A stretch of 35,393 nucleotides of DNA from Candidatus Kuenenia hertensis. GTDB lineage: Bacteria > Planctomycetota > Brocadiia > Brocadiales > Brocadiaceae. The notes under the pieces were generated by a model that made no database searches, was not told the origin of the DNA, and worked only from the letters and a program-made list of their open reading frames with translations. A program made the translations under genes and the position numbers. Location of the stretch: contig SOET01000042.1 in NCBI GenBank assembly GCA_021646465.1, positions 1 through 35,393 on the forward strand. Reading direction: 5' to 3'. This document shows, piece after piece, positions 1-35,393 of the stretch (position 1 is the first letter of the stretch; each line of letters opens with the position of its first letter).

Positions 1-196
1 CTCGAATTATTGGAGGATTCTTATGCTTTCGGCTTCTTAACTTAACACCTATGGGGTGGGGGGGGTCTCTGAGAAATTTTGAAATCCCGAAAGAGTATGA
101 GAACTGTAATGGTGTTCAGGTGTTAGCATCCACTTACATGCAATAGAACAATTTGCGTCAATATAAAACAAACGTGATAAAAACACACAAAAACAC

Positions 197-225
197 TTGA
201 CAAATTAAAACGAGTACGGTAAACA
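197..225 (+). promoter_or_regulatory. Promoter-like site with GTACG repeats
   Basis: TTGACA at 197-202 matches the sigma-70 -35 consensus. TAAACA at 220-225, after a 17-base spacer, is a weak -10. GTACG occurs at 214-218 and again at 226-230, 12 bases apart and overlapping the -10 region. The pair could bind a repressor or the integrase itself. It would drive the small ORF at 367 and the recombinases behind it. Confidence 0.4.
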
Positions 226-298
226 GTACGTACCTTACACACATTACATGCTTGTATCGGAAGCATTCACAATATTTGGCGTGTTTAGCATGCCAACT

Positions 299-347
299 AA
301 GCCGTTAGCCTTGTTGCCGATACCAGCAGGGTTTAACGGCTTTTTTT
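299..347 (+). terminator. Hairpin plus T tract (terminator or attenuator)
   Basis: AAGCCGTTA (299-307) pairs perfectly with TAACGGCTT (334-342), and the 3' arm runs into seven T (341-347). The 26-base loop is long for an intrinsic terminator. It lies between the promoter-like site at 197-225 and the first ORF, so it could attenuate the integrase transcript or end one entering from the left. Confidence 0.45.
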
Positions 348-366
348 ATTGAAAGGAGGCGCCATT

Positions 367-597
367 ATGGAAGATATGAGCGAAGGATTAACCATGCTTG
401 CGGGTGGACTGAATACCGTTAATAACGGTCTATGGTCGGTTATCAGGACTCTTGAAGTTGCAGACACGATCAATACAGACCTGCTGGATACCGAAGACCT
501 TTCAGCGGTAAACCATGTTGTGTTGTCAAAGCTTTGCGAAATACAAGCCTTAGTCGATGAACTGCATAAAAAGGCCATTGATCTGGAGGCGTTGTAA
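367..597 (+). CDS. Small hypothetical protein preceding integrase 1
   Basis: This encodes a 76-residue acidic, helix-rich protein beginning MEDMSEGLTM. The start at ATG 367 is chosen because AAAGGAGG lies about 7 bases upstream; a TTG farther up would overlap that ribosome binding site. The stop overlaps the next ATG (TAATG at 595-599), so translation is probably coupled to the first recombinase. No family is recognised and there is no clear helix-turn-helix, so calling it an excisionase would be a guess based only on position. A second small ORF (1639) sits in the same position before the second recombinase, but the two proteins are not obviously related. Confidence 0.65.
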   Translation: MEDMSEGLTMLAGGLNTVNNGLWSVIRTLEVADTINTDLLDTEDLSAVNHVVLSKLCEIQALVDELHKKAIDLEAL

Positions 598-1625
598 TGG
601 ACTTCGGGTTAAAGAAAAGGTGTGGTATCTGGAATTACGACTTTCACATTGGCGGGAAGCGATACCGGAAAAGCACAGGGACGGCATTAAAGGAACTGGC
701 GTGAAAGCAATATAGCGACATATATTTGGAAAAGAAGGGGATTACCAGTCCAAAAAAGAAGATTTCCGAGTTTATCACGGAACATGTGTTGTTACTGAAA
801 AACGAAACTACTTATCAATGGTGTCTGGCGGTCGAATGTGATCTGGAAAAATTCAGAATTTTTTGTGAAAGAGAAGGCGTTCTTTTTCTGAAAGATATCA
901 ACATAGCTGTACTTGAAAAATATAAGAGTGAGCAATTTGCAACGGTAAAGCGGGTAACGGTTGCAAATAAGATGAAGGTAATAAAGGCTATGCTAAACCG
1001 TGCTGTCAGGTATGACCATATTCTTTCTAACCCTGCAAAGATGGTGACTCCTGTTCAGGGTATCCCAAAGAGTAGAGACCGCATACTTAGCAATGAAGAA
1101 ATACCAAAGATGCAGGAAGCGGTAAAAGGGATGTATCTTGAAAACTTAGTTATTACTGCCCTTTATACCGGCATGCGAAGAAAAGAATTGATCTGGCTTG
1201 ATTATGAGGACGTAGACATAGCAGATCGTACTATTCACATAAAGCACAAAAAGGGGTTTTCTCCAAAATCCAGAAAGGAAAGAGTAATACCGCTACACCA
1301 GAAACTTATACCGTTATTTGAGGGTAAAACACAGTGGATATGCTTTCCCTATTATGATGTATGGCGCAAGCGTTTCGTTCATGATAGAAGGCTTAACGAA
1401 AAGTCGATTACAACCAGATTTAGGGAACTCATGGACAAGATTGGATTGGAGGGTGTTGGGCTTCATACGTTACGGCATACCTTTGCTAGCCATTGTGTTA
1501 TGCAGGGGATGTCATTAAAGACGGTCGGTGAGATTCTTGGGCATTCATCGGTAACTATGACTGAAAGGTATTCGCATGTGCTTACTGAGCACATGCTGAA
1601 AGAAGTTGACAAGTTAACGTTTTAA
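597..1625 (+). pseudogene. Phage-type tyrosine recombinase with in-frame TGA
   Basis: Site-specific recombinase of the phage integrase family. From ATG 597 the frame encodes an arm-binding-like start (GIWNYDFHIGGKRYRKSTGT), then meets TGA at codon 36 (702-704), and continues in the same frame to 1625. The part after the stop has a SAM-like core-binding domain and a complete catalytic domain: Arg in TGMRRKE, Lys in the HKKGF region, HTLRHTF, LGHSS, and the nucleophile Tyr in ERYSH. A CGA (Arg) to TGA change would explain the stop. Either the gene is dead, or a shorter protein starts at a downstream codon such as TTG 726, which has no ribosome binding site, or the base is a sequencing error. 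It overlaps the preceding small ORF by one base and is followed by a second, different recombinase. Confidence 0.8.
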
Positions 1626-1638
1626 TAAGGGGTGAATT

Positions 1639-1833
1639 ATGGAATATTTTGATTTCAATATTGATGAAGCGAAGGCGGAAGTTTGCCTTGCGGAAATTGA
1701 AACAATCGGGCGGCTAATGTCTCTGGCGGGTGGTTATCCTGCTTTTGTCATTAAAGGTGTTGAAGTGGGGATAATCGGCGGTCGGCTGGCAAAAGCGGCC
1801 ATGGAATTAAGGAAATTTTTGGAGGGTGAATAA
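1639..1833 (+). CDS. Small hypothetical protein between the two integrases
   Basis: A 64-residue protein (MEYFDFNIDEAKAEV...) with a Gly-rich, weakly hydrophobic middle (GGYPAFVIKGVEVGIIGG) and a charged helical end. It starts at ATG 1639, 13 bases after the first recombinase, with AAGGGGTG as ribosome binding site. It ends one base before the start of the second recombinase. The arrangement mirrors the small ORF at 367 and suggests an accessory factor translated with its recombinase. No family is recognised. Confidence 0.6.
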   Translation: MEYFDFNIDEAKAEVCLAEIETIGRLMSLAGGYPAFVIKGVEVGIIGGRLAKAAMELRKFLEGE

Positions 1834-1834
1834 T

Positions 1835-3007
1835 ATGGCAATACGTTGGAGAAAGTATCATAAAAAATGCAAGGGTAAGCGAAACGAAGGGGACAGATAC
1901 GGCAAGGTTGTAGAAAAGGGTATCGAATGCGAAGGAAAGCGGGGTAAGAATTGTCCTGAAGGTGTACCTTCACCTTGCGGGGCATGGTCGATTGACTACC
2001 GTGAAATTGACGGCAGATGGGTTTCAAAGGTCTTTCCAGGCATATCAAAAACAGAAGCAAAAGAACGGCTGGAAGATATCCGGTCAAACATCCGAAGGGG
2101 TCTTATCGGCTTACCACAGACAAGAAAGATACCTACTTTAAAGGAATATACTGAAAAATATTTAGAGCTTTCCGGGAACGACAAGGAAAACACGAGACTG
2201 GCAAAACAGCGGGCGGTTAAGGTTTTAGTGAAATATCTTGGGGATTACAAACTAGACAAGATTACACCGTTCATTATTGAGAAATTCCGCATAGAGAGAC
2301 AAGATAAAGACAGCGTCAAACCTTCTGCTATTAATATGGATACGGCGTTTCTTTCTAATATGTTCAATGTTGCAATAAAACAGGGCATTCTTGATAAGAA
2401 CCCATGCCAGAATGTCAAACGGTTAAAGGTAGCACAAATGAAAGATCGTATTCTTTCACAAGAGGAAATATCCTTATTGCTGGATAAACTGCAAGGTAAA
2501 GATCGTTTGATGGTCTTGATAGGTCTTTTTACCGGATTACGGCTAGGCGGTATCCTATCGCTTTCATGGACGGATATTGATTTCAATAAGGGGCTAATAC
2601 ATTCTAACCATAAAACTGGTAAGATGGTATCAATCCCTATATCTGATTATTTATCCGGTGAATTACGGAAGTGGAAGGAAATTAACTCTGGTAGCAGGTT
2701 ATTTGTTGAAGGAAAGGTAACCCAAAAGGTAGTAGCAAGATACAGCACGCATTTCAGCAACCTATTTAAGAGCTTGGGTATTCAGGATTTTACCTTTCAC
2801 AATCTGAGACATACCTTTGCAAGTATCCTACAGGGTGACTTGGGTATTGGTGCGGTAGTGGTGCAAGGTATGACCGGGCATTCTAGTTTGGGAATGTTGC
2901 AGAAATATTCCCATAGCGGTTTGGATTCAAAGAAAACTGCTATTGATGCCCTGACTGAACATATTTTAAATGCTACACCAGAGGCCGTTTTATCCATAGC
3001 AAAATAA
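1835..3007 (+). CDS. Phage-type tyrosine recombinase (integrase 2)
   Basis: A 390-residue site-specific recombinase. The start at ATG 1835 is chosen because GGAGG at 1821-1825 lies 9 bases before it. The N-terminal 60 residues are Lys/Arg-rich with four Cys (12, 32, 40, 48), followed by an arm-type DNA-binding segment (GAWSIDYREIDGRW), a SAM-like core-binding domain (about 105-190) and a catalytic domain. The catalytic set is complete: Arg in TGLRLGG, Lys in NHKTGK, HNLRHTF, TGHSS, and Tyr in QKYSHSG. The usual Glu three residues after the first Arg (TGLRxGE) is Gly here. It is clearly diverged from integrase 1, so the pair is not a simple duplication. It is not an IntI type; I see no IntI-specific insertion. 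Confidence 0.88.
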   Translation: MAIRWRKYHKKCKGKRNEGDRYGKVVEKGIECEGKRGKNCPEGVPSPCGAWSIDYREIDGRWVSKVFPGISKTEAKERLEDIRSNIRRGLIGLPQTRKIPTLKEYTEKYLELSGNDKENTRLAKQRAVKVLVKYLGDYKLDKITPFIIEKFRIERQDKDSVKPSAINMDTAFLSNMFNVAIKQGILDKNPCQNVKRLKVAQMKDRILSQEEISLLLDKLQGKDRLMVLIGLFTGLRLGGILSLSWTDIDFNKGLIHSNHKTGKMVSIPISDYLSGELRKWKEINSGSRLFVEGKVTQKVVARYSTHFSNLFKSLGIQDFTFHNLRHTFASILQGDLGIGAVVVQGMTGHSSLGMLQKYSHSGLDSKKTAIDALTEHILNATPEAVLSIAK

Positions 3008-3382
3008 ACAAAGTACGACTGAGGTACGACTTGACTTTAAAAACACTGGCAACGCATTACCTTCTAATCCAACAACTACAAGGGTTTCAGAGCGATAAGC
3101 CAAAGGAAAGAGAAATAAATATGTTTTATTAAAAATGCTATTATCTTTGTTAGATTTTTTTCTGAAAAAGATTACTTTTTCAATTTATTGGAGACAGAGA
3201 GTTATTTTATATAACTGAGAGACACATTATTTGTATAAATTGATATTTGATGCATGGATTATTTTCTTTAAATTCGTTATATGTTTGCTATATTGATTTT
3301 GTTTGTCGTTAATCAGGCGTAAAGATGCAAATGACTGTTATAGTACGGGTAACGAGTTTTCATAGTGACTGGATAAAAAAAA
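3008..3382. other. Intergenic: candidate arm-type repeats, then AT-rich aroA leader
   Basis: GTACGACT occurs twice as a direct repeat, at 3013-3020 and 3024-3031, one helical turn apart, directly after integrase 2. The same GTACG core is paired on the other side of the module (214, 226). The rest is very AT-rich and should contain the aroA promoter, but no -35/-10 pair stands out. No clear attL/attR duplication or tRNA fragment was found. Confidence 0.4.
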
Positions 3383-4657
3383 ATGAATGTAATTGAGATA
3401 AAACCTATTACGGGAAGAGTAAATGCAGTAGTTAGGGTTCCGGGTTCAAAAAGTTATACGAACAGGGCATTAATTACTGCGGCATTGGCTGATGGAACAT
3501 CTACAATTAATAATGCTCTCTTTAGTGATGATACTAAATACATGGCATCGTGTTTAAATTCCCTGGGGATACCTGTGGAGGAACGGAAAGATGTGAATAA
3601 ATTTATTGTCTATGGTAAGGGAGGTTCTGTTCCTGCAGAGAAAGCTGATTTATTTGTTGGTAACGCAGGGACTGCCATGAGATTTCTCACTGCTATGCTA
3701 ACGTTAGGGTACGGAGTGTATGAAATTGGGGGTGTGGAAAGAATGGGACAAAGACCTATACAGGATTTGCTGGATGGTTTGAATCAGCTTGGCGCTGAGG
3801 TAAAATCAAAATATGAGAATGGCTGCCCGCCGGTTATTATTCATGGCAAGGGATTAAAAGGGGGGGTGGCTAAGGTTAACGGTGATTTAAGCAGCCAGTA
3901 TTTTAGTGCTTTATTAATGGTTTCTCCGTATGCAGAGACTGATGTAACAATAGAGGTGAAAGGTGATCTGGTATCGAAGCGTTACGTGGATATGACCATT
4001 GACTTAATGAATAAATATGGGGTAACAGTACACAATATCAATTATAAAGAGTTGTTTGTTAATAGTGGGCAGCGATACAGGGCAATTTCCTATGAAGTGG
4101 AAGGAGATGCCTCCGCAGCATCATATTTTCTTGCTGTTGCAGCTATTACAGGAGGAAAAGTGAGGGTTGAAGGCATAGGGAAAGATTCCCTGCAGGGTGA
4201 CATCCATTTTGCTGATGTTTTAAACAAAATGGGTTGTGAGGTAGGTATGGGCAAGGATTGGATAGAAGTCAGCGGCAGGGCATTGCAGGGTATTGATATT
4301 GATATGGGTGATATGCCTGACGTGGTACAAACGTTGGCGGCTGTTGCGGTTTATGTGCAAGGCAGAACAAGGGTGCGAAATGTAAAAAACATGAGAATTA
4401 AGGAGACGGACAGAATAGCAGCAGTGGTTAAAGAATTGCAAAAAATGGGAATTTCTGTTACTGAATATGAAGATGGGTTTGAAATTGAGCCTTCTATGCC
4501 GAAACCAGCGGAAATCGAGACGTATGACGATCATCGTATGGCAATGAGTTTTGCGTTAGTAGGATTAAAGTCAGAGGGGATAATGATTAAAAATCCGGAA
4601 TGTGTTTCTAAAACATTTCCTGATTTTTTTCAAAGATTAGAGAAATTGCGGTACTAA
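3383..4657 (+). CDS. aroA: 3-phosphoshikimate 1-carboxyvinyltransferase (EPSP synthase)
   Basis: Cytoplasmic enzyme of the shikimate pathway. It transfers enolpyruvyl from phosphoenolpyruvate to shikimate-3-phosphate, the step before chorismate. The protein has 424 residues, normal for the family. Signature motifs run in order: PGSKSYTNRA (20-29), GNAGTAMRF (about 93-101), MGQRPIQDLL, GDLSSQYFSALL, PDVVQTLA, MRIKETDRIAA and TYDDHRMAMSFA, covering substrate-binding Lys, Ser, Arg and catalytic Asp/Glu. No strong ribosome binding site precedes ATG 3383. It stands alone after the integration module. Chorismate is also the substrate of the mqnA product encoded at 14585. Confidence 0.96.
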   Translation: MNVIEIKPITGRVNAVVRVPGSKSYTNRALITAALADGTSTINNALFSDDTKYMASCLNSLGIPVEERKDVNKFIVYGKGGSVPAEKADLFVGNAGTAMRFLTAMLTLGYGVYEIGGVERMGQRPIQDLLDGLNQLGAEVKSKYENGCPPVIIHGKGLKGGVAKVNGDLSSQYFSALLMVSPYAETDVTIEVKGDLVSKRYVDMTIDLMNKYGVTVHNINYKELFVNSGQRYRAISYEVEGDASAASYFLAVAAITGGKVRVEGIGKDSLQGDIHFADVLNKMGCEVGMGKDWIEVSGRALQGIDIDMGDMPDVVQTLAAVAVYVQGRTRVRNVKNMRIKETDRIAAVVKELQKMGISVTEYEDGFEIEPSMPKPAEIETYDDHRMAMSFALVGLKSEGIMIKNPECVSKTFPDFFQRLEKLRY

Positions 4658-4725
4658 TCTATCTACCACATTTTGATAGGTTACGGAATTTTATTTGATA
4701 ACGTTCAGGGAGGGAGTGGTTTTCG

Positions 4726-5079
4726 ATGTATGATAAAAAACGTTTTATATTTATAGGGGTAAGTAGTCTTTTCCTCTTATTAGTCGTTGCAGGGTTGGCG
4801 GTAAATGTTTCGAAAACAATGCCAGGGAATGCTCTGGTTTATGTCAATGATGAAACTAAGGAATATTATGCCCCAAATTGTGTCAGAGACGTTCAACCAT
4901 TACGCTTAATTACTATTCGGGAGGCATTATCATTAGGGTATGTCCCGGAAAAAAATTGCATGAAATCGGGAGAGTTTCTGCAGAAGGGAAGATCGTTAGC
5001 AGGGCTATTATTGGAAAGGGTCGGTATATTAAAAGAGGTTCCGCCAAGATGGAATAAAGACGGATCGTGGAATTATTGA
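4726..5079 (+). CDS. Membrane-anchored small protein with degenerate Ada-type metal-binding motif
   Basis: A 117-residue protein with one N-terminal membrane segment (about 7-28, FIFIGVSSLFLLLVVAGLAV) and the rest outside the cytoplasm. The segment VYVNDETKEYYAPNC, followed about 25 residues later by EALSLGYVPEKNC, resembles the small zinc-binding module of Ada and of the C-terminal tails of some secreted thermonucleases (YHxxxC...EAxxxGYxPCxxC). The first Cys of the second pair is Glu here, leaving two of the usual four Cys. ATG 4726 has AGGGAGGG upstream (4707-4714). A thermonuclease-like gene lies 0.7 kb downstream. The similarity is by eye and the function is unknown. Confidence 0.6.
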   Translation: MYDKKRFIFIGVSSLFLLLVVAGLAVNVSKTMPGNALVYVNDETKEYYAPNCVRDVQPLRLITIREALSLGYVPEKNCMKSGEFLQKGRSLAGLLLERVGILKEVPPRWNKDGSWNY

Positions 5080-5221
5080 AACAATTCTTCAGGCGTATAT
5101 CATACACTGGCTGAATCTTTTTTTAAAAAAGTAAAAAATAAATATGGAAGATAGTTTTGCAGAAAAAATCAGGGTAAGAGCTGGTTATGAAAGTTGAAAA
5201 TAATTAAATTATTTACTGTTT

Positions 5222-5249
5222 TTGTCATTTTTTTGTATTAGTATAAAAT
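5222..5249 (+). promoter_or_regulatory. Possible promoter before the Rap1a-like gene
   Basis: TTGTCA (5222-5227) and TAAAAT (5244-5249), 16 bases apart, lie about 90 bases before the ORF at 5342 in an otherwise gene-free 262-base gap. The match is moderate and the DNA around it is AT-rich, so chance is possible. Confidence 0.3.
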
Positions 5250-5341
5250 AAAAGATAAGGATACTGGTATACATTTCTGATTTTTGTGGGAAGAGAGAGC
5301 TCTCATCCGGGTAATATTTTTATGACAAGGGAGAAAAGTGT

Positions 5342-5707
5342 ATGAGATTGTTTATTTCTTTTATCATGATTTTAGCATTTTCTGGTTTTTTCTGTTCAAG
5401 GGATGCGGGTGCCACTCCATTTACTTCCGGTATTGAACTTGTTGATCACATGAAAGAAAATGATAAAGCGGTGGCAGGGATGAAAGAGGTCGATTGGTTG
5501 AAAACGGGTCTTTATCTGGGTTTTGTTGGAGGTGTTTATGATGCGTGTGATGGGGCATTTTTTTGTGCAGGACCATCCGATCCCTCACAGGGTGAAATAG
5601 TATCGGCAGTGTCAAAATATTTAAAAGAACACCCGGAAAGATGGAATGAACCCGCGGTTCTATTAATTGTCGATGCATTAAAAGCTGCTTATCCCTGTCC
5701 GGAATAA
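5342..5707 (+). CDS. Exported Rap1a/Tai-like protein
   Basis: A 121-residue protein with a signal peptide (MRLFISFIMILAFSGFFC...GAT, about 1-25). The mature part follows the Rap1a/Tai pattern: YLGFVGGVYDAC, then FFCAGPS, a Gln, a helix AVSKYLKEHPERW, and the ending ALKAAYPCPE. The Cys residues at conserved places could form disulfides. Family members in type VI secretion systems are periplasmic immunity proteins against amidase effectors, but many lie outside such systems. No effector or secretion gene is seen here, so an immunity role is not supported by context. The start at ATG 5342 follows GGGAGA. Confidence 0.65.
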   Translation: MRLFISFIMILAFSGFFCSRDAGATPFTSGIELVDHMKENDKAVAGMKEVDWLKTGLYLGFVGGVYDACDGAFFCAGPSDPSQGEIVSAVSKYLKEHPERWNEPAVLLIVDALKAAYPCPE

Positions 5708-5767
5708 AACTGACAATACATTATTATACAACACAATTATTTATCTCAGGAGGTGCACGAAATTAAA

Positions 5768-6295
5768 ATGAAATTTTCTTTAAAGGTTATTATTTTGCTT
5801 TTCTTAGTAAATGTATTATTTTCATCGTGTCTTTATGCCTTGGATAAAGCTATTGTCGTATCCGTAATTGATGGTGACACGTTAAAAGTTATTTATAAAA
5901 ACAATGAAGAAAGATTTAAATTGGCAGGAATAGATACTCCTGATACTACGGTAAACAGTAAGGTCAGAGATAATGCAGAAAAATATGAAAAAGATATCAA
6001 TGATATCCTGATAATGGGTAAACGTGCTGTTGACTATGCCAAAAACCTGGTAAAACCGAATGATAAGATATCGATAGAGTTTGACGTCCAGTTTCTGGAT
6101 AGGGATGGAAAATATCTGGGATATGTGTATCTGGAGGATGGAAGGATGCTCAACGAAGAACTTATTAAGGCCGGATTTGCGAGTCCCTCATCATCACGTC
6201 TCAATGTTAAATACAAAAGAAAGTTTTTAAAGGCATTCACCGATGCAAGGAAAAACAAAAGAGGATTATGGAGTCCGGTGGAGAATAACAATTAA
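5768..6295 (+). CDS. Thermonuclease-like (SNase-fold) exported protein
   Basis: A 175-residue staphylococcal-nuclease-fold protein. The signal segment ends in LFSSC, possibly a lipoprotein site. Motifs: VSVIDGDTLKV, RFKLAGIDTPD (which carries the first active-site Arg), IEFDVQFLDRDGKYLGYVYL, NEELIKAGFA and NKRGLW. In active relatives the segment reads DRxGRxLAYVY; here the second catalytic Arg position is Lys (DRDGKYLGYVY). A roughly 15-residue insertion follows the DTP motif. The start is set at ATG 5768, after CAGGAGGT (5747-5754) at somewhat long spacing; an in-frame GTG at 5753 overlaps that site. The role could be extracellular nucleic acid degradation, or nucleic acid binding only if the Lys abolishes catalysis. 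Confidence 0.85.
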   Translation: MKFSLKVIILLFLVNVLFSSCLYALDKAIVVSVIDGDTLKVIYKNNEERFKLAGIDTPDTTVNSKVRDNAEKYEKDINDILIMGKRAVDYAKNLVKPNDKISIEFDVQFLDRDGKYLGYVYLEDGRMLNEELIKAGFASPSSSRLNVKYKRKFLKAFTDARKNKRGLWSPVENNN

Positions 6296-6312
6296 ACGGT
6301 TTTTACTACTGC

Positions 6313-7521
6313 ATGAAACTTCCTGTTGTTTCACTTAAAGCAAAAAGAAATTCTCTTCATCCGTGGATCTTCAACCGAATGATCCGCCATCCTCAAAAAC
6401 CATTAAAACCCGGAACTTTAGTTGAAGTGGTGTCCAGAGAAGGTGAATTTGTCGGCAGAGGCATTTACAACAAAAAAAGCAATATTGGTATTCGCCTTTT
6501 AACCGAAAATATTTCAGAATCCCTGGGAAAAGAATTTATTTTAAAAAAACTTGAACAAGCCAGAACGTTACGTGAAGAAATTTTAGGAATACACAAGACT
6601 TCAGATTGCTATAGACTCGTTCATGGAGAGGCTGACGGGCTTTCCGGTCTGATTATTGATAAATTTGCCGATGTGATAGTCATTGAGCCTTACTCAGCAG
6701 GTTACATCGGCATTATGAACTGGATAGTTTCATCATTGCAAACCCTTTATCCCGATAGTACTGTAGCGGTAAGACCTGATGCCAGGAATGCTGAAAAAGA
6801 AGGTGTTGATTTTACAAAAGCGGCAAGGGATTATCCATGCCCTGATTCGGTGACCGTTTGTGAAAATAATTTGCGGATGATGGTTAATTTCAGATCAGGT
6901 CACAAAACGGGCTTCTTTCTTGACCAGAGAGAAAACCGTTTCGCTTTGTCACGTTTATGCCGAAATAAGGAAGTGCTCGATTGTTTTTGTTATACCGGCG
7001 GGTTTGGAATATCAGCGAAATTGGCTGGTGCACTGTCAGTAACTGGTATTGACCTTGACGAAACGGCTATAGAAACTGCAAAGGAAAATGCTCGTTTAAA
7101 CTCTGTAAATATTCCGTATATACACATTGATGTATTTGATCATTTAAGAAAAATGATTAAAAATGGTGCACAGACAGATGTGGTAATACTCGATCCCGCC
7201 AAGCTTGCCGGTTGTACAGCAGAAATAAAAAGAGCACAAAGAACTTACGGAGATATTAACCGGCTTGGAATGCAAGTGGTCAGGCCGGGAGGTATTTTAT
7301 TGACATGTTCCTGTTCCGGCCTTATTTCGGAAAAAGATTTTCTATCAATACTTACCCGTTCAGCCGCAGAAGCCGGTGTAGTATTGCAGATTTTTAAAAT
7401 TAAGGGAGCAGCTCCGGACCACCCGTTTTGTAGCATATTTCCCGAAGGAAGATATCTCAAGGCAGTATTTGCAAGGGTTTTTCCGTATACAGGGAAAAAA
7501 CCATCCGTTCAAAACAATTGA
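6313..7521 (+). CDS. Class I SAM-dependent rRNA cytosine-C5 methyltransferase, RlmI type
   Basis: A 402-residue protein matching the RlmI (YccW) family, which methylates a cytosine of 23S rRNA. An N-terminal PUA domain (about 1-75, AKRNSLHPWIFNRMI...GTLVEVVS) binds RNA. It is followed by a central EEHEE-like part and a Rossmann methyltransferase domain with DQRENR, VLDCFCYTGGFGISA (SAM binding), GIDLDETAIETAKENA, VVILDPAKLAG and LLTCSCSG. The family normally has DPP in motif IV; here it is DPA. The SCS Cys is the likely nucleophile. The gene begins 17 bases after the thermonuclease-like gene, so the two may be cotranscribed. The exact target base is not proven. Confidence 0.88.
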   Translation: MKLPVVSLKAKRNSLHPWIFNRMIRHPQKPLKPGTLVEVVSREGEFVGRGIYNKKSNIGIRLLTENISESLGKEFILKKLEQARTLREEILGIHKTSDCYRLVHGEADGLSGLIIDKFADVIVIEPYSAGYIGIMNWIVSSLQTLYPDSTVAVRPDARNAEKEGVDFTKAARDYPCPDSVTVCENNLRMMVNFRSGHKTGFFLDQRENRFALSRLCRNKEVLDCFCYTGGFGISAKLAGALSVTGIDLDETAIETAKENARLNSVNIPYIHIDVFDHLRKMIKNGAQTDVVILDPAKLAGCTAEIKRAQRTYGDINRLGMQVVRPGGILLTCSCSGLISEKDFLSILTRSAAEAGVVLQIFKIKGAAPDHPFCSIFPEGRYLKAVFARVFPYTGKKPSVQNN

Positions 7522-7661
7522 GAAAACTCATTGAACGATTCTGGTAATAAAAATAATTCTTGACTAAATTTCATATACATTGGATTAATATTACAATTTT
7601 TTTCAATTATGATGTATAGAATGCGAATCTAATATCTGCTTTATAAAGGAGGATAAAAGGT

Positions 7662-7859
7662 ATGTCGTTAATCGGTGATTTAAAAAAAAGAAAGGGTTGG
7701 AATAAATTAATCGCAGGTCTTATTATGATTATTATGTGGTATGTACTTTTTGGTAATCATAAATATTCTATGTATGGTAAAAAAAACACTGAATCAAAGG
7801 AAACGCCAACGGTAAGCGAAGAATATAAAAAGCCAGAGCTGGAAGCAGAAACACCGTAA
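7662..7859 (+). CDS. Small single-pass membrane protein
   Basis: A 65-residue protein with a basic start (MSLIGDLKKRKGWNK), one hydrophobic segment (about 17-31, LIAGLIMIIMWYVLF) and a charged Glu/Lys/Pro-rich tail. AAAGGAGG lies 8 bases before ATG 7662 and is the best ribosome binding site in this part of the window, which supports a real gene. No family is recognised. By the positive-inside rule the tail should be outside the cytoplasm. Confidence 0.65.
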   Translation: MSLIGDLKKRKGWNKLIAGLIMIIMWYVLFGNHKYSMYGKKNTESKETPTVSEEYKKPELEAETP

Positions 7860-7959
7860 GTTTACAATTGATGATAAATTTAAATTAAATTCTGTTTTTT
7901 GTTGAGTATAAACCGATATTAATAGTTGTAACAGGTTAATAATCCTCCGGTTACTTTGA

Positions 7960-8010
7960 TTCCTTGATTCCATCCGGAGTGACGCCATGCAGAGCGGAGT
8001 CGAAGCATTG
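7960..8010. repeat. Degenerate dispersed repeat (GAGCGGAGTCGAAG type)
   Basis: CCGGAGTGACGCC...GAGCGGAGTCGAAG resembles the common dispersed 'GTCATTC..GAGCGGAGTCGAA' intergenic repeat. A copy in the opposite orientation lies at about 9170-9200 (TTCGACTCCGCTCAGGATGACA), and a fragment at 9527-9538. The two fuller copies bracket the gene at 8036-9070. They are short, imperfect remnants. Confidence 0.4.
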
Positions 8011-8035
8011 AAATTTCTAAATATTGAATTAATTA

Positions 8036-9070
8036 ATGCTATGTAAAAATATGATACAGAAAACATCAAAATCTTTTAGTCAGCTATTTGTACTTTTCTT
8101 TTGTACTGGCATCTTATCCTTTGCACAAGAAAGTATTAGCCTGGAGGCGGCAGAAAAGAATAAACTGGAAAGAGAACAATGGAATGTACTTTTACTGGAA
8201 ATAAAAGAGGCATATAACTTCATGGCAGATATGGATACGAAAGATATGCCGGTGAAAGATAAAATTAATGGCTGGGAAAATTTTCTCAATACGGATGCGG
8301 TACAGTTTGATAATCCATTCTCAAATGAAGATGACTCGATGCGCAAAGACATAAAAGAAAGAATTAAATACTGGAAACGCTTTGAAACTGAAATATTAAC
8401 AGGATTGCATGAAGCATCAGATAAACAACAAGAAATGAATGGTAAAGCAAACACACAATGGCAAAAAGAACTACTGGCAAACAAATATCTTTCAGACGCA
8501 AAAAAATATATGGAAAAGGGCGATTATGACAGGGCAGAAATTTCCTTTGAAAAACTCATGTCACTAGGGACAGAACTCCCTCCCGACGTGTATTATTTAC
8601 GCAGCGCTGTACAGGTTGAAAGGGGAAATTATGAAGATGCCGTGCAAACGCTGAGTGACTATTTAGAAAAAACAGGCAGACCGGCTTATCGTGAGGAATA
8701 CGTTTTATTGTCTGGTGAAGAACAAGAGAAAGAGGCGGAAAAGCGGAGAAAAGAAGGCAAACTCCTGAAAGAAGAAGTGGCGAACCGGCTTGAAGGTGCA
8801 AAAAAGACACTTAGGGTTTATCTGGAGCAGTTAAAACAAAGGGAAGAGATTTACTGTGAGGAAATCGAGATGTTGTCTGCCAGGGAAAAAGAGATGCCTG
8901 AAGAAGAAACAGAGGATGATGAAAAAAAAGAAATTTCCGTCAAGGGTGAAGAAAAAAACAGAATTGAAGAAGCAAAAAAGGTGTTAATTGCCTATTTGAA
9001 ACAAACAGAACAAAAATCAAAGGCTTACCAGGAAGTAATGAAATTACTTATGAGTTCTGATGCAAATTAA
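8036..9070 (+). CDS. Exported coiled-coil protein with a TPR-like repeat
   Basis: A 344-residue protein with a signal peptide (FSQLFVLFFCTGILSFAQES, about 13-32; ATG 8051 is an alternative start that leaves it intact). The segment about 155-215 looks like TPR helices (AKKYMEKGDYDRAEISFEKL, AVQVERGNYEDAVQTLSDYL). The C-terminal third is rich in Glu and Lys (EKEAEKRRKEGKLLKEE, EEETEDDEKKE) and should form long helices or coiled coil. It is probably periplasmic or lumenal and scaffold-like; no enzyme motif is seen. No clear ribosome binding site. A hairpin terminator at 9620 is the first one downstream. Confidence 0.7.
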   Translation: MLCKNMIQKTSKSFSQLFVLFFCTGILSFAQESISLEAAEKNKLEREQWNVLLLEIKEAYNFMADMDTKDMPVKDKINGWENFLNTDAVQFDNPFSNEDDSMRKDIKERIKYWKRFETEILTGLHEASDKQQEMNGKANTQWQKELLANKYLSDAKKYMEKGDYDRAEISFEKLMSLGTELPPDVYYLRSAVQVERGNYEDAVQTLSDYLEKTGRPAYREEYVLLSGEEQEKEAEKRRKEGKLLKEEVANRLEGAKKTLRVYLEQLKQREEIYCEEIEMLSAREKEMPEEETEDDEKKEISVKGEEKNRIEEAKKVLIAYLKQTEQKSKAYQEVMKLLMSSDAN

Positions 9071-9242
9071 AGATGTAAAAATAAAGATATGAAATAATCA
9101 TAAAGTATATAAACGGTGATATAGCTAATAATATCTGGTTTTCGAAAATTTATATTGCTTTAGTCTTTTAACCATTCGACTCCGCTCAGGATGACACCGC
9201 TGTCATCTATGAAAAAGCATGTCATCTATGAGTGACAGCCTA

Positions 9243-9522
9243 CCGGACAGGCCTTACTGTTGGAAAAATTTGGCTGGACAAAATAACTGTAAACTGATTA
9301 TGTAACGTGCATAACAACCCCCCGAATCCCCCTTTGTTAAGCTTTAAAATCCCCCTTAGAAAAGGGGGCTGGGGGTTGTATCTTACACCCATTTCAAATA
9401 TAGGTTGAACTGTATATTTTGACAAGGCGTATTTTGTGAAGTATGCGCCAAAACCCTTGAATAATTGGTATTTCATGTCATAAACTTGTCCAGCCAATTT
9501 TTGTCCAACAGTAAGCCGGACA
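9243..9522. mobile_element. MITE-like element with about 35-bp inverted repeats
   Basis: The left arm (about 9252-9282: CTTACTGTTGGAAAAATT then TGGCTGGACAA) recurs as its reverse complement on the right (about 9486-9516: TTGTCCAGCC, AATTTTTGTCCAACAGTAAG) with one or two indels. GGACAG-like sequence extends both arms outward. The 280-base element encodes no transposase. It is either a non-autonomous transposable element or a large imperfect hairpin. Another copy elsewhere in the genome would settle this; none is seen in the window. Confidence 0.5.
9314..9379. repeat. Nested C-tract/G-tract hairpin repeat
   Basis: The outer arms ACAACCCCC (9314-9322) and GGGGGTTGT (9371-9379) enclose an inner hairpin CCCCCTT-AGAA-AAGGGGG (9351-9368). 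The same outer/inner architecture with different bases occurs at 19799-19886. It resembles the dispersed AATCCCCCTTT...AAAGGGGG repeats found between genes in many bacteria. Confidence 0.5.
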
Positions 9523-9619
9523 GACAGGGAGTCGAAGGGTTATATTTCTGAGTAAAAACCTATATGATATTTCGAAAAAACCAGACATGTTTGACTATAG
9601 GATAGCAAAATGTAGAGAG

Positions 9620-9648
9620 GGAGAACAATTTTGTTCTCCTTTTTTATT
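9620..9648 (+). terminator. Rho-independent terminator
   Basis: GGAGAACA (9620-9627) pairs perfectly with TGTTCTCC (9632-9639) around an ATTT loop, followed at once by six T and TTATTT-like sequence. It would end plus-strand transcripts coming from the gene at 8036-9070. Confidence 0.8.
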
Positions 9649-9668
9649 TGCAGAAAAATGTTCTACTG

Positions 9669-9686
9669 TACACCCAAAAAGGTGTA
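9669..9686. promoter_or_regulatory. TACACC palindrome upstream of the PilZ gene
   Basis: TACACC (9669-9674) and GGTGTA (9681-9686) form a perfect 6-base inverted repeat around CAAAAA. Related imperfect palindromes occur downstream of the gene at 10234-10251 (TACACCC, GGGTA) and 10292-10308 (TATCCC, GGGTGTA), with a further half site at 10352-10358. The shape suits an operator for a dimeric regulator, but it could equally be a small dispersed repeat. Confidence 0.4.
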
Positions 9687-9797
9687 TAGATTAAAAATTA
9701 TATTAGTGTTTAAATGATTTATGATAGGAGAGATTGTATTACAGAAGTAACGTTTTTTACTTATTTCAAATATTGTTTAATAATCTCAATTTTCAGA

Positions 9798-10166
9798 ATG
9801 AAACAAAAAAACTCATTTGAAGAAAAAAGGCTTTATACCCGCGTGAGCACTGACATTCCTGTAATAATCAAGGCATGTGATACCCGCATTAAAGTAATTG
9901 GAACAAATTTGTGTTCTAATGGCTTGCATTGCGATTCATATGTACACTTTCCATGCAATACGAAAGTTCAATTAGCGTTTAAACTCCCGAACGGAAAGAA
10001 TGGATTCGAATATTTAATGTTTAATGGAGTAATTATTCGTGTGAAAGAAGAATGTTTTAATTCCAAGGGAAGAAAAATATATAAAATTGCCATTAATTTT
10101 GAAGAATTACTGCCATTCGAAAAAAGCATATTAGAACGATATGTTAGTGCGGAAAAAGGTGAATGA
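9798..10166 (+). CDS. PilZ domain protein
   Basis: A PilZ-type cyclic-di-GMP receptor candidate, about 122 residues. The N-terminal EKRLYTRVS supplies the RxxxR element, NLCSNGL the (D/N)xSxxG element, and YKIAINFEEL the final strands. ATG 9798 places the domain at the start of the protein; ATG 9714 in the same frame would add 28 residues with no recognisable motif and has no better ribosome binding site. No output domain is attached, so it probably acts on a partner. The gene is isolated between repeat-rich DNA and TACACCC palindromes. Confidence 0.75.
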   Translation: MKQKNSFEEKRLYTRVSTDIPVIIKACDTRIKVIGTNLCSNGLHCDSYVHFPCNTKVQLAFKLPNGKNGFEYLMFNGVIIRVKEECFNSKGRKIYKIAINFEELLPFEKSILERYVSAEKGE

Positions 10167-10233
10167 TTCCAACAGTGACTTTCTTTTTGCAGGTTTATGT
10201 TTATGGTTGACCTGAATATAAAAAAAATTACTA

Positions 10234-10358
10234 TACACCCAAAAGAGGGTATTGCATAATTCATACTTTGAGTTATTATAAGGTTGTTCCATATCCCAAC
10301 AGGGTGTACTGCGGTATATGGGTTCTCCGATAATTTCACATATACCGTGTGTACACCC
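10234..10358. repeat. Cluster of TACACCC palindromes downstream of the PilZ gene
   Basis: It includes TACACCC-AAAAGA-GGGTA (10234-10251), TATCCC-AACA-GGGTGTA (10292-10308) and a half site TACACCC (10352-10358). All match the palindrome at 9669-9686 before the gene. The rest of the interval 10167-10379 holds no gene. Confidence 0.45.
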
Positions 10359-10379
10359 TCCTATTATCACATCAGATTC

Positions 10380-11558
10380 CTATTGAGAGATTTCCGGTAA
10401 AGGATGAAGTAAACGCCCCTCGCCATAGACGGTAACAGGATAGCTGGTCAGATCAAAGGGATCGCCATTCCAGCACACAAATGACGCCCATTTGTTAGGC
10501 TCTAAAGTGCCCAGGAAGGTATCTATTCCCAGTATTTTGGCATTTTTTGCTGTAATAATTTCAATTGCCTGCTGTGTGTTGAGCCCGAAACGAATAAACC
10601 AGCGCAGTTGAAATAAAAGCATTCTTTGCAGTATGACTGGATGGTCTGACATAAGTCCGAATGATACGTTTGATTCCAAAAGGTATCGCACGTTTTTCCA
10701 GTTTTCGTGTTTTAGTTCTACTTTATATGCCAGTGAATCCATAGGTCCATAAATAACAGAGATATTTCTTTCCTTCAATTTCTGAAATATATCTATCTTA
10801 TGAACATCGCATGCGTGGTCAATGGTAAACCTGATGTTATAATCAGAGTGTATTGACTTGAATTCATCCGTAAAACGCAGAAACGATTCGATATCGTCTG
10901 TCTTATGCACGTGCACCCGCAACAGTATTTTTCCATAGAGAATATCACGCAGGATTTCATCTTCACGGGAAAAATCTACGTCTTTATTTTCCGTGTCTTT
11001 CGCCATTTTTTCCATTTTTTTTGTTACCGCATATAATTTTTCCCTGAAGAGCGCCAGAGCACCCATTCGTGTATAAGGACGTTTCCCTTTCCATTCACGT
11101 GTTGACATGGGATTGTATCCCAGTGCTGCCTTTATGCTTATTGGCGCTTCTTCAATGAGGGCATTTGAAGTAGTGTTTCCATAATTGCGAATAACGGCTG
11201 ATCCTCCCCCAAGGATGTTTCCGCTGCCAGGCAAAGCACATGAGTATAGAATGCCTGCTTCTATTGAGTCAGAGAAAGAAACATCATCCATTTGGACTGA
11301 ATCAAGGGCATTGGCAAGTGTTAAAAAGTTATCCATCTTTTCGTTCGCTTCTTCATCGTTAGAAGGTTCGCCTGCCCGGCACATGCCAATGTGGCAATGG
11401 GGATCAATGAACGCAGGGGTAATTACAGGATATTCACCAAGAATTTCTCCCTGACTTGTAGTTGATACGTCAACAATCGATTTATGGTCAAAATTAATAA
11501 AGGCGTCTTTTAAGACCTGTTTGCCGGTATAAATCACAGTACCTTTAATTGAGAGCAT
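10380..11558 (-). CDS. Metal-dependent amidohydrolase family protein
   Basis: A 392-residue protein of the amidohydrolase superfamily. Likely metal ligands are visible in order: DPHCHIG (HxH after strand 1), RVHVHKTDD, TIDHACD and the Asp of LMSDHPV. The end EPNKWASFVCWNGDPF is the typical beta-sandwich return seen in imidazolonepropionase/dihydroorotase-like enzymes. The substrate is unknown. ATG at 11558 is preceded by GGGAGAAAC. It is divergent from the glycosyltransferase gene at 11773. It is a different branch from the true HutI encoded at 20049-21320, because the HutI-specific histidines and GYGLD motif are absent. Confidence 0.82.
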   Translation of the reverse strand: MLSIKGTVIYTGKQVLKDAFINFDHKSIVDVSTTSQGEILGEYPVITPAFIDPHCHIGMCRAGEPSNDEEANEKMDNFLTLANALDSVQMDDVSFSDSIEAGILYSCALPGSGNILGGGSAVIRNYGNTTSNALIEEAPISIKAALGYNPMSTREWKGKRPYTRMGALALFREKLYAVTKKMEKMAKDTENKDVDFSREDEILRDILYGKILLRVHVHKTDDIESFLRFTDEFKSIHSDYNIRFTIDHACDVHKIDIFQKLKERNISVIYGPMDSLAYKVELKHENWKNVRYLLESNVSFGLMSDHPVILQRMLLFQLRWFIRFGLNTQQAIEIITAKNAKILGIDTFLGTLEPNKWASFVCWNGDPFDLTSYPVTVYGEGRLLHPLPEISQ

Positions 11559-11772
11559 TATTGTTTCTCCCTGATAAAAGTGTTAAAAGCAAAAAAATGT
11601 GTTTTTAATATTCACAATTTATAATTAAGAAGTATTCTGAAAAAGGGGCAAAATAAGTTTAATAAAAAAATTCACATGACGTAGGAAGATAAAAAGAATT
11701 ATAATTCTAACACAGGTAAATTCAAGTTATTAATGTATACCTTTAAATGTGTGTAATATTGTTTTCAAGCTA

Positions 11773-13626
11773 ATGGATACTATTCTAAAATCAAGAGAAC
11801 AGATTAACGCTGTTATCACTCTTCATTTGTCGGGTAACCTTGAAGGTGCAGAAAGGGGTTACAGAAGTCTTATAGCGCAAAACGTCAACGATCCTGTGGT
11901 ATATGGAAATTTAGCTGCAATCTGCCTTCTGACTAACAGAAGACGAGAAGCAGTGGGGTTTTTAAGGAAAGCTCTGAAAATTAACCCGAAATATCCGGAA
12001 GCCTATAATAATTTTGGTATAGCTCTTGAAGAACAAGGCAAAATTTATAGCGCCATTAAAAGCTATCGCAGGGCGATTGAATTGAATCCTCAGTATATAG
12101 TGGCATACAGCAATCTGGGGAGCATTCTTCAAAAGCAAGGGAGAACAGATGAAGCAGTTGCCGTTTATCATAAAGTGTTAAAATTAAAAGTTCCTGGAAA
12201 AGAGAAAGAATCGAAAAACATTCTGCATCTTGCAAGACTCCTTCTTGAACTCGAGAGAATACCTGAAATATACGAGAACTCATCAGAAATAGATGATAGC
12301 AGATTGCACGTGGAAAGATGTTTAGATGATGCAGTAGATTATTTTGAACAAAAAATGAAAGGTCTTGATTTTTCTTCTTGTGACTCATTAATCTGGACAC
12401 TATTTCGGATAGTTCCCTTTTATCTGGCTTATCAACAAAAAAATGACAGAGCCTTTATGGTGAAGTATTCGAATCTTGCCAGTCGTATTCTGAAAACAGA
12501 CACGTTTGAAAAACCAAAAACATCCCGATCTACTTTAAAGATACGGGTTGGCATAGCCTCCGAGTTTCTCAGAAACCACAATGGAACAATTTGGGCATAT
12601 GAAATGGTGTCCGGTTTGCCAAAAGAGAAATATGAGTTTTATTCATATTCACTCAATGGCAAGACAGACCGCATGACAACTAAGTTTGCTGAATTGGGAA
12701 TATACCGGTGGTTGCCATTTACGGAGAATAGTTTCAAACCTTCATTGAAAGTTATAAGAAATGACAATCTGGACATCTTAATCATTCCAGATATCGGAAT
12801 GACAGCATCAAGCAGAATACTATGTTTATACAGGCTTGCAAAGGTACAGTGTACCGGTTTGGGGCATCCGGTTACTTCCGGGTCTAAATATATCGATTAT
12901 TATCTGAGCTGCGAGTTAATGGAATCTGAACAATCCGATACACACTATTCCGAGAAACTGATTAGACTGCCCAATATAGGCATTTACTATAACATTCCAA
13001 TTGTCGTTAAAGGAAATCCGCCTTTCAATACGTCGGATATTCCGGAAAGCAAAAATATTTACGGGTCTGTTCAATCACTGTTCAAGTATCTTCCGGAATA
13101 TGATTTTGTATTTTCCGAAATTGCGAAGAGAGACAGAAATGCGTTTTTTTTGTTCATTGAGGGTTCGCAGGGATACGTAACAGGCACCTTCAAATCAAGG
13201 TTGAAACGTAATTTTGATGCCGTGGGTCTGCATGTTGAACATTATGTGAAATTCCTTCCAAGGATGAGTGAAAATGCATTCATGCTCTTGTTTGAACAGA
13301 TTGATGTGAATCTTGATTCCATAGGCTGGAATGGCGGATATACTACTATTGGGTCGCTATTTATGAACTGTCCTGTTGTTACCATTGCAGGAGAATTTAT
13401 GCGGGGAAGGCATAGTTCCGCAATGCTGAAAAGGATAGGCGTTGAAGAATTAATTGCAAAATCCTTAGATGACTACATAGAAATTGCGGTAAGACTTGGA
13501 AATGACAAAGACTACAAAAGCAAAATTATTGATAAAATAAAGGTTAATAAAAGCGTATTATTTAAAGATAAAGAGAGCATCAAATTTCTGGATTCGTTTT
13601 TTCATACGGTAGTCACTTCTGCTTAG
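11773..13626 (+). CDS. TPR protein with OGT/SPINDLY-like glycosyltransferase domain (GT41)
   Basis: About 617 residues. The N-terminal 150 residues carry three or more TPR units (NPKYPEAYNNFGIALEEQGK, NPQYIVAYSNLGSILQKQGR) for protein binding. The C-terminal two thirds match the O-GlcNAc-transferase-like catalytic domain: RVGIASEFLRNH, VQCTGLGHPVTSG, then IDVNLDSIGWNGGYTTIGSLFMNCPVV and a GRHSSAMLKRIGVEELIA-type end. It probably glycosylates cytoplasmic proteins with a UDP-sugar. ATG 11773 is preferred; an in-frame GTG at 11749 adds eight residues. Neither has a clear ribosome binding site. Confidence 0.85.
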   Translation: MDTILKSREQINAVITLHLSGNLEGAERGYRSLIAQNVNDPVVYGNLAAICLLTNRRREAVGFLRKALKINPKYPEAYNNFGIALEEQGKIYSAIKSYRRAIELNPQYIVAYSNLGSILQKQGRTDEAVAVYHKVLKLKVPGKEKESKNILHLARLLLELERIPEIYENSSEIDDSRLHVERCLDDAVDYFEQKMKGLDFSSCDSLIWTLFRIVPFYLAYQQKNDRAFMVKYSNLASRILKTDTFEKPKTSRSTLKIRVGIASEFLRNHNGTIWAYEMVSGLPKEKYEFYSYSLNGKTDRMTTKFAELGIYRWLPFTENSFKPSLKVIRNDNLDILIIPDIGMTASSRILCLYRLAKVQCTGLGHPVTSGSKYIDYYLSCELMESEQSDTHYSEKLIRLPNIGIYYNIPIVVKGNPPFNTSDIPESKNIYGSVQSLFKYLPEYDFVFSEIAKRDRNAFFLFIEGSQGYVTGTFKSRLKRNFDAVGLHVEHYVKFLPRMSENAFMLLFEQIDVNLDSIGWNGGYTTIGSLFMNCPVVTIAGEFMRGRHSSAMLKRIGVEELIAKSLDDYIEIAVRLGNDKDYKSKIIDKIKVNKSVLFKDKESIKFLDSFFHTVVTSA

Positions 13627-13660
13627 ATAAGGATATTACAAGATAATCTTCGCAGAACAA

Positions 13661-14413
13661 TTACTGTATTTCTCTGACGGTAAATGTTCCTTCCGGTGGC
13701 TGTAAAAGGATAATCTTTACCCGTTCCTGCATTAGGTTGCCAAACAATTTTGCCTGCTCATCAGTCGCTTTACCGGAGAGTGTTAAAGGCATCAGTTTTT
13801 CCATGCGTTCATCCATGTGAGCTATTGCTGCATTGTAAGTGATTTCAACTTTTTTCCCAGTGTCTCTTCGCTGAAACAATAATGTACATGTTGTTTTTGA
13901 ATCTGTTTTTTGTTCAGGGTCAAATGACATCAGGTTATATCTGCCATATTTTCCTGCAGGGCCGAAGCCTTTAAAACCGCTATCTGCCGCTGCACCGGTT
14001 ATCATAGTTACAATCTGTGATATCGGCCCGTTTACATTTGAATCGACGCCTCCCGCAACGGTAACAGTTATATTTCCCCTTACCGGCGTTTCTTTGCCAT
14101 ACAAAGTTTTCAGCGCCAATTGAGTTGATTTATACGCACCGGCAACAGCAGGACAGGAATGTCCCGCAAATTTTACCGCATCAGCGTATGTAAAAACAAA
14201 AACTCCTTCCTTGTCCATTGCACCGAGGACAACTGCCAACGGATCTTTCAGGGTGATCGGCTCAACAGTATCAAAAAAGTCCTGTGAGAATTTCGTTTGT
14301 CCTTCGGCGAACACACAATGACAATAAAGCACATTAAACAAAGGAAATAACAGTAAGAAACAGATTGTCAGGAAATGTTTGGATAGTGATGCGATAGAAG
14401 GTATTTTATTCAT
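13661..14413 (-). CDS. Exported FmdE-like protein
   Basis: A 250-residue protein with a signal peptide (FLTICFLLLFPLFNVLYCHCVFAEG, about 14-38). The core VKFAGHSCPAVAGAYKSTQLAL resembles the GHxCPG...G motif of the FmdE family (proteins related to formylmethanofuran dehydrogenase subunit E), followed by GNITVTVAGGVDSNVNGPI and GFKGFGPAGKYGRYNL. FmdE proteins are normally cytoplasmic, so a secreted version is notable. His and Cys of GHSC could bind a metal or cofactor. Gene order gives no hint: it is convergent with the glycosyltransferase gene and divergent from mqnA. The family call rests on one motif region. Confidence 0.6.
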   Translation of the reverse strand: MNKIPSIASLSKHFLTICFLLLFPLFNVLYCHCVFAEGQTKFSQDFFDTVEPITLKDPLAVVLGAMDKEGVFVFTYADAVKFAGHSCPAVAGAYKSTQLALKTLYGKETPVRGNITVTVAGGVDSNVNGPISQIVTMITGAAADSGFKGFGPAGKYGRYNLMSFDPEQKTDSKTTCTLLFQRRDTGKKVEITYNAAIAHMDERMEKLMPLTLSGKATDEQAKLFGNLMQERVKIILLQPPEGTFTVREIQ

Positions 14414-14584
14414 TGGTTGTGTAACTCCTTTTAGAAATAACGCAAATGTAATTCTTTATTGAAGAAAATACGATAGTCATATAAAATATTTAGCTTATGA
14501 TAAAATATTTTGAAACTCATAAAATGTGTATTCAATAACTAAAAGGCTAGTTTATCCAAGAACATGGAGTTAGGCAAGTGTAAT

Positions 14585-15379
14585 ATGACAAAAAAGATTA
14601 AAATAGGTGTCGTTCCTTACATGAATGCAAAACCTTTGATTTATGGATTGGAGCAGCACAAAGATTCAATAGAATTGTTATTTGAAGTGCCTGCTCTTTT
14701 GCCCGGTATGCTGAACAATGATAGTATTGACGTGGCGCTCATTCCTTCTATTGAATATTTCCGGAATGGAAACTATGCAATTATACCGGATATAGCAATC
14801 GCTTCTCATGGGACGGTTGAAAGCGTTAAGATATTTTCCAAAGTACCGATAGCAAATATACATACTGCGGCATTAGATAAAAGTTCATTAACATCTCACG
14901 CCCTTACAAAGATTATTTTGCATGGTCGATATCATCTTACTCCCCGATACACTCAATGTAATGACAGATACAGTATTTCCGATACTGAGGCTGATGCGGT
15001 CTTAATTATCGGAGACAACGCTATTAAGATTGCAGACAATGGATATGTTACTTTAGACCTTGGACAGGCGTGGTATGAGTATGCGAAACTGCCATTTGTT
15101 TATGCGGTGTGGGTGGTAAAAAGAGGCAGAAAAATACCGGAGTTGAATGAATTACTGGTAAATTCAAAAAAAGTGGGTATTCAGCATGTAGAGGAAATTG
15201 CCTTGTCGGAAGCAAACCGGCTTAATTTATCATTTGATACATGTTTTCATTATCTCACAAAGGCAATTCAATATGATTTGGACAAGGAAGAGATCAAAGG
15301 GCTCAAAAAGTTTTACCAATGCGCGGTGGCAATAGAATTAGCTCCCAAAGGAGAAAGGGTGATATTTAATGAGCGTTGA
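14585..15379 (+). CDS. mqnA: Chorismate dehydratase, futalosine pathway
   Basis: A 264-residue MqnA-family protein, which converts chorismate to 3-enolpyruvyl-benzoate, the first step of the futalosine route to menaquinone. The start IKIGVVPYMNAKPLIYGL and the segments VALIPSIEYFRN, ILHGRYHLTP, AVLIIGDNAI and TLDLGQAWYEYAKLPFVYAVWV are characteristic of its periplasmic-binding-protein-like fold. ATG 14585 is chosen because the family starts just there; ATG 14564 in frame would add seven residues. It overlaps mqnC by 11 bases, showing tight cotranslation. No other mqn genes (B, D, E) lie in the window. Confidence 0.9.
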   Translation: MTKKIKIGVVPYMNAKPLIYGLEQHKDSIELLFEVPALLPGMLNNDSIDVALIPSIEYFRNGNYAIIPDIAIASHGTVESVKIFSKVPIANIHTAALDKSSLTSHALTKIILHGRYHLTPRYTQCNDRYSISDTEADAVLIIGDNAIKIADNGYVTLDLGQAWYEYAKLPFVYAVWVVKRGRKIPELNELLVNSKKVGIQHVEEIALSEANRLNLSFDTCFHYLTKAIQYDLDKEEIKGLKKFYQCAVAIELAPKGERVIFNER

Positions 15380-16451
15380 TTCCTGCCTGACAGAAGAAAG
15401 TTTAAAAGAAATACTTTGTAGACCATTGCAAAATAAGAGAATAACTGCTGATGACGGCTCCTACTTATTTGAACACAACGATCTTTTAATTATGGGGATT
15501 GCCGCCGATGAGGTATGCAGGAGAAAACATCCTGAGGATTATCGCACATATATTATCGACAGAAATATTAATTATACGAATATTTGTACATCAGGATGTA
15601 AATTTTGCGCCTTTTATAAAGATATTGAACACAGCGACGGATATATAATTCCAAAAGAGAAACTTTACAAAAAAATAGAAGAAACCCTGGAACTGGGTGG
15701 AAGGCAAATACTCATGCAGGGCGGATTGCATCCGGCATTGAAAATGGATTTTTATACGGAATTGTTGCGTTCCGTAAAGACAAGATTTGATATACACATC
15801 CATGCGTTTTCCCCCCCTGAAATAATACATTTTTCTCATTTAAATAACATACCAATGCCGGAAGTAATACGCATACTGAAAGACGCGGGTCTTGATTCTA
15901 TTCCCGGAGGCGGAGCCGAGATATTGGCAGACCGTTGCAGAGAGATCATCAGTCCGAATAAATGTTCTGCTCAGGAATGGCTTGATGTTATGCAATCAGC
16001 CCACGAGCAGGGCATGAGAACGACAGCAACGATGATGTTTGGTCATATTGAAACTACAGATGAGCGTATCGAACACCTCGAAAAGATACGGAAGCTTCAG
16101 GATACCACGGGAGGGTTTACCGCCTTTATCGCATGGACGTTTCAATCGAAAAACACACAATTGGAAAATGCATTGCTCGGAAGTTATGATTATTTAAAAA
16201 CCCTGGCCATTGCCAGATTGTATCTGGATAACATTGAGAATATTCAGGCGTCATGGGTTACACAAGGCGCTAAAATCGCACAACTCTCTTTAAAATTCGG
16301 TGCAAATGATATGGGGAGCACAATGATTGAAGAAAATGTTGTTAAGGCTGCGGGAGTAAGCTACACCATGGAAAAAGAAGAAATTGAATTCCTGATTAAC
16401 GATGCCGGGTTCCGGGCAAAACAGCGCGATTTGTATTATAACCTGGTGTAA
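15369..16451 (+). CDS. mqnC: Cyclic dehypoxanthinyl futalosine synthase (radical SAM)
   Basis: A 360-residue radical SAM enzyme of the futalosine menaquinone pathway; it cyclises dehypoxanthine futalosine. The cluster motif is CTSGCKFCAFYK (CxxxCxxC, about 75-86), preceded by DRNINYTNI. MqnC rather than MqnE is indicated by QILMQGGLHPALK, HAFSPPEIIHF, SIPGGGAEIL and GANDMGSTMIEENVV. The start ATG 15369 lies inside the end of mqnA. In an anaerobe of this kind menaquinone would feed the membrane electron transport chain. Confidence 0.93.
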   Translation: MSVDSCLTEESLKEILCRPLQNKRITADDGSYLFEHNDLLIMGIAADEVCRRKHPEDYRTYIIDRNINYTNICTSGCKFCAFYKDIEHSDGYIIPKEKLYKKIEETLELGGRQILMQGGLHPALKMDFYTELLRSVKTRFDIHIHAFSPPEIIHFSHLNNIPMPEVIRILKDAGLDSIPGGGAEILADRCREIISPNKCSAQEWLDVMQSAHEQGMRTTATMMFGHIETTDERIEHLEKIRKLQDTTGGFTAFIAWTFQSKNTQLENALLGSYDYLKTLAIARLYLDNIENIQASWVTQGAKIAQLSLKFGANDMGSTMIEENVVKAAGVSYTMEKEEIEFLINDAGFRAKQRDLYYNLV

Positions 16452-16518
16452 TTATTCCCTATCTCATGGAAAACTCCCGAATTTGAAAAGCGGTGGATAT
16501 GCACGGCATTGCTGTGGT

Positions 16519-16546
16519 GTAGAAACGCATTGCCATGCGTCTCTAC
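16519..16546. repeat. REP hairpin 5' of the RAYT gene (GTAG...CTAC)
   Basis: GTAGAAACGCAT (16519-16530), loop TGCC, ATGCGTCTCTAC (16535-16546): a 12-base stem with one mismatch, framed by GTAG and CTAC. It ends one base before the ribosome binding site of the RAYT gene, so folding in the mRNA could affect translation. Confidence 0.8.
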
Positions 16547-16556
16547 GGTGGGAGAT

Positions 16557-17180
16557 ATGACGTTATATAAGAATAAATATCGCACTGGATCTGTTCGTCT
16601 GACGGAATGGGATTATTCTACGGAGGGACATTATTTTGTAACCATCTGTACACTACACGGAGAATGTGTATTCGGAGAAGTGATAGAAGAACAGGTGCAT
16701 TTATCCTCTATTGGTAAAATTGTGGCTGAAGAGTGGGTGAAAACGGAAATAATACGAAACAATGTATTGCTGGACAAATGGATTGTTATGCCAAACCATC
16801 TACACGGTATTATCATTATCAAGAATAATGACGTAGAGACGCACTGCTGTGCGTCTCCCAATGTAACGTTACATGGTAATGCGATTAATGGGAAGCCGCA
16901 TGGCAATGCAACGACAGAGACGCATGGCAATGCGTCTCTACCACCATACAAAAACAAGTTTGGCCCGCAGAGAAACTATTTGTCATCAATTATACGTGGA
17001 TTTAAGTCTGCAACAACCGGTCGTATTCGAATCATCAAACGTAATTTTTCATGGCAAGAACGTTTTTATGATCATATTATCCGCAACGAGAAATCTTTAA
17101 ACAAAATCCGGGAATATATTTTAAACAACCCATTAAAATGGGAATCAGATAAAAACAACCTCGAAAACTTATTTATGTAA
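16557..17180 (+). CDS. REP-associated tyrosine transposase (RAYT, Y1/HUH family)
   Basis: A 207-residue Y1 transposase of the REP-associated type. Its single-strand endonuclease motifs are MPNHLHGIII (HxH at 81/83) and the C-terminal WQERFYDHIIRNE...KIREYILNNPLKW with catalytic Tyr about 187. The N-terminal RLTEWDYSTEGHYFVTICT fits the family. ATG 16557 follows GGTGGGAG and begins the conserved part. REP hairpins lie on both sides. Two more sit inside the gene at 16833-16857 and 16914-16941; they are translated in one frame as VETHCCAS (93-100) and TETHGNAS (120-127), with degenerate HGNA copies between. This segment replaces the family's short linker after the HxH strand and may or may not disturb activity. 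Confidence 0.88.
   Translation: MTLYKNKYRTGSVRLTEWDYSTEGHYFVTICTLHGECVFGEVIEEQVHLSSIGKIVAEEWVKTEIIRNNVLLDKWIVMPNHLHGIIIIKNNDVETHCCASPNVTLHGNAINGKPHGNATTETHGNASLPPYKNKFGPQRNYLSSIIRGFKSATTGRIRIIKRNFSWQERFYDHIIRNEKSLNKIREYILNNPLKWESDKNNLENLFM
16833..16857. repeat. REP hairpin inside the RAYT coding sequence (1)
   Basis: GTAGAGACGCAC (16833-16844), loop TGCT, GTGCGTCTC (16849-16857). The 5' GTAG is kept but the 3' CTAC has been lost (CCCA follows the stem). It is read as Val-Glu-Thr-His-Cys-Cys-Ala-Ser. Confidence 0.8.
16914..16941. repeat. REP hairpin inside the RAYT coding sequence (2)
   Basis: AGAGACGCAT (16916-16925), loop GGCA, ATGCGTCTCT (16930-16939), followed by AC so that the 3' CTAC is kept; the 5' GTAG has become ACAG. 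It is read as Thr-Glu-Thr-His-Gly-Asn-Ala-Ser in the same frame as the first copy. A half copy, GCATGGCAATGC, lies just before it at about 16898-16909. Confidence 0.8.
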
Positions 17181-17222
17181 ACACGTGTTGCCCTGGAAAA
17201 ACACAGGGCGTTGCAACCAGTG

Positions 17223-17248
17223 CAGAGACGCACTGCCGTGCGTCTCTG
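17223..17248. repeat. REP hairpin 3' of the RAYT gene
   Basis: CAGAGACGCAC (17223-17233), loop TGCC, GTGCGTCTCTG (17238-17248): a perfect 11-base stem. It lies 43 bases after the RAYT stop and has slightly degenerate ends (GCAG and CTGG instead of GTAG and CTAC). Confidence 0.8.
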
Positions 17249-17361
17249 GATGCTCATGTAATATCGAGATGGAAGTTTCTCTGTAAACCTGTACAGTGAA
17301 AAAGGAATATCAGTGAAAATATTTTAATAAAACCATTCAGTTTATTAAAGAGAGCGCGTAC

Positions 17362-18858
17362 ATGTTATACGAAAAACCACCTTTTAAATCACAGTATGAA
17401 AATTATATTGGCGGGAAATGGATACCACCGCTAAAGGGAAAATATTTTGATAATGTTTCTCCCATTGACGGGAAAGTATTTACCAAAGTGCCCCGTTCAA
17501 CTGAAGAAGACATTAATTGCGCAATTGATGCCGCTGAAAAAGCGGCTCCGTCCTGGGGAAAAACATCTGTTGCGGAAAGAAGCAATCTCTTGTTACAAAT
17601 TGCCGATCGTGTGGCGCAAAACGGTGAACTGTTGGCCAGAACAGAAACGTGGGAAAATGGCAAGAGTATCCGGGAATCTATGGCAGCGGATTTGCCGCTG
17701 GTAATTGATCATTTTCGTTATTTTGCAAGTGTTATAAGGGCGGAGGCTGGAGAGATAACCGATATAGACGCAAATACCATTTCAATGGAGGTTCATGAAC
17801 CGCTTGGCGTAATTGGCCAAATTATTCCGTGGAATTTTCCCATTTTAATGGCTGCATGGAAGCTGGCGCCGGCGTTTGCGACGGGGAATTGCGTTGTATT
17901 AAAACCGGCAGAGCAAACACCATCTTCTATCCTGGTTTTTATGGAGCTGATCGAAGACCTCATTCCGGACGGTGTTATAAATATCGTTAACGGATTCGGA
18001 ACGGAAGCCGGTAAACCTTTGGCATCCTCCCCAAGAGTAAAAAAAGTTGCTTTTACCGGTGAAACAACCACCGGACGTCTCATCTTGCAATATGCATCAG
18101 AAAACATCATTCCTGTTACGTTAGAATTGGGGGGGAAATCTCCAAATATTTTTTTCGAAAGTGTATTGGAGAAAGATGATGAATTTTTTGATAAAGCAAT
18201 AGAAGGTTTTGTGATGTTTGCGCTGAATCAGGGAGAAGTATGCACGTGTCCTTCGAGGGCATTAATACAGGAATCTATCTATGAAAAATTTATCAAAAGG
18301 GCCCTTGGAAGGGTGGCAAAGATAAAAGTGGGGAATCCGCTTGATAGTGAAACAATGATAGGCGCGCAGGCTTCAAAAGATCAATATGAAAAGATCAAAA
18401 ATTATCTTGATATCGGCAAACAGGAGGGGGCTGAAGTATTGACAGGAGGGTCGGTCGCATCGGTAAAAGAATATCCTGATGGATATTTTATACAACCAAC
18501 CGTGTTTAAAGGGCACAACAAGATGCGAATATTTCAGGAAGAGATATTCGGACCGGTGGTGAGTGTTACCACATTCAAAGATGAAGCGGAAGCTGTTGAA
18601 ATAGCCAATGATACAATCTATGGACTGGGAGCAGGCGTATGGTCGAGAGACATACATCAGGTGCAAACTGTTTCAAGGCACATTAAAGCGGGGCGTATTT
18701 GGGTAAATTGTTACCATCTTTATCCCGCACATGCTTCGTTTGGCGGTTATAAGAAATCAGGCATCGGGAGGGAAACGCACAAAATGATGCTGAATCATTA
18801 CCGTCATACAAAAAACATATTGATTTCTTATGACAAGAAACCGTTGGGATTTTTTTAA
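17362..18858 (+). CDS. NAD(P)-dependent aldehyde dehydrogenase, AldB/ExaC-like
   Basis: A 498-residue aldehyde dehydrogenase. It has [32 protein letters not shown] (split here: [12 protein letters not shown], then VLKPAEQTP), the cofactor loop FTGETTTGR, catalytic Glu in [10 protein letters not shown], catalytic Cys in [16 protein letters not shown], and [13 protein letters not shown]. The [11 protein letters not shown] segment and the ending KPLGFF are typical of the AldB/ExaC acetaldehyde dehydrogenase branch. It probably oxidises acetaldehyde or other short aldehydes to acids in the cytoplasm. A PilZ gene starts 17 bases downstream. Confidence 0.92.
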
Positions 18859-18875
18859 ATAAGGAAGTTTAAGCT

Positions 18876-19301
18876 ATGTTTAATCAGAATATGCGTCGCA
18901 AATCTGTTCGTTATTCCCGCGGGAATCTTTGTGTGGTTGTAAAACGCACTGGAATTTCAGGGTTTGTACAAAAACCACACATTGTTAATTGGATGGATTT
19001 CAGTTTGTATGGAATGTCGTTTGTCTCCGATCTTAAATTTTATTTAGGGGATAAATTATGTATCGTGCTGGCGATAGACGATGCAAAGCAAGAGGCTGTT
19101 GGGGATATAATCGGCATTGTTAAAAATACGAAAAGAGTACAAAACGGACAGTATCGATATGGGGTCGAATTTGATTTTGAAGCAAATGATTATATGAGAA
19201 CCGATGATGTTCGAAACGGATTATTGACCATTGAAGAATCTTTAAAAAATATTATTCAACGAATGAGAAAAAAACACAAGTCGCTGGTGAGAGAGTTATA
19301 A
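18876..19301 (+). CDS. PilZ domain protein
   Basis: A 141-residue protein with a PilZ-like domain: MRRKSVRYSR supplies the basic N-terminal RxxxR element, NWMDFSLYGMSF the (D/N)xSxxG motif, and QYRYGVEFDF a closing strand. A C-terminal helix of basic character follows (IIQRMRKKHKSL). It should bind cyclic-di-GMP. It begins 17 bases after the aldehyde dehydrogenase with AAGGAAG as ribosome binding site, so the two are likely cotranscribed, though a functional link is not obvious. It shares little sequence with the PilZ protein at 9798. Confidence 0.75.
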   Translation: MFNQNMRRKSVRYSRGNLCVVVKRTGISGFVQKPHIVNWMDFSLYGMSFVSDLKFYLGDKLCIVLAIDDAKQEAVGDIIGIVKNTKRVQNGQYRYGVEFDFEANDYMRTDDVRNGLLTIEESLKNIIQRMRKKHKSLVREL

Positions 19302-19324
19302 TAAGTATGACAGCATTTCGAATG

Positions 19325-19684
19325 TTAAAATTTATAGCTTAGTCCGGCAGAAAATGTTCTGCCGGGACGTGGAAGATCGTCAGGCAGGAAATGGCGGCCG
19401 GGGCCATCGTAATCTTTATCAAGTAAGTTATACACCGGTCCGTATATTTCCATCGTTTTAAAAAATTCTTTTGCGGTTACTGAAAGATTCACCAACACGT
19501 AAGAGGGCATGTCATCCCTTGAATCTTCGTCCTCCCGGTAACGCTTTCCGGTTACAAATGTACTGAGATTGGTATTTATATATTTGCAAGGCGCCACATT
19601 AATCCCAAAATTGCCCTTGTGTTTTGCGACAAACGGCATATTCTTTCCAGGATCGTCCTGTGCGTCCTGAAAGGTATAATTCAT
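19325..19684 (-). pseudogene. C-terminal remnant of a TonB-dependent outer membrane receptor
   Basis: The frame encodes 119 residues that look like the last strands of a TonB-dependent receptor barrel: NYTFQDAQDD, KGNFGINVAPCKYINTNLST, PSYVLVNLSVTAKEF, IYGPVYNLLDKDYDGPG, and the ending FSAGLSYKF with a terminal aromatic residue, as in outer membrane beta-signals. Family members have 600 or more residues with plug and signal peptide; both are missing. Upstream of ATG 19684 the sequence is short AT-rich and repeat DNA with no continuation. The gene has been deleted down to its 3' end. Confidence 0.75.
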
Positions 19685-19798
19685 AAATAAATAAAATGCT
19701 TATGCATTTATAGGATTATTTAAAAAGTCAAGAAAATACATTTTAAGTGTTTTTGTATCCGGGTGTTATAGTCAAAAGCGTCTGGGTTTGAAGAATAA

Positions 19799-19886
19799 AC
19801 ACACCCCTAAATCCCCTCTTGATAGAGGGGACTTCCCGTTTTTCCCTTCTAGAAAGAGGGGTGGCAGCGTAGCTGACGGGGTGTGT
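19799..19886. repeat. Nested C-tract/G-tract hairpin repeat
   Basis: The outer arms ACACACCCC (19799-19807) and GGGGTGTGT (19878-19886) enclose an inner hairpin TCCCCTC-TTGATA-GAGGGGA (19812-19831). The architecture matches the repeat at 9314-9379 although the bases differ. Confidence 0.5.
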
Positions 19887-19939
19887 ATTAAACGCCGGGT
19901 TGTTACTATGAATTTCCAAAATCTGATTTGTTTGACTAT

Positions 19940-19973
19940 AACCCTGACAGGGGTTCTGAACCCTGTCAGGGTT
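19940..19973. repeat. Perfect 13-bp stem palindrome
   Basis: AACCCTGACAGGG (19940-19952) pairs with CCCTGTCAGGGTT (19961-19973) around an 8-base loop. There is no T tract, so it is more likely a dispersed palindromic repeat than a terminator. It could still protect the 3' end of the hutI transcript on the other strand. Confidence 0.6.
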
Positions 19974-20048
19974 GCATTGTCCGGAATTCATGAACGGTTA
20001 CAAAAAATCGGGAATGCTTCCGGTTATAATGCAATGTTTATTAATGGT

Positions 20049-21320
20049 TCATTTTACGAGAACTTTATTATCAACGACAAGTCTGCCATTTTTTATAACG
20101 GTTTGCACGTGATTTACGCCAAAATAATATGATAATTGCCGGTAATCATTTATATCCAGAATGATCATATCCGCCTGTTTTCCCTCCTCTATACTTCCAA
20201 CCCGGTGAGCCATAGAGAGGGCGTGCGCTGCGTTTATTGTCGCTGCGTTAATCGCCTGTGCGGGAGTCATTGACATTTTAAGACTCCCCAACGTAATCAT
20301 TATTTGCATATTGAGGCAGGGGCATGTTCCGGGATTAAAATCAGTTGCCAGTGCAATGGCTAATCCCTTTTCAAGCATTTCCTTTGCGGGGGCATACGTA
20401 TCTTTCATCAGAAATAACGGTATTCCCGGCAACAATACGCAAATGGCCTTACTGCCCGACAATTGACTTATTTCTTTCGGGGTAACATGGTCGAGATGTT
20501 CAATCGAAACGGCTTCATATTTTATTGCCAGCGGTATACCTCCAATATCCTTAAACTCATTGGAATGTAATTTTAATTGAAAACCCAGGTTTCTTGCCGT
20601 ATGGAAGATCTTTTCCGTTTGTTTTGCGTTGAATGCGCCTTCATCGCAGAAAACATCGCAAAATACCGCATATTCTTTAGCAAATGGTAACATGTCACAA
20701 ACAAGGTCAACGTATGCGTCGGGGTCATGTTTGTACTCGACAGGGATTGCGTGGGCGCCTAAAAAGGTGGGTACGATATCAAGGCAATGGGTCTTTTGTA
20801 ATTCACGGATTGATTTAAGGATTTTTATTTCGTTCATTAAATCGAGTCCGTATCCGCTTTTGATTTCTACGGTAGTAGTACCATGCAGCAGCATGGAATC
20901 AAGATGTTTTTGGGTTATTTCGGTAAGTTCTTCCGTGCTCAATTTGCGGGTATTGTTCACCGTACTTAATATCCCGCCGCCTTTTCTTAAAATTTCAAGG
21001 TACGTAGCACCCTGAATGCGTTCAACGAATTCAGCAGCTCGATTCCCTCCGAATAGGGAGTGCGTATGACAATCAACAAATCCAGGCATTGCTGCTTTTC
21101 CTGAAGCATCAAATGTTTTTATCGCTCCAAATTCATAGCGCTTCCTTATTTCTATAGTGTTGGAGACATGAATGAACTTTCCGTCCTTTACTGCGACGGC
21201 GCCATCCTCTATGATCCCCAAATCGTCCATTTGCCTCAAAACCTTTGGTTTTTGCGTCGTTCCCCGAATGGTCAGCAACTGGCCGATATTGTATATGATT
21301 AAATCCGGTTTGTTTTCCAT
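20049..21320 (-). CDS. hutI: Imidazolonepropionase
   Basis: A 423-residue amidohydrolase that opens the ring of imidazolone-5-propionate to N-formimino-glutamate, the third step of histidine breakdown. Motifs: PGFVDCHTHSLFGG (metal HxH), TTVEIKSGYGLD, LGAHAIPVEY, LKLHSNEF, SIEHLDHVT and LATDFNPGTCPCLNMQ. Length and motifs are normal. Histidase and urocanase genes are not in the window, so the pathway is not shown to be complete. It follows mobA by four bases on the minus strand and probably shares its transcript. Confidence 0.94.
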   Translation of the reverse strand: MENKPDLIIYNIGQLLTIRGTTQKPKVLRQMDDLGIIEDGAVAVKDGKFIHVSNTIEIRKRYEFGAIKTFDASGKAAMPGFVDCHTHSLFGGNRAAEFVERIQGATYLEILRKGGGILSTVNNTRKLSTEELTEITQKHLDSMLLHGTTTVEIKSGYGLDLMNEIKILKSIRELQKTHCLDIVPTFLGAHAIPVEYKHDPDAYVDLVCDMLPFAKEYAVFCDVFCDEGAFNAKQTEKIFHTARNLGFQLKLHSNEFKDIGGIPLAIKYEAVSIEHLDHVTPKEISQLSGSKAICVLLPGIPLFLMKDTYAPAKEMLEKGLAIALATDFNPGTCPCLNMQIMITLGSLKMSMTPAQAINAATINAAHALSMAHRVGSIEEGKQADMIILDINDYRQLSYYFGVNHVQTVIKNGRLVVDNKVLVK

Positions 21321-21324
21321 TTAA

Positions 21325-21900
21325 TTATGAACAGTATTTTTCATACTCTTTATATGTATTGAGATTGATGAAAGACTTTATATCCGTTCCCGCTTTCATA
21401 AGTTCTTCGACCTTTACATGTCGCACATTTACTTTCTTCAGAAAATCAGTTAATCGCAGGTTTTCTTCCTCAAGGCATTGCTGCATTGTTGCAATGCAAT
21501 TTTTTGAATAAAATGCATGAAGTGGTTCCGGTCCGCGTACGGTATGCGGAACAATTACATCATAATCGTTATTTTTAACAAGACCTTTCATATATAATAT
21601 TACCTCTTTATTGACAAATGGCATATCGCAGGCGATTGCAAATGCGTAAGAATATTTTGCCTGGATTAAACCAGCGCAAATACCACTAATCGGACCTTTT
21701 CCTGGTTGTACGTCCGGTACAACTGGCAATTTTAAGTAGTCATATAAATGTACATCATTTGCGGAAATAATAATTTCCCGGAATAAATGCCTTAATATAT
21801 CTATTTGAATTTCGATAAATGGTGTATTGCCATATTTAAGGAACGCTTTGTTTGTTCCCATTCTAACGCTTTTTCCACCCGCCAATATAATTCCTGTCAT
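21325..21900 (-). CDS. mobA: Molybdenum cofactor guanylyltransferase-like protein
   Basis: About 191 residues with the MobA nucleotidyltransferase pattern: IILAGGKSVRMGTNKAFL at the N-terminus (GTP binding), VVPDVQPGKGPISGICAGL, IACDMPFVN and the late segment GPEPLHAFYSK. It attaches GMP to molybdopterin to make the bis-MGD type cofactor used by nitrate reductase- or formate dehydrogenase-like enzymes. The start at 21900 (MTGIILAGG) has GGAG nine bases upstream; an upstream in-frame ATG at 21924 has none. It is divergent from the PPIase gene and adjacent to hutI. Confidence 0.88.
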   Translation of the reverse strand: MTGIILAGGKSVRMGTNKAFLKYGNTPFIEIQIDILRHLFREIIISANDVHLYDYLKLPVVPDVQPGKGPISGICAGLIQAKYSYAFAIACDMPFVNKEVILYMKGLVKNNDYDVIVPHTVRGPEPLHAFYSKNCIATMQQCLEEENLRLTDFLKKVNVRHVKVEELMKAGTDIKSFINLNTYKEYEKYCS

Positions 21901-21933
21901 TTGACAAATCTCCATTTCGCTCATTTAAAAGCA

Positions 21934-21963
21934 TTGACACGTTTATTTTAACTGTGTTATAAT
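21934..21963 (+). promoter_or_regulatory. Consensus sigma-70 promoter for the PPIase gene
   Basis: TTGACA (21934-21939) and TATAAT (21958-21963) match both consensus hexamers exactly, with an 18-base spacer. The expected 5' leader to ATG 22024 is about 55 bases. It is the best promoter match in the window. Confidence 0.8.
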
Positions 21964-22023
21964 TTTAAATCAATTTTATCCGGTATTTTTTATGAATTAA
22001 TTTTTATCTTACATGAAATAATT

Positions 22024-22977
22024 ATGAATACTAAATATTTTTCTTTTATTGTAACGGGATTGCTTTTTCCCAGCACTTTTTTTTCATATCAGTATGTGTT
22101 TGCAAGTCCTGAAAATGCTGTAGTATTGATAAGTGAAGAATCAAATGTAGATAAAGATGTTGTTGCTATCGTTAATGGTCAAAAGATTACCAGTGATGAG
22201 TTATACGAACTTTTACTAAATACATATGGAAATGAAGCTCTTGACGTTCTTATCAGAAGAACGCTTATAAACCAGGAAGCAAGAAAGCATGGAATATCTC
22301 TTACAAACAAAGAGGTGGAAAATAAGCTGAATACGCTGGTACAACGGGAAGTGAGCACTTTAATGCAAACATACAAAATCGAAAACGAAGCCGACCTCGA
22401 TAGAGAATTGGGAAAAATGGGCGCTAATCTTGAAGAATTTAAAGATAAAATAAGTAAAAAATTAAGAAAACAGGCAGAGATTGAATTACGCGCTGAAAAG
22501 GTTGTAATGAAGTCAATTTCAGTTTCAGAAGAGGATTTGCAGGAAGCATATGATAGTATTTACGGGGAAAAAATCGAAGCGCAGCAGATTGTTTTGAAAA
22601 CCAAAAGAGAAGCGGAAGAAGTCCTTGAAAAGTTGCGTTTAGGTGCGGATTTTGCAAAAATAGCGAAGACTCAGTCGATTGACCGCGCTTCCGCTGCTAG
22701 AGACGGAAAAATGTTGCCGTTTAGCCCGGAAGATGATTTAGGAAAATCAGTAGCGCATCTCAAACCAGGTGAATTGAGCGGCATTATAAATACTGATTAC
22801 GGTTATCACATAATAAAAATCATCGACAGAAAAGCTGAAAGTAAAAAGAATTTTAATAGCGTTAAAAAAGAACTGGAAGAACTGGTGCGAGAGAAAAAAT
22901 ACAGGGAAAGATTAAGGCCATGGCTGCTTAGTCTGATTGAAAATGCTTCCATTACAAAAAATATAAAAGTAGATTAA
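22024..22977 (+). CDS. Exported parvulin-type peptidyl-prolyl isomerase (SurA/PrsA-like)
   Basis: A 317-residue chaperone-type prolyl isomerase. A signal peptide (about 1-27) precedes a SurA-N-like helical domain (VVAIVNGQKITSDELYELL, LIRRTLINQEARKHGISLT), and then one parvulin domain from about 185 to 275 (EAQQIVLKTKREAEEVLEKL, DGKMLPFSPEDDLG, LKPGELSGIINTDYGYHIIKI). The last 40 residues form a charged helix. It helps fold proteins outside the cytoplasm. A consensus promoter lies 55 bases upstream. No other envelope-assembly gene is adjacent. Confidence 0.9.
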   Translation: MNTKYFSFIVTGLLFPSTFFSYQYVFASPENAVVLISEESNVDKDVVAIVNGQKITSDELYELLLNTYGNEALDVLIRRTLINQEARKHGISLTNKEVENKLNTLVQREVSTLMQTYKIENEADLDRELGKMGANLEEFKDKISKKLRKQAEIELRAEKVVMKSISVSEEDLQEAYDSIYGEKIEAQQIVLKTKREAEEVLEKLRLGADFAKIAKTQSIDRASAARDGKMLPFSPEDDLGKSVAHLKPGELSGIINTDYGYHIIKIIDRKAESKKNFNSVKKELEELVREKKYRERLRPWLLSLIENASITKNIKVD

Positions 22978-23301
22978 AGAGATTATCGTATTTTTGGACC
23001 AGAGCCATTTTCTCCAATCATTAAAATATAAAGGTTGGTTATTATAGAACATGTAAACGTCCCCAATATTGCTTGCCGGATGGTATCCCACACCTCCCCA
23101 AAAAGCCTTTTTCCCCATATACATACGAATTTTTACTGTTAAATTTAATCGAAGAAGTTTATGCGTATTTTCGGAGTAATTACACCTGAACGTTGAGAGA
23201 TTTGATTTTTTTGGATTTTCTCGTTTGATTTTACAGAATTGAAAGTTAAATTATAATAACTTTTTATACAATGATTAATACTATTCCACAAGAAATGTGC
23301 A
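22978..23301. other. Intergenic region before rnfC
   Basis: The first half shows no gene, repeat or convincing hairpin. The second half is AT-rich and carries the probable rnfC promoter (23230-23257). No terminator for the PPIase gene is evident. Confidence 0.5.
23230..23257 (+). promoter_or_regulatory. Probable promoter for the rnfC-kdsA gene block
   Basis: TTTACA (23230-23235) and TATAAT (23252-23257), 16 bases apart, match sigma-70 hexamers 5/6 and 6/6. They lie 44 bases before ATG 23302 and would drive rnfC and possibly the genes as far as kdsA. Confidence 0.6.
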
Positions 23302-24642
23302 ATGTACGCGTTGATGAAATCAAAATTTAATACTTTCATAGGGGGGATTCATCCCAAAGAGGATGGAAAAATACTCACTTCTGAAATAAAAGAGATTTGC
23401 GCCCCGATTCCCAAAAAAGTAAGTCTGTTTATGAACCAGCACATTGGCGCACCGGCAATACCTATTGTTAAAAAAGGGGATCATGTAAAAGTCGGTCAGT
23501 TAATTGGCGAGGCGCATGGTTTCATTTCCTCCAATGTACATGCTTCCGTTAGTGGTAAAGTCGTCGATGTTTTACCCTACCCGCATCCTGTAACAGGTAT
23601 AAAGTCCCAGGCTGTAGTTATTGAAAATTCCGGCGAGGAAGAATGGGCTGAAACGACAAACGTTGTACAGAATATAGAAAATGTTACACCGGAAGAAATC
23701 AAACAAAGGGTTTTTTCAGCGGGTATTGTAGGACTTGGAGGTGCAACATTTCCCACCCATGTAAAACTTGCCCCACCAAAAGATAAATCAATTGATACTA
23801 TAGTGATGAACGGGGCGGAATGTGAACCATACCTTACCTGTGATCATTACGTTATGCGCAACAATGCCAATGAAGTCCTTGAAGGACTGCGACTGGTTAT
23901 GAAATGTATCGGATGCAAAAAAGCGCATATTGGCATTGAGGCAAATAAACAGGACGTTTACCATATATTTAAAAATTCCCTTGCAGAAGACCATTCCATT
24001 AAAATCGGTCTGTTAGAGGTAAAGTATCCTCAGGGAGCGGAACATCAGCTCATTAAAGCATTATTAAATCGCGAATTCAAACCAACTCAACTTCCGATGG
24101 AAGTGGGGGTTGTTGTTATAAATGTTGCCACGGCGTTAGCAATCTATAACGCGGTAAAATTTAACCGTCCTTTGATTGAAAGAGTAGTTACTATTACAGG
24201 AAATGGGGTAAATAAACCTCAAAATATGCTGGTTCGTATTGGTACTCCTGTTCGTGATTTATTGGAAATAGCTGAACCTTCTGATGATATCAATAAAATC
24301 ATTTTTGGCGGCCCCATGATGGGCATTGCACAGGGGAATATAGATGCTGCTGTAACGGTAAAAGGGACGGGTGGGATTCTTGTTCTCAAAAACCAGCCGC
24401 AATATAATTCTCATGCGTGTATACGATGTGGTCGTTGTGTGAGCAGTTGTCCGTACGGACTTAATCCAAGCGAGCTGAGTATTATCGGAGAATCCAAGGA
24501 TATTTCCCTCGCATTGGAAAATCACGTTCTTGAATGTAAGGAATGCGGGTGCTGCAGTTACATTTGTCCTGCGAAAAGGCCCATTGTACATCACATTAAA
24601 TTTACAAAAACCCTTATCGCGAAACAAAAAGCAAAGAAATAG
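23302..24642 (+). CDS. rnfC: Rnf electron transport complex subunit C
   Basis: A 446-residue iron-sulfur/flavin-associated subunit of the ion-translocating ferredoxin:NAD+ oxidoreductase. The N-terminal FIGGIHPKEDGK is typical, followed by a barrel-like segment (HASVSGKVVDVLPYPHP), the NADH/FMN-type domain with GLGGATFPTHVK and NGAECEPYLTCDH, and an end with two 4Fe-4S motifs: CIRCGRCVSSCPYG (about 373) and CKECGCCSYICPAKRP (about 412). The soluble subunit docks on the membrane part. ATG 23314 is an alternative start four codons in; neither has a ribosome binding site. It is followed 47 bases later by rnfD. Confidence 0.94.
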   Translation: MYALMKSKFNTFIGGIHPKEDGKILTSEIKEICAPIPKKVSLFMNQHIGAPAIPIVKKGDHVKVGQLIGEAHGFISSNVHASVSGKVVDVLPYPHPVTGIKSQAVVIENSGEEEWAETTNVVQNIENVTPEEIKQRVFSAGIVGLGGATFPTHVKLAPPKDKSIDTIVMNGAECEPYLTCDHYVMRNNANEVLEGLRLVMKCIGCKKAHIGIEANKQDVYHIFKNSLAEDHSIKIGLLEVKYPQGAEHQLIKALLNREFKPTQLPMEVGVVVINVATALAIYNAVKFNRPLIERVVTITGNGVNKPQNMLVRIGTPVRDLLEIAEPSDDINKIIFGGPMMGIAQGNIDAAVTVKGTGGILVLKNQPQYNSHACIRCGRCVSSCPYGLNPSELSIIGESKDISLALENHVLECKECGCCSYICPAKRPIVHHIKFTKTLIAKQKAKK

Positions 24643-24689
24643 TATTCTTTTTTATCTTGATATGAAAATAATTGATACAAATAAAAACT

Positions 24690-25721
24690 ATGACGAATAA
24701 TCCTCCGGGCGGTACTCCTTTAATTGTTAGTTCTTCACCTCATATGAGAGACGATGACAGTATTTCCCGTATTATGTGGACTGTTGTTCTCTCTTTGCTT
24801 CCTGCCGGAATCGCTGCCATTTTTGTATTTGGCTATTATACCCTTTTTGTTATTGGTTTATGTTGTTTTACCGCTATTGTTACGGAAATAGTGGTTTCTC
24901 TTTTAAAAAAACAAGCTGCGTTTGCTATGATTAAAGACGGCAGCGCCATCGTTACAGCTGTTTTGCTTGCTTACACACTGCCGCCAGGCGCTCCGTGGTA
25001 TATTCCTGTAGTGGGGTCGTTTTTTGCAATTGCTGTTGTGAAACACTCTTTTGGCGGTTTAGGGAATAATATATGGAATCCGGCGCTTGCCGCGCGTGCT
25101 TTTTTGCAAGTGGCGTATCCCGTTGCCGTAAATTCTGATTGGCGTTTTTTTTCAGACCCCGGCGCAGCGAATGTACTAAAAAATATTGCAAGAATTGGTG
25201 AAAATGGTTCTCTTATTGATGCGGTAACCAGAGCTACACCTCTTGCAAAGGAGACTGGGGCGGAATTATACAATTTTTCCCAATTATTGATCGGCAGTGT
25301 GCCCGGATGTATTGGAGAAACTTCTGCAATAGCACTGCTCGCGGGGGGATTGTATCTTATGTACAAGAAATGTATCAAATGGTATGTGCCGGTTACGTAC
25401 CTTTCCACTGTTTTTGTATTATCGATTTTCTTACCGCCACGTACGGTTACTCCGTGGGCAAACAACCCTTTTTACCATTTATTTGCCGGTGGTCTTTTTT
25501 TGGGAGCATTTTTTATGGCAACTGATATGGTAACCACACCGCTTACGAAAAAGGGAATGATTATTTTTTCTGTCGGAGCCGGCTTATTAACTATTTTGAT
25601 TCGCTTTTACTCGGGGTATCCTGAAGGAGTCTGTTATTCCATTTTAATCATGAATACTGCGACTCCTTTGATTGACCGGTTTACAAAACCACGTTTGTAT
25701 GGCTCAAAAAGCAAAAAATAA
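24690..25721 (+). CDS. rnfD: Rnf electron transport complex subunit D
   Basis: A 343-residue integral membrane subunit (NqrB/RnfD family) with at least eight hydrophobic segments, for example IMWTVVLSLLPAGIAAIFVF and YLSTVFVLSIFLP. The covalent FMN site is probably the Thr in DAVTRATPLA (about 190), where the family motif is SGAT/TxAT. GGLGNNIWNPALAARAFL and MATDMVTTPLT are also conserved. The start at ATG 24690 is preferred over a TTG 18 bases upstream. It helps move ions as electrons pass between ferredoxin and NAD+. Confidence 0.93.
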   Translation: MTNNPPGGTPLIVSSSPHMRDDDSISRIMWTVVLSLLPAGIAAIFVFGYYTLFVIGLCCFTAIVTEIVVSLLKKQAAFAMIKDGSAIVTAVLLAYTLPPGAPWYIPVVGSFFAIAVVKHSFGGLGNNIWNPALAARAFLQVAYPVAVNSDWRFFSDPGAANVLKNIARIGENGSLIDAVTRATPLAKETGAELYNFSQLLIGSVPGCIGETSAIALLAGGLYLMYKKCIKWYVPVTYLSTVFVLSIFLPPRTVTPWANNPFYHLFAGGLFLGAFFMATDMVTTPLTKKGMIIFSVGAGLLTILIRFYSGYPEGVCYSILIMNTATPLIDRFTKPRLYGSKSKK

Positions 25722-25724
25722 AAC

Positions 25725-26438
25725 ATGAAAAAAAAGGTGCAATATACGATAATTCTTACGATTGTTTCTCTTTTAGCTTCTGTAGGCGTTTCCTCAACGT
25801 ACCTTCTTACGAAGGAAAAAATAAAAGAAAAAGAGTTAGAAATACGCAACAAAGCCCTGTATACAGTACTTCCCGGTATCGATACCATACCGGATGAGAT
25901 TACTCCTCCAAACACAAATAACACAGACAAAATATACAAGGGAACAGACGAAAATGGGGAATTGATAGGGTATGCTGCCAGTGGTGAAGCGCAGGGATAT
26001 TCCAGTAAAATAAAAGTAATGGTTGGGATTGATTCTCATCTTGAAAAAATTCTCGGAATTGATATCATTTACCAGCGTGAAACACCGGGACTCGGCACAA
26101 AAATGATTGAAACAGAAAGTTCCGATACTTTATGGAGTGTTTTGACGAATATTTTCCGTAAACCTTCAACCATGGATTATGGAAAAGAGCAAAAACTGCC
26201 GGAATTTGCAATGGCTCAGGGGGAAGCAGGGAAGGATGTTGAACAGCGTCCATGGTTTCAGGAGCAATTTAAGAATAAGACATATTATCAGCTGGTAGTT
26301 TCAAAAGTTGAGGATAAAGAAAAGATAACAGCAGTCACGGGAGCAACGATATCGACAAATGCAGCAATAAAAGCGGTGCAAAATGCAATCGACAAAATTA
26401 AGCTCGAACTGCAGGAACATACCTGGCAAATTAAGTAA
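25725..26438 (+). CDS. rnfG: Rnf electron transport complex subunit G
   Basis: A 237-residue subunit with one N-terminal membrane anchor (YTIILTIVSLLASVGVSSTYLL) and an extracytoplasmic FMN-binding domain. The flavinylation motif is VTGATISTNA near the C-terminus (S/TGAT type), with IIYQRETPGLGTKM upstream as in RnfG/NqrC. It starts three bases after rnfD. In typical rnfCDGEAB clusters rnfE, rnfA and rnfB follow; here scpB follows instead, so the remaining subunits must be elsewhere or absent. Confidence 0.93.
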   Translation: MKKKVQYTIILTIVSLLASVGVSSTYLLTKEKIKEKELEIRNKALYTVLPGIDTIPDEITPPNTNNTDKIYKGTDENGELIGYAASGEAQGYSSKIKVMVGIDSHLEKILGIDIIYQRETPGLGTKMIETESSDTLWSVLTNIFRKPSTMDYGKEQKLPEFAMAQGEAGKDVEQRPWFQEQFKNKTYYQLVVSKVEDKEKITAVTGATISTNAAIKAVQNAIDKIKLELQEHTWQIK

Positions 26439-26475
26439 TTCTTTAAGCAGAAATTGAGACGATATTCATTTCACT

Positions 26476-27003
26476 ATGAAAAACGTTGAAGAAATAAAAC
26501 CTATAGTCGAAGCGTTGTTGTTTTCTGCGGAAGAACCTCTTTCTGTCAAAAAATTTATCAACATTATTGATGATACCGATGCGGCTCTTATAAGAGAAGC
26601 TATTACCTTACTGCAAAACGATTATAATCAACAGAAAAGATCCTTTCAGATTGAAGAAATTGCCGGCGGTTATCAAATATATACACTGCCCGAATATCAC
26701 GAATGGATATCCAAATTACGTAAAAAAACGGCAGAAACAAAGCTTTCTCAGGCTTCATTGGAAACGCTTGCAATTATTGCATATAAACAGCCCGTATTGC
26801 GGGCGGATATTGAATCTATTCGCGGGGTGCAATCCGGACAAATTATAAGGCTACTGATGGAAAAAGATCTTGTGAAAGTGGTCGGAAGGGACGAATCTCT
26901 TGGACACCCTTTATTATATGGTACGACAAAGAAATTTCTTGAACATTTTGGATTAAAAAGCATTAAGGATTTGCCAAAGGCAGAGGAATTAGAAGCGCCA
27001 TAA
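26476..27003 (+). CDS. scpB: Segregation and condensation protein B
   Basis: A 175-residue winged-helix protein of the ScpB family, partner of SMC and ScpA in chromosome condensation. Motifs: IVEALLFSAEEPLS at the start, then EIAGGYQIYTLPEY and LSQASLETLAIIAYKQPVLRADIESIRGV (split: LSQASLETLAIIAYKQPV, RADIESIRGV), and ending DLVKVVGRDESLGHPLLYGTT. ScpA is usually just upstream but is not here; the place is taken by rnfG, 37 bases away. Confidence 0.93.
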   Translation: MKNVEEIKPIVEALLFSAEEPLSVKKFINIIDDTDAALIREAITLLQNDYNQQKRSFQIEEIAGGYQIYTLPEYHEWISKLRKKTAETKLSQASLETLAIIAYKQPVLRADIESIRGVQSGQIIRLLMEKDLVKVVGRDESLGHPLLYGTTKKFLEHFGLKSIKDLPKAEELEAP

Positions 27004-27018
27004 CAGGAATTTCTTTGA

Positions 27019-27702
27019 ATGCATATAAAAAGAATACATTCATGGGCAAAAAATTACGAAAAAGCCGTCCAAATCCAGAAAGAATTAAGTGAATCATTAG
27101 TTATTAAAAAAGATCATGGCAAAATACATACGGTAGCAGGCGCCGATGTTTCATACGATAAGCACAGTGATCTGGTATTTGCCGCAGTAATTGTCTTTAG
27201 GATTAATAAGAATCTTGAAAAAATTGAAGAAACTACCGCTATAGAAAAGGCCAGGTTTCCTTACATACCTGGCCTTTTGTCATTTAGAGAAGCGCCTGTG
27301 CTGCTTAAATCATTTAAGAAGTTAATAATGGAACCAGACGTAATACTTTTTGATGGCCAGGGGATAGCGCATCCCCGTTCTTTTGGCCTTGCATCGCATG
27401 TAGGGCTTATTTTAGATAAACCTTCTATTGGTTGCGCAAAAAGCCGCCTCGTGGGTGATTATTCTGATGTTGAAAACTCTGTGGGGGCGTATTCCAGTCT
27501 CATTTACAAAGATAAAATTGTTGGAGTTGTACTGAGAACAAAATTGAATACGAATCCTATATTTGTTTCTGTTGGTCACAAAACAAGCCTTTCTTTTGCT
27601 ACCCGATTTGTATTAAAGACTTGCAGAGGGTACCGTGTTCCTGAACCGATACGGCAGGCACACTTATTGGTAAATAAATTAAGAAAGGAAAATATATTAT
27701 GA
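27019..27702 (+). CDS. nfi: Endonuclease V (deoxyinosine 3' endonuclease)
   Basis: A 227-residue DNA repair endonuclease that cuts near deoxyinosine and other deaminated bases. Catalytic carboxylates are in VAGADVSYD, in FPYIPGLLSFREAP (the YIPGxLxFRE wedge and Glu) and in LFDGQGIAHPRSFG. KPSIGCAKSRLVG and SVGHKTSL are further family motifs. The start at ATG 27019 is 15 bases after scpB and the stop overlaps the next start (ATGA). A 12-base perfect hairpin with a T-rich 3' arm sits inside the gene over the wedge codons (27245-27278). Confidence 0.94.
   Translation: MHIKRIHSWAKNYEKAVQIQKELSESLVIKKDHGKIHTVAGADVSYDKHSDLVFAAVIVFRINKNLEKIEETTAIEKARFPYIPGLLSFREAPVLLKSFKKLIMEPDVILFDGQGIAHPRSFGLASHVGLILDKPSIGCAKSRLVGDYSDVENSVGAYSSLIYKDKIVGVVLRTKLNTNPIFVSVGHKTSLSFATRFVLKTCRGYRVPEPIRQAHLLVNKLRKENIL
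27245..27278 (+). promoter_or_regulatory. Terminator-like hairpin inside nfi
   Basis: AAAAGGCCAGGT (27245-27256) pairs perfectly with ACCTGGCCTTTT (27267-27278) around a 10-base loop; the 3' arm ends in TTTT followed by GT. It encodes part of the conserved Endonuclease V wedge, so it may be coincidental. It could also reduce read-through into the downstream HAD-YvcK and kdsA genes. Confidence 0.35.
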
Positions 27703-29396
27703 AAATACGGGCAATATTTTTTGATTTGGATGATACTTTGTATGATTGTACAGATTTATTAATTGACGCCTCAAGAAGACGTGCGGCAAAAGCAATGGTT
27801 GAGGCAGGGCTCCCCACTACGGAAGAAAATGCTTATCAATTACAAAAGGAACTTATCACCCGGCATGGTCCGTATCATCCGGTGTTTAACGAAATTGTAA
27901 AAAAATTTCGCGCAAATAAAAAAGTAATAAATATTGCTTACCGTGCCTACAACAGCAGTGAACTATCGGGAATTGTGCCGTTTCCTGACGTGATACCTAC
28001 CCTTAAAGATCTTAAAAAACGAGATTTCAAACTGTTTTTGCTTACCGTAGGAGTACATGAACGGCAGGAAAATAAAATAAAAATACTCGGTTTAAAATCT
28101 TGTTTTAATGAGATTATTATCAATGATCAGGAAATCGGTATGCTTATGGAAGATTGCATACTTGATTGTCTGAAAAGACATAAATTAAATCCGAATGAAG
28201 CGGTTATGGTAGGCGACAGGGCGAGAAATGAACTGAGAGCCGCAAAGTCTCTCGGGTTGATTACAATACAGATGTTACATGGAAGATTCAAGCATGAGCA
28301 ACCGATACATGAATGCGATAAACCGGATTATAAAATAAAACGCATATTCCAGATTCCTACGATTCTTCAACTTTACAACAGTGGCAAGACCCCTGATAAT
28401 CTTAAAATTGTTGCAATTGGGGGCGGTACGGGTTTGCCGATCATGCTTGAAGGCTCAAAGACTTACAGTAAGCACTTGACTGCAATGGTTACCGTTACCG
28501 ATTCGGGACGAAGTTCAGGAATTTTACGGGAAGAGTTTGGTATTCTTCCTCCCGGCGACGCAAGAAATTGCCTTATTGCATTATCAGAAACTGAAGAACA
28601 GGAACAGGAATTGTATCAGCTTTTTCAGTACAGATTTGACAAAGGCTCATTAAAAGGAATGAGTCTGGGAAATTTATTAATGACTGCTTTAACCGACATT
28701 ACCGGAAGTTTCGAACAGGCTATCAAAAAGGCCAGCAAAATTTTAAATATAAGGGGGAAAGTGCTGCCTTCGACACTCGAAGATACACACATCTGCGCCG
28801 AATTAGAGGATGGCACTTATGTTGAAGAAGAATTTAACGTCCGCGCCGTAGGAAAACCGCCCATTAAAAAAGTATTTTTAAAAAATGAAAATGTTGAACC
28901 ATTGCCGGAAGCAGTAGAAGAAATTATGAATGCGGACATTGTTGTTATCGGCCCCGGGAGTTTGTACACAAGTCTTATAACAAATCTGTTGGTATCCGGT
29001 ATATGCACCGCTATTTGCAACTGTAACGCCATAAAAATATATATTTGCAATATAGTTACACAACCCGGGCAAACAGATAACTATAAAGTATCAGACCATA
29101 TTAAAGCTATTAATAAATACCTTGAGAATGGTATCGTTGATTATGTGATTGTTAATAACAAAATCCCCCGAAAAGAGATTCTCGACAAATACAAAAAAGA
29201 AGGAGCGGCGTTGGCAGAATTTGATGAAGGGGTGAATGGACTAAATGTGGATATAAAAAAAGCGGATTTGGTAGAAGATTTTGATAAAAAACGTATTCTC
29301 TGGGAAAAACAGGACCTGCTTCGCCACGATCCTGACAAGCTTGCAGACGCTGTATTCAGAGTGTATGCAAATTTACCCATGTTAAAATTTAAATAA
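27699..29396 (+). CDS. HAD-family hydrolase fused to YvcK/CofD-like domain
   Basis: A 565-residue two-domain protein. Residues 1 to about 225 are a HAD phosphatase: nucleophile motif FFDLDDTLYD (Asp 9, Asp 11), a helical cap, and VMVGDRARNELRAAKSLG near the end, closest by eye to pyrimidine-nucleotidase-like HADs. Residues about 231-565 match YvcK (gluconeogenesis factor, CofD/2-phospho-lactate transferase fold): IVAIGGGTGLPIMLEG, VTVTDSGRSSGILREE, PPGDARNCLIALSE, GPGSLYTSLITNLLV and NIVTQPGQTDNYKVSDH. YvcK proteins regulate carbon flux and cell-wall precursor supply and bind UDP-sugars in some bacteria. The frame is continuous with no gap, so this is a true fusion. It overlaps nfi by four bases; kdsA follows 15 bases later. 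Confidence 0.9.
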   Translation: MKIRAIFFDLDDTLYDCTDLLIDASRRRAAKAMVEAGLPTTEENAYQLQKELITRHGPYHPVFNEIVKKFRANKKVINIAYRAYNSSELSGIVPFPDVIPTLKDLKKRDFKLFLLTVGVHERQENKIKILGLKSCFNEIIINDQEIGMLMEDCILDCLKRHKLNPNEAVMVGDRARNELRAAKSLGLITIQMLHGRFKHEQPIHECDKPDYKIKRIFQIPTILQLYNSGKTPDNLKIVAIGGGTGLPIMLEGSKTYSKHLTAMVTVTDSGRSSGILREEFGILPPGDARNCLIALSETEEQEQELYQLFQYRFDKGSLKGMSLGNLLMTALTDITGSFEQAIKKASKILNIRGKVLPSTLEDTHICAELEDGTYVEEEFNVRAVGKPPIKKVFLKNENVEPLPEAVEEIMNADIVVIGPGSLYTSLITNLLVSGICTAICNCNAIKIYICNIVTQPGQTDNYKVSDHIKAINKYLENGIVDYVIVNNKIPRKEILDKYKKEGAALAEFDEGVNGLNVDIKKADLVEDFDKKRILWEKQDLLRHDPDKLADAVFRVYANLPMLKFK

Positions 29397-29411
29397 TAGA
29401 GTACGGGAACA

Positions 29412-30233
29412 ATGTCAAATACAATACAATTAAACGATTTTTCGATAGGCGGGACTGAATTATTTTTTATTGCAGGACCTTGCATTATTGAGAGTGAAGA
29501 AAGTTGCTTGCGATTAGCGGAAGCATTAAAGAATATTTTTCAGGAAAATAATGTGCCCTTTATCTTTAAAGCTTCATACGACAAGGCAAACAGAACCTCG
29601 ATTCATTCATACAGAGGACCCGGCGTCGCCAAGGGTTTGAGAATATTAAGTGAAATTAAGAAACGTTTAAAGATTCCAATTTTGTCCGATGTTCATAGCG
29701 CGGAAGAGGCGTCAATGGCTGCTGGCGTACTTGATATTATTCAAATTCCTGCTTTTTTGTGCCGTCAGACAGATTTAATCCTCGCAGCAGCAAAAACTGG
29801 TAAACCCGTCAATGTAAAAAAAGGGCAATTTTTAGCGCCGTGGGACATGAAATCAGTTGTTGAAAAAATCAGAAGCACCGGAAACGAACAAATTCTGCTC
29901 ACAGAGCGCGGCGCATGCTTTGGGTATAATAATTTGGTGAGCGATATGCGTTCCCTGATTATTATGAAAACGCTAAATTGTCCGGTCATTTTTGATGCTA
30001 CCCACAGCATACAGCTTCCTGGCGGGCAAGGGAATATGTCGGGAGGCGACAGAACTATGATAAAACCGCTTGCAAGGGCTGCTGTCGCCACTGGAGGGTG
30101 TGACGGGCTCTTTCTGGAAGTGCATGAAAATCCTGAGCATGCCCTTTCTGACGCTGCCACGATGCTGCCATTAAGTGAATTACCATCTCTTGTAAAACAA
30201 ACAGTTGCTATTTATAATGCGGTTACGGAATAG
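29412..30233 (+). CDS. kdsA: 3-deoxy-D-manno-octulosonate 8-phosphate synthase
   Basis: A 273-residue Kdo-8-phosphate synthase, which joins phosphoenolpyruvate and arabinose-5-phosphate for lipopolysaccharide core synthesis. Motifs: FIAGPCIIES, FKASYDKANRTS, SDVHSAEEA, QIPAFLCRQTDL, NVKKGQFLAPWDM, RGACFGYNNLVSDMR and FDATHSIQLPGG. The Cys in GPC, with His in ATHS and the Glu/Asp of EVHENPEHALSD, indicates the metal-dependent class (the metal-independent class has Asn in place of Cys). Its presence implies a Gram-negative-type envelope. It is the last gene of the co-directional block. Confidence 0.93.
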   Translation: MSNTIQLNDFSIGGTELFFIAGPCIIESEESCLRLAEALKNIFQENNVPFIFKASYDKANRTSIHSYRGPGVAKGLRILSEIKKRLKIPILSDVHSAEEASMAAGVLDIIQIPAFLCRQTDLILAAAKTGKPVNVKKGQFLAPWDMKSVVEKIRSTGNEQILLTERGACFGYNNLVSDMRSLIIMKTLNCPVIFDATHSIQLPGGQGNMSGGDRTMIKPLARAAVATGGCDGLFLEVHENPEHALSDAATMLPLSELPSLVKQTVAIYNAVTE

Positions 30234-30428
30234 AAAGGCAGGAAAACAACGGGTACTGCGTAATGCAAAGCAAATCTGTCTCTTTAGAGGAAAAAACAGA
30301 AAGCTCCCTCTATCAAGTTTACAGTTAGACAATTTTTTGCTGAACAAAATGGGAGATGCGGCGGAAAAAGGTGATACAAGAAGGGTAGGCATAGGGGGGC
30401 AAATCTACGTTTAGGAATTTCTATCTTT

Positions 30429-30456
30429 GTAGGGGCTGAAGATTTTCAGCCCCTAC
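30429..30456. repeat. REP hairpin (GTAG...CTAC, GGGCTGAA type)
   Basis: GTAGGGGCTGAA (30429-30440), loop GATT, TTCAGCCCCTAC (30445-30456): a perfect 12-base stem. An almost identical copy lies at 34824-34851, differing only in the loop. It could also act as a 3' hairpin for the kdsA transcript. Confidence 0.8.
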
Positions 30457-30557
30457 GTTGAAATGTTTTATCCCATAAAGCCGCCGAAGGCCTAATTTAT
30501 TATATAGCCAAAAAAATCTGATTTTAGAAATGTAGAGGTAATTTGGTTTTATAAAAA

Positions 30558-30581
30558 GTAGGGGCGAAGCATTTGCCCCTG
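30558..30581. repeat. Degenerate REP hairpin (GTAGGGGC...GCCCCTG)
   Basis: GTAGGGGC (30558-30565) and GCCCCTG (30575-30581) form a 6-base stem (AGGGGC/GCCCCT) around GAAGCATTT. It resembles the GTAGGGGCGAA...CCCCTAC dispersed repeats and is a shortened or decayed relative of the 30429 copy. Confidence 0.55.
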
Positions 30582-30702
30582 TTCGGCATAACTTTTTCAG
30601 TAGAACCTAGTTGGCCCACACACAACAGCAAAAAAGCTATGACTAAATTAATTCGGCATTGTCTATAAACTTATCAATTACTGGTTAGCTCAAGAGTATT
30701 TT

Positions 30703-31377
30703 ATGAAATTCACACTCGAAAAAAATTTTAAAGCAAGTGATCTGTTGACATCCTTGACAATCATAGTGTCAGTAATTGCTCTAATCATTACGTGGACCAA
30801 AGATCGCGATCTTAGGGTGCGCGAACAGGCCGATCGCATTCGGACTGCCGGCGCCGAAACTCTTGCCAAGCTTGAACGATGGCAAGCCTTGCAACTCTCA
30901 CTCTATGATCAACTCCAACCTGTTTTGGTTGAAACAAGTGAGATGCTGGATAGAGAATTTAACATCATCGTCGCAAGGGATTATCTGTGGAAACAGATAA
31001 ACGCTGAACACACGCAGATATCCTCGAAAGTTTTGGAAGAAGGATTTGAAACGGCGTATGTGGATCTATTTGCTTACTACCCGTCAATAAGGCAAAAGTT
31101 TCTTGATGTTGTAGATAGCTTGAAAGCATCGGAGCAAAATTCTGTAGAATCCTTGCTTTTAAATACGCAGGACGCAATTACATCATTCCAAGGTAAAAGA
31201 TCTACATACTCGACTGCGCAGCTCGGAAACGCTCTCCGCGCTGCTTTGGCCCATACTCGGAACAAATTTGTACAAGATACTAACTCTTCGTTAATGCTAA
31301 TCCGGGACCAACTGTATACACTTATAAGCACTCCGGATAAAGATCTAATTCATAACAAGGCAGTGGCATTGAAATAA
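30703..31377 (+). CDS. Membrane-anchored coiled-coil-like protein in a cassette-like unit
   Basis: A 224-residue protein with one N-terminal membrane segment (about 14-30, LLTSLTIIVSVIALIIT) followed by a mostly helical, charged domain with no recognised motif. It is flanked by complementary sequences TGGTTAGCTC (30682-30691) and GAGCTAACCA (31384-31393), and followed by an attC-like hairpin, as expected for a single-gene integron cassette. The start ATG 30703 lies only 11 bases after the boundary, typical of cassettes, and has no strong ribosome binding site. Function unknown. Confidence 0.7.
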   Translation: MKFTLEKNFKASDLLTSLTIIVSVIALIITWTKDRDLRVREQADRIRTAGAETLAKLERWQALQLSLYDQLQPVLVETSEMLDREFNIIVARDYLWKQINAEHTQISSKVLEEGFETAYVDLFAYYPSIRQKFLDVVDSLKASEQNSVESLLLNTQDAITSFQGKRSTYSTAQLGNALRAALAHTRNKFVQDTNSSLMLIRDQLYTLISTPDKDLIHNKAVALK

Positions 31378-31383
31378 AACGAC

Positions 31384-31443
31384 GAGCTAACCAACCACTG
31401 ATGCGGACGCGAAAAACAGCGCCGCACAGTTCAATCGTTCGAC
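31384..31443 (+). other. attC-like integron recombination site
   Basis: It begins GAGCTAAC (AAC at 31389-31391) and ends CGTTCGAC (GTT at 31437-31439). Between them ACTG (31397-31400), TGCGG (31402-31406) and CGC (31408-31410) pair with GCG (31419-31421), CCGCA (31422-31426) and CAGT (31427-31430). This leaves A31401 and A31407 extrahelical on the same strand, around an 8-base loop. Length (60 bases), AAC/GTT ends and bulged bases match the structure of attC sites. The outer arms are not complementary to each other but the 5' arm is complementary to the cassette's own start, as recombination predicts. Confidence 0.65.
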
Positions 31444-31466
31444 AGCAATACCAGAGGAGAAAAGAC

Positions 31467-32477
31467 ATGGGCGATGATCAATCAAGAATGGAATTCTACA
31501 AACAGATGTTTGGGGGAGCTTGGATCACCCAGGGGTTGTGGGTTGCTGCTGAATTAGGAATCGCGGATCTACTTGCAGATGGACCCTGCAAAGTGGAAGA
31601 ACTGGCCGCAAAGACGGGCGCGCACGCGGGTTCTCTGTATCGCGTGCTGCGCGCGTTGGCAGGCGTCGGCGTGTTTTCGCATGACGGCCACGGGAGATTC
31701 TCTCTGACCCCATTGGCGGATTTGCTGCGAAGCGACGTGCCCGGTTCGCAGCGTGCACTTGCGATCCTGATGGGCGGAGAGTTTCACGCCGCCTGGGGCG
31801 AACTGCTGCATTCAGCAAAGACCGGAGAACCGGGGTTCAACAAGAAATTCGGCATGCCCTTCTTCCAGTACGTGGCGGAGCACCCAGACCGCCACGATTT
31901 CTATGATGCGGCCATGGAGGGTGTTCATGGGAGGGAGACCCAGCCAATGCTGAATGCCTACGACTTTTCCGCCTTCGGAACCGTGATTGATGTCGGCGGC
32001 GGAAATGGGTCCACTGTGGTAGGCATTCTTGCCCGGCATCCAGCGGTTCAAGGCATACTCTTTGATCTGCCCGCAGTCGCGGAGCGCGCGCGATCGGGCC
32101 TTGTGGGATCAAACCAGGCAAACCGGTTGCACGTTGTCGGCGGGGACTTCTTCTCCGCTGTTCCAGGCGGTGCGGATGTCTATCTGCTGCGGCATGTCAT
32201 TCATGACTGGCTGGATGAGGACGCCGTGTCCATCCTTCGCAACTGCCGGGATGCGATGTCGCCGGGGGCAAAAGTGCTCGTCGTGGAGATGGTGCTTCCG
32301 TCCGAAAACGAGCCAAGTTTCGGCAAGTGGCTCGATCTCATGATGCTTCTGGTCGCGGGCAAGGAACGGACGGAGGCGGAATACAGCCAGTTGTTCACGG
32401 ACGCGGGCCTACGCATGACCCGCGTGATTCCAACGGAGTCGGATGTCAGCATTGTCGAGGGGGTGCCAGCATCGTGA
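31467..32477 (+). CDS. SAM-dependent O-methyltransferase, family 2
   Basis: A 336-residue methyltransferase of the hydroxyneurosporene/acetylserotonin O-methyltransferase type. The N-terminal winged-helix dimerisation domain (WVAAELGIADLLADGP, LYRVLRALAGVGVF) precedes a Rossmann domain with DVGGGNGSTV (SAM binding), LFDLPAV, GGDFFSAVPGGADVYLLRHVIHDW (read as GGDFFSAVPGGAD then LRHVIHDW; the second His is the likely base) and VLVVEMVLP. The substrate is probably a small phenol or hydroxyl compound and is unknown. ATG 31467 follows AGAGGAG. The gene is strikingly GC-rich (around 60 %) compared with its neighbours, indicating recent transfer. It begins 24 bases after the attC-like site. Confidence 0.87.
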   Translation: MGDDQSRMEFYKQMFGGAWITQGLWVAAELGIADLLADGPCKVEELAAKTGAHAGSLYRVLRALAGVGVFSHDGHGRFSLTPLADLLRSDVPGSQRALAILMGGEFHAAWGELLHSAKTGEPGFNKKFGMPFFQYVAEHPDRHDFYDAAMEGVHGRETQPMLNAYDFSAFGTVIDVGGGNGSTVVGILARHPAVQGILFDLPAVAERARSGLVGSNQANRLHVVGGDFFSAVPGGADVYLLRHVIHDWLDEDAVSILRNCRDAMSPGAKVLVVEMVLPSENEPSFGKWLDLMMLLVAGKERTEAEYSQLFTDAGLRMTRVIPTESDVSIVEGVPAS

Positions 32478-32660
32478 TTTCCCTCCGCGCCGTGGAATGC
32501 CGGTGAAGCCCTTCCCTTGGGGAAAATAGGGACAGCGACCGTTTTATGGGTCAAGTATATTATTCTATCTTGCCATCAAAGATATTAAAAGCGACTTATC
32601 ATGAATCATATTGGGAGGGTTCTGGGGACGCCCCAAGAATGAAGAAAGGAAGTGTGTGAA

Positions 32661-33140
32661 TTGAGCACAAATGGTAGGATCCGGAATAGCCGTGTTAAAG
32701 GGACTGTTGCGGGCAGAGCCATTGCGTTGGCAGTGATCCTGGCTATCGGACTGATGACGAAGGGGTGTGCGGTATTTGTTGTTGGTGCTGCTGCCGGTGC
32801 AGGTGCCGCTGGCGTAGCTTACGTCAAAGGGGATATGCGGGCTTGCGTGAAGGCAGATCCACGTGCTGTCGAGAAGGCATCTGTAAAAGCGTTTGAAGTC
32901 TTGGATATCCACAAGGTCTCGTCTGGTAGCTCCGCCCTTGATGCAGAGGTGGTTGGGCGAACGGCAGCCGAAATGAAGGTTACAATCAAGGCGAAAATTG
33001 AGGCGACAGGTGAGAGTTCCGTGACCATTCGTGTTGGCACTTTCGGCGATGAACCACTGAGTCGCAGGATATACGATGAAGTCAACACGCACCTGCCTGA
33101 TGCCATACGTGAACTGGAGAAGGAACTGAAAAGCAAGTAA
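32661..33140 (+). CDS. DUF3568-like lipoprotein or exported protein
   Basis: About 159 residues. The N-terminus has a hydrophobic stretch (AIALAVILAIGLM) ending in TKGCAVFVVGAAAGAG, like the C-x-G-rich start of DUF3568 lipoproteins (Cys, then GAAAGAG, then VAYVKGD). Lys two residues before the Cys makes the lipobox atypical. The rest alternates strands and helices, with many Lys/Glu (VEKASVKAFEVL, AEMKVTIKAKIEATGESSVTIRVGTFGDEP; read in two parts) and ends in a charged helix. TTG 32661 is preferred because AAGGAAG lies 8 bases upstream; GTG 32652 is too close to it. An attC-like site follows immediately. Confidence 0.65.
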   Translation: MSTNGRIRNSRVKGTVAGRAIALAVILAIGLMTKGCAVFVVGAAAGAGAAGVAYVKGDMRACVKADPRAVEKASVKAFEVLDIHKVSSGSSALDAEVVGRTAAEMKVTIKAKIEATGESSVTIRVGTFGDEPLSRRIYDEVNTHLPDAIRELEKELKSK

Positions 33141-33141
33141 C

Positions 33142-33203
33142 CATAACAAGGACATTGTGCACAACGCCATAAACCCGTTGTGACATATAACAGACGTTAG
33201 TTG
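33142..33203 (+). other. attC-like integron recombination site
   Basis: AAC (33146-33148) and GTT (33197-33199, in GTTAGTT) frame a hairpin: TGT (33157-33159) plus CACAACG (33161-33167) pair with CGTTGTG (33177-33183) plus ACA (33184-33186), leaving G33160 extrahelical, around a 9-base loop. Overall length about 62 bases. This repeats the plan of the site at 31384-31443 with different bases, as attC sites do. It starts directly after the stop codon of the preceding gene. Confidence 0.55.
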
Positions 33204-33283
33204 CGCCGGGGGATATTAACATATAGTGCAGTATTAAGTACAATATTAAGGGTAGGTTTTGAATTTTCTTGATAGAAAAATGG

Positions 33284-33757
33284 TTACGGAGAATCAGAAA
33301 CGCAACCAGGGTTTAGAGCGTGTTTTGTAATTACTATTATACCCACTTTCGCAATCCCGCTTTCAATGAGATCTAATTGTTCAGCAACTTTACGGGATAC
33401 ATTTATAATCCTGTCTTTATTGTGCTGAAAACGGTCTATAACAACTGCCTCTGCCTTTTTGTTATTCATCAAATTGGTAATCAATAATGTGGTTCCGAAT
33501 GGTAATGACGGATGGGCAGCTGTCATTTTATTTTTGTCGTAACGAATACCGCTTGCAGTCATTTTGCCATCATGAACATCTGAAATGAATGAGGCAAATC
33601 CTATTTCATCATACCGGATAGATTGTTTATCAGAATTATTTCCAATGAGACCTTCTTTGTTCGGAGTTTCTTTTATGTTTGTTTGTGCACAGCCTATAAG
33701 GTAAATAACACAAATGAAAAGGGCTGTCACTTTCAAAGAATTCCATGTATGATGCAT
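33284..33757 (-). CDS. RlpA-like double-psi beta-barrel lipoprotein
   Basis: A 157-residue lipoprotein: the signal segment ends in IYLIGCAQ, a good lipobox. The domain follows RlpA: GFASFISDVHDGKMTASGIRYD (split: GFASFISDVHDGKMTASG, IRYD), MTAAHPSLPFGTTLLITNL, VVIDRFQ and INVSRKVAEQLDL. RlpA proteins act on denuded peptidoglycan glycan strands. Here the usual DRGP(F/Y) is DRFQ, so the active-site Asp is kept but the loop is changed. There is no SPOR domain. GGAAGGAG lies before ATG 33757. It is convergent with the cassette-like genes. Confidence 0.85.
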   Translation of the reverse strand: MHHTWNSLKVTALFICVIYLIGCAQTNIKETPNKEGLIGNNSDKQSIRYDEIGFASFISDVHDGKMTASGIRYDKNKMTAAHPSLPFGTTLLITNLMNNKKAEAVVIDRFQHNKDRIINVSRKVAEQLDLIESGIAKVGIIVITKHALNPGCVSDSP

Positions 33758-33965
33758 ATCACGCTCCTTCCTTATCTGTTGTCATCTGACGGTAACATAA
33801 ACGATATTAAGGCAAAGAATACAAAGAAAATCAACAAGAAACTACTCCGTTCTTCGTATCCCATTGCTGAATTCTGGTAAGAGTGCGATCCATAGGGCAA
33901 ATCCATGGGGTCGAACCTTCATAATTTAATTAACAATCTCCGGGTAATGGATAAAATGAAGACCT

Positions 33966-34448
33966 ATGGCAAGATCATTACGATTGGAATTTGAAGGCGC
34001 ATTTTATCATATCACATCAAGGGGCAATCTGAGAGACAGCATATTCTTTGATGATAAAGACAGGGAAAAGTTTCTGGAGATATTAAGAAGAACAAAAGAG
34101 AGGTATGGCTACCTCCTCCACGCATATGCCTTGATGGAAAATCACTATCATCTTTTTCTGGAAACCCCAAAGACTAATATCTCTCAGATCATGCAAAATA
34201 TTAACACAAGTTATACGGTTTATATAAACAAAAGGCATAAGAGATACGGTCATCTCTTTCAAGGAAGATTTAAGGGAATAATTGTGGACAAAGAATCATA
34301 CTTAATTGTCCTATCCAGATACATCCACTTAAATCCGGTACGAGCCAGAATCACACAATCAGGGTCAGTCCTTCATATTTCAATCATGATGGTTTTGCTA
34401 AAATACCACATTTTATTCATTGTTCGTAGTTTGCCAGTTGAAATATAA
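33966..34448 (+). pseudogene. Truncated Y1 (REP-associated-like) transposase
   Basis: The 160-residue frame starts with a normal Y1 transposase: MARSLRLEFEGAFYHITSRGN, ENHYHLFLETP (HxH at 60/62), TYTVYINKRHKRYGHLFQGRF-like segments and the catalytic Tyr in LSRYIHLNPVRA (about 119). After NPVRARI (about residue 128) the sequence no longer resembles the family, which normally continues with a WSSY-type region and a C-terminal domain. The remaining 30 residues run into unrelated DNA next to an IS remnant, so the 3' part was lost by rearrangement. It is only distantly related to the RAYT at 16557. Confidence 0.8.
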
Positions 34449-34454
34449 AGGTGA

Positions 34455-34685
34455 CCCAGACCTCTTTTCAAGATAGTGAAATGATTTCTCAAGCCGTTTC
34501 TTCGGCTCTTTCCTCAATACCAACGCCAAAAGTCTGTAAAATATATGACCGATAATGTTCTCGCCCCTCTGATGATATATCGGTCTTGTATTCACAACTG
34601 ATTTTACATCGCGGAAAACATGCTCTCCCTGCCAGAGTTTCCTGTAATCCCTGGATTCTTTTTATAACGGTTATATGACCTTTTT
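34455..34685 (-). pseudogene. C-terminal fragment of an IS1634/IS4-type transposase
   Basis: Read on the minus strand the frame gives YRKLWQGEHVFRDVKSVV, then NTRPIYHQRGENIIGHIF and YRLLALVLRKEPKKRLE. This matches by eye the conserved end of IS1634-type transposases (LWxxEDxFRxxKS, TRPIYHxxxxxIxxHIFxxFLALLLxKELxxRL). The C-terminal Glu of the DDE triad (GEHVFRDVKS) is inside the fragment, but the N-terminal and both Asp-bearing parts are absent, and an in-frame stop lies just upstream. After KRLEK the frame enters unrelated DNA and stops at 34413. The fragment overlaps the abnormal tail of the truncated Y1 transposase. Confidence 0.65.
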
Positions 34686-34823
34686 ACCGCTTAAGGCGCG
34701 TAAACTTTGTATAAACCGTGTCTTTTTTTTATTGGTTTCCGCTAAAACAGTCAGGTAGGATTCCCACTCGTGCTTCCGGTTGGTTTTTATATATAATTTC
34801 CTTCAAAAATAGATTATTGTCGT

Positions 34824-34851
34824 GTAGGGGCTGAAAATCTTCAGCCCCTAC
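34824..34851. repeat. REP hairpin (GTAG...CTAC, GGGCTGAA type)
   Basis: GTAGGGGCTGAA (34824-34835), loop AATC, TTCAGCCCCTAC (34840-34851): a perfect 12-base stem, identical in both arms to the copy at 30429-30456. Confidence 0.8.
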
Positions 34852-34968
34852 GTTACGATATAAATCATTGTAATAATTATTGATTTTTATCCCCTTTTGT
34901 GAACCGAAGGTTCATGGGGGGGGCACCTGAAAATACTTTTTTACCGCAGAGGGCACGGAGAATGCGAA

Positions 34969-34996
34969 GTAGCGGCAAGGTGTGCCTTGCCGCTAC
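34969..34996. repeat. REP hairpin (GTAG...CTAC, CGGCAAGG type)
   Basis: GTAGCGGCAAGG (34969-34980), loop TGTG, CCTTGCCGCTAC (34985-34996): a perfect 12-base stem with a 4-base loop. The stem sequence differs from the other REPs but the length, loop size and GTAG/CTAC ends are the same. Confidence 0.75.
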
Positions 34997-35322
34997 AATT
35001 TCCCATCAGGTCCTCCAGGGTGAACGAAATTGTCACAAATTTTTTGATCGTGGCATTGAATTAATCTTTATTCCGCAAACACTTGCATATTATTGAATGA
35101 AATGATGGATATCAAGTGAAAATATGATTATGTATAAATTAATACGATTTTATTGTGTTTTTTCAAAAAGCACAATTGTTACAGGTGTTACGGTTTTTCA
35201 GGATGCTATTTATTTTTAATTGTCATTGAGCGAACACCATAACCATTTTATTTGTTTATCCTCTTATAAGATTGCAAATTCATAGATTTAATTTATAATA
35301 TCCACATAATTTTATGTGATAA

Positions 35323-35393
35323 GCCCGCGTAGCTCAATTGGCGGAGCACGTCATTCGTAATGATGAGGTTGTCGGTTCGACTCCGATCGCGGG
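35323..35393 (+). tRNA. tRNA-Thr(CGT), cut by the window end
   Basis: The cloverleaf is complete apart from the 3' end: acceptor GCCCGCG (35323-35329), D arm GCTC/GAGC, anticodon stem CGTCA/TGATG (35349-35353, 35361-35365) with loop TTCGTAA and anticodon CGT, and T arm GTCGG-TTCGACT-CCGAT. The 3' acceptor strand CGCGGG ends at 35393, one pairing base short, so the discriminator and any CCA lie beyond the window. The anticodon CGT reads ACG threonine codons. Confidence 0.95.

Follow-up and report, generated by a model that had tools for sequence, protein, structure and literature searches.

Background

In integrons the integrase IntI recombines the folded bottom strand of an attC site with a double-stranded attI site, and attI normally lies divergent to its integrase gene. 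Foreign cargo is normal for the cassettes. CALIN and single attC sites, both without an integron integrase, are classes recognised by IntegronFinder (PMC9024848), and degenerate chromosomal integrons that have lost intI are known from Treponema phagedenis (PMC3607928) and Xanthomonas (PMC12444791). Cassette arrays that lack an integrase are still open to mobilisation by a functional IntI acting in trans (PMC12444791). Descriptions of attI sites other than those of class 1 integrons are poor, and IntegronFinder 2.0 looks for no such sites (PMC9024848). The presence of intI in Kuenenia is already known (PMC3607928).

Here we analysed a window (the whole stretch of DNA, 35,393 bp) that is contig C40 of a draft genome, designated G000, which comprises 89 contigs and 4.17 Mb. 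Hydrazine synthase alpha is encoded in G000, which is thus the genome of an anammox bacterium. An initial annotation, made from the letters alone, had described a run of three gene cassettes with two attC-like sites and no visible integrase, and suggested a detached array captured from another organism. We conclude, with a probability of roughly 0.86, that the locus is a degenerate chromosomal integron comprising an attI site, at least one inserted cassette and probably a second cassette without its attC, with no integrase at the locus (Table 1).

The locus and its flanking genes

The locus lies between a kdsA-like gene of the DAHP_synth_1 family, which is syntenic in G001, G002 and many relatives, and a tRNA gene, apart from which Rfam at the gathering threshold reported nothing in the whole window. 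Most relatives have no insert at this position: in at least 15 of them, belonging to other genera, the kdsA-tRNA distance is roughly 100-380 bp, mostly about 150 bp, and the two genes are likewise adjacent in G001, which is of the same genus as G000. The distance is 5.1 kb in G000 and 3.3 kb in G002, a sister genome of the same genus in which kdsA and the flanking tRNA are syntenic with the window.

Table 1 Features of the locus and of the remainder of the window
Feature	Position	Strand	Evidence and remarks
Two neighbouring phage-type tyrosine recombinases	726-1625 and 1826-3007		Phage_integrase, far below IntI cut-off of 265 bits
kdsA-like gene (DAHP_synth_1 family), left flank, outside integron	29412..30233	+	Pfam PF00793, E 2e-71
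Lineage-specific insert, kdsA to attI, 366 bp	30261..30626	.	Absent from G002, where kdsA joins attI directly
attI	30610..30686	+	60 bp shared with G002 at 93% identity; homologue of the attI next to intact G010 C11 IntI
Gene cassette 1, 753 bp, linear form TTAGCTC...CAATCG	30685..31437	+	Starts at attI GTT
Cassette 1 ORF, 224 aa, hydrophobic segment near N-terminus	30703..31377	+	ORF list
attC (site 1)	31385..31443	+	R'' AGCTAAC 31385-31391, R' GTTCGAC 31437-31443, bulges A31401 and A31407
Probable cassette 2, start TTCGACAGC, attC lost, right end uncertain	31438..32500	+	Begins at attC crossover
O-methyltransferase gene (Methyltransf_2 and Dimerisation)	31467..32477	+	Pfam PF00891, E 9e-50; ATG 31467 after GAGGAG
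DUF3568 putative lipoprotein gene	32652..33140	+	Pfam PF12092, E 3e-20
Second attC of the initial annotation, rejected, short hairpin only	33141..33202	+	Profile and covariance model
tRNA, right flank, anticodon CGT by eye	35323..35393	+	Rfam RF00005

The insert between kdsA and attI has taken the place of the upstream half of the attI region, which is retained by G002, where attI starts at most about 20 bp from the end of the kdsA-side homology. With its upstream half replaced in this way, the attI of the window may be inactive. Short palindromic repeats of a TAGGGGCTGAAGATTTTCAGCCCCTACG type and a GGGGCGAAGCATTTGCCCC type occur within this insert and near the right end of the locus (window 30430-30460, 34822-34856 and 30559-30581) and also in relatives. 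An IS200-like/Y1 transposase gene at 33966-34448 is apparently a recent arrival; DNA copies 83-92% identical to it are found in several relatives, with three in G012.

The attC site and the first cassette

To identify attC sites we used two models trained solely on the integrons of other organisms, without any sequence of the window's genome. IntI proteins of related genomes were aligned and used to retrieve 80 integrase loci of named bacteria, most of them unrelated, and class 1 plasmid integrons were added. An attC profile with fixed 24-nt left and 22-nt right arms was trained in rounds to 101 sites, and an Infernal covariance model (R1) was built from a 44-sequence set.

The profile gave a single match in the window, site 1, at a score of 35.3, whereas none of 60 shuffled windows exceeded 20.3. 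Run without filters on the entire window, R1 assigned the same site 35.0 bits (E 2.7e-6); the next best match reached 10 bits. In the genome-wide scan the site ranked ninth among 22 matches (E 3.2e-4). It is an imperfect palindrome of R'', L'', L' and R' with AAC...GTT ends and fixed spacing. The hairpin with bulged bases on one arm that the initial annotation had described was recovered here, the predicted fold having two single bulged bases confined to one arm.

The boundaries of the first cassette lie at the crossover GTTs, and comparison with G002 reveals its precise junction. Its two ends are exactly complementary over 10 bp (TGGTTAGCTC, 30682-30691, and GAGCTAACCA, 31383-31392), as had been noticed from the letters, which fits cassette circularisation. 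Counted from the GTT, the cassette start pairs with its own R'' over 8 bp (GTTAGCTC / GAGCTAAC), a length seen at 2% of GTT positions drawn at random from this sequence. On circularisation the start completes its own R', and the rejoined attC has a profile score of 37.2. Judged by sequence, one cassette (30685-31437) can be taken as proven. Its protein matched no family in Pfam, NCBIfam or PADLOC, and relatives were absent from 58 related genomes, plasmids and viral contigs.

The probable second cassette and the genes downstream

The methyltransferase gene starts 29 bp past the cassette junction, and its best NCBIfam match, TIGR02716, is below the cut-off. At 58.6% G+C, against 39.6% for the window, it fits foreign cargo. 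Neither the profile nor R1 found an attC after it in the window, and it is probably a second cassette whose own attC has been lost. An R''-type match for this cassette, GTCGAAC, occurs only near 33911, has no attC structure and was taken as chance. Homologues of the methyltransferase in G004 are at contig ends or without a good attC, and hence do not settle its status as a cassette. Right after the gene, a 63-bp stretch (32549-32611) is repeated at 89% identity elsewhere in the genome (C19:3482-3544), and insertion of this repeat may explain the loss of the attC. The missing attC of cassette 2 and the undefined right limit of the integron both count against the reading of the locus as a degenerate integron.

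No cassette-type start or cassette boundary was found for the DUF3568 gene. Its homologues in relatives are distant (30-37% identical) and both sister genomes are without one, so that the gene looks acquired. The attC-like site that had been placed after it scored -17.5 with the profile, and R1, run without filters, did not list it even at a threshold of E 10. An alternative R'' for this site, GCAAGTAAC, pairs well with GTTAGTTGC, but the spacing of the inner stem is wrong and no matching cassette start exists. Since this second site is background, the proposed run of three cassettes reduces to one proven and one probable cassette, with the third unsupported, although the three genes do lie on one strand as described.

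The failure of the second site also demonstrates that hairpins found by eye can be background, and it could be asked whether the whole locus is a chance resemblance with no integron feature whatever. The E-value of site 1 under an independent model and the junction seen by comparison with G002 leave that reading a negligible likelihood.

An attI family in anammox bacteria

The attI site at the start of the first cassette was overlooked in the initial annotation. Its core (30658-30686, ATTGTCTATAAACTTATCAATTACTGGTT), with the crossover between G30684 and T30685, belongs to a pattern, GTTATCTATAAACTTA[TA]CAATTACTnGTT, that is conserved across anammox genomes. The 60-bp stretch shared with G002 at 93% identity ends at window 30686 (...TTATCAATTACTGGTT), and in the alignment of the copies conservation stops at the crossover GTT, with unrelated cassettes following. 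Occupying the 60-120 bp before the GTT, the element was found in G002, three times each in G001 and G010, and once in G046. Further copies in G056, G058 (up to three) and G059 extend it within the same order, including to another family, some of these matches being weak; the reversed pattern had zero matches in 75 genomes. At four loci (L270, L271, L273 and L226, in G056, G058 and G046) the left box recurs in inverted orientation upstream of the core, for instance TTATAGATAATATG...CATATTATCTATAA, a possible accessory binding site for the integrase or for a regulator.

An intact 519-aa IntI is encoded on contig C11 of G010; the element lies divergent to it and just upstream, its end about 65 bp from the open frame. 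Two further copies, G001b and the one on contig C13 of G010, adjoin frameshifted IntI remnants that are 68-92% identical to this protein. For the remaining copies the fetched sequence contains no intI. A profile of the core scored 38.8 for the window, with a null 95% of 7.8 and a null maximum of 14.9. Upstream of integrases of the same type it detected sites that all end in GTT, on C79 of G000 (14.5) and in G052 (21.1), G036 (12.4 and 10.8), G055 (11.0) and G056 (7.3, against the null 95% of 7.8). Integrases outside the clade gave background scores below 7. In the integrase tree every integrase with the attI motif falls within one nine-protein clade (support 100/100), two members of which, in G030 and G017, have no attI upstream that the core profile recognises. 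Individual scores of the diverged sites are modest, and the argument rests on the exact end at the C79 cassette junction and on the agreement with the tree.

This conservation bears on whether IntI instead placed a circular cassette in an ordinary chromosomal GTT outside any attI, as in non-classical attG insertion. The insertion type is documented (Loot et al. 2024, as cited in PMC11023631; discussed in PMC12444791), and a precise GTT junction, a single attC with no intI nearby and the single attC sites scattered over G000 all agree with it. The 60-120 bp before the junction, however, are conserved as an element which, at other loci, is accompanied by integrases of one clade, intact or wrecked, and has taken up unrelated cassettes; an ordinary site would lack such conservation. 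We therefore regard attG insertion at this locus as very unlikely and largely refuted, although it may account for other single attC sites in G000.

Pairing of the sequence after the GTT with the R'' of the adjacent cassette measures 8 bp in the window and also at G010 C13 and in G059, 10 bp at both G001b and G001c and 7 bp in G002, and is absent at the other attI copies. The 7 bp of G002 alone are not significant, being reached by 22% of random GTT positions, yet the attC of G002 was found by the model; only the 5' half of the attC is left at G001b and G001c.

Upstream of the core, homology of the copies to the intact G010 C11 integron ends at 117, about 180, 260, 300 and at least 899 bp, and such varied ends suggest that the copies decayed by deletion and were not spread as discrete mobile units. 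They weigh against the alternative that attI copies spread as discrete platforms without intI, docking sites for one integrase acting in trans, as does the survival of intI fragments beside some copies, again as in deletion decay, and the finding that, despite three copies in G001, none of the matches listed for that genome is an intact integrase of the matching clade. Dispersal would nonetheless suit the absence of intI from the fetched sequence of most copies, their number per genome (three each in G001 and G010, up to three in G058) and the different cargo on the same intI-less attI in two species. That many detached attI sites of anammox genomes still serve as docking sites, refilled in trans by one distant integrase and offering several entry points, is a tentative and rather doubtful proposal, compatible with the data but not favoured by them.

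Integrases and other integrons of the genome

No IntI above the cut-off of 265 bits is encoded on the 35-kb contig and no remnant occurs near the attI; the window does not hold a complete integron, with intI at the locus. The earlier statement that an integrase is missing thus stands for contig C40 but not for the genome, which encodes two intact IntI-family proteins above the curated cut-off (C31:77553-78488 and C79:128866-129801). A third gene of the family, at C63, is broken. The recombinases near the start of the contig, correctly set apart from IntI at the outset, are perhaps the remains of another mobile element.

Contig C79 carries a complete integron with an intact 507-aa IntI, an attI and cassettes with six to seven attC sites (C79:131390-137720), the first cassette having the start GTTATGAGC and the R'' GCTCATAAC. 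The genome scan with R1, one of the checks that the initial annotation had proposed, returned 17 attC sites at E<0.006 over at least nine contigs, many of them single. Besides the C79 array about ten are scattered, singly or a few together, on C3, C31, C60, C66, C72, C83 and C85, and some of these may have arisen by attG insertion or be what is left of further integrons. The outcome that the initial annotation had named as refuting it, background scores at both sites with no additional attC in the genome, therefore did not occur, although one of its two sites failed.

In the clade integrases at C79:128866-130383 and G010 C11:3488-5044 the IntI core is preceded by an N-terminal extension of some 100-190 aa. 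The broken gene at C63 (L044 18482-19070) is of a second integrase type, about 60% identical to the IntI of G005 and G053 and split into N- and C-terminal pieces. It sits near attC-like sites, and C63 is another decaying integron.

These findings leave little room for a detached array captured as foreign DNA from another organism. The contig without intI, the G+C-rich methyltransferase and a cassette 1 ORF with no relative in 58 related genomes had made that origin plausible. The cassettes are, however, anchored on an attI whose family is native to the order and which occupies the same kdsA-tRNA locus in G002, and G000 has intact integron integrases of its own, so that we consider foreign capture of the array highly improbable.

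Different cargo in a sister genome and a proposed history

In G002 the attI at the same kdsA-tRNA locus carries two cassettes that differ from those of the window. The first runs GTTGGGCAG ... GCCCAACAAGGGC...CGTTATAT and the second GTTATATTC ... AATATAACAAG. As the same site holds different cassettes, its cargo has changed since G000 and G002 diverged. No trace of intI was found at the kdsA-tRNA locus in either genome.

The simplest history is that an integron was present here in the ancestor of G000 and G002, that intI was deleted and that the cassettes changed afterwards. Cassette 1 would have been inserted by an integron integrase through attI x attC recombination between G30684 and T30685, and later deletion of intI would have left the attI and its cargo behind. 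The absence of intI here from both G000 and G002, together with the difference between their cassettes, makes it probable that an integrase acting in trans exchanged cassettes once intI had gone. Within G000 the best candidate would be the C79 IntI, which has an intact frame and belongs to the right clade, making action in trans possible in principle, and whose attI has the same AAAC...GTT architecture. This protein is just 62% identical to the integrase whose attI best matches that of the window, and about 16 of the last 24 positions are shared between the C79 and window attI sites. As far as sequence comparison goes, the different cargo could also reflect a longer ancestral array with different losses, gene conversion from one attI locus to another or separate losses of intI in the two lineages.

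Comparison with known integrons

As a kind of locus, an integron that has lost intI is known, and the anammox attI family appears to be undescribed. In the open-access literature, which omits most subscription papers, we found general integron work, CALIN and mentions of intI in Kuenenia only, and nothing that describes this attI family or a genome with several orphan attI sites. What the comparison provides is an attI family covering a whole integrase clade, whose short core can serve as a search pattern. If orphan attI sites are still usable, integron counts based on intI only would miss entry points for horizontal gene transfer.

The window resembles a CALIN in its attC-bearing cassette without a nearby integrase gene. 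It differs in having an identifiable attI that abuts the first cassette, and its one attC falls short of the default threshold of two. With attG insertion, as Loot et al. (2024) are cited for it, the locus shares a cassette away from intI and a G|TT junction, the difference being that the junction here falls within a conserved attI and not in an ordinary chromosomal site. The genome's own sedentary chromosomal integron (C79:128866-137720) has the same organisation of an attI ending in GTT and attC cassettes, and the same integrase clade, but has an intact IntI and about seven attC sites, whereas the window has no intI and one attC.

Closest are the degenerate integrons of Treponema phagedenis and Xanthomonas, in which intI is likewise gone and attC cassettes persist at a chromosomal locus. 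In contrast to these, several attI relics of one type occur per genome here, and sister species differ in the cassettes held by the same intI-less attI, a natural case for testing recombination in trans by a distant integrase.
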